Shown here: in pieces, positions 1-64,000 of the stretch
Layout: the number at the start of each line of letters is the position of its first letter
How positions within the stretch are numbered: position 1 is the first letter of the stretch
NCBI RefSeq assembly: GCF_000221185.1
Contig: NC_015865.1
Location: 1,178,001 to 1,242,000, forward strand
Origin: Thermococcus sp. 4557
Lineage (GTDB): Archaea; Methanobacteriota_B; Thermococci; Thermococcales; Thermococcaceae
Direction of reading: 5' to 3'
DNA length: 64,000 bases
Notes under the pieces: generated by a model
Databases searched by the model: none
Told to the model about the DNA's origin: nothing
The model's input: only the letters and a program-made list of their open reading frames with translations
Position numbers and translations under genes: made by a program

Positions 1-1242
1 ACGGAGCTTTCTCAGGGTTGCATCGTCCAGCTCCTTGGCGAGAACCATCGCCCTGGCCAACGCGAAAGCGTCCCTCGGGGGGACGAGCAGTCCCGTGGCG
101 TTCTCCGGGTCGGAGTTGAGGTCTATTACCGTGTCCTTTATTCCCCCGACGGAGCTGCCTATGGGGATTGCGCCGAGGCACATGGCTTCAAGCTGCACCA
201 GACCAAAGGGCTCGAAGTACGATGGGATTATCACAAAGTCCACCGAACCGTAGAGCTCTCTTACGGTCTCCCTGCTGAGGAGCTCGGTAATCACCCTGAC
301 GTTCTCGGGGAAGCGGTTTTGCACTGCCTTGGCCCAGGCCTCCAGGCCGGGGTCGCCCTTGCCGATTATGAGGAACCTCATGTCCTTGAAGGCAGGGTCT
401 GAAGAGAGTATCTCTATCGCCCGGAGGAGGGTGTCAACTCCTTTCTGGGCCCTGTCGAAGCGTCCTATGAACATGAAGGCCTTCCCATCGCTCAGACCGA
501 AGCGCGCTAAGACGCGCCTCCTTCTCTCCTCCCTGGGGAGGTCCTTCGTCTCCATGAGCTCCTCGTTCCAGAAGGAGCAGTCTATGCCGTTGAAGACGTG
601 CGTAACCTTGCCGTCGAAGTGCCTGAAGAAATCCCACTCCTCCCACAGGTAGCTCCTGCTCACCGTCGTGACCATGTCGGCGATGTAACAGGCTGTATGC
701 TCGGGGTCTATCTCGGGGTAGGGGGCGAGTTCAGCGAGGTTGGCTTCGCCGAAGTATTGGGCCGAAATTTTCGCCTTGTTGAGCCGGTGAACCGTGAAAA
801 CGCTCCTTATACCGAAGTACTTCCTCATGAGACCGAGGGCAAATACTGTGTGCCAGTCGTGGGCGTGGATTACGTCAGGCTTGAAGGTTTCAATCAGCCC
901 GTTCATCAGCCCAACGCTCGCCTTCCCAAAGAGAACCGCCTTCCTGAGCAGGCCCTCCCAGCTCGGGCCGTAAACATCCTTCTCACTGAGGAACCCCCCT
1001 CCGAGGGAGTAGACAGCAACACCGTTCTGCTCACGCTTTCTGACGGTTATATGGACCGGCTCCCCAAACGCCGAGACCCTGAATGAGCCGACGACTTCAC
1101 CGAGGTTCTTTCCGTGGTCGGGAGTGAAAACGACGACCTCGCTTCCCAGTTCGGCAAGTCCCTCCGCTATGCTGGTTATCGCCTCGGCAAGGCCGCCCAC
1201 CTTGACGGGCAGGTACTCAAACCCAAGGATAAGAATCCTCAT
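1..1242 (-). CDS. glgA: Glycogen synthase (GT5-type), 3' end cut by window edge
   Basis: Transfers glucose from a nucleotide sugar to a growing alpha-1,4-glucan. The first 414 codons are in the window; roughly 25-40 C-terminal residues should lie beyond position 1, judging from the usual ~440-residue length of Thermococcales enzymes. The N-terminus carries the sugar-nucleotide loop KVGGLAEA and the C-terminal half the GT-B motif EPFGLVQLEAM, the usual catalytic Glu region. The start ATG at 1242 is preceded by GGTGGTG. It lies 57 bases downstream of the regulator gene on the same strand, so the two may be co-transcribed, linking glycogen storage to sugar regulation. The GT5 call is firm; ADP- versus UDP-glucose preference cannot be read. 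Confidence 0.9.
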   Translation of the reverse strand, partial: MRILILGFEYLPVKVGGLAEAITSIAEGLAELGSEVVVFTPDHGKNLGEVVGSFRVSAFGEPVHITVRKREQNGVAVYSLGGGFLSEKDVYGPSWEGLLRKAVLFGKASVGLMNGLIETFKPDVIHAHDWHTVFALGLMRKYFGIRSVFTVHRLNKAKISAQYFGEANLAELAPYPEIDPEHTACYIADMVTTVSRSYLWEEWDFFRHFDGKVTHVFNGIDCSFWNEELMETKDLPREERRRRVLARFGLSDGKAFMFIGRFDRAQKGVDTLLRAIEILSSDPAFKDMRFLIIGKGDPGLEAWAKAVQNRFPENVRVITELLSRETVRELYGSVDFVIIPSYFEPFGLVQLEAMCLGAIPIGSSVGGIKDTVIDLNSDPENATGLLVPPRDAFALARAMVLAKELDDATLRKLR

Positions 1243-1299
1243 TGACACCACCTACCTGATGAACCAGTGGATTGAAGATGAAGAAGGAAAAAGAGGCGC

Positions 1300-2322
1300 T
1301 CAATCGAGGAGGATGAACTTCTCGCCCTCGACGTCCTCGAAGTAGCTGCCGATGCCGCCGATCTTCCACTCCTTTCCATCGGCATTCACGGTTATGTTGG
1401 CGGTGAGCGGGGTGTACTCGTATTCGGTTATCTCCCCGTCCAGGGTCACCGGCTCCTTCGTGTCAACGAGCCTCCCGATGACCTCGATCTTCCTCGGCAG
1501 CTCGACGTACTTGAGGACGGTTATGAGCGTCCTGATGTTGACGAGGGAGAGGGGCTTCGGTGCCGCGGCGTAGTTGAGGGGCTTGATTATTTCGCTGTTG
1601 TCGAGGTAGATGGTGTAGAACCAGTGCATGTAGTTCTGGATTATCTTGGGGCTCTTGGCCCAGAAGGAGTAGAACTTCTCGCGGCGCTTGTCCTTCGGGA
1701 GGGCACCGAAGAACAGGGCGTAGTCGATGTCGCCGATTATCCAGCTGGCCATGAGCCAGGGGGCGCCCCCGCTCCTCGCGAGGATTATGTTGTTCCCCTT
1801 GAGCCAGTCGGGTATCTCATCGAAGTTGCTGATTATGACGAAGACTATGTCCTTCCTCGCGCGTATCTCGCTTTTGAGCAGCTTGAGGAACTCAAAGGGG
1901 GTGTTTATCAGAACCTCGTGCTTGGCGGTCCTTATCACGTACTCCGCGCGCTCAACGGTGTTCTCAAAGCCCTGGATGGTCCATATCTCGGGCAGATCCT
2001 CGCCGTGAACCTCACGGTAGAGTTCGAGAAACGCAACCTTGAGGTTCTCAACGTCCTCTATGAAGTCCTCCTTTATTTTCTCCAGAACAACCTCGGGGTT
2101 GACTGGCTTGTACAGGCGAGGGGAGCCCTGCATGACGTCAACAAACCCCTTCCTGTGGAGGGAACTGAGGACGTCATAAACCCTTGTGTGGGGAATACCG
2201 CTCTCCTTCGTTATGTCCGTAGCCTTGCTCGGGCCGAGTTTGAGGAGCGTTATGTAAGCGAGGCTCTCGTACTTCGTGAGACCGAGCTTCTGAAGCTTTT
2301 CAACTATTTCCTCTTCGTTCAT
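1300..2322 (-). CDS. tgr: TrmB-family sugar-responsive regulator Tgr/TrmBL1
   Basis: Transcription factor of the TrmB family. In Thermococcales the orthologue (Tgr in Thermococcus, TrmBL1 in Pyrococcus) represses glycolytic and maltodextrin genes and activates gluconeogenic genes by binding a TATCAC-N5-GTGATA motif; maltotriose-type sugars release it. Residues 1-70 form a winged helix (the recognition part reads SGIPHTRVYDVL), followed by a short coiled-coil and a PLD-like sugar-binding domain of about 250 residues. Length (340) fits the family. It is transcribed away from the maltodextrin operon, and a good copy of its motif lies before malE. A TTAAAA TATA-like element and a GGAGGT ribosome site precede the ATG. 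Identity rests on family features and locus context. Confidence 0.88.
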   Translation of the reverse strand: MNEEEIVEKLQKLGLTKYESLAYITLLKLGPSKATDITKESGIPHTRVYDVLSSLHRKGFVDVMQGSPRLYKPVNPEVVLEKIKEDFIEDVENLKVAFLELYREVHGEDLPEIWTIQGFENTVERAEYVIRTAKHEVLINTPFEFLKLLKSEIRARKDIVFVIISNFDEIPDWLKGNNIILARSGGAPWLMASWIIGDIDYALFFGALPKDKRREKFYSFWAKSPKIIQNYMHWFYTIYLDNSEIIKPLNYAAAPKPLSLVNIRTLITVLKYVELPRKIEVIGRLVDTKEPVTLDGEITEYEYTPLTANITVNADGKEWKIGGIGSYFEDVEGEKFILLD

Positions 2323-2395
2323 ACCGAGACCTCCAATCTTTTAAGTTTCACTCGCGATAGTTTATTCATCACTGGTGATATCTTGGGTGAGGAAA

Positions 2396-4300
2396 GTGTA
2401 TAAAATTTTCGGGTTCGAACCGGACCAGAAATTCGGAAGGGTCGCGGTCGTCGAGTTCTCGATTCCAGCGGAACCAGGGAACAGGTACGCGTACCTGCTG
2501 GGGAGCTTCAACGCGTTCAACGAAGGCTCCTTCCGAATGAGGAGGAAAAAGGGCCGCTGGAGGACGGTTGTGAAGCTGCCGGAGGGAGTCTGGCACTACG
2601 CGTTCTCCATCGACGGCGAGTTTACCCCCGACCCCGAAAACCCCCGACGGGAGGTCTACAGGAGGCTCTCGTACAAATTCGAAAGGGAAACGAGCGTCGC
2701 GGTTATCGACGGCGGGGACGGGCCCTTTCACGCGCCGAGCGCGACCTATCTCTATACCGTTGCCGGGAGAACCCACGTTCTCCTGAGGGCGAAAGCGGGA
2801 ACAGTCGCCAAGGCGGCCCTCGTCCGTCCGGAAAGCGAGGGCATGGTTGAGATGAGGAAAAAAGCGCGGGATGAACCCTTCGAGTATTTCGAGGCAGTCC
2901 TGCCCGGGGACGGTGAACTGGAGTACTCCTTCGAGGTTCGAACGCGGAAAGGCATGATAAAGGAATTGGGGCCATTCAGGGCCGTTCCATACCGCCCGGA
3001 AACTCCGCTATGGGTTTACGGGAGGGTTTTCTACCAGATAATGCCTGACAGGTTCGAGAGAGGCCTGCCTGGGACGCCCAGGGGAAGGGCATTCCGGGGC
3101 GAGGAGTTCCACGGCGGCAATTTGGCCGGAATAATAAAGAGGCTGGAACACCTCGAAGAACTCGGCGTAAACGCACTCTACCTCACCCCGATATTCGAGT
3201 CCATGACGTACCACCGCTACGACGTCACCGACTACTTCAGTATCGACAGAAAGCTCGGGGGAGGGGGAGTCTTCGGGGAGTTTGTGAAAGAACTCAAAAA
3301 GCGGGACATCAGGCTGATCCTCGACGGGGTTTTCCACCACACGAGCTTCTTCCACCCATACTTCCAGGACGTGGTGAGAAAGGGAGAAGGAAGTGAGTAC
3401 CGGGGATTCTACCGCATAACCGGCTTTCCCGTTGTTCCCGAGCAGTTCCTGAGGGTTCTGCATTCGGAAGGGCCGTGGATTGAGAGATACCACCTGATAA
3501 AATCCCTGGACTGGAACTACGAGAGCTTCTACTCGGTGTGGCTGATGCCGAGGCTCAACCACGACAGCCCGGAGGTAAGGAAGTTCATCCGGGAGGTAAT
3601 GGAGTACTGGCTCGAGAGGGGAGCGGACGGCTGGCGGCTGGACGTCGCCCACGGTGTTCCGCCCGAACTCTGGGGGGAGATGCGGAAGGCCATGCCGGAG
3701 GGGGCGTACCTCATGGGGGAGGTCATGGACGATCCCCGACTCTGGGTCTTCGATGCCTTCCACGGTACCATGAACTACCCCCTCTACGAGCTCATTCTCA
3801 GGTTCTTTGTGAAGGGTGAAATCGACGCGGGGGAGTTCCTCAACGGCCTGGAGTTGCTGAGCGCCCATCTGGGCCCCGCGGAGTACGCGATGTACAACTT
3901 CCTCGACAACCACGACACCGAACGCTTCCTCGACCTCGTGGGGGACAAGAGGAGATACCTCTGCGCCCTCGCTTTCCTGATGACCTACAAGGGGATTCCC
4001 TCGATATTCTACGGCGATGAAATCGGACTCAGGGGCCGGCTGGACGGCGGTCTGAGTGCCGGGAGGACATCCATGGTATGGGACCGGGGGAAGTGGGACA
4101 CTGAGATTTTCGAAACCACGAAACGACTGATACGGCTCAGGAGAGGAAGCAGAGCGCTCCAGCTCGGCGAGTTCGTGCCCGTGAGGTTCCAGGGACGCAC
4201 GATGATATACGAGAGGGTCCTCGGGGACGAAAGGGTAAGGGTAGAGATCAGATACTCGATGGAACCTGAGGACTGCACCTTCCATGTGACGGCATCATGA
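2396..4300 (+). CDS. GH13 neopullulanase / cyclomaltodextrinase
   Basis: Hydrolyses alpha-1,4 (and probably alpha-1,6) bonds in cyclodextrins, pullulan or maltodextrins. All GH13 regions are visible: DGVFHH near residue 310, GWRLDVAH with nucleophile Asp416, GEVMDD with acid Glu442, and FLDNHDT with Asp507. About 200 N-terminal residues form beta-rich carbohydrate-binding modules (GSFNAF motif), as in neopullulanase-type enzymes that dimerise through this part. No signal peptide is seen, so it is probably cytoplasmic, acting on imported oligosaccharides. I prefer the GTG at 2396 because GGGTGAGG lies just before it and the protein then begins MYKIFGF; an in-frame GTG at 2375 lacks a ribosome site. 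It starts the maltodextrin cluster, divergent from the regulator. Confidence 0.88.
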   Translation: MYKIFGFEPDQKFGRVAVVEFSIPAEPGNRYAYLLGSFNAFNEGSFRMRRKKGRWRTVVKLPEGVWHYAFSIDGEFTPDPENPRREVYRRLSYKFERETSVAVIDGGDGPFHAPSATYLYTVAGRTHVLLRAKAGTVAKAALVRPESEGMVEMRKKARDEPFEYFEAVLPGDGELEYSFEVRTRKGMIKELGPFRAVPYRPETPLWVYGRVFYQIMPDRFERGLPGTPRGRAFRGEEFHGGNLAGIIKRLEHLEELGVNALYLTPIFESMTYHRYDVTDYFSIDRKLGGGGVFGEFVKELKKRDIRLILDGVFHHTSFFHPYFQDVVRKGEGSEYRGFYRITGFPVVPEQFLRVLHSEGPWIERYHLIKSLDWNYESFYSVWLMPRLNHDSPEVRKFIREVMEYWLERGADGWRLDVAHGVPPELWGEMRKAMPEGAYLMGEVMDDPRLWVFDAFHGTMNYPLYELILRFFVKGEIDAGEFLNGLELLSAHLGPAEYAMYNFLDNHDTERFLDLVGDKRRYLCALAFLMTYKGIPSIFYGDEIGLRGRLDGGLSAGRTSMVWDRGKWDTEIFETTKRLIRLRRGSRALQLGEFVPVRFQGRTMIYERVLGDERVRVEIRYSMEPEDCTFHVTAS

Positions 4301-4384
4301 CGTCTTCTCCAGGGGGATGAATGGAGGGGCAGACGGCCGGCCCCTTCCCGTCCCCTGTGGCCCACTCTTTTCATAGGGGAATAA

Positions 4385-5827
<1,443 letters not shown>

Positions 5828-5866
5828 AGCCTTTCTCCTTTTTCATACCTTTTTGGAGGGATTGGA

Positions 5867-6766
5867 ATGAAAAAGACCACGACCATTGCTCTGTTCCTAA
5901 TCCTGCCTGGGATGGCAGCGTTCCTGTTTTTCAACCTGTGGCCAATAATTTACTCGATATACCTGGCCTTCACCAACGCCCAGCTAGGCAACTTCCCGGT
6001 TCAGGCCCCTGATGCCCCGCAGCTTCAGTTCGTTGGTCTGGAGAACTTCCGCTGGATACTTGGCGACGAAACATTCAGGAGCGCCTTCCTGTGGACGTGG
6101 ATATTCGTGGTGACCAGCGTCACCCTGAAGGTTCTCGCGGGAATCGTCCTCAGCCTGCTCTACAACAGCAGGTACGTCAAGGGAAAAATGATCTACCGCT
6201 CCCTTCTCATAATTCCCTGGGCGCTGCCGCTGCTCTTCTCCGTTACCGTCTGGAAGTTCATGTTCGACCCGATATTCGGGCCGATAAACCAGATGCTCAA
6301 ATCCCTGGGGGTTCAAAACCTTCCCAACTGGATTAACGACCCGATGTGGGCCTTTCTCGCACTCAACGTAATCGAGGCCTGGCTCGCGTACCCGTTCATG
6401 ATAACCGTCATCACGGCGGCGCTCCAGTCCGTGCCTGACACGCTCGTTGAGGCGGCGATAATAGACGGGGCCAACTACTGGCAGAGGATAAGGCACGTTG
6501 TCCTCCCGATAGTCGGCAAACCGATAGCATTCGCCACCATACTCACCAGCGCGGCGAGCTTCCAGTACTTCATGGTGCCCTACATCTACAATGCGGGCCT
6601 GTTCGAGGACAAGTTCATACTGCTCTACGGTTTCAGAAAGGCCTTCGGAGCCAGCCCCCACTACGGAAGGGCCGCGGCGATAATGATAATCGCCACGCTC
6701 GTGCTTGCCGTGTACATGTACGTTAACGTCAGGATAACCAAACTCCAGGAGGGTGCCAAGGGATGA
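5867..6766 (+). CDS. malF: Maltodextrin ABC permease MalF
   Basis: First transmembrane subunit of the maltodextrin importer. Six hydrophobic segments are visible in 299 residues, and the cytoplasmic EAA loop that docks onto MalK reads EAAIIDGANYWQRI near residue 195. It lacks the large periplasmic loop of the E. coli protein, as usual in archaea and Gram-positives. It lies 39 bases after malE with a GGAGGGATTGGA ribosome site. Its stop overlaps the malG start (ATGA), indicating translational coupling. Confidence 0.92.
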   Translation: MKKTTTIALFLILPGMAAFLFFNLWPIIYSIYLAFTNAQLGNFPVQAPDAPQLQFVGLENFRWILGDETFRSAFLWTWIFVVTSVTLKVLAGIVLSLLYNSRYVKGKMIYRSLLIIPWALPLLFSVTVWKFMFDPIFGPINQMLKSLGVQNLPNWINDPMWAFLALNVIEAWLAYPFMITVITAALQSVPDTLVEAAIIDGANYWQRIRHVVLPIVGKPIAFATILTSAASFQYFMVPYIYNAGLFEDKFILLYGFRKAFGASPHYGRAAAIMIIATLVLAVYMYVNVRITKLQEGAKG

Positions 6767-8013
6767 TGGGAAGGCGCAAAGGGGAGGTCGTCAGGAGCTT
6801 TGTCCTGACCCTGCTGGCCATCTTCGTCATGTTCATCATACTCTTCCCGGTCTACTACATCTTCGTCGTCTCAATAAGCCCGGGCTCAACGCTCGCAACC
6901 ACGGAGTTCCACATCATCCCCAGAAACGTCAGCCTCGACTCGTACAGGGAGGTGCTCTTTGGATTCTCTGGAAGCAAACTCTCGGAGAACTTCACGGGAA
7001 CCATCGAGGGAAGCGCCCACGTCCAGGACGGCAGGCTGTACCTGCTGGAAGGGACGATAAAGGGTGAGGTCAAATACGGGCCATTCACGGGACTGGTGTT
7101 TGAGATTCCAGTGAAAAACCTGGTTTTCGATATTTCAACGGACGTCAACGCCCAGGGACAGCTGAAGGGAGATGTCAAGGGACTCTTCATCCTCACGAGG
7201 ATGAACGACGACGGCACTGTGGGCTTCGCGATAATAAGGAACATCGAGCTGAAGGACGGAACCATCGAGGGCACCCACGTCTCGGGCCCGATGGAGAAGT
7301 ACGTCGTTGCCAGGAACAGCGGAACCGTCAGGTTCACGAGAATCGGGAAGTTCGTCAACTCGAAGTTCTTCGGCTACCTCAAGAACAGCCTCATCATAGC
7401 CACAATAACGGTGCTGCTGACGCTTGTGTTCGTCGTCCCGGCCGCCTACGCATTCTCGCGCATGAAGTTCTTCGGCAGGGAGCACGTGCTCTACTTCTAC
7501 CTGATGTTCACGCAGGTGGCGGGCGGTCTCGGAATAGCGGGCCTTATAGCCCTCTACGGTATGATAGTCAAGCTGGGCCTCTACGACAAGCTGCCGGTGC
7601 TGTCCTTCATCTACGCCGCGGGAAGCGTTCCCTTCAACACCTGGCTGCTCAAGGGATACATAGACTCCATAAGCCCCGACTTCGACGAGGCCGCCCTGGT
7701 GGACGGCGCGAGCTACCTCCAGATAATCAGGCACGTGCTCCTCCCGATGGCGCTGCCGGGAATAGCGACCGTGTCGATATTCGCCTTCATAGGCGGCTGG
7801 ACGGAGTTCATCCTAGCAAGCCTGCTGCTGACCGAGTCGCACCAGCCACTGTCGGTGTGGATATACCTTCTCCTGGGCGGCATAGGCAGGGGAATAGACT
7901 GGAGCTACTTCGCGGCTGCCGCGCTGCTGTTCGCCCTGCCGGTGTTCGTGATGTTCATGCTCGCCCAGAACTACATAAGGAGCGGTCTTACAGTTGGAGG
8001 TCTCAAGGAATGA
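6763..8013 (+). CDS. malG: Maltodextrin ABC permease MalG with large external insertion
   Basis: Second transmembrane subunit of the importer. The EAA loop reads DEAALVDGASYLQII in the C-terminal third, and five membrane segments follow residue ~205. At 416 residues it is over 100 longer than typical MalG (about 280-300): after the first membrane helix, residues ~65-200 form a hydrophilic beta-rich segment with repeated G-x-I/V strands and no predicted helix, placed outside the cell. That segment may contact MalE or polysaccharide; its function is not known to me. The start overlaps malF by four bases, and apu begins ten bases after the stop. Confidence 0.9.
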   Translation: MMGRRKGEVVRSFVLTLLAIFVMFIILFPVYYIFVVSISPGSTLATTEFHIIPRNVSLDSYREVLFGFSGSKLSENFTGTIEGSAHVQDGRLYLLEGTIKGEVKYGPFTGLVFEIPVKNLVFDISTDVNAQGQLKGDVKGLFILTRMNDDGTVGFAIIRNIELKDGTIEGTHVSGPMEKYVVARNSGTVRFTRIGKFVNSKFFGYLKNSLIIATITVLLTLVFVVPAAYAFSRMKFFGREHVLYFYLMFTQVAGGLGIAGLIALYGMIVKLGLYDKLPVLSFIYAAGSVPFNTWLLKGYIDSISPDFDEAALVDGASYLQIIRHVLLPMALPGIATVSIFAFIGGWTEFILASLLLTESHQPLSVWIYLLLGGIGRGIDWSYFAAAALLFALPVFVMFMLAQNYIRSGLTVGGLKE

Positions 8014-8022
8014 GGTGATAAC

Positions 8023-11000
8023 ATGAAGCGGGTGGTTGCCCTACTCCTTGCCTTTTTGATGGTTGGGAGTCTGATTGGAGCAAACGTGAAAACGGTCGGA
8101 GCGGCCGAGCCGAAGCCGCTCAACGTCATAATAGTCTGGCACCAGCACCAGCCCTACTACTACGACCCGGTCCAGGACGTCTATACCAGGCCCTGGGTCA
8201 GGCTCCACGCGGCGAACAACTACTGGAAGATGGCCTATTACCTGAGCCAGTATCCGGACGTTCACGTCACGATTGACCTGTCGGGCTCGCTCATAGCCCA
8301 GCTCGCCGACTACATGAACGGGAAGAAGGACACCTACCAGATAATTACTGAGAAGATAGCCAGCGGCGAACCCCTCACCGTCGATGAGAAGTGGTTCATG
8401 CTCCAGGCGCCGGGAGGGTTCTTCGACCACACCATCCCCTGGAACGGTGAGCCGATAACCGACCCCAACGGCAACCCGATAAGGGACTTCTGGGACCGCT
8501 ACACCGAGCTGAAGGACAAGATGATGGCCGCAAAGGCCAAGTACGCCAACCTGCCGCTCGAGGAGCAGAAGGCCGCTGTGACGAACGAGTTCACCGAGCA
8601 GGACTACATCGACCTCGCGGTTCTCTTCAACCTCGCCTGGACCGACTACAAGTACATAATGGACACGCCTGAACTCAAGGCTCTCTACGACAAGGTCGAC
8701 GAGGGCGGCTACACCAGGGAGGACGTTAAAACCGTTCTCGACGCCCAGCTCTGGCTCCTCAACCACACCTTCGAGGAGCACGAGAAGATAAACCTCCTCC
8801 TCGGCAACGGCAACGTCGAGGTCACGGTCGTTCCCTACGCCCACCCGATAGGCCCGATACTCAACGACTTCGGCTGGGAGGGTGACTTCGACGACCAGGT
8901 GAAGAGGGCGGACGAGCTGTACAAGCAGTACCTTGGAAACGGAACCGCCGTCCCGGTTGGAGGCTGGGCCGCCGAGAGTGCCCTCAACGACAAAACTCTG
9001 GAAACCCTCGCCGAGAACGGCTGGACCTGGGTCATGACTGACCAGCTCGTCCTCGACAGGCTCGGCGTCGAGAAGACGGTCGAGAACTACCACAAGCCCT
9101 GGGTGGCCGAGTTCAACGGAAAGAAGATATACCTCTTCCCGCGCGACCACGCCCTCAGCGACCGTGTTGGTTTCACCTACGGTGGAATGAACCAGTACCA
9201 GGCCGTTGATGACTTCGTGAACGAGCTCCTCAAGCTCCAGAAGGAGAACTACGATGGCAGCCTCGTTTACGTGGTCACGCTCGACGGCGAGAACCCGTGG
9301 GAGAACTACCCCTACGACGGCAAGCTCTTCCTCACCGAGCTGTACAGGAAACTCACCGAGCTCCAGGAGCAGGGGCTCATAAGAACCCTCACACCGAGCG
9401 AGTACATCCAGCTCTACGGCGACCAGGCCAACAGGCTCACCCCCAGGATGATGGAGCGCCTCGACCTCACCGGGAACAACGTTAACGCCCTCCTCAAGGC
9501 CCAGAGCCTCGGCGACCTCTACGACACCGTGGGCGTTAAGGAGGAGATGCAGTGGCCGGAGAGCAGCTGGATAGACGGAACAATCTCCACGTGGATAGGC
9601 GAGCCCCAGGAGAACTACGGCTGGTACTGGCTCTACATGGCCAGGAAGGCCCTTATGGAGAACAAGGATAAAATGAGCCAGGCGAACTGGGAGAAGGCCC
9701 ACGAGTACCTGCTCCGCGCCGAGGCGAGCGACTGGTTTTGGTGGTACGGAAGCGACCAGAACAGCGGTCAGGACTACACCTTTGACCGCTACCTGAAGAC
9801 GTACCTCTACGAGATGTACAGGCTGGCCGGAGTCGAGCCGCCGAGCTACCTCTTCGGAAACTACTTCCCGGACGGCGAGCCCTACGTCACCAGGGCCCTC
9901 GACGGCCTCAAGGAGGGCGAGATGAAGAACTATTCGAGCATGTCCCCGCTGGCAAACGGCGTCAGCGTCTATTTCGACGGCGATGGGCTCCACTTCGTAG
10001 TGAGGGGGAACCTGGACAGGTTCGAGGTGAGCATCTGGGAGAAGGATGAGCGCGTCGGCAACACGTTCACACTCCTCCAGGAGAGGCCGACCGAGCTCAG
10101 GTACTCGATGTTCCCGTTCTCAGCGGACAGCGTTGGTCTCCTCATAACCAAGCACGTCGTGTACGAGAACGGAAAGGCCGAGATATACGGCACCACCGAC
10201 TACGAGAAGAGCGAGAAGCTTGGAGACGCGACCGTTGAGCAGACGAGCGACGGAGTGGAAGTCATCGTGCCCTTCGATTACCTCAAGAACCCGAGCGATT
10301 TCTACTTCGCGGTCTCGACCGCCAAAGACGGAAACCTTGAGATAATAACCACCCCCATCGAGCTCAAGCTCCCCACCGAGGTTAAGGGAGTCACGATAGC
10401 GGACATCGCCGACCCGGAGGGAGACGACCACGGGCCGGGAAGCTACGTCTACCCAACGGACGGGGTCTTCGCCGAGGGAGCCTTTGACCTCCTCCGCTTC
10501 AGGATGCTCGAGCAGACGGAGAGCTACGTGATGGAGTTCTACTTCAGGGACCTCGGGGGCAACCCATGGAACGGACCGAACGGCTTCAGCCTCCAGATAA
10601 TCGAGGTCTATCTGGACTTCAAGGACGGCGGCAACAGCAGCGCCATAAAGATGTTCCCAGATGGGCCGGGAACCAACGTCCAGCTCGACCCGAACCATCC
10701 CTGGGACGTCGCCTTCAGGATTGCCGGATGGGACTACGGTAATCTCATCATCCTTCCGAACGGAACCGCAATTCAGGGTGAGATGCAGATATCAGCCGAC
10801 CCGGTCAAGAACGCGGTGATAGTGAAAGTCCCGAAGAAGTACATCGCCATAAACGAGGACTACGGCCTCTGGGGAGACGTCCTCGTCGGTTCGCAGGACG
10901 GCTACGGGCCGGACAAGTGGAGACCGGTGGCAGTGGATGCGGAGCAGTGGAAGCTCGGCGGCGCAGACCCGCAGGCAGTCATAAACGGCGTAGCTCCACG

Positions 11001-12093
11001 CGTCCTTGATGAGCTGGTTCCGCAGGGCTTTGAACCGACCCAGGAAGAGCAGCTGAGCAGCTACGACGCAAACGACATGAAGCTCGCCACCGTCAGGGCC
11101 ATTCCGCTCCTCAAGCAGGGCATCGTTGTGACCGACCCCGAGGGTGACGACCACGGCCCAGGAAGCTACGTCTACCCAACGGACGCGGTCTTCAAGCCGG
11201 GAGTCTTCGATCTCCTCAAGTTCAAGATGACGGAGGGCAGCGATGACTGGACCCTCGAATTCTACTTCAGGGACCTCGGGGGCAACCCGTGGAACGGTCC
11301 AAACGGCTTCAGCCTCCAGATAATCGAAGCGTACTTCGACTTCAAGGACGGCGGAAACGTCTCGGCGATAAAGATGTTCCCGGACGGACCCGGAAGCAAC
11401 GTCCAGCTCGACCCGCGCCACCCGTGGGACGTGGCCCTCAGAATCGCGGGATGGGACTACGGAAACCTCATCATCCTCCCGAACGGAACCGTTTACCAGG
11501 GCGAGATGCAGATTTCAGCCGACCCCGTCAAGAACGCCATAACAGTCAAGGTTCCGAAGAAGTACCTGCCGAACGTTGGAGATTACGGGCTCTATGCGGC
11601 AGTCATCACCGGCTCCCAAGACGGCTACGGCCCTGACAAGTGGAGGCCAGTGGCCGTTGAGGCGGAGCAGTGGAAGCTCGGAGGGGCGGAGGCAGACGCG
11701 GTTATCAACGGTGTAGCCCCGCGCGTCATGGACGAACTCGTCCCGGCGGACTTCAGTCCGACCCAGGAAGAGCAGCTGAGCAGCTACGACGCAAACGACA
11801 TGAAGCTCGCCACCATCCTCATGATACCCCTCGTGGAGGGCAGCGGCGGGGAGGAGCCGACCCCGACCGAGACCACCACTACCAGCGAGACGAGCAGTTC
11901 AAGCACCTCCTCCACGACGAGCTCCCCAAGCCAGACCACAACGACCCCAACAACTACCACCGGCCCGAGCACGAGCCCCACTACCACATCAAGCCCCACC
12001 ACAACCACCACCGGCGGTGGAGGCGGAATCTGCGGCCCCGCCGTCCTTGTGGGACTCGCCCTGCTGCCGCTCCTCATCAGGAGGCGGCGCTGA
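8023..12093 (+). CDS. apu: Secreted GH57 amylopullulanase, CGP-CTERM anchored
   Basis: Cleaves alpha-1,4 and alpha-1,6 bonds in starch and pullulan outside the cell, feeding the importer encoded around it. A 27-residue signal peptide (ending VGAAEP) is followed by the GH57 domain (WHQHQPYYY near residue 40). Nucleophile Glu318 sits in GWAAES and Asp421 in TLDGEN; without the signal peptide these are 291 and 394, the numbers reported for Thermococcales amylopullulanases. After a helical and a beta-sandwich region come two near-identical 241-residue modules (797-1037 and 1038-1278), a Ser/Thr/Pro stalk, then GGGGGICGPAVL, a hydrophobic stretch and RRRR: the CGP-CTERM sorting signal of Thermococcaceae. 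RBS GAGGTGATAAC. Length 1356. Confidence 0.95.
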   Translation: MKRVVALLLAFLMVGSLIGANVKTVGAAEPKPLNVIIVWHQHQPYYYDPVQDVYTRPWVRLHAANNYWKMAYYLSQYPDVHVTIDLSGSLIAQLADYMNGKKDTYQIITEKIASGEPLTVDEKWFMLQAPGGFFDHTIPWNGEPITDPNGNPIRDFWDRYTELKDKMMAAKAKYANLPLEEQKAAVTNEFTEQDYIDLAVLFNLAWTDYKYIMDTPELKALYDKVDEGGYTREDVKTVLDAQLWLLNHTFEEHEKINLLLGNGNVEVTVVPYAHPIGPILNDFGWEGDFDDQVKRADELYKQYLGNGTAVPVGGWAAESALNDKTLETLAENGWTWVMTDQLVLDRLGVEKTVENYHKPWVAEFNGKKIYLFPRDHALSDRVGFTYGGMNQYQAVDDFVNELLKLQKENYDGSLVYVVTLDGENPWENYPYDGKLFLTELYRKLTELQEQGLIRTLTPSEYIQLYGDQANRLTPRMMERLDLTGNNVNALLKAQSLGDLYDTVGVKEEMQWPESSWIDGTISTWIGEPQENYGWYWLYMARKALMENKDKMSQANWEKAHEYLLRAEASDWFWWYGSDQNSGQDYTFDRYLKTYLYEMYRLAGVEPPSYLFGNYFPDGEPYVTRALDGLKEGEMKNYSSMSPLANGVSVYFDGDGLHFVVRGNLDRFEVSIWEKDERVGNTFTLLQERPTELRYSMFPFSADSVGLLITKHVVYENGKAEIYGTTDYEKSEKLGDATVEQTSDGVEVIVPFDYLKNPSDFYFAVSTAKDGNLEIITTPIELKLPTEVKGVTIADIADPEGDDHGPGSYVYPTDGVFAEGAFDLLRFRMLEQTESYVMEFYFRDLGGNPWNGPNGFSLQIIEVYLDFKDGGNSSAIKMFPDGPGTNVQLDPNHPWDVAFRIAGWDYGNLIILPNGTAIQGEMQISADPVKNAVIVKVPKKYIAINEDYGLWGDVLVGSQDGYGPDKWRPVAVDAEQWKLGGADPQAVINGVAPRVLDELVPQGFEPTQEEQLSSYDANDMKLATVRAIPLLKQGIVVTDPEGDDHGPGSYVYPTDAVFKPGVFDLLKFKMTEGSDDWTLEFYFRDLGGNPWNGPNGFSLQIIEAYFDFKDGGNVSAIKMFPDGPGSNVQLDPRHPWDVALRIAGWDYGNLIILPNGTVYQGEMQISADPVKNAITVKVPKKYLPNVGDYGLYAAVITGSQDGYGPDKWRPVAVEAEQWKLGGAEADAVINGVAPRVMDELVPADFSPTQEEQLSSYDANDMKLATILMIPLVEGSGGEEPTPTETTTTSETSSSSTSSTTSSPSQTTTTPTTTTGPSTSPTTTSSPTTTTTGGGGGICGPAVLVGLALLPLLIRRRR
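10411..11856 (+). repeat. Tandem duplication inside apu (2 x 723 bp)
   Basis: Two head-to-tail units, 10411-11133 and 11134-11856, each encode 241 residues starting DPEGDDHGPGSYVYPTD and ending near YDANDMKLAT. Several stretches are identical at DNA level, including about 50 bases at the 3' end of each unit, so the duplication is recent or kept alike by gene conversion. The encoded modules resemble the C-terminal carbohydrate-binding modules seen in glucodextranase and other pullulanases. Confidence 0.88.
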
Positions 12094-12123
12094 CCTTTAA
12101 TTTCAAATTTTTGAGGTGATAGC

Positions 12124-13242
12124 ATGGCTGAAGTCAAGCTCATCAACGTCTGGAAGCAGTTTGGAGAGTTCACCGCCGTCAAAGACATGAACCTCGAGGT
12201 CAAGGATGGAGAGTTCATGATACTCCTCGGCCCGAGCGGCTGCGGAAAGACGACGACGCTGAGGATGATAGCGGGACTGGAGGAGCCAAGCAGGGGACAG
12301 GTGTACATAGGGGACACGCTCGTAGCGGACCCAGAGAAGGGTGTCTTCGTCCCGCCCAAGGATAGAGACATAGCCATGGTCTTCCAGAGCTACGCCCTCT
12401 ATCCACACATGACGGTCTACGACAACATAGCGTTTCCCCTCAAGCTCAGGAAGGTGCCGAAGCAGGAGATTGACCAGCGCGTTAGAGAAGTCGCCGAGAT
12501 GCTGGGCCTCACCGAATTCCTGAAGAGGAAGCCGAGAGAGCTCTCTGGAGGCCAGAGACAGCGTGTTGCTCTCGGAAGGGCCATAGTGAGAAAGCCGCAC
12601 GTCTTCCTGATGGACGAGCCGCTGAGCAACCTCGACGCCAAGCTCCGTGTCAAGATGCGCGCCGAACTGAAGAGGCTCCAGAAGCAGCTCGGGGTCACCA
12701 CCATCTACGTCACCCACGACCAGGTGGAGGCAATGACGATGGGCGACAGGATAGCGGTCATCAACCAGGGCGTGCTCCAACAGGTCGGAACCCCAGACGA
12801 GGTCTACAACAGGCCCGCCAACACCTTCGTCGCGGGCTTCATCGGGGCCCCTCCGATGAACTTCATCGATGCCACCGTAACCGAGGACGGTTTCGCTGAC
12901 TTCGGCGAGTTCAGACTGAAGCTCCTCCCCGACCAGGTGGAGGTTCTGAGGGACAGGGGGCTCCTCGGAAAGGAGGTTATCTTTGGAATCCGCCCGGAGG
13001 ACCTCTATGACGCCATGTTCGCCCAGGTGAAGATACCGGGCGAGAACATGGCGCGGGCAATGGTGGATATCATAGAGAACCTAGGAAACGAGAAGATAGT
13101 CCACCTGAGGATCGGCGACATAAACTTCCTCGGCGCCTTCCGCTCGGAGTCCAGGGTCGTGGAGGGCCAGGAGGTCGACGTGGTCTTCGACATGCGCAAG
13201 GTCCACGTCTTCGAGAAGGGAAGCGGAAAGGCCGTATTCTGA
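12124..13242 (+). CDS. malK: Maltodextrin ABC importer ATPase MalK
   Basis: Energises the MalFG permease. Walker A GPSGCGKT at residues 36-43, Q-loop VFQSY near 87, signature LSGGQRQR at 140-147, Walker B FLMDEP at 161-166 and the H-loop THDQ follow in the right order. Residues ~240-372 are the beta-rich OB/TOBE regulatory domain typical of CUT1-family sugar importers. Length 372 fits. The start follows GAGGTGATAGC. It is the last gene of the operon, separated from the permease genes by apu, as in other Thermococcales maltodextrin loci. Confidence 0.94.
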   Translation: MAEVKLINVWKQFGEFTAVKDMNLEVKDGEFMILLGPSGCGKTTTLRMIAGLEEPSRGQVYIGDTLVADPEKGVFVPPKDRDIAMVFQSYALYPHMTVYDNIAFPLKLRKVPKQEIDQRVREVAEMLGLTEFLKRKPRELSGGQRQRVALGRAIVRKPHVFLMDEPLSNLDAKLRVKMRAELKRLQKQLGVTTIYVTHDQVEAMTMGDRIAVINQGVLQQVGTPDEVYNRPANTFVAGFIGAPPMNFIDATVTEDGFADFGEFRLKLLPDQVEVLRDRGLLGKEVIFGIRPEDLYDAMFAQVKIPGENMARAMVDIIENLGNEKIVHLRIGDINFLGAFRSESRVVEGQEVDVVFDMRKVHVFEKGSGKAVF

Positions 13243-13274
13243 AGCTTTTTAAATCCCCCTTCCCATTTTCTTCC

Positions 13275-13679
13275 ATGAGCATAGAGGACTTCGCCGATTT
13301 TCTGGCCAGGGAGGTGCCGAAGGGCAGGATAGCCGAGCTTGGGATAGGCTTCCAGTTCAAAGTGGCGCTCAGACTCAAGGAGCTGGGCTACGACGTTCTG
13401 GCCGTTGACTGGAATCCGGCGTCCGTCGAGAGGGCGGCGGAGCTCGGCCTGAACGCCGTCAGGGACGACCTCTTCAGCCCAAAGGTGGAGCTCTACGAGG
13501 GGGTCGCGGCGCTTTACTCCGTGAGGCCAACTCCGGAGATAGTGCGGCCGATCCTGAGGCTCGGGCGGAAACTCCACGTCTCCGTTTACATCCTCCCGCT
13601 CACGGGGGACACCATGCCGAGGACGATGAGGCTCACCAACTTCAGGGGACTGGCGATATACTCCACTAAAGGTATTTAA
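13275..13679 (+). CDS. UPF0146 family protein
   Basis: Small protein (134 residues) with a Rossmann-like beginning of methyltransferase type: an IAELGIGFQFKVALRLKE loop and DVLAVDWNP after strand 2. It resembles the archaeal UPF0146 family, whose role is unknown; the later methyltransferase motifs are absent, so enzyme activity is doubtful. A TTTTTAAA TATA box at 13246-13253 lies 25 bases before the ATG and no ribosome site is visible, so the mRNA is probably leaderless and separate from malK. The promoter of the next gene lies in its last codons. Confidence 0.75.
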   Translation: MSIEDFADFLAREVPKGRIAELGIGFQFKVALRLKELGYDVLAVDWNPASVERAAELGLNAVRDDLFSPKVELYEGVAALYSVRPTPEIVRPILRLGRKLHVSVYILPLTGDTMPRTMRLTNFRGLAIYSTKGI

Positions 13680-13708
13680 ACCGCCTCCCAAGTAGTCATG
13701 GTGGTGAT

Positions 13709-15073
13709 ATGAAGCTCTTCGGTACCGCTGGAATTAGGGGCACCCTGTGGGAGAAGGTCACGCCGGAACTCGCGATGAACCTCGGAAAGGCAGTTGGCAC
13801 GTACATCGACGGAAAAACTGTGGCGGTTGCGAGGGACGGCAGAACGTCGAGCGTAATGCTCCAGAGCGCCCTCATCTCGGGACTTCTCTCGACGGGAGCC
13901 GAGGTTCTTGATTTCGGTTTGATACCAACGCCCGCTTTAGCGTGGGGAACGCGGGAGCACGGCGATGGGGGAGTCATGATAACGGCGAGCCACAATCCAC
14001 CGACGGACAACGGGATAAAGGTCTTCAACGGCGACGGAACGGAGTTCTACGTCGAGCAGGAGAGGGAACTGGAGGAACTCGTTTTCTCCGGAAACTTCAG
14101 AAAGGCAGCATGGAGTGAGATAAAGACAGTAAAAGCCCTCGATATCACCAAAGACTACATAGGGGCCGTCCTCGACTTCGTGAACCACGAGACCAACTTA
14201 AAAGTCCTCTACGACGGCGCCAACGGTGCCGGGAGCGTTCTGGCCCCCTATCTGCTCCGCGAGATGGGGGCGAGAGTTATAAGCGTGAACGCCCACGTTG
14301 ACGGCCACTTCCCCGGAAGGAAGCCGGAGCCGAGGTACGAGAACATCGCCTATCTCGGCGAGCTGGCGAGAGAGCTCGGCGTTGACCTCGTCGTCGCCCA
14401 GGACGGCGACGCCGACAGGATAGCGGTCTTCGATGAGAAGTGCCAGTACGTGAATGAGGACACCGTTATAGCCCTCTTCGCAAAGCTCTACGTGGAGGAG
14501 CACGGAGGGGGAACGGTTGTCGTTTCCATAGACACGGGCTCGAGGATAGACCACGTCGTTGAGAACGCCGGCGGCAGGGTCGTAAGGATTCCCCTCGGTC
14601 AGCCCCACGATGGGATAAAGAAGTACGGGGCAATCTTCGCCGCCGAGCCATGGAAGCTGGTCCACCCGAAGTTCGGACCATGGATAGACAGCTTCGTGAC
14701 CATGGGACTCCTCATAAAGCTCATAGACGAGCGCGGAAAACCGCTCTCCCAGATAATCCGGGAGGAGATACCGACATACTACCTCACCAAGAAGAACGTG
14801 AAGTGCCCGGACGAGTTCAAGAAGGCCACCCTTGAGAGGGCCTACCGGGCCCTCGAAGAGAAGCTGCGGGGAGAGGTGAAGGAGGTTCTCACGATTTCCG
14901 GCTACCGCTTCCAGCTGAAAGACGGCTCGTGGATTCTGGTCAGGCCAAGCGGAACGGAGCCGAAGATCCGCGTCGTCGTTGAGGCGCCGAGCGAGAAGAG
15001 GCGCGACGAGCTCTTTGGGCTGGCCTACGGCACCGTCAGGAGGGCCGCAGAGGAAGCCATGAGGAAGGACTGA
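13709..15073 (+). CDS. Phosphohexomutase (phosphoglucosamine/phosphomannomutase family)
   Basis: Interconverts hexose-1- and hexose-6-phosphates through a phosphoserine enzyme. The active-site loop TASHNPPTDNGIK carries Ser94, the metal loop DGDADR has Asp232, 234 and 236, the sugar loop is near residue 310 (AAEPWK) and the C-terminal phosphate loop reads RPSGTEPKIRV. Length 454 and domain order are those of archaeal GlmM-like mutases. Glucosamine, mannose and glucose phosphates are all possible substrates. Adjacent glycogen and maltodextrin genes make phosphoglucomutase activity plausible, but that is inference. RBS GGTGGTGAT; a TATTTAAA TATA box lies at the end of the preceding gene. Confidence 0.85.
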   Translation: MKLFGTAGIRGTLWEKVTPELAMNLGKAVGTYIDGKTVAVARDGRTSSVMLQSALISGLLSTGAEVLDFGLIPTPALAWGTREHGDGGVMITASHNPPTDNGIKVFNGDGTEFYVEQERELEELVFSGNFRKAAWSEIKTVKALDITKDYIGAVLDFVNHETNLKVLYDGANGAGSVLAPYLLREMGARVISVNAHVDGHFPGRKPEPRYENIAYLGELARELGVDLVVAQDGDADRIAVFDEKCQYVNEDTVIALFAKLYVEEHGGGTVVVSIDTGSRIDHVVENAGGRVVRIPLGQPHDGIKKYGAIFAAEPWKLVHPKFGPWIDSFVTMGLLIKLIDERGKPLSQIIREEIPTYYLTKKNVKCPDEFKKATLERAYRALEEKLRGEVKEVLTISGYRFQLKDGSWILVRPSGTEPKIRVVVEAPSEKRRDELFGLAYGTVRRAAEEAMRKD

Positions 15074-15089
15074 GCTACATTTTCCATTT

Positions 15090-15311
15090 TTAGACCATAA
15101 TCCCAAGCAACCAGCCGGCCGTTCCAGCGAGGAATATTAACCCCAAATCCCGGACGAGAACCCAAGGCCCGGGCCTCTTTCCGGTTCCCCTCAGGTAGAA
15201 CCAGTATATGAACACCGGAACCAGGAGGTCCAGCGACAGATAGGACTCACCAAAGAACAGATTGAGCAGGAATGAAAAAATCGAAACCAGAATCAGGGCC
15301 TTTCCGCCCAT
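15090..15311 (-). CDS. Small hypothetical membrane protein
   Basis: 73 residues with two or three hydrophobic segments (ALILVSIFSFLLNLFF, LLVPVFIYWFYL and a C-terminal AGTAGWLLGIMV). I do not recognise a family. The ATG at 15311 is favoured because GAGGGG lies six bases before it; an upstream ATG at 15329 would overlap the preceding gene. It follows the MBL-fold gene by ten bases on the same strand and is probably co-transcribed with it. It is convergent with the phosphohexomutase gene, with 16 bases between the stops. Confidence 0.6.
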   Translation of the reverse strand: MGGKALILVSIFSFLLNLFFGESYLSLDLLVPVFIYWFYLRGTGKRPGPWVLVRDLGLIFLAGTAGWLLGIMV

Positions 15312-15321
15312 CACAACCCCC

Positions 15322-16167
15322 TCAGACAAACCTCGCCGGCCTCAGGGTCCTCACGGCTATGCCGTCCCTCCCCACCATGACCTTGAAGCCCTCCTTGGCC
15401 ACGTAAGTCTTGACGCCCGTGACGGTTTCGATGTATTTGGCCTCCTTGTATGGGTTCGCGAAGTGCATCTTCATGCCTATATGGCTCATCACAAGGACCT
15501 CGGGCTTCTCACGCATCCTCTTGAGCATCATGACGATGTCGTCGGTGCTCAGGTGGTACGGGATGCCCATGTCCCTCGGCCTGGTGACCGCCGCGATGAG
15601 CAGTCTCGAACCGTCGTGCCAGTCGGTGAGGCCGTCGAAGTAAGCCGTGTCGGGAATGTACGAGATGTCGCCCAGGGAGCTCTTCATGCGGAAGCCGATG
15701 GTGGTCGGGTCCGAGTGCTGGGTCGGGGTTATCACCATCTCCTCGTCGCCTATCGCTATCCTGCTTCCCGGCTCCGGGATGTGTATGCTCTCGAGCACAT
15801 CCAGGTGGTACTTGCTGACGGCCGGCGTGTGGGTCTCGTCGCCGTAGACGACGCTCTTGGATGCTATGAGAACGCCCCTCTTCTTGAGTGCGCCGCCCGT
15901 CATGGCCTCTATCATGACCTCGACGTCGTTGCAGTGGTCCACGTGCCTGTGGGAGACGAAGATGACGTCGAGCTTTCTGGGGTCGAGCTTGTAGCGCCAG
16001 GAGCGCACGAGGGCGCCGGGCCCGGGGTCAACGTAGATGTTCCTGCTGGCGCGTATGTGGAAGCCGCCGGTGGAGCGGAACTGGGTTATGGTGATGAACC
16101 TGCCGCCGCCGCTACCGAGGAAGGTTATCTCTATCAAATCTCCACCCCCGTGTTCTTCTGCAGACAT
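15322..16167 (-). CDS. MBL-fold metallo-hydrolase
   Basis: Metallo-beta-lactamase fold enzyme with the metal motif SHRHVDH (His73, His75, Asp77, His78), later metal ligands near TPTQHSDPTT and SHIGMKMHF, and the opening GSGGGRFITITQFRSTGG common to an archaeal group of uncharacterised hydrolases. Length 281. Substrate unknown; phosphodiester or nucleic acid cleavage is typical for relatives, without proof here. A CTTATATA TATA box lies about 25 bases before the ATG at 16167, so the message may be leaderless. An in-frame TTG at 16137 preceded by GGGGGTGGAGAT is the alternative start. Confidence 0.8.
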   Translation of the reverse strand: MSAEEHGGGDLIEITFLGSGGGRFITITQFRSTGGFHIRASRNIYVDPGPGALVRSWRYKLDPRKLDVIFVSHRHVDHCNDVEVMIEAMTGGALKKRGVLIASKSVVYGDETHTPAVSKYHLDVLESIHIPEPGSRIAIGDEEMVITPTQHSDPTTIGFRMKSSLGDISYIPDTAYFDGLTDWHDGSRLLIAAVTRPRDMGIPYHLSTDDIVMMLKRMREKPEVLVMSHIGMKMHFANPYKEAKYIETVTGVKTYVAKEGFKVMVGRDGIAVRTLRPARFV

Positions 16168-16434
16168 AGGGGTATCACGGAGGGAGTATATAAGACATTG
16201 CCCTTTCCCCGAACGGATGGAAACATATGAACACTCAGATAAATAACTTCAAATTCATATGAATGACATGTAACATAATGTCAAATGAATACATCCCTTC
16301 GCCGACAAATATATCACAAAGTGGAACAGTGTAGAGTCAAAAATTTTCCAGATAATTGTAAAATTGGAAGCCTAACAAAACATTTTTAACGATTCATGTA
16401 TCCAACTACTACGTCACCGTTTGGAGGTGCGGAT
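16168..16434. promoter_or_regulatory. Divergent intergenic region with palindromes (MBL / OPT promoters)
   Basis: AT-rich 267-base gap. It contains the MBL TATA box (16187-16194), a TTTTTAA element near 16383-16389 suited to the OPT gene, a perfect 12-base palindrome ATTCATATGAAT (16253-16264) and, directly next to it, inverted arms GACAT/ATGTC (16265-16269 and 16278-16282). The palindromes lie over 100 bases upstream of the OPT TATA box. No gene is seen here. Confidence 0.5.
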
Positions 16435-18309
16435 ATGGAGCTGAAACCGTACATACCACCCGAGAAATCGCTGCCCGAATACACAATCAAGGCTTTTGTT
16501 TTGGGCATCGTCCTTTCGATCATAATGGGCGCGGCAAACGCCTACCTCGGAATGTACGCCGGTATGACCGTGAGCGCCAGTATTCCCGCGGCGGTCATAT
16601 CGATGGCAATACTCCTTGCGTTCAAGGACAGGAACATCCTCGAAAACAACATGGTGCAGACCGCGGCTTCAGCGGGTGAGTCGCTGGCGGCGGGAGTCAT
16701 CTTCACCTTCCCGGCCCTCGTCGTTCTCGGCTACTACACGACCTTCCCGTACTATATAGTCACCATAATCGCAGCCCTCGGTGGTTCCCTCGGTGCCCTC
16801 TTCACCATAGTCCTCAGGAGGGCCTTCATAGCCGAGGAGAAGCTCCCGTACCCCGAGGGTATGGCCTGCGCCGAGGTCCTCATAGCCGGTGACAAGGGTG
16901 GAAGCCACGCCAAGCCGATACTCTACGGTGGAATCTTCGGAGGCCTTTTCAAGCTCTTCGGAAGCTCGGGCCTCTGGTCGGGAACCGTCGAGGCCGCCAA
17001 GATGGTCGGCTCCCGCGTCTACTACTTCGGAAGCGACCTCTCCGCGGCGCTCATAGCGGTTGGCTACATCGTCGGCCTCAACATAGCCTTCCTCGTCTTC
17101 CTCGGAGGCGCCATAGCCTGGTTCATAGCCATCCCGCTCTACGCCGGCCAGATGGGCCACACCGACCTCAGCCCGATTGACCTCGCCTGGACCATCTGGA
17201 GCACCAAGATCCGCTACATGGGTGTCGGCGCGATGGTCGTCGGTGGTCTCTGGAGCCTCATCAAGCTCAGGAACCCGATCAAGAGGGGTATCAAGGCCGG
17301 CCTTGAGGTTGCAAAGAGGAAGCAGTCGGGAGAAACCATACTCAGGACCGAAGAGGACCTTCCGCTCAACTACGTCCTCATGCTCATAGCGGCCTTCGTC
17401 ATCCCGCTGTTCCTGCTCTACTTCCACATCATCGGCTCCATCGGAATCGCGGCAATAATGGCGGTGATACTCCTCATAGTCGGCTTCCTCGGAAGCTCGA
17501 TAGCCGGCTACCTCGCGGGTGTCGTCGGTTCATCCAACAACCCGGTCTCTGGAATCACCATCATGAGCCTGCTCTTCACAGCCTTCGCCCTCAAGGCCCT
17601 CGGCCTCAGCGGAATGGAGGGCATGGCGGCGACAATACTCGTCGCGGCGGTCATCTGTACCGCGGCCGCCATAGCCGGTGACACCATGCAGGACCTCGCC
17701 ACCGGTTACATGGTCGGAGCTACGCCAAAGAGGCAGCAGGTCTTTGAGATGGTAGGAACCTTCTTCGCCGCCCTCGTCATGGCCCCGGTGCTCAACCTCC
17801 TCATCCAGGCCTACGGTATAGCGGGAACCCCGACGGCGAAGGAGAACGCCCTCGCCGCCCCGCAGGCCTTCCTCATGGCCAAGGTCACCGAGGGTGTCTT
17901 CACCGGCAACCTCGAGTGGAACATGATCTACATCGGCGCCGGAATAGCCATAGCCCTCATAATCCTCGACGAGATACTCGCCATGAAGGGCTCCAAGTTC
18001 AGGACCCCGGTCATGCCGGTCGCGGTCGGTATCTACCTGCCGCTCAGCCTCGGCGTTCCGATATTCATCGGCGGTCTCGTCAAGCACTTCGTCACCAAGT
18101 CCAGGAACGAGGAAGGGGAGAACCCGACCGACCCGGGAGTCCTCGGCGCCGCGGGACTCATCGCGGGCGAGGCCCTCATGGGTATATTCTTCGCCGCCCT
18201 CATCGTTGCGGGCGTCGCCCCGAGCTCGGGCTTCAGCAGCAACGTCCTTGGAGTCATCCTCCTCGCAGGAATAGCGCTCTGGCTCTACATGACGGGCAAG
18301 AGGAAGTGA
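16435..18309 (+). CDS. OPT-family oligopeptide transporter
   Basis: Proton-driven importer of peptides or peptide-like metal chelates. 624 residues with about 15 hydrophobic segments and the OPT signatures: an early GMYAGMTVSASIPAAV stretch, YPEGMACAEVLIAG, and the later GDTMQDLATGYMVGATPKRQ. The ATG at 16435 is chosen over one at 16396 because GGAGGTG precedes it and the TATA-like TTTTTAA at about 16385 would put the transcript start downstream of 16396. The next two genes encode a PqqD-like protein and a peptidase, so imported peptides may be handled locally; this is inference. Confidence 0.9.
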   Translation: MELKPYIPPEKSLPEYTIKAFVLGIVLSIIMGAANAYLGMYAGMTVSASIPAAVISMAILLAFKDRNILENNMVQTAASAGESLAAGVIFTFPALVVLGYYTTFPYYIVTIIAALGGSLGALFTIVLRRAFIAEEKLPYPEGMACAEVLIAGDKGGSHAKPILYGGIFGGLFKLFGSSGLWSGTVEAAKMVGSRVYYFGSDLSAALIAVGYIVGLNIAFLVFLGGAIAWFIAIPLYAGQMGHTDLSPIDLAWTIWSTKIRYMGVGAMVVGGLWSLIKLRNPIKRGIKAGLEVAKRKQSGETILRTEEDLPLNYVLMLIAAFVIPLFLLYFHIIGSIGIAAIMAVILLIVGFLGSSIAGYLAGVVGSSNNPVSGITIMSLLFTAFALKALGLSGMEGMAATILVAAVICTAAAIAGDTMQDLATGYMVGATPKRQQVFEMVGTFFAALVMAPVLNLLIQAYGIAGTPTAKENALAAPQAFLMAKVTEGVFTGNLEWNMIYIGAGIAIALIILDEILAMKGSKFRTPVMPVAVGIYLPLSLGVPIFIGGLVKHFVTKSRNEEGENPTDPGVLGAAGLIAGEALMGIFFAALIVAGVAPSSGFSSNVLGVILLAGIALWLYMTGKRK

Positions 18310-18363
18310 TTTTCCCCTCTTTTCTTTCCCAACCTTTAAATTTTGAACGCCGGAGGAATGGGC

Positions 18364-18699
18364 ATGGAAGAGTACATGAACCTCGTGCCAGTGCGCAACG
18401 AGAAGGTCGAACTGAGGAAGATAGAGGGGAAATACTACCTCCTGATTCCCATGGACTCGAAGCTGGACTTTCTGGCCAGGAGGCTCCACGGGGACTACAG
18501 GAGGATAGAGCTGGACGATATAGGAGCCTACGCGTGGGAGCTGTGCGACGGCAGGAGAACCGTGAAGGAGATAGGAAAGGCTCTGAAGGCCCGCTTTGGG
18601 GAGGACGCAGAGCCCCTCTACGAGCGCCTGGTGACTTTTCTTTTCGAGCTGGCGAAGAGGTATTTGATTGAGTTTAAAAGAACGGATGAATTAGGATGA
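18364..18699 (+). CDS. PqqD-like (RiPP recognition element fold) protein
   Basis: 111 residues. The pattern LDDIGAYAWELCDGRRTVKE, then a helix and VTFLFELAKRYLIEF, is that of PqqD domains, which in modified-peptide pathways bind the leader peptide and present it to a radical SAM enzyme. No radical SAM gene or precursor peptide is visible next to it, so a peptide-modification role is unproven; archaeal stand-alone PqqD proteins are common and uncharacterised. I chose the ATG at 18364, seven bases after GGAGG; an ATG at 18358 is too close to that site. A CTTTAAAT TATA box lies at 18334-18341. The promoter of the peptidase may lie in its final codons (TTTAAAAG). Confidence 0.72.
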   Translation: MEEYMNLVPVRNEKVELRKIEGKYYLLIPMDSKLDFLARRLHGDYRRIELDDIGAYAWELCDGRRTVKEIGKALKARFGEDAEPLYERLVTFLFELAKRYLIEFKRTDELG

Positions 18700-18712
18700 G
18701 GTGGTGATAACC

Positions 18713-19981
18713 ATGAGCGAAGCCCTTGAGAAGGTCTCGCAGGAGATTGAGAAGCTCCAGGACGAGATGGTGAAGGCCCTCGTCGAACTGATCAAGATAC
18801 CCGCCATAAGCCCGGACTACGGCTACGAGGGCGAGTACGACAAGGCCCAGAAGCTGCTCGAGATGATAAAGGACTGGCCCTTCGACAAGGTCGAGGTCTA
18901 CAACGCGCCGGACGAGAGGGCCAAGAACGGCGTCAGGCCGAGCATTCTCGCCTACTACTACGGCCAGGACGGCGAGAAGAGCCCGAGGATATGGATCCTC
19001 ACCCACATTGACGTGGTTCCGCCCGGGGACATGAGCAAGTGGACGGTCACCGAGCCCTTCAAGCCGGTCGTCAAGGACGGAAAGATCTACGGCAGGGGAA
19101 GCGAGGACAACGGGCAGAGCCTTGTGGCTTCCCTCTACGCGGTAAAGGCCATGATGAACCTCGGGATAAGGCCGAAGAGAACGGTCATCCTGGCATTTGT
19201 CAGCGACGAGGAGACCGGCAGCAAGTACGGCGTCGAGTGGCTCATGAGGGAGCACCCTGAGCTGTTCAGGAAGGACGACCTGGTTCTCGTCCCCGACGGC
19301 GGAAACGAGGACGGAACCTTCATCGAGGTGGCCGAGAAGAGCATCCTCTGGCTCAGGGTGAAGGTCAGGGGCAAGCAGGTTCACGCCAGCATGCCGGACA
19401 AGGGACTCAACGCCCACCGCGTGGCCCTCGACTTCGCCTACCACCTCGACAGATTCCTCCACGAGAAGTACGGCGAGAGGGACGAGCTCTTCGACCCGCC
19501 GGAGAGCACCTTTGAGCCGACGATGGTTCACGGCCCGGCAGACAGCCCGAACATAGCCCCCGGCGAGCACGAGGTGGTTTTCGACTGCAGGATTCTGCCG
19601 AGGTACAGCATAGACGACATCCTCGCCGACGCCAAGGCCCTTGCCGAGGAGGTCAAGGAGAAGTACAGAAAGGAGTTCGATGGAAAGGTTCTGCCCGAGA
19701 TAGAGCTCGAGATTCTCCAGCGCATGGACGCCCCGGAGCCAACCGATCCGAACAGCGAGATAGTGAGGCTCCTCCAGGAGGCGCTCAGGAGGCTCCGCGG
19801 AAAGGAAGCCAAGGTAGGCGGAATAGGCGGCGGAACCTTCGCGGCATACTTCAGGAAGCTCGGAATTCCGGCCGTCGTCTGGGCGACGCTCGACGAGATG
19901 GCCCACCAGCCCAACGAGTACGCCTGGATAAAGAACCTGGTGGAAGACGCCAAGGTCATGGCGGCCCTGGCTCTTCTCTGA
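18713..19981 (+). CDS. M20-family metallopeptidase (DapE/ArgE/carboxypeptidase type)
   Basis: Zinc-dependent aminoacylase or peptidase of 422 residues. Metal ligands are visible: His98 in THIDVVPPGD, Asp132 in GRGSEDN, Glu166-Glu167 in SDEETGS, and a C-terminal His in MAHQPNEY. The central lid domain begins near residue 210 (VRGKQVHASMP). The start at 18713 follows GAGGTGGTGATAACC. It comes 13 bases after the PqqD-like gene and two genes after a peptide transporter, consistent with breakdown of imported peptides. Exact specificity (dipeptide, acyl-amino acid, succinyl-diaminopimelate) cannot be read; archaeal members often act as carboxypeptidase or aminoacylase. Confidence 0.88.
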   Translation: MSEALEKVSQEIEKLQDEMVKALVELIKIPAISPDYGYEGEYDKAQKLLEMIKDWPFDKVEVYNAPDERAKNGVRPSILAYYYGQDGEKSPRIWILTHIDVVPPGDMSKWTVTEPFKPVVKDGKIYGRGSEDNGQSLVASLYAVKAMMNLGIRPKRTVILAFVSDEETGSKYGVEWLMREHPELFRKDDLVLVPDGGNEDGTFIEVAEKSILWLRVKVRGKQVHASMPDKGLNAHRVALDFAYHLDRFLHEKYGERDELFDPPESTFEPTMVHGPADSPNIAPGEHEVVFDCRILPRYSIDDILADAKALAEEVKEKYRKEFDGKVLPEIELEILQRMDAPEPTDPNSEIVRLLQEALRRLRGKEAKVGGIGGGTFAAYFRKLGIPAVVWATLDEMAHQPNEYAWIKNLVEDAKVMAALALL

Positions 19982-20068
19982 CCCTTCTTCCCATTTTGTT
20001 TCAAACGCGATTGAAACCATCGCCAGCCATTTATATCATCCCGCTCAACATAACTTAGGGTGAACCGC

Positions 20069-21346
20069 ATGAGGTACATACTGGCCGCCATCGTTATCTT
20101 CATGGTCGTCGCGTCCGGCTGCATAGCCAATAACGAAGGAACGTCAACGGTTTCTCCGGATTCCTCGAGCAAAACGTTCACTCCCCCGCTGACCAAGTAC
20201 GACGTTCTGGAGGAGGGGCAGGAGAGACCGGTCGTTGAGGGCTTAAACGCCTTCACATTCGACCTGTACCGCGAGCTGAGCGCGGATGGGGGGAACGTAT
20301 TCTTCTCGCCCTACAGCGTGGAGGTCGCCCTGGCGATGGCCTACGAGGGGGCGAACGGGAGCACGCGGGAGGGGATGGAAAGGGTCCTGCACCTGCCCGG
20401 GGACGACGAGGCCAGGTGGGCGGGCTTCAGATACCTGATACTCTCCCTTAATCCATCGAATGGGCCCTACGTCCTCAGCACCGCCAACGCGCTCTGGGTG
20501 CAGAAGGACTACCCCGTGAACGAGCGGTACCTCTGGATAATCAGGGAGTTCTACCTGGGAGACGTGAGGAACGTTGACTTCGTTAGGGACCCGGACGGGG
20601 CGGCGGAGGAGATAAACAGCTGGGCCGAGGAGCGGACGAGGGGCAGGATAAAGGACCTCGTTCCAAAGGGGGCATTGAACGAGTACACGAGGCTCGTGAT
20701 AACCAACGCGATATACTTCAGGGCCAACTGGTCGAGCAGGTTCAACCCGGGGGATACTGCCAACGAGAGCTTCACCCTCGCCTCGGGCGAAAAGATAACG
20801 GTTCCCATGATGCACCAGAGGGGAACCTTCAACTACACCGAGAACGACGAGCTCCAGGCCCTCGAGATGCCCTACGAAGGGGGAAGGCTGAGCATGCTGA
20901 TAATACTGCCCCGGGACAACTCCCCCACAGGCATCGAGGGGAAGCTCACGCCGGAGTTCATCCGGGAGCTCAGGGAGGGCATGAAGCCGGAGCTCGTCGA
21001 TGTGACGGTTCCCAAGTTCAGGTTCGAGGCGAGCTACTCGTTAAAGATGCCGCTCATCGACATGGGTATGGGGGATGCCTTCAGCGACGGGGCGAACTTC
21101 TCGGGAATCACCGATGTCGAGAGGCTATTCATAAGCGACGTGATACACAAGACATTCATAAGCGTCGCAGAGAACGGCACCGAGGCGGCCGCGGCGACGG
21201 CGGTTATACTTGAAGCCGCCTCCGCACCCGGGGAAGAGCCGGAGTACAAGGTCTTCAGGGCAGACCACCCGTTCCTGTTCCTCATAGTGGACAGGGAAAC
21301 GGGGGCGATACTCTTCATGGGCAGGCTGATGGATCCGAGGGGCTGA
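20069..21346 (+). CDS. Serpin, lipoprotein-anchored
   Basis: Serine-protease inhibitor of the serpin fold, 425 residues. A lipoprotein signal (MRYILAAIV... ending VVASGC) and a Ser/Thr-rich linker tether it outside the cell. Serpin signatures: NVFFSPYSVEVALAM, ITNAIYFRANW, HPFLFLIVDRETGAILFMGR. The reactive loop hinge is NGTEAAAATAV; counting P15 from its Gly gives Ala-Ser as P1-P1', suggesting elastase- or subtilisin-like targets, a prediction only. A related secreted serpin of T. kodakarensis is known to act against subtilisin-type proteases. Start chosen at the ATG after AGGGTGA; TATA box TTTATATC at 20030-20037. Transcribed singly. Confidence 0.92.
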   Translation: MRYILAAIVIFMVVASGCIANNEGTSTVSPDSSSKTFTPPLTKYDVLEEGQERPVVEGLNAFTFDLYRELSADGGNVFFSPYSVEVALAMAYEGANGSTREGMERVLHLPGDDEARWAGFRYLILSLNPSNGPYVLSTANALWVQKDYPVNERYLWIIREFYLGDVRNVDFVRDPDGAAEEINSWAEERTRGRIKDLVPKGALNEYTRLVITNAIYFRANWSSRFNPGDTANESFTLASGEKITVPMMHQRGTFNYTENDELQALEMPYEGGRLSMLIILPRDNSPTGIEGKLTPEFIRELREGMKPELVDVTVPKFRFEASYSLKMPLIDMGMGDAFSDGANFSGITDVERLFISDVIHKTFISVAENGTEAAAATAVILEAASAPGEEPEYKVFRADHPFLFLIVDRETGAILFMGRLMDPRG

Positions 21347-21376
21347 GCTTTTTAAGCCCCTCCCCCAACTCTTTTC

Positions 21377-22120
21377 ATGCCAGCCTGGAAGGACGGAAAG
21401 CTGGGACTGCCTGTAAAGGAAGCCGTGAAGCTCTTTCCAGAGCTGAAGGACTACCTCGACGAGAGGGGAAGGCTCGACTTCTCGAACAGAAAAGCCAGAA
21501 TACTCTACAATAGAGCCATAGCTAAGGCAATCTTTGGGCTGGAGATAGAGTACCACCCGCGTGGGCTCGTGACAACACCCGTCTCTCGATACCTCTTCCT
21601 GAAAACCTTTCTGCGCGGGGGAGAGAAGGTTCTTGAGATTGGAACCGGTCACACCGCCATGATGGCCCTCATGGCGGCGAAGCTTTTCAGCTGCGGCGTT
21701 ACAGCGACGGAGCTCGACGAGGAGTTCTTTGAGTATGCCAGGAAGAACATTGAGCAGAACGGAGCCGGAGTTAAGCTCATCAAGAGCGACGGGGGGATAA
21801 TCAGGGGAGTAATCCCCAAAGGCGAGCGCTTTGACGTGATTTTTTCAGCCCCGCCGTACTACGAGAGGCCCACGAAAGGCGTTCTGACGGAGAGGGAAGG
21901 GGTCGGTGGTGGGAAACACGGTGAGGCCTTCTCAGTGAGGCTCATCAAGGAGGCCCTGGAATATCTGAAGCCCCGGGGAAAGGTAGCACTCTTCCTTCCC
22001 GATAAAAAGCCCCTAATCGATGCTATAGCAGAAAAAGGAGAAGAGCTGGGCTACTCCGTAAGGGACGTTAGGTTCAAGGCCGGAACGCGGTGGAGGCACA
22101 GTTTGATCCTGAAAAAATGA
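21377..22120 (+). CDS. RlmF-related SAM-dependent methyltransferase
   Basis: Class I methyltransferase of 247 residues: SAM loop VLEIGTGHTAMMAL (motif I), acidic ATELDEE (motif II), and SAPPYYERP where N6-adenine methyltransferases have an N/D/S-PP-Y/F motif. The order and the N-terminal RARILYNRAIAK-like segment (here KARILYNRAIAK) resemble the RlmF/METTL16 group, which methylates adenine in RNA. The target here is unknown. A CTTTTTAAG TATA box about 25 bases upstream with no ribosome site indicates a leaderless message. Confidence 0.78.
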   Translation: MPAWKDGKLGLPVKEAVKLFPELKDYLDERGRLDFSNRKARILYNRAIAKAIFGLEIEYHPRGLVTTPVSRYLFLKTFLRGGEKVLEIGTGHTAMMALMAAKLFSCGVTATELDEEFFEYARKNIEQNGAGVKLIKSDGGIIRGVIPKGERFDVIFSAPPYYERPTKGVLTEREGVGGGKHGEAFSVRLIKEALEYLKPRGKVALFLPDKKPLIDAIAEKGEELGYSVRDVRFKAGTRWRHSLILKK

Positions 22121-22123
22121 AAG

Positions 22124-22357
22124 TCAGGCCACGATGAGGCCTATCACCTGGCCCTGCGCCACCTCCTCGTTCTCCTTCACCAGAATCTTAAGCCTCCCGC
22201 TCGCCGGGGCCTTAACGTGCACGGTGACTTTCTCTATCATGACCTCCGCTATTTCCTCTCCCGCCTCGACGGGGTCGCCGTCGTTCTTGTACCAGCTCAG
22301 CAGGACACCGGTCTTTTCCTCCTTCGTCGTCCGGGGTACCCTGACCTCTATCTCCAT
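22124..22357 (-). CDS. Stand-alone lipoyl-domain protein
   Basis: 77 residues forming just one lipoyl/biotinyl domain. Lys43 in the turn VMIEKVTVHV is the expected attachment site; the surrounding E-K-V resembles lipoyl rather than biotin (MKM) domains. The ATG at 22357 follows GGTGAGGGG. It lies directly after the E1 beta gene, at the end of a seven-gene minus-strand operon, and would serve as swinging arm for acyl transfer from E1 to an E2 core. A second free lipoyl protein is encoded at 27338-27583. A role as a glycine-cleavage H-protein is unlikely because it is far shorter. Confidence 0.82.
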   Translation of the reverse strand: MEIEVRVPRTTKEEKTGVLLSWYKNDGDPVEAGEEIAEVMIEKVTVHVKAPASGRLKILVKENEEVAQGQVIGLIVA

Positions 22358-22365
22358 TCTGCCCC

Positions 22366-23370
22366 TCACCCGACCATGTCCTTCACTGTCTTCACTATCT
22401 TCTCCTTGTCAGGAAGAACGAACCTCTCTAGCACCCTGCTGTACGGAACCGGAATGTCCGGGTAGGCTATCCTCCTCGGCAGGGCTCTGAGCTCGTTGCC
22501 TATCCTCTCGACGACGGTGGCTATTATCTCGCCGCTCATCCCGTAGCTCATGTAGTCCTCGTCCACGACGAGAAGCCTTCCGGTCTTCCTGACGGAGTTT
22601 ACGAGGGTCTCCTTATCAAGGGGAACGAGGGTTCTCAGGTCAATGACCTCGGCGCTTATCCCGTCCTTTTCGAGTTCTTCGGCCGCCCACAGTGCCTCGT
22701 AGACCATGCGAGATACCGTCGCTATGGTCACATCGTCGCCCTCCCTTACGACCTTGGCCTCACCGATGGGGACTGTGTAGGGCTCCTCGGGCACTTCAAC
22801 CGCAGCTTCGTCCGGGGAGGGCATCCATCCGAGCCCCATGAGTCCCTTGTGGAAGAAGTACATGACCGGATTGTCGTCCCGTATGGAGGATATCATGAGT
22901 CCCTTGGCGTCGTAGGAGTTGGATGGAATTACTATCTTGAGTCCCGGAACGTGGGCAAACAGACCGTAGAGGCACTGGGAGTGCTGGGCCGCGTCGCTGT
23001 AGCCTCCCCCGATGGCTGTGGTTATGACTATGGGCATCCTAACCTGCCCGCCCGACATGTAGTGCGCCTTGGCGATGTGGTTGTATATCTGGTCCATCGC
23101 CACGCCGAAGAAGTCAACGAACATAAGCTCGACTATCGGCCTCATGCCCTTCGATGCGGCTCCAAGGGCGGCGCCTATGAAGGCAGACTCGCTTATGGGC
23201 GTGTCTCTAACCCGCTCGGGGCCGAATTTCTCAAGAAGCCCGTTCGTTGCACCGAAGATTCCACCGTAGGCACCGATGTCCTCGCCCATGACGAAGACGT
23301 TCTCATCGCGCTCCATTTCCTGCGCTATCGCCTCGGCTATCGCCTTGTACATGGGGAGCTTCCTCGCCAT
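22366..23370 (-). CDS. 2-oxoacid dehydrogenase E1 beta subunit (pair 1)
   Basis: Beta half of a thiamine-diphosphate E1 component; with the alpha subunit it decarboxylates a 2-oxoacid or cleaves acetoin and passes the acyl or acetyl group to lipoate. Features: VFVMGEDIGAYGG near residue 25, RDTPISESAFIGAALGAA, and the C-terminal transketolase domain with VDLRTLVPLDKETL and VVDEDYMSYG. 334 residues. The ATG at 23370 is preceded by GGGGGTGAG; an upstream TTG lies inside the alpha gene. The alpha stop is one base before this start. The lipoyl-protein gene follows with its start next to this stop. Confidence 0.9.
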   Translation of the reverse strand: MARKLPMYKAIAEAIAQEMERDENVFVMGEDIGAYGGIFGATNGLLEKFGPERVRDTPISESAFIGAALGAASKGMRPIVELMFVDFFGVAMDQIYNHIAKAHYMSGGQVRMPIVITTAIGGGYSDAAQHSQCLYGLFAHVPGLKIVIPSNSYDAKGLMISSIRDDNPVMYFFHKGLMGLGWMPSPDEAAVEVPEEPYTVPIGEAKVVREGDDVTIATVSRMVYEALWAAEELEKDGISAEVIDLRTLVPLDKETLVNSVRKTGRLLVVDEDYMSYGMSGEIIATVVERIGNELRALPRRIAYPDIPVPYSRVLERFVLPDKEKIVKTVKDMVG

Positions 23371-23371
23371 T

Positions 23372-24376
23372 TCACTCACCCCCTGCAAAAACGCCCTTCA
23401 GAGCTTCTTCCGGCTCAGGATACAGGCTGTTGAGGGCGAAGTCTATGGCCTCCCGAACTTCCCTCTCGTTCTCTTCCTCGATCCTTGCCAGCTCCTCCTC
23501 CGTGGCAATGCCCTTCTCAAGCAGCAGCTTCCTGAAGTTGGCCAGCGGGTCCTTCTCCTTCGCCAGTTCGAAGTCCTCCTTCGGTCTGTAGAGTTGCGGG
23601 TCACCTTCGAAGTGCCCTCTAAGCCTGTACGTTCTGACCTCTATGAGGCTCGGCCCCTCTCCGCGCCTCGCCCTTTCAACGGCCTCCTTGGCAACTTCGT
23701 AGACCGCTATAACATCGGCACCGTCAACGCTTACACCGGGAATTCCGTAGGCCTTAGCCCGCTCGCTGTTCTTGGCGACGGCCGTTGACTTGTCCTTCGG
23801 AACGGAGATCGCCCAGCCGTTGTCCTCTATCAGGAATATAACCGGCAGCTTCCAGAGGGCTGCAAGGTTAAGCGCCTCGTGGAAAGTTCCCTGGTTGGCC
23901 GCTCCATCGCCACCGACTGCAACCGCCACGTAGTCCTCGCCCTTTAGCTTGGCCGCGATGCCAACTCCAACGGCCTGTGGGAAGCTCGCACCGACTATAC
24001 CGCTGCAGCTGAAGTTTTTGGCCGCGTCAAAGAGGTGCATGTGGCCGCCCTTGCCCCCCGATAGGCCGGTGGCCTTGCCGAATATCTCGGCCGTCATCTT
24101 CTTCAGGTCGACCCCCTTCGCTATCGCGAAGTGGTGGGCCCTGTGGGTTCCCATAACCGCATCTTCGTCCTTGAGGTGTACGCACACGCCAACGGCCGCC
24201 GACTCCTGACCTGAGGATAGATGCAGCTCTCCGGGAATCGGACCGGCCGAGATGTCAAAGCGCGGACTCTTTCCCTCGTAGTACCACTTCGCCAGCGTCT
24301 CTTCGTACGTCCTAATCTTGTGCATGGTCCTATATATCTCCAGCAGGGTTTCCTTAGGTATCTCCTCAACTCCCAT
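23372..24376 (-). CDS. 2-oxoacid dehydrogenase E1 alpha subunit (pair 1)
   Basis: Alpha half of the first E1. The ThDP-binding motif runs from GGDGAANQGTFHEAL to EDNGWAI, and the phosphorylation-loop region keeps RGHFEGDPQ. Around residues 38-60 it has the variant GPIPGELHLSSGQE, unlike the GFVHLYVGEE of the second alpha subunit, implying a different substrate or partner. 334 residues from the ATG at 24376, preceded by GGTGGGAGA. An OsmC gene lies 53 bases upstream on the same strand. Without substrate data, pyruvate, branched-chain 2-oxoacids and acetoin all remain possible. Confidence 0.9.
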   Translation of the reverse strand: MGVEEIPKETLLEIYRTMHKIRTYEETLAKWYYEGKSPRFDISAGPIPGELHLSSGQESAAVGVCVHLKDEDAVMGTHRAHHFAIAKGVDLKKMTAEIFGKATGLSGGKGGHMHLFDAAKNFSCSGIVGASFPQAVGVGIAAKLKGEDYVAVAVGGDGAANQGTFHEALNLAALWKLPVIFLIEDNGWAISVPKDKSTAVAKNSERAKAYGIPGVSVDGADVIAVYEVAKEAVERARRGEGPSLIEVRTYRLRGHFEGDPQLYRPKEDFELAKEKDPLANFRKLLLEKGIATEEELARIEEENEREVREAIDFALNSLYPEPEEALKGVFAGGE

Positions 24377-24429
24377 TCTCCCACCTGCCTTTTCCGTTGA
24401 TTTTAGCTGGACAAGGCAAAAAGAAAAGG

Positions 24430-24873
24430 TCACTCCTTCAGCACTATCCGAATCGGAGTTTCGTTTTTTAGGTTGTCAGTGACAGGACAGCGCTCCTCTA
24501 CTTCCTTCAAAAGCTCCTCAATCTTTTCCTTGGGGGCATCGGTCTTCAGATAAACCGAGACCGTCACCTCGGTGAAGCCTGCACGTCCCTCTTCTGAGAT
24601 ACCCTGGAACTTTGCAGGGTTCAGCTTTCCAGTGATGGCTAGCCCGAGCGACTCCACGGATATCCCTCTCTCCCCCGCGATTCCCCTGATGGTAACGTTC
24701 AGGCAGCCAGCCAGCGCCACGAGGAGGTACTCAACGGGATTTGGCCCCCCATCCGTTCCCCCTATCTCGGCGGGTTCGTCAACGAGAACCTCAAAATCCC
24801 TGACCTTCGCGAGCAGTTTCGTGTCCGAGAGGGACTTTCCGGTTACGTAGAACGTCCATTCCTCCAAGACCAT
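24430..24873 (-). CDS. OsmC/Ohr-family peroxidase-like protein
   Basis: 147 residues of the OsmC fold with the two redox cysteines in place: Cys57 in LVALAGCLNVT and Cys129 in ERCPVTDN. Family members reduce organic peroxides with two cysteines; bacterial Ohr/OsmC enzymes are known to be recycled by lipoylated E2 proteins of 2-oxoacid dehydrogenases. Its place between two E1 gene pairs in a lipoate island fits that chemistry, though direct coupling is inference. The start overlaps the previous stop (TGATG), so translation is coupled. Confidence 0.85.
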   Translation of the reverse strand: MVLEEWTFYVTGKSLSDTKLLAKVRDFEVLVDEPAEIGGTDGGPNPVEYLLVALAGCLNVTIRGIAGERGISVESLGLAITGKLNPAKFQGISEEGRAGFTEVTVSVYLKTDAPKEKIEELLKEVEERCPVTDNLKNETPIRIVLKE

Positions 24874-25175
24874 CACCCGAAGATACCATCCCCGCTTTTG
24901 CCCTCCAGACCGGGGTGAACGTCGAACCTCACGACCCCCACAGGAACCTTTCCTCCTACGGCCTCAACGACTCTGGCAACACCGATATGACCAAAACCTC
25001 CGCACAGCTCTATTGCCGCAATCCCATCCTCAACGAGCTTTTTTGCAACTTCACAGGCCTCGTCGTAGTTTTTGACGCCGACAACGTGGAGTTCCACCAC
25101 TGGAGTCCTAATGATCGCTCTGTGCTCTCCAGGGTTTGCTTCAGGTGCGACGAACATGAAAGCGGCCTTCAGCAT
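24873..25175 (-). CDS. DUF6506-like small protein
   Basis: 100 residues. Opening LKAAFMFVAPEA, then VVELHVVGVKNYDEACEVA and IELCGGFGHIGVARVVEA; I associate this pattern with DUF6506, a family without known function. The alternating strand-helix pattern suggests a ferredoxin-like or small alpha/beta fold. GGAGGTGGGAGC precedes the ATG. It lies 25 bases after the E1 beta gene of pair 2 and overlaps the OsmC start by one base, so it is part of the operon. The family name is from memory and needs a profile search. Confidence 0.65.
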   Translation of the reverse strand: MLKAAFMFVAPEANPGEHRAIIRTPVVELHVVGVKNYDEACEVAKKLVEDGIAAIELCGGFGHIGVARVVEAVGGKVPVGVVRFDVHPGLEGKSGDGIFG

Positions 25176-25200
25176 GCTCCCACCTCCAAAAAATGGAAGG

Positions 25201-26184
25201 TCAGAGAACCTCCCTGACCGCGTTCTCTATTCTCTCTGCGGAGGGTATCCACTCGTTTTCGAGGGCTGGACTGAATGGAACGGGGGTCGCCGGCGGTGTG
25301 ATTATCTTGACCGGCGCCTTCAGGTGCTCAAAGGCCCTGCTGGCGGCGAGTGCCGCTATGTCGGTGGCGAAGCCCGCCCTCGGGTAGCCCTCGTCAACGA
25401 CGACCAGCCTTCCGGTCTTCTTGATGGAGTTCAAAATAGTGTCGGCGTCTAGGGGTACGAGCGACCGTGGGTCAACGACCTCGACGCTCACACCTTCCTC
25501 CGCGAGCTTCTCCGCCGCTTCCAAGGACTTGTGGACCATTGCGGCCGTTGCCACTATCGTCACATCCTTTCCTTCCCTCTTCACGTCCGCCTCGCCGAGG
25601 GGTATCGAGTAAGGCTCCTCCGGAACCGGACCCTTAACCGCGTAGAGCCCCTTGTGCTCTATGAAGATTACCGGATCGTCGTCCTCTATCGCCGAGATCA
25701 GCAGTCCCTTCGCATCGTAGGGCGTGGACGGCATGACAACCTTGAGCCCGGGCACATGGATGAAGAGGGCATGGAGCGACTGAGAGTGCTGGGCAGCGGC
25801 TGAAAAGCCGGCACCGCACGTTGTTCTGAGAACCATGGGTATCCTAGCCTTCCCGCCGAACATGTACCTCATCTTCGCGGCCTGGTTGTATATCTGGTCG
25901 TAGGCGACTCCGAGGAAGTCTATGAACATCAGCTCCACGACCGGCCTCAGCAGACCCGTCGCCGCGGCGCCAACCGCGGTGCCCACGAAGCCGCTCTCCG
26001 CTATCGGCGTGTCCCTGACCCTCTCGGGCCCGTACTTCTCGTAGAGCCCAGCCGTCACCCCGTAGATTCCTCCGTAGAGTCCGACGTCCTCGCCCATCAC
26101 GACGACCTTTTCATCCTTTCCCATCTCGTAGTCCAAGGCCTCGTTGAGCGCCTGAGCGAAGGTTATCTCCCTCACCACTGCCAT
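25201..26184 (-). CDS. 2-oxoacid/acetoin dehydrogenase E1 beta subunit (pair 2)
   Basis: Second E1 beta subunit, 327 residues, with VVVMGEDVGLYGG, RDTPIAESGFVGTAVGAA, AAQHSQSLHALF, and the C-terminal VDPRSLVPLDADTI and VVDEGYPRAG. Clearly homologous to the pair-1 beta subunit but distinct throughout, so it is a separate enzyme rather than a fresh copy. Ribosome site GGGGGTG before the ATG. It overlaps the end of its alpha gene by 13 bases, which implies coupled synthesis of the two subunits. Confidence 0.9.
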   Translation of the reverse strand: MAVVREITFAQALNEALDYEMGKDEKVVVMGEDVGLYGGIYGVTAGLYEKYGPERVRDTPIAESGFVGTAVGAAATGLLRPVVELMFIDFLGVAYDQIYNQAAKMRYMFGGKARIPMVLRTTCGAGFSAAAQHSQSLHALFIHVPGLKVVMPSTPYDAKGLLISAIEDDDPVIFIEHKGLYAVKGPVPEEPYSIPLGEADVKREGKDVTIVATAAMVHKSLEAAEKLAEEGVSVEVVDPRSLVPLDADTILNSIKKTGRLVVVDEGYPRAGFATDIAALAASRAFEHLKAPVKIITPPATPVPFSPALENEWIPSAERIENAVREVL

Positions 26185-27176
26185 ACGAGCACCCCCTTGG
26201 TGGGCGTGGAGAAGACGTCTTCAAGGAGCTCCTCCTTCGACGGCCACGGGCTTTCTTCAGCGAACTTAACTGCCTCCTCGATTTCCTTCCGGGCATTCTC
26301 CCAGATTGCATCCAGCTCTTCCTTGGTGGCTACCCCCTTGGCGAGAAGCTTCTCCTCGAAGAGCTTTATCGGGTCCTTGTTCTTCTTCCACCACTCGATT
26401 TCCTCCTTTGACCTGTAGACCTGCGGGTCGCCCTCGAAATGGCCCCTGAACCTGTAGGTTTTGGCCTCTATCAGGGTGGGTCCCTCACCCCTTCTGGCGC
26501 GTTCGATGGCCTCCTTGGCGACCTCGTAGACCGCCAGAACGTCCTGTCCGTCAACGCTTACACCGGGGATTCCATAGGCCTTGGCCCTCTCGGCCACGCT
26601 CTTTATCGTCTGCTGTTTGTCGTAGGAGAGGGATATCTGGTACTGGTTGTTCTCACAGACGAATACAACGGGCAGCTTCCAGATGGCGGCGAGGTTTATT
26701 CCCTCGTGGAAGTTCTGCTGGTTCGAGGCACCGTCACCGAAGAAGGCAACGGCGACGTTATCGAGGCCGTTGAGCTTTATTCCCAGGCCTGCGCCTACCG
26801 CGTGGGGAATGCCGCCCCCAACTATGCCGTTGGCCCCCAGCTCGCCGACGTCAAGATCGGCTATGTGCATCGAACCGCCCTTTCCCTTTCCGCTTCCTGT
26901 CTTCTTCCCGAACAGCTCTGCCATTGAGGCCTTCACGTCTCCGCCCTTGGCTATGTAGTGGCCGTGCCCCCTGTGGGTGCTCGTTATGAAGTCCTCCCTC
27001 CGGAGGTTGGCCATCACACCGACGGCGACGGCCTCTTCCCCGACGTATAGGTGTACAAAGCCGGGTACCTTGCCCTGAGCGAAGAGTTCCGCAACCATTT
27101 CCTCGTGGACCCTTATCCTCACCATGGTCTCGTACATCCACAGCAGGGTTTCCCTAGGTATTTCCTCAACTGGCAT
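26172..27176 (-). CDS. 2-oxoacid/acetoin dehydrogenase E1 alpha subunit (pair 2)
   Basis: Alpha half of the second E1, first gene of the seven-gene minus-strand operon. ThDP motif GDGASNQQNFHEG to CENNQYQIS, and an N-terminal segment GKVPGFVHLYVGEEAVAVG that resembles acetoin-dehydrogenase and pyruvate-dehydrogenase alpha subunits. 334 residues from the ATG at 27176, which follows GGAGGAGATGCC; a longer reading frame upstream would begin near the promoter. The TATA box rc(ATTTTTAA) is at 27216-27223, giving a leader of about 20 bases. The linked AcoX-like gene makes acetoin a candidate substrate. Confidence 0.9.
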   Translation of the reverse strand: MPVEEIPRETLLWMYETMVRIRVHEEMVAELFAQGKVPGFVHLYVGEEAVAVGVMANLRREDFITSTHRGHGHYIAKGGDVKASMAELFGKKTGSGKGKGGSMHIADLDVGELGANGIVGGGIPHAVGAGLGIKLNGLDNVAVAFFGDGASNQQNFHEGINLAAIWKLPVVFVCENNQYQISLSYDKQQTIKSVAERAKAYGIPGVSVDGQDVLAVYEVAKEAIERARRGEGPTLIEAKTYRFRGHFEGDPQVYRSKEEIEWWKKNKDPIKLFEEKLLAKGVATKEELDAIWENARKEIEEAVKFAEESPWPSKEELLEDVFSTPTKGVLVWQW

Positions 27177-27337
27177 GGCATCTCCTCCTCTAAAACGTAG
27201 ATTTCTCACCAGGTTATTTTTAAGAAGAGATTTAAACACTATACTAATGAAAAAACCTCTATATACGTATTTCGCAAGTATTATATAGGTTAATCCAGCT
27301 ATTGCCCTTATAAGTTGTGAATTTGGGGGGTAATATC
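27177..27337. promoter_or_regulatory. Divergent promoter region of the lipoate island
   Basis: Separates the leftward E1 operon from the rightward lipoyl-E2-acoX operon. Leftward TATA element at 27216-27223 and GGAGGAG ribosome site; rightward ATTATATA at 27290-27297, about 25 bases before a predicted start near 27319, with GGGGGG at 27325-27330. The 160 bases are much richer in A and T than the genes. Shared control of both operons is likely, but no clear palindrome stands out. Confidence 0.65.
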
Positions 27338-27583
27338 ATGAAAAGAGTAAACGTAATAATGCCGAAGCTCGGCATGACCATGAAGAAGGGAGAGATCGTG
27401 GAATGGAAAAAGAAAGCCGGAGAGCACGTCAAGAAAGGAGAAGTTATCGCGGTAGTTCAGTCCGAGAAGCTCACCGGTGAGATAGAGGCACCCGAAAACG
27501 GCCACCTGGTTGAGATACTCCACGACGTGGGTGCCGAAGTGCCCGTCGGGGAGGTTATAGCCATAATAGAGGCGGAAGAGTGA
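27338..27583 (+). CDS. Stand-alone lipoyl-domain protein (split E2 arm)
   Basis: 81 residues making one lipoyl domain: NVIMPKLGMTMKKGEIVEW is the typical start of E2 lipoyl domains, and Lys44 in VQSEKLTGEIEAP is the attachment site. It would carry acyl groups between E1 and the E2 core encoded four bases downstream, so the E2 protein seems to be split into two genes. The ATG at 27338 follows GGGGGGTAATATC; an earlier in-frame ATG-like start at 27317 lacks a ribosome site. Confidence 0.87.
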   Translation: MKRVNVIMPKLGMTMKKGEIVEWKKKAGEHVKKGEVIAVVQSEKLTGEIEAPENGHLVEILHDVGAEVPVGEVIAIIEAEE

Positions 27584-27587
27584 TCGC

Positions 27588-28406
27588 ATGACGGACGAAG
27601 AGGTCAGGATGATAGCGGAGCAGTACGAGATAGACCTCTCGAAGCTTGAGGGCTCAGGGCCGGGTGGTGAGGTAACCCTCGAAGACCTTGAGAGGTACAT
27701 CAAAGAGCACTTCTACCCGAAGGTTCTGAGAGAGGTCAACCTCATCGGGATAAGGAAGGTGATAGCGGGAAGGCTCTCCGAGAGCTACCGAGAGGCAGTC
27801 CACGTCACAATCAACATGGAGGTGGAGATGGACGGGCTCGTTAAGATGAGGAAAAAACTTACCGAGAAGCTCGGGAGGAAGCCGTCCTACACCGTGCTCA
27901 TGCTGAAGTGCATAGCAAAGGCAATCAGGGACTTCATAGACGTGAACGCAACGATGGACGGGGACAAGATAACGGTTTACGACGACATCAATATAAATGT
28001 GGCCGTCGACAGCCCGATAGGGCTGATAACTCCGGTAATCAGGAACGTTGACGAGAAAAGCCTTGAGGAACTTCTCGATGAGTACTCCAACCTCGTGGAG
28101 CGGACGAAGAAGGGCCTCCTGAAGGAAAAGGACTTCGTCGGGGGGACCTTCACGGTCACGAACCTGGGAATGCTGGAGGTTGACTCGTTCACCCCGATAA
28201 TAAACCCACCCCAGGTGGCGATTCTGGGCCTCAATAGAATAGCCGAAAAACCGGTTGTGAGGAACGGAGAGATAAAAAAGGCCAGGGTCATGACCCTGTC
28301 CCTGAGCTTCGACCACAGGGCGATAGACGGTGCTCCAGCAGCGAGGTTCCTGGGACGGGTGAAGCACTACCTGGAAAACCCCGAAGAAGTCTTCGGAGAC
28401 CTGTGA
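27588..28406 (+). CDS. 2-oxoacid/acetoin dehydrogenase E2 core (acyltransferase) without lipoyl domain
   Basis: Transfers the acyl group from lipoate to CoA. Residues ~5-40 are a peripheral-subunit-binding domain (YEIDLSKLEGSGPGGEVTLEDL) that normally docks E1 or E3. Residues ~50-272 are the CAT-like catalytic domain with LSFDHRAIDGA, giving His243 and Asp247, and GTFTVTNLGM. At 272 residues it is shorter than normal E2 because the lipoyl domain is a separate protein just upstream. It is the only E2 in the window, so it may serve both E1 pairs. The acoX-like gene follows after 11 bases. Confidence 0.9.
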   Translation: MTDEEVRMIAEQYEIDLSKLEGSGPGGEVTLEDLERYIKEHFYPKVLREVNLIGIRKVIAGRLSESYREAVHVTINMEVEMDGLVKMRKKLTEKLGRKPSYTVLMLKCIAKAIRDFIDVNATMDGDKITVYDDININVAVDSPIGLITPVIRNVDEKSLEELLDEYSNLVERTKKGLLKEKDFVGGTFTVTNLGMLEVDSFTPIINPPQVAILGLNRIAEKPVVRNGEIKKARVMTLSLSFDHRAIDGAPAARFLGRVKHYLENPEEVFGDL

Positions 28407-28417
28407 GGGGCTGAAGC

Positions 28418-29398
28418 ATGAAGAAAGGAGTCGTCGGGATAATAGCCAATCCGGAATCCGGAAGGGACATAAGGCGGCTGGTCGCCCACGCCAGTGTCTT
28501 CGACAACATGGAGAAGGTCAGCATAGTCGAGAGGCTCCTCCTTATACTCCAGGAGCTGGGGGTGGAGAGGGTAATCGGCATGCCCGAGACCTTCGGGATA
28601 ATCCCCGGCGCAAAGCGGGCCGTGGAGGAGCACCTGAGCATCGAGGTCGAGCTGATGGATATGAAGATATTTGGGGACTGGCGCGACACCTACAAAGCGG
28701 CCGAAAACCTCAGGGAGGAGGCGTCGGTCATAGTGGTGATAGGCGGCGACGGAACCAACAGGATAGTGGCGAAAGCCTGCGGGGACACGCCGATAATGCC
28801 CATCTCCACCGGAACCAACAACGTCTTTCCATACATGATAGAGGCCACGATAGCCGGAGAAGCCGTGGCGGCGATAGCGACCGGAGTCGTAACGCCGGAG
28901 GAAGGAACCTACAGGACGAAGAGGATAGAACTCTTCGAAAACGGCGAGCTGAGGGACATAGCACTCATAGACGCGGCCGCAACGACTCACTCCTTTGTCG
29001 GCTCAAAGGCCGTGTGGAAACCGGAGTATCTCAGGGAACTCGTGGTCAGCCGTTGCTCACCCTCAAACATTGGACTCAGCTCCATCGCCGGAATCCTGAG
29101 GGAGGTAAAGGAGGAGGACGATTTCGGGCTGTACCTGGAGATAGGAAAGGGCAGGCCGGTAAAGGCTCCGATAGCGCCGGGGGTCTTCAAACGGGTTCTC
29201 ATTGGAGAGGTCAGGGAGGTACCCCTCGGGGAGGAGATTGAGATACACACCACTCCAACCCTCTTCGCCCTCGATGGCGAGAGGGAGGTCGAGATGGACG
29301 GCGAGATAACAGCCAGGCTCACAAGAACGGGACCGAGGGTGATAGACTACAGGAAAACCCTCAGGCTCGCGGCGGAGAGGGGCTTCTTCGAGGGTTAG
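28418..29398 (+). CDS. AcoX-like ATP-NAD kinase family protein
   Basis: 326 residues with the diacylglycerol/NAD-kinase fold signature VIGGDGTNRIVAK and STGTNNVFP. It begins GIIANPESGRDIRRLVAHASVFD, a pattern of the AcoX branch (ATP-NAD kinase-like proteins in acetoin catabolism operons). The biochemical role of AcoX is not established; a kinase acting on NAD or a small metabolite is the family-based guess. GAGGGGCTGAAGC precedes the ATG. Last gene of the rightward operon; its stop overlaps that of the convergent lipoate ligase by two bases. Confidence 0.82.
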   Translation: MKKGVVGIIANPESGRDIRRLVAHASVFDNMEKVSIVERLLLILQELGVERVIGMPETFGIIPGAKRAVEEHLSIEVELMDMKIFGDWRDTYKAAENLREEASVIVVIGGDGTNRIVAKACGDTPIMPISTGTNNVFPYMIEATIAGEAVAAIATGVVTPEEGTYRTKRIELFENGELRDIALIDAAATTHSFVGSKAVWKPEYLRELVVSRCSPSNIGLSSIAGILREVKEEDDFGLYLEIGKGRPVKAPIAPGVFKRVLIGEVREVPLGEEIEIHTTPTLFALDGEREVEMDGEITARLTRTGPRVIDYRKTLRLAAERGFFEG

Positions 29399-30198
29399 AG
29401 GGCCAAGCCTTTTAGTTCATTTTCTATATTTTCCTCAATACTCGCCAGATGAGACGAGGGAAGTCTGAGGTTCCATTCTTCGTGAGAGTACTTGAAGCGG
29501 TAGAGAATCCTGGCAACGTCAAGCTCCTCCTTCGACGGCTCATCCACGTAAGCGTCCTCTGAAAGCACCTTGGAATACCCTCCAATCAGAGCGTCCATGA
29601 CACTATCCACATCGAGCCCCCCAACGAACTCAAGGAGGTTCGCCACACGGTACTTCACTGGGTCAACGGAGGGCCCGAGTCTCTCCGGGACCCTAAGTAG
29701 GGCCCGAAGTGTCATTAAATCCGCATCAACCAGGATGGAGCCGTGCAGAAAGAGAACACCCCACCTGATGCTCGCGGCGGTTCCCGAAACCTTTCTTCCG
29801 TTCACGACAACGTCGTTCGTGTTCCTGAGGTAGGGGGAGAGACCCAGGGACTCGAGGGCGGTGAGCGTGCCCCGAAGGACGGTCCCGTAGAGGTACGATA
29901 TGGGAAACTCAACCTCTCTCTTCATGACTATTGAGTAGTTTACACAGCCTCGGTCGAGGTACACGGTACCCCCACCGCTGAAGCGCTTGATGAGGGGGAT
30001 TCCCTCATTACTGGCCACGTCAAGATTGACGTCCTCTTCGGCGCTTCTGAAGTACCCGAGAACGACAGAACGTGAGGTCCTCCAAAGGCGAAGGGTGTCG
30101 GGAATCTTATCCCTAGCCCGCAACCTGGCCAGGGCCTCCTCAAAGGCCAGGTCGAACTTTGGGTCGCCGCTATCGAAGACCAACACCCGAAGGGACAT
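29395..30198 (-). CDS. lplA: Lipoate--protein ligase (LplA/LipL-type)
   Basis: Attaches lipoate or octanoate to the lipoyl lysines. BPL/LplA fold motifs: KRFSGGGTVYLDRGCVNYS (lipoate loop), NDVVVNGRKVSGTA with the substrate-binding lysine, and GSILVDADL. Residues ~225-267 (KEELDVARILYRFKYSHEEWN) resemble the accessory C-terminal domain end of ligases. 267 residues. It shares the locus with two lipoyl proteins, its obvious substrates. The TATA element at 30220-30227 lies 25 bases before the ATG and there is no ribosome site, so the message is likely leaderless. Confidence 0.88.
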   Translation of the reverse strand: MSLRVLVFDSGDPKFDLAFEEALARLRARDKIPDTLRLWRTSRSVVLGYFRSAEEDVNLDVASNEGIPLIKRFSGGGTVYLDRGCVNYSIVMKREVEFPISYLYGTVLRGTLTALESLGLSPYLRNTNDVVVNGRKVSGTAASIRWGVLFLHGSILVDADLMTLRALLRVPERLGPSVDPVKYRVANLLEFVGGLDVDSVMDALIGGYSKVLSEDAYVDEPSKEELDVARILYRFKYSHEEWNLRLPSSHLASIEENIENELKGLAL

Positions 30199-30219
30199 GG
30201 TTAAGAATTGTCGGTGAAC

Positions 30220-30264
30220 ACTATAAAGTTGGGGGTGGAAAAAGCATTAATTGTGAACCCCCAA
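30220..30264 (-). promoter_or_regulatory. lplA promoter with inverted repeat
   Basis: TATA element TTTATAGT (complement of 30220-30227) abutted upstream by TTGGGGGT (30229-30236), which pairs perfectly with ACCCCCAA (30257-30264) across 20 bases. The repeat covers the TFB-recognition region, a usual place for archaeal operators. Confidence 0.5.
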
Positions 30265-30341
30265 TCTTTAACGGCCGCGATGAAGAGAAAGCACCTCCTC
30301 TGAGACCGGCGTGAGTGCTGAGACGTCCACGGACGGAGCGG

Positions 30342-31532
30342 CTACTTCATGTCCTCCACGTAGAGGAAGAGCGCCTTGAGGTACTCCGTGTCCTTCGAGG
30401 CCATGAGTATCGGGTGGTCAGGGGCCTGCGTCCTGTAGGGCTCGAGGAGCCTGAGGAACTTGCCCGCCTTGGCCGCGGCCGCTATCACCATGTCCTTGAA
30501 GGCCTGCATATCAACGTGCTGGGAGCAGGATGCAGTGACGAGTACGCCGCCCTCCTTAACGAGCTGCATGCCCGCGTAGTTCACGTTGAAGTAAGCCCTG
30601 AGCCCCCTCTTAAGGTCCTTCTCGTGCTGGACAAAGGCCGGCGGATCGAGAATCACGACGTCGAACTTCTCGCCCCTCTTTATCATGTCCTCCATGACCT
30701 GGAACGCGCTCCCCACGACGTACTTCATCCTGTCATCCACGCCGTTGAGCTTGGCGTTCTCCTTCACCATGTTTATGGCCCAGGGGGACTTATCCACAGC
30801 GACGACCTCGTCGGCGCCTGCGACGGCGGCGTGTATCGCGAAGCCGCCGGTGTAGGTGAAGACATCGAGAACCCGCATTCCCGGCTTGACGTACTTCTCA
30901 AGGGCTATTCTGTTCTCCCTCTGGTCGAGGAAGAAGCCTGTCTTCTGGCCGCGCATGTCCACGATGAACTTGGCCCTGCCCTCCTCGATTATGGTGCGGT
31001 ACTTCTCCTTGCCAAGCAAAACCCTCTCTATCTCGGGCAGGCCCTCCCTGCGCCTGCTCCTTCCGGTGTTCTTCTCGAAGACGGTCTCAATCTCAGGCTC
31101 GGCCTCCATTATGGCCTCGGCAACGTCGAGCTTGAACCTCTCCATTCCAACGCTCGAAATCTGGACCGAGGCAATCTCGTTGAAGCGGTCAACTATGAGG
31201 CCGGGCAGATAGTCCGCCTCGCCGTACACCATGCGGTAAGCCTTGTCGTAGCCGAGGACCTTCTTACGGTACTCGTTGGCCTTCTTTATCCTCTCGCGGA
31301 AGAGCTCCTTGTTAACCTCCGTGTGCTCGTCCTGGGTTATGAGCCTGACCATGATGTTGGAGTTCGGGTTAATGAAGCCCCTGCCCAGGAACTTGCCCCC
31401 GCGCGTGTAGACCTCGGCTATGTCACCAGGCCTTATCTCGCCCTCGGTTCTCACGACCCCCTTCTTGAAAACTATCATCGCACCCTTGCCTATCGCTCTC
31501 GCAGCCTGAGCGTCAACTATAACCTTCGCCAT
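30342..31532 (-). CDS. RlmI-like rRNA (cytosine-C5) methyltransferase with PUA domain
   Basis: 396 residues. An N-terminal PUA domain (residues ~1-75, VDAQAARAIGKGAMIVFKKG), a middle domain and a C-terminal Rossmann methyltransferase: SAM loop VLDVFTYTGGFAIHA, acidic VAVDKSPWA, and VILDPPAFVQ with a later TASCSQHV carrying the candidate cysteine. This is the RlmI/YccW layout, also known from a P. horikoshii structure. It likely modifies 23S rRNA; the site cannot be read. RBS GGTGGTGAGAG. It faces the next gene divergently. Confidence 0.87.
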   Translation of the reverse strand: MAKVIVDAQAARAIGKGAMIVFKKGVVRTEGEIRPGDIAEVYTRGGKFLGRGFINPNSNIMVRLITQDEHTEVNKELFRERIKKANEYRKKVLGYDKAYRMVYGEADYLPGLIVDRFNEIASVQISSVGMERFKLDVAEAIMEAEPEIETVFEKNTGRSRRREGLPEIERVLLGKEKYRTIIEEGRAKFIVDMRGQKTGFFLDQRENRIALEKYVKPGMRVLDVFTYTGGFAIHAAVAGADEVVAVDKSPWAINMVKENAKLNGVDDRMKYVVGSAFQVMEDMIKRGEKFDVVILDPPAFVQHEKDLKRGLRAYFNVNYAGMQLVKEGGVLVTASCSQHVDMQAFKDMVIAAAAKAGKFLRLLEPYRTQAPDHPILMASKDTEYLKALFLYVEDMK

Positions 31533-31602
31533 CTCTCACCACCGGTGGAAGTTCGGCGATAGGTATATAACCCTTAGCGTCCTATACTATGCTGGTGATT
31601 CT

Positions 31603-31911
31603 ATGCACTTCGAGGTAGTGAAAGAGTTTCTTGAGGAAACCGGGGCGGATTGGATAGAGATTGACGGCGAAATCCACCTCGAGCCGGAGGTCTTCTACGA
31701 GGTCTGGAAATACGTCGGCCAGCCGGACCTCGAAACGTACGTCATCGAGGACGAGGTCGTCGAACCGGGTTCTTACGATCCGCCCGAGATGAAATACACC
31801 GACATGAAAAAGGTGAAGGTCAAAAAGGCCTACTTCACCACCCTCGACGGCAAGAAAATCGTAACCGACTACGTTGAGCTCCAGAAGATTCTGAAGGAGA
31901 AATCCGTCTGA
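31603..31911 (+). CDS. Conserved hypothetical protein (possibly DUF5748)
   Basis: 102 residues, acidic, no membrane segment or signal. Sequence begins HFEVVKEFLEETGADWIEI and contains a Pro/Tyr-rich middle (EPGSYDPPEMKYTD) and a C-terminal helix. I think it matches DUF5748, a Thermococcales family with no assigned function, but this is memory-based. GGTGATTCT is a good ribosome site. Monocistronic, divergent from the rRNA methyltransferase gene. Confidence 0.6.
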   Translation: MHFEVVKEFLEETGADWIEIDGEIHLEPEVFYEVWKYVGQPDLETYVIEDEVVEPGSYDPPEMKYTDMKKVKVKKAYFTTLDGKKIVTDYVELQKILKEKSV

Positions 31912-31926
31912 ACCTCCTTCCCATTC

Positions 31927-33057
31927 TTATCCGATTATTATTGGGAGCATCAGCACTCCCATGCAGTTCGTTCTCTTGACCCCGAGCACCGCCGCCAGCA
32001 GTCCGATCATCGCGCCTCCCAGGAGAACGACCAAACCGGTGACACCATCGAAGAGGTACGAGAGGGCCACGAGAACCCCGGCGACCGCGGAGTTTAGCGC
32101 CCGGTACGGAACCCGTCCGAGCAGGCGGAGTATGAGGGCCGCGAGCGGCTCGGCATAGAGGAGAACCGCCATCGAAACGAAAACGGCCGCCAGGAGGTAG
32201 AAGCTGATATCATTCCCCGGAACGGGCGCCATCAGGGCAACGATACCGTTTCTCCTCCTTCCGGTTGAGAGGAAGTTGGCGAAGGAGAACATGAAGTTGG
32301 CGGTGTTCACGGAGAACACGACGGTCAGGAAGGAGCGCTCGTCCTTCGAAAGGAGGGAACCGATGAGGGCCGCCTGGGACGCCGTGAAGGCCGGAACAAG
32401 GGAGGCGACCATTCCAAGGAGCGTCCCAAGGAGGGATAGGCCGGCGAAGCGGCGCCTGCCCAGGAGGATTCTACCGTCTTCCCCGCCGCCTATGCGAGCT
32501 GCCCCGCTTCTCAGGGCCAGCAGAACGACGGAGAGCCCAAAGAGGCCCGTGAACAGGTGGTAGAACGGCTGGGAGAGGCCCAGCCTGAAGGTCAGAATGC
32601 CCAGGAGGCCGGAGAGCAGGAAGACGAGGAGGGCAAAGGCCTTCCCCCTGCCCCTCTCCGTCCCGACCACAAGGGCCGCCAGGAGGAGAACGAAGAGGCG
32701 GCCGAGTTCCGGGCGGTATCTCCTGGCCAGCGGCATGTAGAACGGCATGAGGGGGATGGACAGGAGAACCGCCAGAAAACTCGCCCAGAGGGCGATCCTG
32801 ACGACCTCCATCGCCCGCCCCCTGAGAACGAGCCTGTGAGCTGGAAGAACGCCGAGCGCCGTGCCCTCGTCGGGAACTCCCAGGAAGGCGGAGGGGATGA
32901 CGTCAAGGAAAGTGTGGGTCAGCCCCATAGCGAACAGGAGGAGGTTGCTGCGGACTCCCATGCCAGATAGAAAGGCTCCCAGGGTGTTGACGTGTATTCC
33001 CGGCGCGATACCGCTCAAGGTTCCGCCCGCGATGCCCGTCAGCAGTTCCCGGAGCAC
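31927..33057 (-). CDS. TctA-like (COG1784/DUF112) membrane permease
   Basis: 376 residues with about ten hydrophobic segments. The opening GIAGGTLSGIAPGIHVNTLG and the internal GMVASLVPAFTASQAAL are the twin G-x-x-x-G-x-x-P motifs of archaeal TctA-family permeases (tripartite tricarboxylate transporter, large membrane subunit). No TctB or TctC gene adjoins. GTG start with GGGGATGA upstream. The start overlaps the previous gene by 19 bases, so the two are translationally coupled. Substrate unknown; carboxylates are the family guess. Confidence 0.75.
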   Translation of the reverse strand: MLRELLTGIAGGTLSGIAPGIHVNTLGAFLSGMGVRSNLLLFAMGLTHTFLDVIPSAFLGVPDEGTALGVLPAHRLVLRGRAMEVVRIALWASFLAVLLSIPLMPFYMPLARRYRPELGRLFVLLLAALVVGTERGRGKAFALLVFLLSGLLGILTFRLGLSQPFYHLFTGLFGLSVVLLALRSGAARIGGGEDGRILLGRRRFAGLSLLGTLLGMVASLVPAFTASQAALIGSLLSKDERSFLTVVFSVNTANFMFSFANFLSTGRRRNGIVALMAPVPGNDISFYLLAAVFVSMAVLLYAEPLAALILRLLGRVPYRALNSAVAGVLVALSYLFDGVTGLVVLLGGAMIGLLAAVLGVKRTNCMGVLMLPIIIG

Positions 33058-34205
33058 ACGTCATCCCCCGAGGCAACCTCGAAGGCGGGCATACCTCGAT
33101 AGGTCGTGAAGAATCCGTAGGCGGTGACGGTTTCGTTTTCATCCAGCCCTACTCCCAGCGACTTCCTCAGCTTGAGGAGCACCCAGCAGTCCCCGGCAGT
33201 CACGTTGGCCAGGCCGAAGCCGTTTCTGTAAACCTTAACCCACGAGACGTTTCCGCTTATTCTGGCGAAGCTCCCGTCGGAGAAGTTGCAGATGGAGTTC
33301 GGAAGCAGTTCCCTCGGCCTCATCACCGTGCAGTTGAGGCAAAGGAGAGATGAAGGCCTCCTCAGGGCCTCGACGCGGAGCAAATCTCCAGCCCTGGCGG
33401 AGAAGCCGTAGAGCCTCAGGTCAGAGCAGTCGAGTCTGAGGGAGCGGCCGGTTCCGAGGACGGTGCAGTTGCCGACGGCGATATCCCCCATCCCCGCGTC
33501 CCTGAGGGGTCTCCTCTCCGCGGCCCCGAGCACCTGGATGTCGTCCCGGGAATCAACGAAGAGGGAGACCCTGGAGTAGAGCCTGACGATTCCAAGAACC
33601 CTGACCCTCAGGCCGGGCTCGAGTTCGACGCCGTAGGGAGGATAGACCGCTATCTCCTCGCTGCCGTTCCAGATGAGCGTCTGTCTGCCGGAGTAGAGAA
33701 CGGTTCCCCCCCCCTCCCAGGGCATCCCATTGGCGGGGCCGTCGGGGAGGCCAAGCCGCCGATAGCGGAGGGGGTAGAACTTTCCACCGTGCCAGAGGCC
33801 CTTGACGCTGACCATCTCCCCCTTGGCCGCGTCTATCGGGAGCGCAAGCAGTATCTTTGCGGGTGTGAGGAGGTAATATCCACGTGAAGGCCAGTACGCC
33901 CCGGTCATCGAGTCGAGGGGGAACGTCGGTTCCGCGGGCTCCACCCTCTCGGGTCTCATCCTGGGGCCGGAGGTGGAGTTGCGAGGAACTCCAACAACCC
34001 TGTAAACCGTTCCAACGTCGAGCGAGGCGTAGACTCCGATGCTCTCAGTTCCGTTGGTCAGGATGGAGAAGCCGTCCTCGGAATACACGCAGAGGCCAAC
34101 GAACGCGCTGGACTCGACCCGGCTCTCACCTACGACAGCCAGCGCAGTTAACACAACTATTGAGCCGACCATCAATACAACTGCAATTCTCCTGTTTATG
34201 ACCAT
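33039..34205 (-). CDS. Unrecognised secreted or membrane-anchored beta-rich protein
   Basis: 388 residues. An N-terminal hydrophobic segment (residues 7-26) is a signal anchor; the rest is extracytoplasmic, with six cysteines, several N-x-S/T glycosylation sites and repeated short beta units, e.g. GTVYRVVGVPR, GLRVRVLGIVRLYS and GDLLRVEALRR. Those repeats look like OB-type barrels (a strand pair after 'G-x-x-v-r-v-x-G'), but I cannot assign a family. Coupled to the TctA-like permease downstream by a 19-base overlap, hence a possible accessory or substrate-capturing subunit. A TTTTTAAG TATA box 25 bases before the ATG without ribosome site indicates a leaderless message. Confidence 0.65.
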   Translation of the reverse strand: MVINRRIAVVLMVGSIVVLTALAVVGESRVESSAFVGLCVYSEDGFSILTNGTESIGVYASLDVGTVYRVVGVPRNSTSGPRMRPERVEPAEPTFPLDSMTGAYWPSRGYYLLTPAKILLALPIDAAKGEMVSVKGLWHGGKFYPLRYRRLGLPDGPANGMPWEGGGTVLYSGRQTLIWNGSEEIAVYPPYGVELEPGLRVRVLGIVRLYSRVSLFVDSRDDIQVLGAAERRPLRDAGMGDIAVGNCTVLGTGRSLRLDCSDLRLYGFSARAGDLLRVEALRRPSSLLCLNCTVMRPRELLPNSICNFSDGSFARISGNVSWVKVYRNGFGLANVTAGDCWVLLKLRKSLGVGLDENETVTAYGFFTTYRGMPAFEVASGDDVCSGNC

Positions 34206-34271
34206 GATTAAAAGTAATCATCGAGCCTTAAAAACTTTACCCCACCCGGTGGTGCAAAGAGAAGGAGGGGG

Positions 34272-35021
34272 TCAGTAAACTTCGCCGCTCGGATAGACCA
34301 CGATGCCCTTCTCGTTTATCTCGAAGGGATACTTCTTCATCGAGTGCTTGGTCTCGCGCATCTTCCTTATCAGGAGGTAGCGCTTCAGCTCGACCTCCTT
34401 CTCAACGAAGTCGAGAAGGATGACACCCCTGGCTATGTACTCCTCTATGCCGTAGCGGCTTATCTTGCCCCTGCTCGGTTCGGGGGCCTCGGTGGTGAGT
34501 ATCGAGGTGACCCCCATCTCAAGGAGAATCGTGTTGAGCTGAAGAAGAACCTCCCTGATTTCATTCTCCTTCCTGAGCCTGAACGCGATGGAGGGGATAG
34601 AGTCTATCACGAGCCTCTTGGCATCGATGGCCTTGACAACGCGGTATATGTAGCGGAGGAAGTCCTCTGCGTTGAGGTTGCCCTCAAGAACGTACTGCTC
34701 CTCGGAGGGAAGGCCTACAACAGCGCTCACACCATCCACGATGGCTATCTTTCTCTCCCTCTCGTACTTCTCAAAGTCCCACCCAAAGGCGAGCATCTCC
34801 TTCCTGAGGTCCTGGGCCCTCTCCTCAAGGGTGACGATAACTCCAGGCTCGTTGTAGAGCTCGGCACCTTTATAGACGAACTGGACACCAAAAGTAGTCT
34901 TGCCGCTTCCGGTAGGGCCGGTAACCAGAACCGTGGTTCCGCTGGGAAAGCCGCCCTGGATTAAATCATCAAAGCCAGGAATGCCACTTTTCAATCTTTC
35001 AACTGTGTATTTCGTGACCAT
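34272..35021 (-). CDS. KaiC-like RecA-superfamily ATPase
   Basis: 249 residues with one KaiC domain: GIPGFDDLIQGGFPSGTTVLV, Walker A GPTGSGKTT, catalytic Glu pair LEERAQDL, Walker B LVIDSIPS, and TTEAPEPSRGKISRYGIEEY. Single-domain archaeal KaiC proteins are ATPases with signalling or DNA-related roles; no clock function is implied. The ATG at 35021 follows GAGGGTGGTCTGT; a longer frame upstream lacks a start signal. Divergent from primase. TATA box TTTATATC about 65-75 bases upstream (35086-35095). Confidence 0.85.
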   Translation of the reverse strand: MVTKYTVERLKSGIPGFDDLIQGGFPSGTTVLVTGPTGSGKTTFGVQFVYKGAELYNEPGVIVTLEERAQDLRKEMLAFGWDFEKYERERKIAIVDGVSAVVGLPSEEQYVLEGNLNAEDFLRYIYRVVKAIDAKRLVIDSIPSIAFRLRKENEIREVLLQLNTILLEMGVTSILTTEAPEPSRGKISRYGIEEYIARGVILLDFVEKEVELKRYLLIRKMRETKHSMKKYPFEINEKGIVVYPSGEVY

Positions 35022-35261
35022 ACAGACCACCCTCTGGAGTTCTTTACGAACCCGTCGTTCTCCCTGGTATAACATGTAGCACCAAGAAGATATAAAACTT
35101 TTGGGGAAATTCCGTGCTTTCGCACCGGAATCGAAAGGTATCCTGACGGTAGCACCGGAAGGGTTCCAAATAAGACCAAATTTCCCGATGCACCTCGGAG
35201 CCTCTCCAAGGGGAAAACTGTTTTATGCTCAAACCAACATCTATGTCTGAGAGGTGAAGCC
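35022..35261. other. KaiC-priL intergenic region with hairpin
   Basis: Holds the two divergent promoters (KaiC TATA near 35086-35095, priL GTTTTATG near 35219-35226). Between them a near-perfect hairpin ATTCCGTGC/GCACCGGAAT (35109-35131, one bulged C) is followed by a second copy of GCACCGGAA (35152-35160). No open frame or known RNA was recognised. Confidence 0.45.
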
Positions 35262-36482
35262 ATGCTGGATCCATTCGGGCCCGAGGCCAGGCGGCTCGTT
35301 AAAGACGAGTTCGGTGGAATAACCGAGCTGCTCATGATAATACCCTCGTACGTTGGGGTTGACGCCGCCCTCGAGAGGGTTAGCTGGATAAAGTCCGGCG
35401 AGATACCCGAGGGCATCCTTGAGCTTGAGGGAATACGGGACCTGCTCACCTTCTACGCACTCCTGGGGGCGCTGGCCTTCTCACCGTACGGCCTCGAGAG
35501 GGAGGTCGTCAGGGAGGCCAACCTGAGGATATACCACAGGAGGATACTGCAGAGAGGAACGCTCGTGGGGGTCTCCACACCCCTCGAGGCGGTTTCCGGC
35601 GGCGAAATCTCCGAGAGGGACAGAACCATACTCGAGAGAACCCACCACACGGAGCTGTCCCCCGACAAGAGGAGGAAGCTGCGGCTGGGGTACAGGATAC
35701 ACCTGTCAAAGTTCCTGGAGCTGTGGGAGGGCTCCCTCAAAGAGGTCTACGTGCGGAACGGATACGCGTACCTCACTGAGGAGGGGGCCATCGAGCTGTG
35801 GAAGCGCTCCTTCGAGAGGAACTTCGACAGGGCAGTGAACCTGCTCTACGAGATAAGGGACGAGCTGCCCGATTACTACCTCAGGCTCTACGAGAAGCTC
35901 GGCGAGATAGCGAGGGAGCACTACAAGGAGAGGCTGGAGAGGATGGGCTCCGCCAAGGCGGGGCCGCTGCGCTTCGACCTGTTCCCGCCGTGCGTCAAGA
36001 TTGCCCTGAGCGGCGTTCCGTCCGGACTGAGGAACTACGCCATAACGGTTCTCCTGACGAGCTTTCTGAGCTACGCCAGGCTCTGCCCCAATCCCCCCAG
36101 GAGGGACGTGAGGATAAGGGACTGCGTGAGCGACCTGAGCGTTGTGGAGAAGGAAATACTGCCCGTGATCATCGAGGCCGGCAACCGCTGTTCGCCGCCC
36201 CTCTTCGAGGACCAGCCCCACGAGGTAAAGAACATCTGGTACCACCTCGGCTTCGGGCTCACCGACAAGCCAACCCTCGAGGACAGCGGGAACTCGACCT
36301 GGTACTTCCCGCCCAACTGCTCCAAGATAAAGGCCAACGCGCCGGATCTCTGCAAGCCGGACAGGGACTGCAGGAACATCAAGAACCCCCTGACGTACTA
36401 CCTCAGGAAGCTCTACCTCGAAAACCGGAGGAAGGGAGAAGGCGAGGGCGGAGAAACGGACGGCGGTGAGGAAAATGGCTGA
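35262..36482 (+). CDS. priL: DNA primase large subunit PriL
   Basis: Regulatory subunit of the archaeal/eukaryotic-type primase; supports initiation and primer-length control by PriS. 406 residues. The helical N-terminus begins LDPFGPEARRLVKDEFGG. The C-terminal iron-sulfur domain shows conserved cysteines in FPPCVKIAL, RLCPNPP, NCSKIKANAPDLC and RDCRNIKNP, enough for the [4Fe-4S] cluster. RBS GAGAGGTGAAGCC. Its stop overlaps the priS start by eight bases, ensuring balanced synthesis. Confidence 0.92.
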   Translation: MLDPFGPEARRLVKDEFGGITELLMIIPSYVGVDAALERVSWIKSGEIPEGILELEGIRDLLTFYALLGALAFSPYGLEREVVREANLRIYHRRILQRGTLVGVSTPLEAVSGGEISERDRTILERTHHTELSPDKRRKLRLGYRIHLSKFLELWEGSLKEVYVRNGYAYLTEEGAIELWKRSFERNFDRAVNLLYEIRDELPDYYLRLYEKLGEIAREHYKERLERMGSAKAGPLRFDLFPPCVKIALSGVPSGLRNYAITVLLTSFLSYARLCPNPPRRDVRIRDCVSDLSVVEKEILPVIIEAGNRCSPPLFEDQPHEVKNIWYHLGFGLTDKPTLEDSGNSTWYFPPNCSKIKANAPDLCKPDRDCRNIKNPLTYYLRKLYLENRRKGEGEGGETDGGEENG

Positions 36483-37515
36483 GCTCCTCAGGGAGATGAC
36501 GAAGGAGGAGAGGGCGCTCTACTACAAAAGGGAATGGAGCGCAAAGAGACTTCCAGATTTCATCGTCAGAAACCTCGAGAACAGGGAGTTCGGGTTCGAC
36601 CACACCGGTGAAGGGCCGAGCGACAGGAAGAACGTCTTCCTCGACGTCCGCGACCTGGAGGACTACGTGAAGACAACCGCCCCCTACGCGGTCTATTCCA
36701 GCGTCGCCCTCTACGAGGAGCCCAAGGAGATGGAGGGCTGGCTCGGGGCCGAGCTCGTTTTCGACATAGACGCGAAGGACCTGCCCCTGAGGAGGTGCTC
36801 CCACCTCCACGAGCACGGCCGGGTGTGCCCGATATGCCTCGAGGACGCGAAGGAGCTGGCGAGGGACACCCTCGTGATTCTCAAGGAGGACTTCGGCTTC
36901 GAGGATGTCCACGTGATCTATTCCGGCAGGGGCTACCACATCCGCGTTCTGGACGACTGGGCGCTGAAGCTCGAGGGCAAGGCCAGGGAAAAGGTTCTGG
37001 CCTACATCAGCGCCGCGGAGGAGATAACCTTCGATGATATCCAGAGCAGGAGGATAATGCTTTCCTCGGGCTATTACAGGGTCTTCCGGCTCAGATTCGG
37101 GTACTTCATACGGAGGGCCAACGAGAACCACCTGTTCAACATAGGCCTGAAAAAGGGCCAGGTTGAGAAGCTCCTGGAGGGAAGGGAGGAGATATACGAG
37201 GGCTTCGTGCGGAAGGGACTCCTAACCGCGTTCCCTCGGGGGATAGGATACAAAACCCTGACAAGGCTGTTCTCCCTTTCGAGTACGTTCTCAAAGGCCT
37301 ACTTTGACGGTCGCGTCACTGTCGATGTTAAAAGAATCCTCCGCCTCCCGTCGAGCCTGCACTCAAAGGTCGGACTCGTGACGACCTACATCGGCCCTGA
37401 TGAAAGAAAGCTCGAAAAGTTCAACCCCTTCGAGGATGCCGTTCCCAGGTTCAGGAAGGACGAGGTCAGGGAGGCATACAGCGAGTGGCTGGAAGAGCAC
37501 GGGGATGCACTGTGA
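36475..37515 (+). CDS. priS: DNA primase catalytic subunit PriS
   Basis: Synthesises primers for replication. Catalytic aspartates Asp97 and Asp99 lie in ELVFDIDAKD; a zinc knuckle follows with CSHLHEHGRVCPIC (Cys108, a His, Cys118, Cys121), and the third acidic ligand is probably in VTVDVKRI. SGRGYHIRV is the nucleotide-binding motif. 346 residues from the ATG at 36475, preceded by GGTGAGGAAA inside the priL tail. The stop overlaps the start of the EamA gene (GTGA). Confidence 0.93.
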   Translation: MAELLREMTKEERALYYKREWSAKRLPDFIVRNLENREFGFDHTGEGPSDRKNVFLDVRDLEDYVKTTAPYAVYSSVALYEEPKEMEGWLGAELVFDIDAKDLPLRRCSHLHEHGRVCPICLEDAKELARDTLVILKEDFGFEDVHVIYSGRGYHIRVLDDWALKLEGKAREKVLAYISAAEEITFDDIQSRRIMLSSGYYRVFRLRFGYFIRRANENHLFNIGLKKGQVEKLLEGREEIYEGFVRKGLLTAFPRGIGYKTLTRLFSLSSTFSKAYFDGRVTVDVKRILRLPSSLHSKVGLVTTYIGPDERKLEKFNPFEDAVPRFRKDEVREAYSEWLEEHGDAL

Positions 37516-38360
37516 ACGGAAGGATAAAAATCGCCACGGCGATGCTGATATGGGGCAGCGTGGGGATATTCGCACGCTTCTCAAACCTGTCCGGCCTAGG
37601 GGTCGCCTTCTTCAGGGTGTCCCTCGGCGCCCTCCTGCTCCTCGCCGTCCTGGCGGGCAGTAAAGGATGGACCTCATCGCTTCCATCCCTCGTGAGGGCC
37701 AGATGGAAGCCCCTCCTGGCACTGGGCGTCTCCCTTGCCCTGAACTGGGCCTTCCTCTTCACGGCGTTCAACTACACCACCATAGCAAACGCGGTTCTCG
37801 TCTACTACCTGGCCCCGATAATAGCGACGGTTATCTCGTGGCGCTTCCTCGGTGAGAGACTGAGCCTGAAGAGCTGGCTCCTCATAGGCACCGCATTTGC
37901 GGGGCTTATCCTGATTATGAGCGGTCAGAACATCGATTTAGATAACAGGGACTTCGTCGGAATCTTACTCTCTCTGACGGCGGCCTTCTTCTACGCCCTG
38001 ATACCGAACCTCGGGAGGTTCCTGCGCGGAATCAACGGCAAAACGCTGACTTTCCTCCAGCTCGCGATAGCATCGCTCGTGCTCGCCCCGTTTATGGCGG
38101 TTTCAGACGTTGGGAAACCCGTCTGGTGGGCGGTTCTCGTCCTCGTCGGGGTTCACACCGTCCTGGCGCTGTTCCTCTACATGGAGGGACTCAAGGAAGT
38201 GGAGGTCAACGAGGCGGCCCTGCTGAGCTATCTGGACCCGATGAGCGCGGTGGTGTACGCGTTTCTGGTATTCGGAGAGGTTCCAGGGGTTAGAACAGCA
38301 CTCGGAGGGGCCCTGATACTCCTCGCATCCCTGCTGGATATTAAGGCGAGGGGGTCGTAG
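37512..38360 (+). CDS. EamA/DMT-family transporter
   Basis: Ten hydrophobic segments in 282 residues arranged as two EamA repeats (first IATAMLIWGSVGIFARF, second FVGILLSLTAAFFYALIPNL), typical of drug/metabolite exporters. Substrate unknown. The GTG start overlaps the priS stop, with GGGGATG upstream; a longer frame inside priS has no ribosome site. Its last six codons and stop lie antisense to the P1 helix of the RNase P RNA gene. Confidence 0.85.
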   Translation: MNGRIKIATAMLIWGSVGIFARFSNLSGLGVAFFRVSLGALLLLAVLAGSKGWTSSLPSLVRARWKPLLALGVSLALNWAFLFTAFNYTTIANAVLVYYLAPIIATVISWRFLGERLSLKSWLLIGTAFAGLILIMSGQNIDLDNRDFVGILLSLTAAFFYALIPNLGRFLRGINGKTLTFLQLAIASLVLAPFMAVSDVGKPVWWAVLVLVGVHTVLALFLYMEGLKEVEVNEAALLSYLDPMSAVVYAFLVFGEVPGVRTALGGALILLASLLDIKARGS

Positions 38361-38670
38361 CCCGCCTTCTGTCTCAAGGGGACATTCGACTGAGCGGCCT
38401 ACCACGGGGCTCGCACCGGGACTTCATCGCCCCTCCCTCGGCCTTGCACCCCGCGGGACGGCCGTTTCACCGGTCCCCGACGGGTCGTCTGCGGGTTAGC
38501 TCGGGCACCGTCACCGGGCCCTTCGCCGCTTTCATTCCCATACCCGCCGGGACGTGTCGTTTCTGCGCCGTTGCCCTCCCTCTCGGGAGGTGCCTCGCGG
38601 CACCGCGGCCCCGGTGAGGTGGGCGGAACTTCCTCGGGAGCGCCCCGAGAGTCCCCGACCCCCTCGCCGT
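38344..38670 (-). ncRNA. rnpB: RNase P RNA
   Basis: Catalytic RNA of tRNA 5' processing, about 327 nt. Read on the minus strand it shows the universal elements in order: GAGGAAGTTCCGCCC (CR-I), GCAACGGCGCAGAAACGAC, GGTGAAACGGCCG with GGGTGCAAGG, and near the 3' end ACAGAAGGCGGGCTAC (CR-V). The ends form a perfect 13-bp P1 helix: GGCGAGGGGGTCG (5' strand, complement of 38656-38668) with CGACCCCCTCGCC (3' strand, complement of 38344-38356). A TATA box (complement of 38691-38699) lies about 25 bases before the 5' end. Ends are approximate to a few bases. Confidence 0.95.
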
Positions 38671-38743
38671 AGGGGAGTTTGAACAACCGGAATAAAAAGG
38701 TTGGCATCCGGACAATTGAACGGAACAAAAAAAGGAAGAAGGC

Positions 38744-40372
38744 TCACTTCTTCCTGGGAAGCTCCTTGTTCTCCTTAAACTCCGGCTTCTTGGGCCTCTT
38801 GAACCTGCCCAGGGGGGAGCGCCTCTTGGGCTTTGGCCTGACGCGTTTCTTTCCGGTCCCCTCCGCGCGGTTCAGGTAGTAGAAGGCACCCGCCGCCAGG
38901 AGGATGAAAGCCACCGCCACGAGGCCGACCCAGAGGCCCCTGGAGCCGCCGCCACCGCCGATGGTAGTGGTGTTCGATGGTGCGGTGGACGAGGTCGTGG
39001 GCGTGGGAGACGAAGTCGTGGTCGTCGGCGCAGGAGGCTCCAGGTAAAGCTCTCCCTTCGCGGTGCTCGTCTCCCCCGCCGCGGTGAGGGCGAACTCGTA
39101 ATAGACGGTCTTCCCCACCGGAACCTGGAACTTCACCGTTATCTCGCTGGTTCCGGGGGGTATAGCTACCTCCATGGAGTCCTTGTACAGCACCCCATCG
39201 TCCGAGGATATCCTGTAGGCGAGAACGCCGTCCACACTCCCGTCCCCGGGGTTTTCGACGGCGAGCTTGAAGAGCACCTCATCGTTGGCAGTCCTCTCGT
39301 AGGAGACATTTGCGAGCACCGGGGGAGCCGAAACGGTGTAGGTAACGTTGCCTTCCCCGATCAGGCGTTCGCCGAAGGCCAGCTTTATGACGGCCGTGAT
39401 GGAGCCCGACACGTTCGTTGGGAGGGGAACTTCGAGAACCGTCGTGCCCCCTCCAATCTCCGTCCGCTCCACGGCCTTCGATATCAGCTCTCCATCACGG
39501 TAGGCCTCGACCGTAAGGTTCATGCCGATGAACCTCTCGGAGAGAACCGTCACGTACGCCCTGTTGTCCTCGTTCACGTTCACCTCGTCGGATTTTAGGG
39601 AGACCCCGACCAGCGTGACCCCGAACTTTACGGGGAAGTCCTTGGAGTACCTGTAGGTGCCCCCATCGTACTGGAGGAGATAGTGGAGCCGGTACGTTCC
39701 GGAGGGAAGGTCGTATCCGACGGGAACCTCAAACCGGACGAGGTTGTCCCCGGGTACGAAGGTCAGAGTCCTGTTCTCAAGGAAGTAGGTCTTTCCATCC
39801 TTGATCAGGGAGACCTGCCCCACCGCGGAGACGTTCCCGTGACCGATGTTGGTGACGTGGGAGAAAACGACTATGGTCTCCCCGTTCAGAACGTAGGATG
39901 AGCCCGGCCGGTTCTGAACGTAGGCCTCGGCAACGCCGAAGTTGAGGGGCTCGGAGATCACGTGAAGGGGTATCCTTGCGTAGAGTATGTACATGGAGCC
40001 ATCGGACGTGAAGGCCAGGAACCTCATGAAGAGCGTGTAGGTGCCGCCCGAGACGTTGGAGGGGCAGGTGATGTTGTACGAGAAGGAATACCTGCCCTTG
40101 GGGGTCCAGTCGCTGAAGACGTGGGGGGAGATGTTGAACGTGAAACCGTCGATCTTATTCCCCGAGGAATCCTCGACCCAGAAGCGCTGATAGCTGACGA
40201 CCTTGTAAGTGAAGCCCCCTGCGTTCGTGAGCCAGACCGTTCCGGAACCGTAGTCCCCCCTGAGAACGGTTATTTCATCGCTTGTTTCGAGCTGATCAAA
40301 CTGTGCGGAAGCGCCGGGAACTACTGAGACAAGCATCAGGAGCACGATAAACGCTGTCATCATGTTCCGCAT
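38744..40372 (-). CDS. Secreted beta-sandwich protein with C-terminal membrane anchor
   Basis: 542 residues: Sec signal peptide (ending PGASAQF), several immunoglobulin-like/CARDB-type beta domains (e.g. NIGHGNVSAVGQVSLIKDG and VENPGDGSVDGVLAY), a Thr/Ser/Pro stalk, GGGGG, one membrane helix (WVGLVAVAFILLAAGAFYYL) and a very basic cytoplasmic tail (about 20 Lys/Arg in the last 45 residues). Probably an envelope protein; no catalytic motif is seen. Start at the ATG 40372 after GGTGGTGAAAAGG; TATA box GTTTATAT at 40404-40411. Downstream of two small genes on the same strand but with its own promoter. Confidence 0.75.
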   Translation of the reverse strand: MRNMMTAFIVLLMLVSVVPGASAQFDQLETSDEITVLRGDYGSGTVWLTNAGGFTYKVVSYQRFWVEDSSGNKIDGFTFNISPHVFSDWTPKGRYSFSYNITCPSNVSGGTYTLFMRFLAFTSDGSMYILYARIPLHVISEPLNFGVAEAYVQNRPGSSYVLNGETIVVFSHVTNIGHGNVSAVGQVSLIKDGKTYFLENRTLTFVPGDNLVRFEVPVGYDLPSGTYRLHYLLQYDGGTYRYSKDFPVKFGVTLVGVSLKSDEVNVNEDNRAYVTVLSERFIGMNLTVEAYRDGELISKAVERTEIGGGTTVLEVPLPTNVSGSITAVIKLAFGERLIGEGNVTYTVSAPPVLANVSYERTANDEVLFKLAVENPGDGSVDGVLAYRISSDDGVLYKDSMEVAIPPGTSEITVKFQVPVGKTVYYEFALTAAGETSTAKGELYLEPPAPTTTTSSPTPTTSSTAPSNTTTIGGGGGSRGLWVGLVAVAFILLAAGAFYYLNRAEGTGKKRVRPKPKRRSPLGRFKRPKKPEFKENKELPRKK

Positions 40373-40413
40373 CCTTTTCACCACCAGTAATTGTACTTTT
40401 TTCAATATAAACC

Positions 40414-40689
40414 CTACCCCCCGTAGAACAGTATGATGATGCCTACCCCAACCAGACCCACGAAAAAGGCCATCATAAGCCGGTAGAGGGCGCTGCCCGA
40501 GACGTGCGGGCGTATAATGAGGCCCAGTATCGTGAGCATGATTCCGTAAGCCACGGCAAAAAGCCCGAGGGCAACGTTAATCGGAAACCCCAGGATCATC
40601 ATGACGCCCAGAATGGCCCCCGCCAGCACGGTGACGTGGGGCACCGTGAAGGTCAGGTAGTCCCTGAGAACCTTGGTGTCCTCGTCCAT
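40414..40689 (-). CDS. Small hypothetical membrane protein
   Basis: 91 residues with three hydrophobic segments (VTVLAGAILGVMMILGF, ALGLFAVAYGIMLTILGLII and a C-terminal MAFFVGLVGVGIIILFY). No family recognised. GTGATGAACC precedes the ATG; it starts six bases after the UPF0216 gene and is probably co-transcribed with it. Confidence 0.6.
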   Translation of the reverse strand: MDEDTKVLRDYLTFTVPHVTVLAGAILGVMMILGFPINVALGLFAVAYGIMLTILGLIIRPHVSGSALYRLMMAFFVGLVGVGIIILFYGG

Positions 40690-40695
40690 GGTTCA

Positions 40696-41103
40696 TCACT
40701 CCGCTATGAACGCGTAGGTCGTGGTGGTCGGGAGGACCCGTCTGATCCTCGGGAGCAGGTAGCGGGGATAGAGCTCCTCGTCCTTCTCCTCCAGGATGCT
40801 GTAGGTGCCGAGGACTTTTTCTATGACCTTGACCTCCACGCGCCCCCTGACCCTGAAGTAGCCCCTGTGGAGGGTGCTTATCTCCAGAACTATGGGCACC
40901 TTGAGGCGCTCACACTCGTTACCGTCCACCAGGTCTCGCAGGTACTCAAGCTCGGAGCGCCGGAAGTAGTGATAGCTCCCGTCGCGGAGCCTAACGCTCG
41001 GCTCCTCCTCCGCCAGGAGCTGGGAAAGGGTGGGACGGAGAGCGGGGAGGTGAAGGTTCATCCTCGCGATCTCCCGGTTCAGTATGTCCTCCGCCTTTGT
41101 CAT
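40696..41103 (-). CDS. UPF0216 (DUF61) family protein
   Basis: 135 residues beginning TKAEDILNREIARMNLHLPALRPTL, then a patch PSVRLRDGSYHYFRRSELEYL and strands LKVPIVLEI; this fits the archaeal UPF0216 family, whose function is unknown. A TATA element (complement of 41124-41133) lies 25 bases upstream of the ATG at 41103 and there is no ribosome site, so the message is probably leaderless; the longer frame upstream would start before the promoter. Divergent from glnA. Confidence 0.75.
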   Translation of the reverse strand: MTKAEDILNREIARMNLHLPALRPTLSQLLAEEEPSVRLRDGSYHYFRRSELEYLRDLVDGNECERLKVPIVLEISTLHRGYFRVRGRVEVKVIEKVLGTYSILEEKDEELYPRYLLPRIRRVLPTTTTYAFIAE

Positions 41104-41251
41104 GTTTATGGCTACGGCCGGGGCACAAAAAGCTTTGTTTGACATTAAACTGTAAATCCCAAATGATTTCGACGATGAGATGGACATTTTGCTGTCGATG
41201 GAAGGAAGTCCCGCGTACCCAGTCGTCATAGTGACAAAAATCTAGTGAAAA

Positions 41252-41299
41252 GGCTTTTATCTGATTAATCGTTCAGTAATCTGGCATAAAAACTGAACG
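41252..41299 (+). promoter_or_regulatory. glnA promoter with inverted repeat
   Basis: Two TATA candidates, CTTTTATC (41254-41261) and GCATAAAAAC (41284-41293). The second sits between perfect arms CGTTCAG (41270-41276) and CTGAACG (41293-41299), 16 bases apart. A repressor bound there would block TBP, suggesting nitrogen-responsive control by an unidentified factor. Confidence 0.5.
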
Positions 41300-41323
41300 T
41301 TAGAACATTTAATGGTGATAAAA

Positions 41324-42649
41324 ATGAACGAAATTTCCACGGTTGGAATTGGTCACGGGGCCGGGTCGCTGGGGTTCGTCCAGCTGGTCTTCGTCGACAT
41401 CAACGGGGTTCCAAAGGGCATGGAGATACCCGCGGACAGATACGAAGACGCACTGACTGAGGGAATAGCCTTCGACGGCTCGTCCATATCAGGTTTCCAG
41501 GGGATAGAGGACAGCGACCTCGTTCTGAAGCCCGATCCGGCCACCTACGTTGAGGTTCCATGGGAGGGGATAGCGAGGGTCTACGGGTACATCTACAAAG
41601 ACGGAAGCCCCTACGGAGCCGATCCGCGGGGGGTGCTCAGGGCGGCGATCGAGAGACTCGGAAAGGAGGGCTTCAGGGCGTACATCGGCCCGGAGCCTGA
41701 GTTCTACCTATTCAAAAAGAACGGAACGTGGGAGCTTAAGATACCCGACAGCGGGGGCTATTTCGACCTCGTCACCCTCGACAGGGCCCGCACCCTGCGG
41801 AGGGAGATAGCGCTCTACATGCGGTCCTTTGGCCTCGTCCCGGAGGTCCTCCACCACGAGGTCGGAAAGTCCCAGCACGAGATAAACTTTCGCTACGATG
41901 AGGCCCTTAAAACCGCCGACAACGTGGTCAGCTTCAAATACACCGTCAAGGCTGTAGCAGAGATGCACGGTCTCTACGCGACCTTCATGCCCAAGCCCAT
42001 CCACGGATTTCCGGGGAACGGGATGCACCTCCACATAAGCCTCTGGAGAGATGGGGAGAACGCGTTCATCGGGGAGGACGGCCTCAGTGAGACCGCACTG
42101 CACTTCCTCGGCGGCCTGCTGAAGCACGCAAAGGCTTTAGCCGCAGTCACGAACCCGACGGTGAACAGCTACAAGCGCCTCGTCCCCGGCTATGAGGCCC
42201 CCGTTTACATCAGCTGGGGCTACCGCAACAGGAGCACGCTGATAAGGGTTCCCGCGTTCTGGGGCAACGGGGCCAGGATAGAGTACAGGTGCCCTGACCC
42301 CAGCGCAAACCCATACCTGGCGTTCGCGGCGGTTCTAATGGCCGGACTCGACGGGATAAAAAGAAAGCTGGAGCCCGAGGCGTACACAGAGGCAAACGTC
42401 TACGAGATGGGGGACTCCGAGAGGGCCAGACTCGGGATAGGTACCCTGCCCGGAAGCCTCGGGGAGGCCCTTGAGGAGCTGAAGAGGGACCGGGTCGTCA
42501 GGGAGGCCCTGGGCGGTGCCTACCGGAACTTCGTGGAGCACAAAGAACGCGAGTGGGAGGACTACCTCGAGTACCTGGCCTCGCGGGACATTCCCACGGA
42601 AACAAGGAAAGTGACGGAGTGGGAGCTCGAGAGGTACTTCCACATTTAG
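41324..42649 (+). CDS. glnA: Glutamine synthetase type I
   Basis: Makes glutamine from glutamate, ammonium and ATP. 441 residues. Beta-grasp N-terminus with FVDINGVPKGMEIP, then AFDGSSISGF, metal ligands in GPEPEFYLF and HHEVGKSQHEI, the NGMHLHISLW loop, the flexible Glu loop NPTVNSYKRLVPGYEAPVY and RIEYRCPDPSANPYLA. All catalytic motifs are present. The ATG at 41324 follows GGTGATAAAA. Single gene; its stop overlaps the stop of the convergent EamA gene by a few bases. Confidence 0.95.
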   Translation: MNEISTVGIGHGAGSLGFVQLVFVDINGVPKGMEIPADRYEDALTEGIAFDGSSISGFQGIEDSDLVLKPDPATYVEVPWEGIARVYGYIYKDGSPYGADPRGVLRAAIERLGKEGFRAYIGPEPEFYLFKKNGTWELKIPDSGGYFDLVTLDRARTLRREIALYMRSFGLVPEVLHHEVGKSQHEINFRYDEALKTADNVVSFKYTVKAVAEMHGLYATFMPKPIHGFPGNGMHLHISLWRDGENAFIGEDGLSETALHFLGGLLKHAKALAAVTNPTVNSYKRLVPGYEAPVYISWGYRNRSTLIRVPAFWGNGARIEYRCPDPSANPYLAFAAVLMAGLDGIKRKLEPEAYTEANVYEMGDSERARLGIGTLPGSLGEALEELKRDRVVREALGGAYRNFVEHKEREWEDYLEYLASRDIPTETRKVTEWELERYFHI

Positions 42650-43503
42650 CGGACTTCCTCCGGCTCCCCTTTCTCCCCCATGTGCACTATCAGTGAGCCG
42701 CCTATGATCAGGGCGGCGCCGGCGAGCTGGGCCGCGCTCAGCCTCTCGCCGAAGAGAACGAACGCCAGGACTATGGCGACCACCGGTTCTATCGTGGCAA
42801 CTATGCTGGCCCTGCTGACCTCAACCTCCTTCAGCGCATGGTTGTAGAGGATGTAGCCGAGGAACGTCGGGAAGAGCGCCAGCGCGAAGAGATACGGAAC
42901 CGCCCCAGCGGGGACGCTGAAGTCAGTGAATGGAAGGAGGAACAGGAGCCCAAACAGGAGGGTGTAGAAGAGGGCCTTCTCGGGCTCCTCCTTCCTCACC
43001 GCGAGCTTGGCCAGAACACCGTAGAGAGCGTAGGTCAGTCCGGTCAGGAGGCCAAAGAGGAGCGCCCTGGTCGAGAACTCCGCCCCCGAACCGTTGACGA
43101 GAACCACTCCCGCCATGACCATGACGAGGGCGATGAGCTTCTCCCTCCTCAGGGGCTCTTTGAAGACAAGCCTGCCCAGGACTATCGAGTACACCGGGGC
43201 GGTGTAGAGGAGTAGAACAGCGAAGGAGACCGATGAGATGGTCACGGTGTAGAAGTAGAGGGTGTAGAACAGGAAGATGCTGAAGAATCCGTAGAGGGCG
43301 TAGAACTTCAGTCTCTCCCTTTCCAGAGACAGTCCAATTCCCCTGAGCTTGAGGTACGCACCGAGGAGCATCAGCGCGAAGAGAACGCGGTAGAAGACCA
43401 TCGTGAAGGGGCTGAGGCCGAAGCCGTCGAGGTACTTGGCGAATATCCCAAGGGTACCCCAGCTCGACGCGGCGAGAAAAACTAAGAGGTATCCCCTCCT
43501 CAT
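42646..43503 (-). CDS. EamA/DMT-family transporter
   Basis: 285 residues with ten membrane segments and two EamA repeats (start LVFLAASSWGTLGIFAKYL; second half GLLTGLTYALYGVLAKL; closing FVLFGERLSAAQLAGAALII). Probable exporter of a small metabolite. Starts nine bases after the nadE stop, with GGTGAGCCC before the ATG, so the two are co-transcribed. Distantly related to the EamA protein at 37512. Confidence 0.87.
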   Translation of the reverse strand: MRRGYLLVFLAASSWGTLGIFAKYLDGFGLSPFTMVFYRVLFALMLLGAYLKLRGIGLSLERERLKFYALYGFFSIFLFYTLYFYTVTISSVSFAVLLLYTAPVYSIVLGRLVFKEPLRREKLIALVMVMAGVVLVNGSGAEFSTRALLFGLLTGLTYALYGVLAKLAVRKEEPEKALFYTLLFGLLFLLPFTDFSVPAGAVPYLFALALFPTFLGYILYNHALKEVEVSRASIVATIEPVVAIVLAFVLFGERLSAAQLAGAALIIGGSLIVHMGEKGEPEEVR

Positions 43504-43512
43504 GGGCTCACC

Positions 43513-44274
43513 TCAGAGGGCGGGGCCAACAGGGAGGCGCCTCTTGTGCTCGCTGCCCCTCACAAGTCTCTCGACGTATTCGACCCTCTCGACGCTTATT
43601 CCAAGCTCCCTCGCTATTTCATCCTTCTCCATTCCAAGGTCAACCATGCGCCAGAGTATCTCGTCGAGGAGGCGGTAGCTTATACCGAGCTCGTCCTCGT
43701 CGGTCTGCCCCTCCCACAGGCCAGCCGACGGCTTCTTCTCGATTATCCTCTCCGGAACTCCAAGGAGCTTTGCTATCTCCCAGACCTCGGTCTTGTAGAG
43801 GTTTATGAGCGGGGCGTAGTCGCTGGCACCGTCGCCCCATTTCGTGAAGTACCCAGTGAGAACCTCGCTCCTGTTGCCCGTTCCGAGGACGAGGCGGTTC
43901 ATGGCGTTGGCATGGGCATACAGCAGAACCATCCTCGTCCTGGACATGACGTTCCCCCTGCTCCTAGTGTCGAGTCCCCCAACTGCCCTCTCGAACTCAT
44001 CGACGATGGGCTTTATGTTGACCACCTTGCAGTCAATCCCAAGGCTCTCGCAGACGAGCCTGGCGTCGTCGAGGTCGCGGTTCTCGTAGTAGGGCATAAT
44101 CAGGCCGAGAACCTTCTCCTTTCCGAGGGCCTTCGCGGCGAGGTATGCAACGGTGGCGCTGTCTATGCCTCCACTTATACCAACGACGACGCCATCGGCG
44201 CCGGCCCCATCGACGCTCTTCCTTATGAACCCGGTTATCCTCTCAATGACGGCGCTGTAATCAAGCTCCCTCAT
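43513..44274 (-). CDS. nadE: NAD(+) synthetase
   Basis: Amidates nicotinic acid adenine dinucleotide to NAD. PP-loop SGGIDSA at residues 34-40, then [35 protein letters not shown] and [18 protein letters not shown], all typical of the ammonia- or glutamine-fed NadE family. 253 residues, no glutaminase domain, so ammonia-dependent as in other archaea. Start overlaps the stop of the preceding membrane-protein gene (ATGA). Confidence 0.94.
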
Positions 44275-44747
44275 CTCTTACCCTCCTTCACGTCCCTCAG
44301 CAGCTGGGAGTACCCCATGAAAGCCATAACGACTCCCACAAGCACCAGCACGAAGGCCACCACCGAGTAGATGGCGTAGGGGTAGTCAACGGCCGTCGCG
44401 CTGTAAGTATAGTCCACGCTCCCGTTAAAAACATATATCACCGGCCTCTCGCTCGGGTGGAGCGTTATCTCGCGGTTCACAAGCGTGTAGTTGGTCATCT
44501 CGGTACCCTGAATCAGGGAGAGGTTCGCGTTGGAGGAATAGAGAACGAGGGTTCTGTTGTGGTACAGGTACTCGGTCTCGAACTTATCATCACCCAGGTA
44601 GTGCATGCCCTCCTTCAGGGTTCCGCTCGCGGAGTAGGACTTATCAACGCGATAGAAACCAGCGGCGGATATAACGAGGGCGAGGACGAGCATTATCAGG
44701 CCGGCCTTGAGAAGAGGGTATTCCATGGCATCCCTGAAAGTTCCCAT
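44271..44747 (-). CDS. Hypothetical two-helix membrane protein
   Basis: 158 residues. Membrane helices near residues 13-33 ([20 protein letters not shown]) and 125-148 ([20 protein letters not shown]) flank an external beta-rich segment of about 90 residues with several N-x-S/T sites ([25 protein letters not shown]). No family recognised. Start at 44747 after GGGTGATGCCT. It overlaps nadE by four bases and lies 32 bases after the ABC operon, to which it may be attached. Confidence 0.65.
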
Positions 44748-44779
44748 AGGCATCACCCGGAGTAAAGAAAAGAAGGGGG

Positions 44780-45787
44780 TCAGTACTTGCCGACGAGGTG
44801 GCACTCGGCGAAGTGGTTGTGCTCGTACTCGACGAGCTGCGGGTGCTTGGTGTCGCAGAGTCCCTTCTGGGCGTAGATGCACCTCGGGTGGAAGCGGCAC
44901 CCGGGCGGTATGTCAACGGCGTTGGGAACCTCACCCTTGATGGGCAGCTCCTTGATGACGTTCCTGCGCTCCGGTTTGGGCTCCGGAACGGCCGCGAGCA
45001 GTGCCCTGGTATACGGGTGGAGCGGGTTGTCGATGACCTTCTCGACCGGTCCCATCTCGACTATCCTGCCCAAGTACATGACCGCCATCCAGTCGGCGAA
45101 GTACCTGGCGGTGGACATGTCGTGGGTGATGTAGAGGTAGGTGACGCCCATCTTCTCCTTGAGCTCCTTCATCAGCTCGAGAACCTCTGCACGGATGGAC
45201 ACGTCAAGCATCGAGACCGGCTCGTCGGCGACGACGAAGGTCGGGTTGAGGATGAGGGCCCTAGCTATAGCCACACGCTGCCTCTGACCACCGGAGAGCA
45301 TGTGCGGGAACCTGCCGACGTAGTCCTCCGGCGGGGTTATCTTGACCATCTCGAGGGCCTTGTAGATGAGCTCCTCACGCTCGGCCTTGGTTTCACCGAT
45401 GCCGTGTATGAGCAGCGGCTCCTCGAGGATGTCGAATATCCTGAAGCGCGGGTTCATCGAACTGAACGGGTCCTGGAATATCATCTGCACGTGCCTGCGG
45501 TAGTTGAGCACATCCTCCCTTGTCTTGATGTGGGTGACGTCGTTGCCCTCGAGGTATATCCTTCCATCCGTCGGCTCGAGGAGCTTGACGATGAGCTTTC
45601 CGGTGGTCGATTTACCACAGCCGCTCTCACCAACCAGGGCGAAGACCTGCTGCTTGTATATCTCGAAGCTTATGCCGTCAACGGCGTGAACCTTCTTCTG
45701 CGGGGCACCCTTGATGGTGTCCACGAAGCCTCTCTTGATGGGGAAGTACTTCTTGAGGTTTTCAACTTTAAGTACCGGCTCGGCCAT
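44780..45787 (-). CDS. Peptide ABC transporter ATPase (OppF/DppF type)
   Basis: 335 residues. Walker A GESGCGKST, signature MLSGGQRQR, Walker B VVADEP, and the C-terminal oligopeptide/dipeptide cysteine motif GCRFHPRCIYAQKGLC, which in relatives binds an iron-sulfur cluster. KYFPIKRGF is a typical OppF opening. Last gene of the four-gene ABC operon, ten bases after its OppD-type partner; GAGGTGTGAGAA precedes the ATG. Confidence 0.92.
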   Translation of the reverse strand: MAEPVLKVENLKKYFPIKRGFVDTIKGAPQKKVHAVDGISFEIYKQQVFALVGESGCGKSTTGKLIVKLLEPTDGRIYLEGNDVTHIKTREDVLNYRRHVQMIFQDPFSSMNPRFRIFDILEEPLLIHGIGETKAEREELIYKALEMVKITPPEDYVGRFPHMLSGGQRQRVAIARALILNPTFVVADEPVSMLDVSIRAEVLELMKELKEKMGVTYLYITHDMSTARYFADWMAVMYLGRIVEMGPVEKVIDNPLHPYTRALLAAVPEPKPERRNVIKELPIKGEVPNAVDIPPGCRFHPRCIYAQKGLCDTKHPQLVEYEHNHFAECHLVGKY

Positions 45788-45797
45788 TTCTCACACC

Positions 45798-46757
45798 TCA
45801 CAGCAGCCAGCATGCGGCGTAGTGGTCCTTATCAACTTCCTTCAGCTCGGGCTCCTGCTCCTTGCAGACCTGCATAACGTAGGGGCACCTCGGGTTGAAG
45901 CGGCATCCCTTCGGCGGGTTGATGAGGTTGGGCGGCTGTCCCGGGATGAACTCAAGCCTCTCAATGTCCTCGTGGAGCCTCGGTATGGCCGAGAGAAGCT
46001 TCTGGGTGTACGGGTGGGCCGGCTCGTAGTAGATCTTCTCGCTGTCTCCGATCTCGACGATCTTGCCCGCGTACATGATGGCAACGCGGTCGCTGATCTC
46101 GGCGAGGATGCTGAGGTCGTGGGTGATGAATATCATGGAGAGACCGAGCTCCTTCTTGAGCTTCTTCAGGAGGTTGATGATCTGGGCCTGGACAACGACA
46201 TCGAGGGCCGTCGTCGGCTCATCGGCTATGACCACCTCGGGCTCAAGCAGGAGGGCCGAGGCTATGATGACACGCTGCTTCATACCTCCCGAGAGTTCGT
46301 GGGGATAGCGGTAGACGATCTCGGGGTCGAGACCCACGAGCTCGAGATACTTCTGAGCCCTGTCAATGGCATCGTCCTTGCTCATGCCCTTGTGAAGGAG
46401 GAGCGGCTCGATCATCTGGTGACCGACGGTGTAAACCGGGTTGAGGGCGTTCATGGCACCCTGGAATATCATTGCTATCTTCTGCCAGCGAACCTCTTTC
46501 CTGAGGACGTCCTCGGGGAGACCGACTATCTCCCTGCCATCGATCTTGATGCTGCCTCCAACTATCTTACCCGGTGCGGTGGGCATTCCCATAAGGGTAA
46601 AACCGAGGGAGGACTTGCCGCATCCGCTCTCACCGGCAAGTCCCAGCACCTCGCCCTTCTTGAGGTTAAAGGTGAGGTCATCGACGGCCTTGACGACGCC
46701 CTTGTTGGTGAAGTAATACATCTTGAGGTTCTTAACTTCGAGTACGTTCTTGGTCAT
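45798..46757 (-). CDS. Peptide ABC transporter ATPase (OppD/DppD type)
   Basis: 319 residues. Walker A GESGCGKSS, signature ELSGGMKQR, Walker B VIADEPTTALDV, H-loop THDLS, and a C-terminal cysteine motif GCRFNPRCPYVMQVC. Works as heterodimer with the OppF-type ATPase downstream. GAGGTGGTATAA precedes the ATG; ten bases after the permease gene. Confidence 0.93.
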   Translation of the reverse strand: MTKNVLEVKNLKMYYFTNKGVVKAVDDLTFNLKKGEVLGLAGESGCGKSSLGFTLMGMPTAPGKIVGGSIKIDGREIVGLPEDVLRKEVRWQKIAMIFQGAMNALNPVYTVGHQMIEPLLLHKGMSKDDAIDRAQKYLELVGLDPEIVYRYPHELSGGMKQRVIIASALLLEPEVVIADEPTTALDVVVQAQIINLLKKLKKELGLSMIFITHDLSILAEISDRVAIMYAGKIVEIGDSEKIYYEPAHPYTQKLLSAIPRLHEDIERLEFIPGQPPNLINPPKGCRFNPRCPYVMQVCKEQEPELKEVDKDHYAACWLL

Positions 46758-46767
46758 TTATACCACC

Positions 46768-48237
46768 TCACAGCCTCCTGAGCTTCGGGTTGAGTATCTT
46801 ATCGAGGGCCGTACCTATGAGGACGAAGGTCAGGCCGACGACAGCTATGCCGAGCCCGGGCGGGAGAACCCACCACCAGTAGCCCTTGGTCGTCGCCGCC
46901 TGCGCCTGAGCCGCGTTGAGTATCTGTCCCCACGTAACGGCGGTCGGGTCTCCGATACCAAGGAAGCTCAGGGAAGCCTCGGCGATAACCGCACCCGGAA
47001 CGCTGAGGGCTATGACGGCAAAGGCGTAGGGCAGGAGCTGTGGCAGTATATGCTTGAGGATTATCCTTCCGTTGCCGGCACCAAGGGCCTTGGCGGCCTC
47101 GATGTATGTCTGCTCCTTGATCTGGAGGGCCATACTTCTCGCAATCCTCGCTATTCCCATCCATCCGAAGATGACCAACAGCAGGACTATGAACATTAGG
47201 GTCACGTGTCCCACCGTGGCACCGATGAGGATGAGTATCGGCAGGCTCGGTATTGAGGCGAATATCTCGTTGATACGCATCATGAACTCGTCGGCGTTTC
47301 CACCGAGGTACGCGCTGGTGACTCCGTAGACGAGACCTATGAGGGTGCTGAGGACGGAGACGAGGATACCGATGACGAGGGAGACCCTGCTACCCCAGAT
47401 GATGCCTGCCCAGAGGTCCCTTCCGAGGTAGTCGGTACCCATGGTTCCGTAGCTCCTTCCGAGGAAGGTGATCTTTATGTCGTCGAGGATGACCTTGTTA
47501 TAGCCGGGGGCAGGGTTGTCGATCTTGAGGACGAGCCTGTAGTCACCCCAGAGCGGCTCGGGGTTGTTTATAACATCCTCAGCCTTCATCCCGGGCTCGA
47601 CCTTGGCGAAGGCGGTGGACACGAGGGTGTTGATGTTCATGATGACTATCGGGTCCATCTGCGCCTGGAGCGGGTCGAGTTCCTCACCCTCGGTAACGTT
47701 GACGAGCCACACGTAGATGTTGGCCGAAATCGCCGCATCCCTACCGACGGATATGGTGGTGGAACTGGTGAGCGGCTTGCTGTCTACGAGGGGAACGGTC
47801 TTTCCATCGGGCCTCTCAAGGTAAAGGCTGTACGTCGGGGCCTTGGACGGCAGGGCCAGGGTCACGTTTATGTTCCTTATGATGATTCCCTGCGGACCCA
47901 GGTAGTAGCCCTCGGGGAAGTTGTAATCCGCCTCAATTATCGTCTCGGTGTCGCTCGGGTGGGTTATGGAGAGCTCATCGCTGTAGTAGGCCACCTGGGG
48001 AACGAGCTTCTGGGAGGTGAACATGTTGTACCAGGTCGGCGGAACGTTCTTGGGGTTGTCCTCCCAGTAGGCGGAGCTCCTCCACTTATCGGGGAGGTCC
48101 GGTATTGTTGTGTACGGGGCTGTAAGCGCGACGAGGACGAGGAGGATGAGGAGAAGGACGCCGGCTATACCGGTCTTCTCCCTCTTAAACTCTTCAAGGA
48201 ATTCCTTAAATCCTTCTTTGACGTCGACCCATCTCAT
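46768..48237 (-). CDS. Peptide ABC permease (OppC type) with large external domain
   Basis: 489 residues, well above the ~300 of bacterial OppC. After the first helix (IAGVLLLILLVLVALTA) comes an external segment of about 215 residues, then YGTMGTDYLGRDLWAGIIWG and five membrane helices with the EAA loop YIEAAKALGAGNGRIILKH. Enlarged OppC proteins of this kind occur in other Thermococcales. GAGGTGATTCACG precedes the ATG, 11 bases after the OppB-type gene. Confidence 0.91.
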   Translation of the reverse strand: MRWVDVKEGFKEFLEEFKREKTGIAGVLLLILLVLVALTAPYTTIPDLPDKWRSSAYWEDNPKNVPPTWYNMFTSQKLVPQVAYYSDELSITHPSDTETIIEADYNFPEGYYLGPQGIIIRNINVTLALPSKAPTYSLYLERPDGKTVPLVDSKPLTSSTTISVGRDAAISANIYVWLVNVTEGEELDPLQAQMDPIVIMNINTLVSTAFAKVEPGMKAEDVINNPEPLWGDYRLVLKIDNPAPGYNKVILDDIKITFLGRSYGTMGTDYLGRDLWAGIIWGSRVSLVIGILVSVLSTLIGLVYGVTSAYLGGNADEFMMRINEIFASIPSLPILILIGATVGHVTLMFIVLLLVIFGWMGIARIARSMALQIKEQTYIEAAKALGAGNGRIILKHILPQLLPYAFAVIALSVPGAVIAEASLSFLGIGDPTAVTWGQILNAAQAQAATTKGYWWWVLPPGLGIAVVGLTFVLIGTALDKILNPKLRRL

Positions 48238-48248
48238 CGTGAATCACC

Positions 48249-49304
48249 TCACATATTGGCGGAAGCACCGACCTTGACACGCGGGTCGAGGAATCCATAG
48301 ACCATGTCCGCGAGGACAACTCCCGCAAGGTAGAGCACCGTGAAGAAGTACGTCAGTCCTATGAGGAGGTTGGTCTCGTTCTGCTGGAGGGCGACCCAGT
48401 AGAGCCTTCCCATTCCCGGGTAGTTGAAGACGAGCTCACTGATGATGGCACCACCGAGAGATCCGAGGAGGGAGAAGATGATCATGGTGACTATCGGCGG
48501 CGCGGCGGCGCGGAGGGCGTGACCGTAGATGATCTTGTGCTCGGGGACACCCTTGGCCCTGGCCGCCATGATGAAGTCCTCCTGGAGGGTGCCTATCATG
48601 ATGTTCCTGGTCGTCCATGCCCAGCCACCGAAGGCGACGAAGACGTAGGTGAAGACCGGAAGGGCGAGCTTGTAGATAACGTCCTTAACGTGCTCCCAGC
48701 CGGTGAGCTGCGGGTCAAACATCGAGCTGAGCGGGAACCAGCCGAGCTTGAAGGCGAAGATCAGGAGGAACATCATTCCGGTCCACCACATCGGCAGACT
48801 GTAGGTGAGCAGCGCGAAGATAGACAGACCCCTGTCGAAGACGCTGCCAGCGTGCCTGGCGGCCCTGACTCCAAGGAAGATACCCAGGATGATGACTATT
48901 ATCGTCGCTGTCGTGAAGAGCAAGACGCTCCTCGGAACGGCAACCTTGATGATGTCCGAGACGTTGTTGGTTCCGAAGATGGGCGTGGTGGTGGTTCCAA
49001 AGTCGAGTTTCAGGGTGCGTACGGCCTTGTTGTAAACCTTCTGCCAGTACGGAAGGTCGAGTTCGTACTTCTCCCTGAGGAACTGCTCGTGCTCGGCCTT
49101 CGCCTTCTCGTAGGCGTCCTGGCCCTGTGTCCTCAGGATATTCTGCCCCGTGGTCCTATCCCATTGCATCATCTCATCGTTCATCTTTGCCAGGTTGCTC
49201 TGTTCCGCAACCTTAACAAAGAGTGCCGAGATAATAAAGGTCACAATCAGTAGAACGAGGATAGCGTTCAGAATTCTAAACACAAGGTACTTTAGATACC
49301 CCAT
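48249..49304 (-). CDS. Peptide ABC permease (OppB type)
   Basis: 351 residues, six membrane segments, with the OppB opening YLVFRILNAILVLLIV and the EAA loop DFIMAARAKGVPEHKIIYGHALR. An external segment of about 80 residues follows the first helix. First gene of the ABC operon; GGGGGTGAAAAA precedes the ATG and a separate TATA box lies upstream, so this operon can be expressed apart from the binding protein. Confidence 0.91.
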   Translation of the reverse strand: MGYLKYLVFRILNAILVLLIVTFIISALFVKVAEQSNLAKMNDEMMQWDRTTGQNILRTQGQDAYEKAKAEHEQFLREKYELDLPYWQKVYNKAVRTLKLDFGTTTTPIFGTNNVSDIIKVAVPRSVLLFTTATIIVIILGIFLGVRAARHAGSVFDRGLSIFALLTYSLPMWWTGMMFLLIFAFKLGWFPLSSMFDPQLTGWEHVKDVIYKLALPVFTYVFVAFGGWAWTTRNIMIGTLQEDFIMAARAKGVPEHKIIYGHALRAAAPPIVTMIIFSLLGSLGGAIISELVFNYPGMGRLYWVALQQNETNLLIGLTYFFTVLYLAGVVLADMVYGFLDPRVKVGASANM

Positions 49305-49364
49305 TTTTTCACCCCCACGTAGGTTGCTCGTGTTTAATGTATCTTTTTCAACATTGTAAAACTG

Positions 49365-49413
49365 ACTTTATATATCTTACTGCATAGATGTGCACATTTT
49401 CATAGAAGTGCAC
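49365..49413 (-). promoter_or_regulatory. ABC operon promoter with tandem 13-bp repeats
   Basis: TATA box (AGATATATAAAG, complement of about 49367-49378) for the leftward permease operon. Just upstream are two direct repeats on the plus strand, CATAGATGTGCAC (49383-49395) and CATAGAAGTGCAC (49401-49413), differing at one base and spaced 18 bases apart, each containing the palindrome GTGCAC. They look like tandem operator sites. Confidence 0.55.
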
Positions 49414-49484
49414 TATGGAGCTTGGAAAGAACCGTCAGAAACACGGGTAAAATTTCAAAAAAGAGGGGAAAGAACGAAACTACT

Positions 49485-51858
49485 TCACTTCTTCTTGGTG
49501 AAGTACCAGGCGGCCGCGGCGATGATGATTATCACCAGGCCGACGACGACGTAGGTGGTCGTGTTGCTACCTCCGCTCGGGGTCTCAGTGGTGGTAGCCG
49601 GAGCGGTGGTGGTCTCGCCTGGAGTGGTGGTAGTGGTGCTGGTTATCTCGTCCCAGGTGAGGCCTGAGATCTTCAGCATGACCTTGGCGAGGTCATCGAC
49701 GTGCTGCTTGGTGAGGAGGTCGAGCTGGAGGAGTCCCTCACCGCTGCTGCTGAAGGAGTACTTGCTGCTGGCGTCGTAGGCGTCACTGTTGGCGACGAGC
49801 TCACCCATGGCCCAGTACATCTCCCACGGCATGCTCGGGTAGAGGATGTAGTTGCCGGCGGTAACGTCGTCCGCGAACGGGTGGACGTAGTTGCCGTAGA
49901 CAACGTAGCCGTTGTCGGTGAACTGGAAGCCGAGGAAGGTCTGGTAGGTGGCGGCCGTGTCACTCAGGGCGCTGTCGTAGTACGGGTCGTCCGGGGTATC
50001 CTTGTAGGCCCAGGTGTAGTAGAAGGCGATGTAGTACTTGATGTCGTCAACGGTCATCCTCACGCCGTTCTGCCACTCACCCATGTCACAGGTGACGGTG
50101 ACCTTAGCCTTGGCGGTCTCGCCAGCGTGGGCCGCAATCCAGCCCTGGGTCTGGTTGTAGATGACCGCATCGTCCGGAACCTTGAACTCACCCCTCTCAA
50201 GGGTCCACTTGCACCTGTACGGGACGTAGATTCCAGAGCCTGGTGCTGTAAACGTCGGTGATACCTCCGACCGGGTTGATGGCGCTCATGAAGAGGGCAC
50301 CGGTCGAGGCGAACTGGGCAACCTTGAGGTGCTTGTCCGAGGTCTTGGCGCTCATGAGGCTCCACCTGCTGGCAATACCAACGCTCGGGTCGCTGATGAT
50401 GTCGGTAACCCGCTCCTTGTTAACCGGGTAGAACTCCCAGTTCTCAACGAGGAAAATCCTGACACTGTCCATGATACCGATTGTGATACCGATCTTCTGG
50501 AGGTCCCAGTACTGGTCGGCGTTGTTGAGGATGATGGTGATGTTGGTGGCCGGGTCAGTGTACTGGGTCATAAGCAGGAGGTAGCCGATCTCCTTGGTCG
50601 TCCAGTTGAGTATCGGGCCGAGGCTCTCCTCGCTGGTGTAGTACTTGGTGTCGAGCTTCTGGAGGCCAGCGGTAACGCTGCCGTCTCCAATGTACTTGAG
50701 GGCGTCCTCAACGGTGACGTCCGGCTGGTGCCTCGGGTCGTTGAAGTTCGGGTAGTAACCGAGCGGTGAGTACCAGTAGTAAATCTGCCAGTCGGGGTAC
50801 ATGCTTCCGAGACCACCGGCACCCCAACCGCCGGTGTAGAGGGTCCACTCGTAGGTGCTTATCGGCTTCCTGAAGACGATCTCGCTCGCCTTCTGCCTGT
50901 CGAGGAGCATCCTGTCAACCTTGAATCCGACCTTCTTCTCGAGGAGGTCAGAGATGTAAAGGCCTATGTCCTTCCTCTCGTCCTCGGTACGGATGACGAA
51001 CTTGACCTCAACCGGCTGGCCGTCGAAGTACCAGTAACCGTCATCCTTCTTCTCGAGGGTGTGGCCGGCGGCGGCGACCTGCTGGGCGGCCTCCTGCATG
51101 GCGTCGCTTATCATCTTGAGGGCGAGGTCCTCGTTGCCGTCGGCGGTGAGGTGGAGGGCGTCGTAGACCGGGCCGAAGTATTTGGCGGCCGGGTCGCTCG
51201 GGGTTATACCGCTGAGGGCGGCGGCACCGCTACCCTGGTAGATGTTCTGGATGATGTAGTTCCTGCTGATGAGCCAGTTCATGGCGAACCTAACTTCCCT
51301 GATGGCGAACGGGTTGAAGTAAACGTTGTCACCAACGGTGACGATCGGGAGGTCCTGGTCCGGGTCCTTGTACGGGTTGATGCTCAGCTCGACGGAGGAG
51401 CTGGCACTCTTCTTGAGGTCGAGGTTGGCGAGAACGTCGCTTCCGAGACCCTGGTACTTGTTGGCGCCGAAGGCGAAGAGACCGAGGTCGAACTCACCTT
51501 TAGCGACCTGGAGGATTATGGTCTCCTCGTTCTGGACGCCCTGGTACTCGATAACATCGGCGTAACCTTCCTTCGGGAGCTTGGGGTCATCGTTGAAAAC
51601 AGTCCTCTGACCGTTAAACTTCTCAAGCTTGAGGTAGAGGTTCTCGGGTGAGTACAGTGAGATGATGTACGGACCGTTGCTGATCACGAAGTGGCCGTAC
51701 TTGAGGTACCACTGGAGGTCGGCCTTGAACCTGTCCTTTGCATCCTGGCTGTCCAGCGGTATGTCCTTCGGCGTGTAGTCCGCCGCGCTAACCGGGTGGA
51801 TGGCAAACAAACTAAACAACATCAAACCCATAATAAACAATCCCAAAGCCTTCTTCAT
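49485..51858 (-). pseudogene. Peptide-binding protein OppA/DppA, frameshifted
   Basis: Extracellular solute-binding protein of family 5 for the adjacent ABC importer. Residues 1-25 are a Sec signal (ending HPVSAAD). The first frame runs to a TGA at 50197-50199 (553 residues); the remaining 230 or so residues continue in the next frame, from about IYVPYRCKWTLERGEF through GQWIAFYYTW-like segments to a Thr-rich stalk, one membrane helix and KKK. Deleting one base around 50225-50245 restores a single 790-residue protein. Both parts look conserved and free of other damage, so a sequencing error, a very recent mutation or recoding are all possible. RBS GGAGG. Confidence 0.85.
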
Positions 51859-52216
51859 ACTCTACTGCCTCCTTCACTTTTTGGCAATATTGCCACATGT
51901 GGTGTATAATGGCATGACAATATACATTGAAAGCCTATTTAAGGGTTACGTTCTTGTAAAAGTAACGCCGATGAAAACAAGAGGACATGCGGCCAATCGC
52001 CCCGAATAAAGCCCTCACATTGTCCCCAGCCAATTGTGCCACCGCATACACTTGTACTACCATTAAAAGACAGCAAAACTCATGAAATTTCCAAAAAAGA
52101 GCACACAAGCGTGGAGAAAGCCCAAAAAATCGTTAGCAGCCTTTTTGATGGACACCCTCTCATCGAGCGAGGCAAAAAACTTAAAATGGCAACGTATCCA
52201 TCCCCAAGCGGGCACT
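51859..52216. promoter_or_regulatory. Divergent gap between oppA-like and pyrC, with operator-like palindromes
   Basis: Non-coding, 358 bases. Leftward promoter of the binding-protein gene: TATA candidates near 51914-51921 and 51925-51933, with perfect palindromes TGGCAATATTGCCA (51892-51905) and CCACATGTGG (51903-51912) overlapping the expected transcript start. Rightward pyrC TATA box CTTAAAAT at 52180-52187. The middle, about 51960-52170, holds no gene or RNA that I recognise; an in-frame extension of pyrC back to 52082 lacks coding character. Confidence 0.6.
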
Positions 52217-53449
52217 ATGTACGACCTAGTTCTAAAAGGGAAGTTCCTGACGGGTGGGAAACTGATAGAAGGGAGCATAGGGGTTTCTGACGGCAAGATT
52301 CTGCGCGTCTCAACGGGCGAGCTGAGGGGAGAAGAAACCATTCAAATTGGTCGTGGAAAGGTCATACTCCCGGGCTTGATAGACGTACACGTCCACCTAA
52401 GGGATTTTGACCAGAGAAAAAAGGAGACCGTTGAAACCGGAACGATGGCGGCGGTTCACGGGGGGATAACGGCGGTCTTCGACATGCCCAACACCCAGCC
52501 ACCCGTCTTGGACGTTGAGACGTTTGAGAGGAGGAACGCGCTGTTTGAGGGGAGGGCCTACGCCGACTACGCCCTGAGCTTTCTGATAAGAAACAACTGC
52601 GGGGATGCGGTGAAGGCCGGTGCGGACTTCTACAAGATATTCATGGGGGCCTCAACGGGAGGAGTTTTTTCGGAGGATTTTGAAGGGGACTACTCCTGCG
52701 CCCCCGGGATCGTAAGCGTCCACGCGGAGGACGCCGAAATTATCGCCCAAAATCCAGAGAGGCCGCCGGAAGCCGAAATCAGGGCAATAAACAGGGCATT
52801 AAACGCGGCGGAAAAGCTGGGGAAGCCACTTAACATCTGCCACGTGTCGACTGCCGATGGAATCGGGGCGATACTGGGGAGAAACCTTCCGCGGGTAAGC
52901 TTCGAGGTCACGCCGCACCATCTCTTCCTGACGAGGAAAGACTACGAGGAAAACCCGCTCCTCAAGGTTTACCCCCCTCTGCGGGACGAGGAACACAGGA
53001 GGGCACTCTGGAGAAACTTTTCCCGCATTCCACTCATAGCCAGCGACCATGCACCACACACACAGGAGGACAAGGAATCCGGCGCGGCAGGGATACCCGG
53101 ACTGGAAACCGAGGTGGCCCTCCTCCTTGACGCGGTGAACAGGGGGATGCTCGAGCTTTCGGATATCGTTGAGAAGATGCACAGTAATCCAGTTAGGATA
53201 TTTGGAATAAGGAACAAGGGTCTCGAAGTTGGCAAAGATGCCGACTTCACCGTGGTGAACCTTAAGAAAGAGTGGGTAGTTAAGCCGGAGGAGTTCTACA
53301 CGAAGGCAAAATGGAGCCCGTGGGAGGGCAGAAAACTGAGGGGGAAGGTAGTAATGACGATTCTCAGGGGAAGAATCGTTATGGAGGACGATGAAATCCT
53401 AGGAAAGCCCCAGGGGGTTAGGATAAATGCTGGAAAGGGTAGCGCTTAG
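52217..53449 (+). CDS. pyrC: Dihydroorotase
   Basis: Cyclises carbamoyl-aspartate to dihydroorotate in pyrimidine synthesis. 410 residues. Amidohydrolase metal ligands: DVHVHLRDF (His-x-His and substrate Arg), the probable bridging lysine in DFYKIFMGAS, VSVHAED, NICHVST and the catalytic ASDHAPHT. The ATG at 52217 is preferred because the TATA box at 52180-52187 places the transcript start only about eight bases upstream, making it almost leaderless. The 3' end overlaps pyrK by 23 bases. Confidence 0.93.
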   Translation: MYDLVLKGKFLTGGKLIEGSIGVSDGKILRVSTGELRGEETIQIGRGKVILPGLIDVHVHLRDFDQRKKETVETGTMAAVHGGITAVFDMPNTQPPVLDVETFERRNALFEGRAYADYALSFLIRNNCGDAVKAGADFYKIFMGASTGGVFSEDFEGDYSCAPGIVSVHAEDAEIIAQNPERPPEAEIRAINRALNAAEKLGKPLNICHVSTADGIGAILGRNLPRVSFEVTPHHLFLTRKDYEENPLLKVYPPLRDEEHRRALWRNFSRIPLIASDHAPHTQEDKESGAAGIPGLETEVALLLDAVNRGMLELSDIVEKMHSNPVRIFGIRNKGLEVGKDADFTVVNLKKEWVVKPEEFYTKAKWSPWEGRKLRGKVVMTILRGRIVMEDDEILGKPQGVRINAGKGSA

Positions 53450-54128
53450 GGAAGTTTGGGATGTGGCCAAGGACGTTAAAGCCTTCCGCTTCGATAAAAA
53501 GCTCGAATTCAACGCGGGGCAGTTCATAATGGCATGGCTCCCGGGTGTTGGTGAAAAGCCCTTCAGCCTGGCCTGGAACGATTTGATAGTCGTCAAGCGC
53601 GTTGGACCTTTCACGAGCAGGCTCTTTGAGCTGAGGGAAGGGGATTACATCTGGATTAGGGGCCCCTACGGCAGGGGCTTCGAACCCGAGGGAGAGAGGA
53701 TAGCTCTCGTCGGCGGCGGCATAGGAATTCCCCCGCTCTATGCCTTCGCGAGGCAGCACCGGAACAGATTTGAGAGGATAACCCTCATCTACGGTGCCCG
53801 CTCAAAGGACGAGCTAGCACTGATGGACATCGAGAACTACGTGGACGAAGTAGTAATCACCACCGACGACGGCTCCGCGGGGAGAAGGGGCTTCCCGACG
53901 GAGGTTCTCGCCGAGAGGAAGGGAGAGTTTGACCGGGTCTATGCCTGCGGCCCGGAGCCGATGCTGAGGGCCGTCCTCGGAGTCATGGACTACGAAAACG
54001 TCCAGGTATCGGCCGAGCGCTACATGAAGTGCGGAATCGGCGTCTGCGGCTCCTGCAACCTCGGAAAGTACCTCGTCTGCAGGGACGGGCCGGTCTTCGA
54101 CGGCTTCCAGCTGAAGGGACTGCTCTGA
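53427..54128 (+). CDS. pyrK: Dihydroorotate dehydrogenase electron-transfer subunit PyrK
   Basis: FAD and [2Fe-2S] protein that passes electrons between dihydroorotate dehydrogenase (PyrD) and its acceptor. 233 residues: FAD domain with KPFSLAW, NAD-like domain with ALVGGGIGIPPLYA, and the iron-sulfur loop KCGIGVCGSC...C (Cys202, 207, 210, 218). pyrD is not in the window. Starts inside the end of pyrC, so translation is coupled and both serve pyrimidine synthesis. Confidence 0.9.
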   Translation: MLERVALREVWDVAKDVKAFRFDKKLEFNAGQFIMAWLPGVGEKPFSLAWNDLIVVKRVGPFTSRLFELREGDYIWIRGPYGRGFEPEGERIALVGGGIGIPPLYAFARQHRNRFERITLIYGARSKDELALMDIENYVDEVVITTDDGSAGRRGFPTEVLAERKGEFDRVYACGPEPMLRAVLGVMDYENVQVSAERYMKCGIGVCGSCNLGKYLVCRDGPVFDGFQLKGLL

Positions 54129-54175
54129 CCAGTGAGCTTTTTAAACCCCTTTTCTCCGCTTCGGCCGGTGAGAGA

Positions 54176-55078
54176 ATGAGGAAGATGAGCTGGGAGGAGT
54201 TTGCGAGAAGCATGGGCGTCGAGCCCCAGATTCTTGAGAACAGGGAAGCGAGGCTCTTAAAGAAGTTCGTCATGGATTTGGAGTTCCCCACCCACTGTCA
54301 GGGCTGCCAGGGACTGGATTTGAGCAACCCGAATCCCGTTCACCACCCGAGCTATGAGCTTACCCCCGCCTGCAACCACGACTGCATCTTCTGCTACTCG
54401 AACGTTGCGGTAAAGCTCGGGAAGGCCCCGAAGCCCGGCTACTACGGCTGGGATGATCCATACGCGATAACCGTTTCGCAGTACGGCGAGCCGCTGATAA
54501 GCCCGCGCATAGTTGAAGTGAACAAGATGCTCCGCGAGAGGTTTCCAAAGGCGAGACTCGACCTCCAGACCAACGGTTCCCTGCTGACGGAGGAGCTGTG
54601 GAGCAAACTCGACTTCGACCTGGTCATGATAAGCCTCGACGCGGCGAGCAGGGAGAAGCATTTGATGATAACCAACGCGGACACCTTTGAAAACGTCGTG
54701 AACGCCCTTAGGATAGTCGGCTCGGACAAAAGCGTCCGCTCCGTCGTCAGGACGATATTCATGCCCGGCATCAACGACGATGACATACCGAAGATAGCGG
54801 AGCTTGCTTCCTCCCTCGGAATAGACGAGATGATGCTCCAGCCGCTCACAATCCATGAGCTGAACGTTGAACGCTTGAGAAAGGCCGGCCTCGACTTCGA
54901 GAGGGCGGAGAGCGTGAGGGAGTACCTGAAGGCGGCCATGGAGGCGAAGGAGCACATAGACGTTCGCATAAGCGGCTGCCAGCTGGCCGTTTACAGGACG
55001 ATGGACCCGCTGACGCTCTTCAGCGCGAGGCGCGTCGCCAGGGACGTGGCACCGGCGATGAAGAGGGAAAGGGTGTAA
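54176..55078 (+). CDS. Radical SAM protein, function unknown
   Basis: 300 residues. SAM cluster motif CNHDCIFC gives Cys66, Cys70 and Cys73 in TPACNHDCIFCYSN; an extra CQGC pair (Cys41, Cys44) lies before it. The TIM-barrel part keeps DLQTNGSLLTEEL and VMISLDAAS. No RiPP precursor or obvious partner is next to it, so the substrate is unknown. Start at 54176 after CCGGTGAGAGA; TATA box CTTTTTAAA at 54137-54145. Monocistronic. Confidence 0.85.
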   Translation: MRKMSWEEFARSMGVEPQILENREARLLKKFVMDLEFPTHCQGCQGLDLSNPNPVHHPSYELTPACNHDCIFCYSNVAVKLGKAPKPGYYGWDDPYAITVSQYGEPLISPRIVEVNKMLRERFPKARLDLQTNGSLLTEELWSKLDFDLVMISLDAASREKHLMITNADTFENVVNALRIVGSDKSVRSVVRTIFMPGINDDDIPKIAELASSLGIDEMMLQPLTIHELNVERLRKAGLDFERAESVREYLKAAMEAKEHIDVRISGCQLAVYRTMDPLTLFSARRVARDVAPAMKRERV

Positions 55079-55192
55079 CCCCCGGCACCATTTTTCTACA
55101 CAACGGGGAACATTTCCCCATCTTAATCTCTGACTCTGTTACGATGGAAATCTTTTTAAGTGGGAGGCGTACATTACCACGGTGCTCCAGGA

Positions 55193-56239
55193 ATGGGATT
55201 CATTGGTAAAGTCCTGGAGAACGTAACACTGCTCATAATTGTTCTCATCATCACGGGCGTTCTAATAGCCCAGGCCGAGCACAAGATACACTCGATCGAG
55301 ATGAACAATCTCGGAATTCCAGCGGATGGTGGGAGGGGGATAAGGGAGAGCCTGGAAAAAACCTACAGGTACGTCAATTTCTCCCTCGCCCTGTTCAGCA
55401 GGAAGAACGGAAGCGTCGTCGTGGTAAGATACGGAAACATGACGACCGAAATATACCACCCCTCTCCCCGCGAGATTTTTGAAAAGGCCTTTCGGACGAC
55501 ACCGGAGAGGGCAATACTGACGACTTTCACGGTTCTCCTGCTGACGATGGCGCTGGTGTTCCTGCTGGGCCTCTACTGGGGGCTGAAGGCCGGCTATCGG
55601 GGAGGCTGGTGGGACAGGGTTCTCTCCGCCCTGGCACCGATATTCTCCGCCATTCCTGGCTGGTTCTGGGCGATATTCCTGCTGTGGATGCTCTGGTGGC
55701 GGCTGGACCTTTCCACGATAGATTACATGGGCTACATCGCCCACGCCAAGGCCACGGGGGAGATAAGCGTTTTAACCTACCTGAACGCCCTCCTCCTTCC
55801 CGTCCTCACCCTGACCTTCGCCAACGTCGTCATCTACGCCTTCAACGTGAGAACCCTTGTGAAGAAGGAAACTCATGAGGAGCACTTCTTCGCCGACGTG
55901 CTCAAGGGCCTTCCCGACAGGCGGATAATGAAAAAGCTCCTCAGAACGGTTCTCCCCTCGTTCCTGACCTTCACGAGCTACAACTTCCTCGGCCTGCTGA
56001 TAAACGCGATGGCCGTTGAAAAGCTCTTCAACGTGAACGGGATTGGCTACGTCTTCGCCCACTCCGCGGGAAAGGACTACTACGTATCGCCCGGCGGTGA
56101 GATAACGCAGACGTTCGCCTTCAACGGCGGGCACATCTTCTTCGTCGCCCTCGTCATGGTCCTGCTCTACTTCATCAACTCGACGGTCATGGAGGCGCTG
56201 TACCTGAAGCTCGACCCCAGGGTGAGGCGGAATGTTTGA
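55193..56239 (+). CDS. Orphan dipeptide/oligopeptide-type ABC permease (OppB-like)
   Basis: 349 residues with about six membrane segments and a dipeptide-permease C-terminus (NVNGIGYVFAHS, YFINSTVMEALYLKLDPRV). The first helix is followed by an external segment of about 80 residues. The usual EAA loop is poorly conserved (FADVLKGLPDRRIMKKLLRT). RBS GGTG-type, TATA box CTTTTTAAG at 55151-55159. Only a second permease follows; no ATPase or binding-protein gene adjoins. Confidence 0.8.
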   Translation: MGFIGKVLENVTLLIIVLIITGVLIAQAEHKIHSIEMNNLGIPADGGRGIRESLEKTYRYVNFSLALFSRKNGSVVVVRYGNMTTEIYHPSPREIFEKAFRTTPERAILTTFTVLLLTMALVFLLGLYWGLKAGYRGGWWDRVLSALAPIFSAIPGWFWAIFLLWMLWWRLDLSTIDYMGYIAHAKATGEISVLTYLNALLLPVLTLTFANVVIYAFNVRTLVKKETHEEHFFADVLKGLPDRRIMKKLLRTVLPSFLTFTSYNFLGLLINAMAVEKLFNVNGIGYVFAHSAGKDYYVSPGGEITQTFAFNGGHIFFVALVMVLLYFINSTVMEALYLKLDPRVRRNV

Positions 56240-57509
56240 GAGAAACCTCTCAACCCGGGCGGCGGTGGCGATAATTCTATCGTTCATCCTAGTCTCCATC
56301 ATCGGTCCCCACACCCTGAACCACGAGGACGTTGAGAACTGGGACAATCTAAGCTACTGGCGTCTTAACCCGCAGGGGGTTCCGCCGGAATGGTACGGCG
56401 AGCTGGTGGGGCTTCCAAAGACGGAGTGGCTCCAGGGGGAGCGTCAGGCGGGGGCGTTCGTCTTCACCTACGACTTCCACTACTCGTCCTCACCCTCGGA
56501 TATCATCTTCATTCCAAACTCGACGGGAGTGATGAGGATAAAGATCATCGGGCCGGACGGGCGGGAATACATCCTCTGGGACGGCTACGTTTTCGGCGAG
56601 ATACACTTCTCCAAGAACCCCAGCGTGTTCGTCAGGATAGCGGGGGAGAAGTGCAACGTGACTCCAGACGGCGGGAACCTGCTGTTCCATGATGCCTTCA
56701 ACGTGATATTCTCGAAGCCCACCGAGGACTGCCTGGACCATCCGGAATTCCTGAAGGGGGAGTACAAAATAGTGGTCGAGGGCGCGGAGAAGGAGCCGAG
56801 GATAAGGGTGCTTGGAAAGAGCTACGGCCTCCTGGGAACCGACACCGTTGGGAGGGACGTCTGGACCGGCTTCATCTGGGGAATGAGGGAAACCATAGTC
56901 ATAGCCATCCTCGGCTCCCTCGCAACGGTTGGCCTGGCCCTGGTTCTGGGAACTCTGAGCGTCCTCTCGAGCTGGGTGGGCAAGATAGCGGATTTCGTAT
57001 CGCGGCTCGTGACGGTAACCCCGGTTCTTCCTGTGGCCGTGTCCGCGGTGGTTCTCGTGGCGGCGATAGACGAGAACTACGTCATCAAGGCCAGTCCACT
57101 CGCGATAGCCCTCATCGTGGGAATCCTGATGATGGGGAACGTCTCCCGAAACGTCCGCTCGATGGTGGAGGAGGAGCTGAGAAAGGAGTACGTCGAATCC
57201 GCCAGGGCGCTCGGCGGGAGTTCCCTCTGGATTCTCAGGAAGCACGTCTCAAAGGTTCTGGTGCCCTACACCGTCTATCAGTTCGCCCTCGCCGTCCCCG
57301 GAACGATAGCGTTCATAACCCTCCTGGGCTTCTTCAACATCGTGCCGGGCTTCAACTGGGGAACCATAATGAGCCAGACCATAAGGGAGGGGGCAACCTA
57401 CAGGCTGGCATGGTGGCAGGTGGTTCCGGTCGGGGTTTCAATAGGCCTTCTGGCGCTCTCCTTCGTGTCTCTGAGCAGGAGGATAGAGGAGGAGTTCCTG
57501 AAGCGCTGA
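56232..57509 (+). CDS. Orphan peptide-type ABC permease (OppC-like)
   Basis: 425 residues; first helix, an external domain of about 150 residues, then LLGTDTVGRDVWTGFIWG and five helices with the EAA loop YVESARALGGSSLWILRKH. Same build as the OppC-type protein at 46768-48237 but clearly divergent. GGGTGAGGCGGA precedes the ATG, and it overlaps the previous gene by eight bases. The pair must borrow ATPases from elsewhere, or act with another partner. Confidence 0.82.
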   Translation: MFERNLSTRAAVAIILSFILVSIIGPHTLNHEDVENWDNLSYWRLNPQGVPPEWYGELVGLPKTEWLQGERQAGAFVFTYDFHYSSSPSDIIFIPNSTGVMRIKIIGPDGREYILWDGYVFGEIHFSKNPSVFVRIAGEKCNVTPDGGNLLFHDAFNVIFSKPTEDCLDHPEFLKGEYKIVVEGAEKEPRIRVLGKSYGLLGTDTVGRDVWTGFIWGMRETIVIAILGSLATVGLALVLGTLSVLSSWVGKIADFVSRLVTVTPVLPVAVSAVVLVAAIDENYVIKASPLAIALIVGILMMGNVSRNVRSMVEEELRKEYVESARALGGSSLWILRKHVSKVLVPYTVYQFALAVPGTIAFITLLGFFNIVPGFNWGTIMSQTIREGATYRLAWWQVVPVGVSIGLLALSFVSLSRRIEEEFLKR

Positions 57510-57554
57510 GGGGAAGCGTTAAATAAGTGCCCGACAAAATAGAACCAGAGGGAC

Positions 57555-58253
57555 ATGGGGGGATACCCCGTGCTTCGGGAGCTCTTCGCATTCCTCTTCC
57601 TGACCGCGTTTCTCTTCATCAACCTATTCCTGATGCTGATGAGGGCCTTCGGAAGCCTGACCGGAATGGCTTGGAGGAAGGTTCTCCGCCTCGACGTTCC
57701 GGAGAACGAGAAGAAAGGCATCGCGAGACTCTACACGCTGGTCTGGCTGGCCGTGGGAGTCTGGGCGTTCTGGAAGCTCTGGGGGGCCAGCTGGAGCGCG
57801 GCATTCTTCGGCTTCCTCGCCTTCAGGAGCGGGGCGAACATAACCAAAACTCTCGTCTACGGCCTCCACGACCAGAAGATCATAGAGGAGCACACGGAGG
57901 AGGGCACGGTTCTGGGGATAGTTGGGATGGCGACCAAGCTGTCGATACTTCTCGAGACTATCTTCGTCGTCGCCTTTGCGCTGGCGTACAAGGCTTTCTC
58001 TGTAACCCTCGGCCCCAACGGAATGAGCGCAAACACGTTCATCCTCTCCCTCTGGCTCTCAGGACTGGCCTTCGGTCTGCTCTTCGGCTGGTTCATAGCC
58101 AGGAACAACAGGGGGATACTCCTCAAGAACGCCATAGCTACAGTAGGCTTCTTCGCGACGAAGAAGGGCAAGAGAAAGACCGACGAGACCGTGAAGAAGG
58201 CAAAGGACACCACAGGCAGGCTGAAGTCAAAGGTTTCAAAGAAGTCCGGATAA
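57555..58253 (+). CDS. Hypothetical membrane protein with basic tail
   Basis: 232 residues, about five membrane segments (FLFLTAFLFINLFLMLM, LVWLAVGVWAFWKLW, ILLETIFVVAFALAY, FILSLWLSGLAFGLLFGWF) and a Lys-rich C-terminus of about 35 residues. No family recognised. Two starts are possible: the ATG at 57555, close to the transcript start implied by TTAAATAA near 57521, or the GTG at 57570, five bases after GGGGGGAT. The next gene's promoter overlaps this stop. Confidence 0.65.
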   Translation: MGGYPVLRELFAFLFLTAFLFINLFLMLMRAFGSLTGMAWRKVLRLDVPENEKKGIARLYTLVWLAVGVWAFWKLWGASWSAAFFGFLAFRSGANITKTLVYGLHDQKIIEEHTEEGTVLGIVGMATKLSILLETIFVVAFALAYKAFSVTLGPNGMSANTFILSLWLSGLAFGLLFGWFIARNNRGILLKNAIATVGFFATKKGKRKTDETVKKAKDTTGRLKSKVSKKSG

Positions 58254-58284
58254 AGCTTTTAAGAGTCCTTCCTTTTCCCAGACC

Positions 58285-59115
58285 ATGCTCAAGTGCTCAC
58301 TCTGCATTCACGACGAGAGGACTGCGAAGATAGACATCATCGACGGAAAACCCGTCTGCAGGGAGTGCCAGGTCTATATGAGGCACCCGATGGACCGGGA
58401 GGGGATAAGGAAAGAGCTCGAGGAGCTCATGAAGGGCGTGGACAGGGCAATCGTCGCCTACTCCGGCGGTAAAGACAGCGTAGTTGCCCTCTACCTGGCG
58501 AAGGAGGTCTATAAGATTCCCAGCCTGGAGGCGGTCATGATAGACCACGGGCTCATGGCAGAGGAGGCCATAGAGAACGCCCGGAGGATAGCGGAGCACC
58601 TTGGGGTTCCATTCAAAATCCTCCGCTACGACTACTCCGACATCTTCCGCGAGGCCCTTTTGAAGGCCGAATCCCCCTGCAGGCGCTGCTCCAAGAGAAC
58701 GATGGAGAAGCTGAGGAAGTACGCGCTCAAAAACGGCTACAAGTACATCATCACCGGCCACGAGCTTCCCTTCGGCCACCATCCGTACAGGCTCATGAGC
58801 GGAGGAGTGGTTCAGATAAGGCTCCTCTCCATGATGACCGAGGGGGAGAGGCTCGAAATCCTGGAGAGGCTACCCTTCGAGTTTCCAGAGCTGCCGGGCT
58901 ACACCACCAACTGCCTAGTTCTGGGCCCGGCCCTCGAGAGGTACTGGGAGGTTCACGGCCACAGCTTCGAGCACCGCAGGATAGCGGCCCTCGTGCGCTA
59001 CGGCCTCATGGACAGGGAAAAGGCCGAGAGGGAAGTGGCAAAGCCCAGTGTGCCGAAAGAACAGAAAAAGCTTGTATACCTGAAATTGGGCCTTGATACA
59101 TCCTTACTGGAATAA
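58285..59115 (+). CDS. PP-loop sulfurtransferase-like protein (TtuA/TtcA family)
   Basis: Probably adenylates and thiolates a tRNA base, or a related reaction. PP-loop SGGKDS at residues 60-65, a zinc finger at the N-terminus (CSLC and CREC), and three cysteines placed as in the [4Fe-4S] TtuA enzymes: Cys132 and Cys135 in PCRRC and Cys210 in TTNCLVLG. The C-terminal zinc finger of TtuA is missing (276 residues), so it may be a different branch. The TATA box CTTTTAAGAG lies 25 bases before the ATG, so leaderless. Confidence 0.8.
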   Translation: MLKCSLCIHDERTAKIDIIDGKPVCRECQVYMRHPMDREGIRKELEELMKGVDRAIVAYSGGKDSVVALYLAKEVYKIPSLEAVMIDHGLMAEEAIENARRIAEHLGVPFKILRYDYSDIFREALLKAESPCRRCSKRTMEKLRKYALKNGYKYIITGHELPFGHHPYRLMSGGVVQIRLLSMMTEGERLEILERLPFEFPELPGYTTNCLVLGPALERYWEVHGHSFEHRRIAALVRYGLMDREKAEREVAKPSVPKEQKKLVYLKLGLDTSLLE

Positions 59116-59141
59116 CGCGAGCCGCGAAAAAAGGAATAGGA

Positions 59142-60365
59142 TCACTGGAGGGAGGCCCTCAGAGCCTCCAGGGCCTTCTTCAGGACCTCTTCCGGCGAAA
59201 GTTTGAACCCACCTCCCCTCGCCAGCACGTCGCTACCCCCACCGCCGCCACCGGCCTCCGAGAGAACCTCCCCGAGCAGTTCCCTCATTGAAATTCCCTG
59301 AACGTTCTCGTTTTTGGCAAAGACCACGTAGTTCTCCCCGACCACAAGGGCCACGGTGTTCGGGTTCTTGTCCACCAGATACACCACGAATGCCTGGGCG
59401 TCCTTCATCGGTGCCTCTTCAATGTACGAGACCACTTTAATCCCGCCGATTTCCCGGGCCTCCTCCAGGAGCGCCCTGGCCTTCCACCTCCAGAGCTCCC
59501 GCCTGAGGCCGTCCTTTTCCTCCTCCAGCCTGCCCATCTCGGCCTTAAGCTCCCTAACCCGCTCGACGAGGGGGCGGTTCTTGTTGGGCATCTCGTCGAG
59601 GCTCAGCCAGTAGTCTCCCAGGAGGTCGTCGAGGTATTCGAGCGCCCTGTTCCCGCAGACGAACTCCACCCTCCAGAGCTTCCGGCTCTTGCGGTAGAAC
59701 CTGACGACCTTGATGAGGCCCACCTCGCTGGTGTTCCTCACGTGCGTCCCGCCGCAGGGTATGACGTCGACGCCGGGAATGGAGACTATCCTAATCGGGG
59801 GCTTCACCTTGTCGGAAAGCTCCTTCCTCAGCTCCCTTCTCAGGTTATCGGGAAGCTCGTCATAGACCTCGACCTCAACCTGCAGGTTCCTCCACACCAC
59901 CTCGTTGGCCCTCTTCTCGGCCTCAAGAACCATCTCCCACGTCAGCTCACCGGGGTAGTCGATCTCTATCTTGTTGTTGGTTTCAAAAATCTGGAAGCCG
60001 GTGGTGTTGGCGTCGTAGAGGTCCTTGAGAACCGCGGAGAGTACGTGCTGACCGGTGTGCTGGCGCATGTTCTCATATCTCCACTCCCAGTCGAGGAGAA
60101 GTTTCACCCTCTCGCCCGGCTCCGGGAGGCGTCCCTCAAGCCTTCCCTCGTGCCATACCTCCCCCTTGCCTTCGACTCCGTCCACGAGAATCCTAAAGCC
60201 CTCGCCCACTATCGTCCCCCTGTCCGAGGGCTGGCCGCCGCCCTCGGGGTAGAATATCGTCCTGTCAAGGAGAATCCTGACCCTTCCCCTTTCAACTTCA
60301 ACGTTTCTGATTACCGCCTCGGCTTCCCGGAGGTAAGCGTCGGCATAGAACAGCTTCTCAGTCAT
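59142..60365 (-). CDS. alaX: Alanyl-tRNA editing protein AlaX-L
   Basis: Trans-editing hydrolase that clears mischarged Ser- or Gly-tRNA(Ala). Residues 1-235 are the AlaRS-like editing domain with zinc ligands His103 and His107 (HTGQH), Cys204 and His208 (CGGTH). A coiled-coil helix (about 260-295) leads to a DHHA1-type domain with GGGGGGSDVLARGGG near the end. 407 residues, the long AlaX form. RBS GGTGATGAC. Single gene before the ATP synthase operon end. Confidence 0.91.
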   Translation of the reverse strand: MTEKLFYADAYLREAEAVIRNVEVERGRVRILLDRTIFYPEGGGQPSDRGTIVGEGFRILVDGVEGKGEVWHEGRLEGRLPEPGERVKLLLDWEWRYENMRQHTGQHVLSAVLKDLYDANTTGFQIFETNNKIEIDYPGELTWEMVLEAEKRANEVVWRNLQVEVEVYDELPDNLRRELRKELSDKVKPPIRIVSIPGVDVIPCGGTHVRNTSEVGLIKVVRFYRKSRKLWRVEFVCGNRALEYLDDLLGDYWLSLDEMPNKNRPLVERVRELKAEMGRLEEEKDGLRRELWRWKARALLEEAREIGGIKVVSYIEEAPMKDAQAFVVYLVDKNPNTVALVVGENYVVFAKNENVQGISMRELLGEVLSEAGGGGGGSDVLARGGGFKLSPEEVLKKALEALRASLQ

Positions 60366-60412
60366 GTCATCACCGGAGAGAAAAGGGGAACTGGAAATAA
60401 AAGGTTGTTGCC

Positions 60413-61066
60413 TCAGGAGCCCTCGGCCTGGGTCCTGGCCTCGATGAGGGCCTTAACCCTCTTCAGCCTGAAGAAGTTCTCGCGCTCCATCTCGTCGAGC
60501 CTCTGCTTGATGAACTTAACCGTTGCCTCCATGCGCGGGATTATGATGTACTCGAGGGCATTGACGCGCCTCTTTGTGACCTCTATCTCCCTCGCGAGCC
60601 TCTTGAGCGTCTCCTCAACCTCTGCGAGGCGAACGGCCAGGTCGAGAACCTCCTCGAACTTCTCGGCGGCGAGGTCGACCTTGGCGGAGCTGGAGACGAA
60701 GGCGTAGCCGCGCTCGTTCGTGCCCCTTCTGAAGGATTCCGCCTCGATGAGCGGAACCGGGACACCCATGACGTTCCTCCTCTTTATCTCGACCTCCCTG
60801 TTGGGCTCGACGCTGAGGCTTATCTCCTTGAGACGGAGCATTCCCACGTCTATCTCCGCCGCCTGAAGGGCCCTGAAGGCCTCGTCCATTTTCCTCCCAA
60901 GCTCCTCCCTGAGCTGGAGCGCCTCATCGTATATCGTGAAGAACTCCATGATGAGGGCGTCCTGCTTGTCCTTGAGGAGCTTGTGGCCCTTCTTGGCCAG
61001 CTTAATGCGCCTCTTGAGGTTCAGGAGCTCCATACGGGTGGGCTTGACGTTGAGCAGCTCTGCCAT
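60413..61066 (-). CDS. atpD: A-type ATP synthase subunit D
   Basis: Central-stalk subunit that rotates inside the A3B3 head. 217 residues, almost entirely helical with long coiled-coil segments: N-terminal [21 protein letters not shown] and C-terminal [20 protein letters not shown] are hallmark stretches. The start at 61066 follows GGTGGTCGAG. Follows atpB by 27 bases; last gene of the operon seen here. Confidence 0.94.
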
Positions 61067-61093
61067 CTCGACCACCTAAAGATTGAGGGGAGG

Positions 61094-62491
61094 TCAGCCC
61101 TCCCTCTTCCTGTACTTGGGGTGGTACTTGAGGATGTACTCCTTCCTGACACGCTTGAGCTCGCTCTCCGGAAGCTCGGCAAGGAGCTCCCAGCCGAGGT
61201 CAAGGGTCTCCTCGATGCTCCTGTCCTCGTCGTAGCGCTGGGCGACGAACTCCTTCTCGAAGCGCTCGGCAAACTTGAGGTACTTCCTGTCGGTTTCACT
61301 GAGTGCCTCCTCACCAACGACGGCGACGAGGTCCCTGAGCGACCTTCCTTCGGCGTAGGCCGCGTAGAGCTGCTGGCTGAGCTGCGGGTGGTCGTCACGG
61401 GTCATGCCCTTACCGATACCGTCCTTCATCAGACGGCTGAGCGACGGAAGGACGTCAATGGGCGGGTAGATACCCTTCCTGTGGAGGTCCCTGCTGAGGA
61501 CTATCTGGCCCTCGGTGATGTATCCGGTCAGGTCCGGAATCGGGTGGGTGATATCGTCGTCCGGCATCGTCAGGATGGGCACCTGGGTGATGGAACCCTT
61601 CCTGCCCCTGACACGGCCGGCGCGCTCGTAGATGGTGGCGAGGTCGGTGTACATGTAACCCGGATAACCACGCCTTCCGGGAACCTCCTCACGGGCGGCT
61701 GAAATCTCACGAAGGGCTTCCGCGTAGTTGGTCATGTCCGTGAGGATGACGAGCACCTGCATGTCGTAGTCGAAGGCGAGGTATTCGGCAACGGTCAGGG
61801 CCATACGCGGGGTGATGATACGCTCGATGGCCGGGTCGTCGGCGAGGTTGAGGAAGAGACCGGCTCTCTCTATTGCACCGGTCTCCTCGAAGCTCTTCTT
61901 GAAGAAGTTGGCCTCCTCGTAGGTGATACCCATGGCCGCGAAGACGACGGCGAACTGCTCCTCCTCACCGAGGACCTTGGCCTGCCTGGCTATCTGGGCC
62001 GCGAGCATGTTGTGCGGAAGACCCGAACCGCTGAAGATGGGCAGCTTCTGACCGCGGATGAGGGTGTTCATTCCGTCTATGGCGGAGACACCGGTCTGGA
62101 TGAAGTCCCTCGGGTAGGCACGGGCGACGGGGTTGAGCGGTGCACCGTGGACGTCACGCCTGTCCTCCGGGATGATTTCAGGGCCTCCGTCGATGGGCTT
62201 TCCGATACCGTTGAATATCCTTCCGAGCATGTCCATGCTGACCGGGACCTTGAGGGTCTCTCCGGTGAAGCGAACGCGGGTCGTCTTGACGTCGAGGTCT
62301 CTCGTTCCCTCAAAGACCTGGACGATGGCCATGTCCTGCCTGGCCTCGAGGACCTGACCCTTCCTCTTCTCGCCCCTCTCGGTTTCTATCTCAACGACCT
62401 CACCGTAGGCGACGCCCTTGACGCCCTGAACTATCATGAGCGGTCCGTAAATCTTGCTAACGGTTGAGTACTCCATTCCCGGCATCGACAT
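61094..62491 (-). CDS. atpB: A-type ATP synthase subunit B
   Basis: Non-catalytic nucleotide-binding subunit of the A3B3 head, 465 residues. Beta-barrel start [16 protein letters not shown], a degenerate P-loop region ([11 protein letters not shown] in place of GxxxxGKT), [22 protein letters not shown] and [16 protein letters not shown]. The ATG at 62491 overlaps the atpA stop (TGATG), so translation is coupled; a second ATG at 62485 is possible. Confidence 0.95.
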
Positions 62492-64000
62492 CACGCCCCG
62501 TACCTCTTGAAGAGCTCCTCAAACTGAGCGTTCGTCTCATCAATGAGGGCCCTGACGTTCTCAATCTCGGGTTCGTATTTCATACGTCCGATCTTCTCCC
62601 TAACCGGGAGCTTGGCTATCTCGTCAACCGGAACGCCCCTGTCCACGGCCTCCATGGTCTTGTCGTAGAAGTTGAGTATAACGCGCATCATGGTGACCTG
62701 CTTCTTCGGCGGGCAGTAGGTGTCAACCTCGTCAAAGGCGTCCTGCTGGAGGAAGTCTTCACGTATCATCCTGGTGACGATGAGCACAGCTTTCTCCCTG
62801 TCAGGGAGGGCGTCCGGACCGACTATCCTGACTATCTCCTGGAGCTCGGCCTCCTTCTGGAGGAGCTCCATGGCCCTGTCGCGCATGGCCTTCCATTCCG
62901 GATCAACGTTCTGGTGCCACCAGTCCTTGATAGCGTCGACGTAGAGCGAGTAGCTCCTGAGCCAGTTGATGGCCGGGAAGTGCCTCCTCCTCGCCAGATC
63001 TGCATCGAGCGCCCAGAAGACCTTGACGACACGGAGGGTGTTCTGGACGACCGGCTCGCTGAAGTCTCCACCGGGCGGCGAAACGGCACCTATGACCGAA
63101 ACGCTTCCAATCCTCTCATCGCTTCCGAGGGTCACGACACGTCCAGCCCTCTCGTAGAACTCCGCTATCTTGCTCGCGAGGTAGGCCGGGTAACCCTCCT
63201 CACCGGGCATCTCCTCGAGACGGCCCGAAATCTCACGGAGCGCCTCGGCCCACCTGCTCGTCGAGTCGGCCATCAGAGCCACGTCGTAGCCCTGGTCGCG
63301 GAAGTACTCGGCGATGGTGATTCCGGTGTAGATTGAGGCCTCACGAGCCGCGACCGGCATGTTCGAGGTGTTGGCTATGAGAACCGTCCTCTCCATGAGC
63401 GGCTTTCCGGTCTTCGGGTCCTTGAGCTTGGGGAACTCCTCAAGAACGTCGGTCATCTCGTTTCCGCGCTCGCCGCAGCCTATGTAAACGACGACCTGCG
63501 CGTCACTCCACTTGGCGAGCTGGTGCTGGGTAACGGTCTTCCCTGAACCGAACGGACCGGGGATAGCGGCCGTTCCACCCTTCGCCTGGCTGAAGAAGGT
63601 GTCTATCGTCCTCTGGCCGGTGATTAGCGGAACCTCCGGCGGGAGCTTGTTCTTGTAGGGCCTCTTGACACGGACGGGCCAGCGGTGGTACATCTTGAGC
63701 TCCTCAATGCTCCCGTCCGGCTTCTTGACCTTGGCTATGACCTCCTCGATGGTGTAGTCGCCCTCTTCGGCTATCTCAACAATCTCTCCCTCAACCCACG
63801 GGGGAACGAGGATCCTGTGCTCGATGATGCTGGTCTCGGGAACAACACCGAGCACGTCGCCGCCAACGACCTTGTCGCCGACCTTGACCCTGGGCGTGAA
63901 GTGCCACTTCTTGTCCCTCGGAAGGGCCGGGGCGGTGAGACCTCTGGCTATGAAGTCTCCGCTGAGATCCCTGAGGGCCTCGAGCGGCCTCTGAATTCCG
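62491..64000 (-). CDS. atpA: A-type ATP synthase catalytic subunit A, 5' end cut by window edge
   Basis: Catalytic subunit that makes or hydrolyses ATP. About 502 codons are in the window; the first ~80 or so (of ~585) lie beyond position 64000. Visible: the upper non-homologous region ([20 protein letters not shown]), Walker [24 protein letters not shown] with the catalytic Glu region, [13 protein letters not shown] and the C-terminal helical domain. No intein interrupts the P-loop, a position where some archaeal copies carry one. Ends overlapping atpB. Confidence 0.95.

Follow-up and report, generated by a model that had tools for sequence, protein, structure and literature searches.

A 41-bp deletion in the gene of a predicted circularly permuted binding protein beside an intact oppBCDF operon in Thermococcus sp. 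4557

We analysed a 64,000-bp stretch (the window) of the Thermococcus sp. 4557 genome, a single contig of 2,011,320 bases, and found on its minus strand the complete gene set of an Opp-type importer, consisting of a binding protein (SBP), two permeases and two ATPases with oligo_HPY domains, the same set being present in relatives (Table 1). The four transporter genes downstream of the SBP gene had been described as intact in the original prediction, and they are indeed open from 49304 to 44780, with OppB/C permease and OppD/F ATPase domains. The SBP gene itself is divided between two reading frames. Its first fragment comprises a signal peptide, the segments P, Q and R and the start of segment S, followed by 10-11 out-of-frame residues and a TGA at 50199-50197, reading from the start at 51858, and up to residue 544 it is 96% identical to the intact orthologue in the closest species (G044). 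The remainder of segment S, a Thr-rich stalk and a membrane anchor are encoded by the second fragment, which is open in another frame from 50285 to the stop at 49485; both the stop at 50197 and the out-of-register homology down to the C-terminal anchor had been correctly called beforehand. The match to the SBP family 5 profile (PF00496) scores 59.6 bits against a cut-off of 32.4 and covers only profile positions 110-362. The transported ligand is presumably a peptide, as judged from the family, and sugar binding is known for some archaeal family 5 members.

Table 1. Coordinates in the window of the opp genes, the two SBP gene fragments, the SBP segments and the deletion site.
Feature	Position	Strand	Description
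OppF-like ATPase	44780..45787	-	intact; ABC_tran + oligo_HPY; dN/dS 0.12 vs G044
OppD-like ATPase	45798..46757	-	intact; ABC_tran + oligo_HPY; dN/dS 0.03 vs G044
OppC-like permease	46768..48237	-	intact; BPD_transp_1; dN/dS 0.13 vs G044
OppB-like permease	48249..49304	-	intact; BPD_transp_1; dN/dS 0.05 vs G044
SBP gene, second fragment	49485..50285	-	open frame; 95% identical to G044
Segment S	49680..50337	-	C-terminal here; corresponds to the N-terminal part of canonical SBP5 (7FI3 ~4-241); interrupted by the deletion
41-bp deletion site	50231..50232	-	~14 codons gone, net frame change; 1-nt uncertainty; from alignment to 25 relatives
SBP gene, first fragment	50197..51858	-	553 aa; from the ORF list; SBP_bac_5 match, residues 53-364 vs profile 110-362
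Segments P-Q-R	50344..51753	-	N-terminal here; correspond to the middle and C-terminal parts of canonical SBP5 (7FI3 ~259-723)

Upon aligning the break with the relatives, we found that the lesion is not the single-base frameshift of the original prediction; instead 41 bp are absent between 50232 and 50231, where the window reads CTCTGGA directly followed by ATCTACG, and these 41 bp are present in all 25 relatives. The pairwise gap is exactly 41 against each of G044, G017, G014, G023, G016, G042 and G039, which rules out a single-base indel or a slippery site, and since 41 equals 3x13+2, the deletion mimics a one-base shift. In G044 the removed codons correspond to NLIHDTGGTINFDG. No second lesion was found when both halves of the SBP gene were compared with G044, and dN/dS against that species is 0.108 before the deletion and 0.120 after it (0.05-0.13 in the permeases); the rest of the SBP gene and oppBCDF appear from these values to be under purifying selection. 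The orthologues L029 (G039) and L032 (G037), both from draft assemblies, carry breaks elsewhere in the gene; in each case a single base seems to be missing from a short run of C, which may reflect errors or independent losses.

The lesion is a recent deletion, a culture-derived change or an assembly fault, and we favour the reading of the SBP gene as a recent null allele, with a private disabling lesion in a gene that is intact in relatives. By itself, the deletion is an ordinary recent loss. The product would end after 553 residues, so that neither the stalk nor the anchor would be made, nor most of segment S, and we infer that the cell has kept the translocator without its binding protein, as the original prediction had proposed; the frame-breaking deletion beside an open oppBCDF supports this.

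We assign a small but appreciable probability to an assembly or sequencing artefact, in which case the organism possesses the 41 bp and an intact gene. Such an error would fit with the presence of the 41 bp in every relative, with the lack of decay in the rest of the SBP gene, and with the existence of a paralogue that is 84% identical at the DNA level in the gene half concerned and nearly identical around the deletion site, which could confuse assembly. Yet the paralogue contains the 41 bp, so a collapse of the two copies would not delete them, and a clean loss of 41 bp is not a homopolymer error. Furthermore, among 136 genes in the surrounding ~200 kb with counterparts in G044, the SBP gene carries the only convincing frame break, which also rules out generally poor sequence quality. 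A second flagged place, at genome position 1254298, lies in an ORF that is incompatible with another on the opposite strand and was judged to be a shadow ORF.

Recoding, which had been offered as the cell's possible solution, is unlikely because no start codon rescues the tail, none being found in its frame between 50285 and 50084 (which also rules out reinitiation there), and because 14 conserved residues would be absent anyway. Programmed or tolerated +1 frameshifting, for example near CCT TGA at 50202-50197, would yield a full-length protein and would be in keeping with the open and conserved tail; low-level recoding has also been proposed for the split chitinase gene of Pyrococcus furiosus (PMC3575233). 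The deletion is private to this genome, however, and therefore no frameshift site can have evolved for it; all 25 relatives are single-frame across the site, and in intact orthologues CCTTGAG is merely part of the conserved WTLERG codons, so that we give this explanation only a very slight chance. Least credible of all is a real two-part protein assembled from both fragments: although the SBP family tolerates several terminus positions, the tail lacks a signal peptide as well as any start before 50084 and would not be exported, and no homologue among the 25 relatives has the two-part structure that the original prediction had named as a sign of a genuine split.

Returning to the recent null allele, short direct repeats of the TGGA type probably led to the loss of the 41 bp, through slippage or end-joining between them. 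The repeat at the break amounts to 1 nt on the assumption that the missing DNA was like the orthologues. On the assumption that it was like the paralogue (genome positions 1175516-1177693), which reads GATGGAATCTACG at the corresponding site, GATGGAATCTACG and CTCTGGAAC would form a TGGAA repeat with a spacing of 41 bp. At gene positions 1401-1500 and 1701-1800 the window gene and the paralogue are 99% identical, and because these patches lie near the deletion site, sequence exchange between the two genes is plausible and perhaps helped the deletion. That the deletion was copied from the paralogue is ruled out, since the paralogue itself carries the 41 bp.

Next, we investigated the order of the domains in the SBP, using the intact 822-aa orthologue L005, which is 68% identical to the window gene. 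Residues 37-517 of L005 align with residues 259-723 of the solved archaeal structure 7FI3 (E 1e-99), and residues 519-755 align with residues 4-241 (E 7.5e-37), so that both parts are homologous to 7FI3 in swapped order, whereas the canonical relative L052 aligns with 7FI3 in one block. The Pfam matches agree with the swapped order, as profile positions of PF00496 before 110 were not found upstream, where a collinear canonical protein would have them. Judged by these alignments, the window protein appears circularly permuted with respect to canonical family 5 SBPs, with the order P-Q-R-S instead of S-P-Q-R. The permuted fold is proposed from sequence comparison; a single-sequence structure prediction of L005 gave a low mean pLDDT of 33.8. 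The converse assignment, in which the window order is canonical and the paralogue permuted, was overturned by 7FI3 and Pfam; both are permuted, in different ways. The gene would thus encode a membrane-anchored, permuted family 5 (OppA/DppA-type) SBP feeding the adjacent OppBCDF importer, and we hold it to be highly probable that such a protein served this importer and has been lost through a recent 41-bp deletion in segment S.

To find the rotations, we cut the protein into the segments P, Q, R and S and searched all fetched relatives. We observe four orders, represented by 8 distinct proteins for rotation A (SPQR), 24 for rotation B (PQRS, the window type), 9 for rotation C (RSPQ) and 20 for rotation D (QRSP). 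A long QRSP block is also present, by match pattern, in the other genera of Thermococcaceae, and the permuted order is older than the window's species. The rotations are seen as stop-to-stop frames free of internal stops in many species, which rules out assembly errors. The gene immediately downstream of A, B, C and some D genes encodes OppB, so that each rotation adjoins it in at least some genomes, and OppD and OppF are 80-99% identical to those of the window where the fetched stretch reaches them; near the remaining D genes and the C' genes, which are S-layer-like, no OppB was found within the fetched flanks, which are short for several of them.

In almost every B, C and D protein, 2-3 residues separate R from S at the junction that joins the canonical C-terminus to the canonical N-terminus, with exceptions of 8-14 residues, and the junction sequence is similar across permutants, such as MTAETPDKHLKIAQF. 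Additionally, G031 encodes a fused double QRSP-QRSP protein of 2085 aa, G061 has a partial one, and the double order QRSPQRSP contains both PQRS and RSPQ. The mostly shared junction and the surviving fused double copy make it most likely that a canonical gene underwent head-to-tail duplication and fusion, followed by trimming of different ends; one tandem fusion of such a gene would create the R-S junction. In trees of the un-permuted segments A stands apart, D branches deep and is mixed, and neither B nor C forms a single clade in FastTree or IQ-TREE, so that monophyly was not recovered for every rotation; support is weak at several nodes. Overall, we judge it likely that the SBP of this Thermococcaceae importer occurs upstream of oppB in the four orders SPQR, PQRS, RSPQ and QRSP, that the three permuted orders come mainly from one tandem-duplication, end-to-start fusion trimmed differently, and that the gene was rotated repeatedly while the same translocator was served.

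Upon examining the longer proteins, we observe that the 2085-aa protein of G031 (L053:3379-9636) combines its two tandem QRSP binding domains with Ig-like domains. L055 (G042) and L058 (G025) carry a serine/threonine protein kinase domain after the SBP domain (Pkinase E 2.3e-44 and 3.5e-46, respectively), and we read both as receptor-like kinases whose sensor binds solutes; ~1450-aa frames of similar appearance in G018, G062 and G067 are candidates for the same architecture.

Elsewhere the genome encodes two intact orphan proteins related to this SBP, of 954 aa and 780 aa, with no opp genes found beside either, and two canonical family 5 SBPs, at 1857470 and 1750656. No other OppB in the genome is closely related to that of the operon, the remaining ones being 29-32% identical. 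The 954-aa and 780-aa relatives might cover the loss, with uptake continuing through them, which makes plausible the rescue by another binding protein raised in the original prediction. The 954-aa SBP lies just outside the window (genome positions 1174916-1177780, minus strand; L036:6916-9780), has the order RSPQ and lacks an anchor, and its C-terminal domain gives a weak S_layer_C match (E 0.0044); the RSPQ form with an S_layer_C-like domain is also found in G014, G036, G061 and G032. The upstream orphan of the original prediction is a pair of distant permease genes (BPD_transp_1) on the plus strand at 55160-57509 with no ATPase or SBP domain next to them; a gene without a Pfam match and a PP-loop gene come next.

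If true, the permutation series would amount to a natural experiment on protein topology, as one SBP occurs with its ends at four different places, its translocator partner is conserved, and a fused double copy survives. It would make the course of circular permutation in nature testable. It also serves as a warning that profile-based annotation sees only part of permuted SBPs. Furthermore, a genome that keeps a conserved importer without its own SBP, together with permuted orphan relatives, would allow a direct test of translocator sharing.

Among known systems, the window-type protein is homologous over both halves to 7FI3, a member of family 5 (PF00496, OppA/DppA), and like the canonical archaeal relative L052 it has an N-terminal signal sequence, a T-rich stalk and a hydrophobic C-terminus, and its gene lies beside oppBCDF; unlike 7FI3 and family 5 in general, its halves are swapped, and the window copy is broken. 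The closest precedent for the permutation is TpMglB-2 (Tp0684) of Treponema pallidum, a circularly permuted glucose-binding protein proposed as 'Cluster Bc' (PMC4990184), which is likewise a naturally permuted, tethered binding protein of an ABC importer, but is a cluster B sugar binder with one rotation described, whereas here the protein belongs to family 5 and three rotations exist besides the canonical one. The deletion recalls the split chitinase gene PF1233/PF1234 of Pyrococcus furiosus (PMC3575233), also a recent private frame break in an otherwise conserved Thermococcales gene, although that lesion is a one-nucleotide insertion in the gene of an enzyme and ours a 41-bp deletion in that of a binding protein. 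As a model for orphan binding proteins serving one translocator, Borrelia burgdorferi Opp has five OppA proteins for one OppBC permease (PMC12830385); no permutation is noted there, in contrast to the present family, in which cross-feeding is conjectural. In the literature searched, whose coverage left out most subscription journals, we found no description of circular permutation in family 5. Permutation of a tethered binding protein is already known from TpMglB-2, of a different class, and the family 5 rotation series would extend it to another class.
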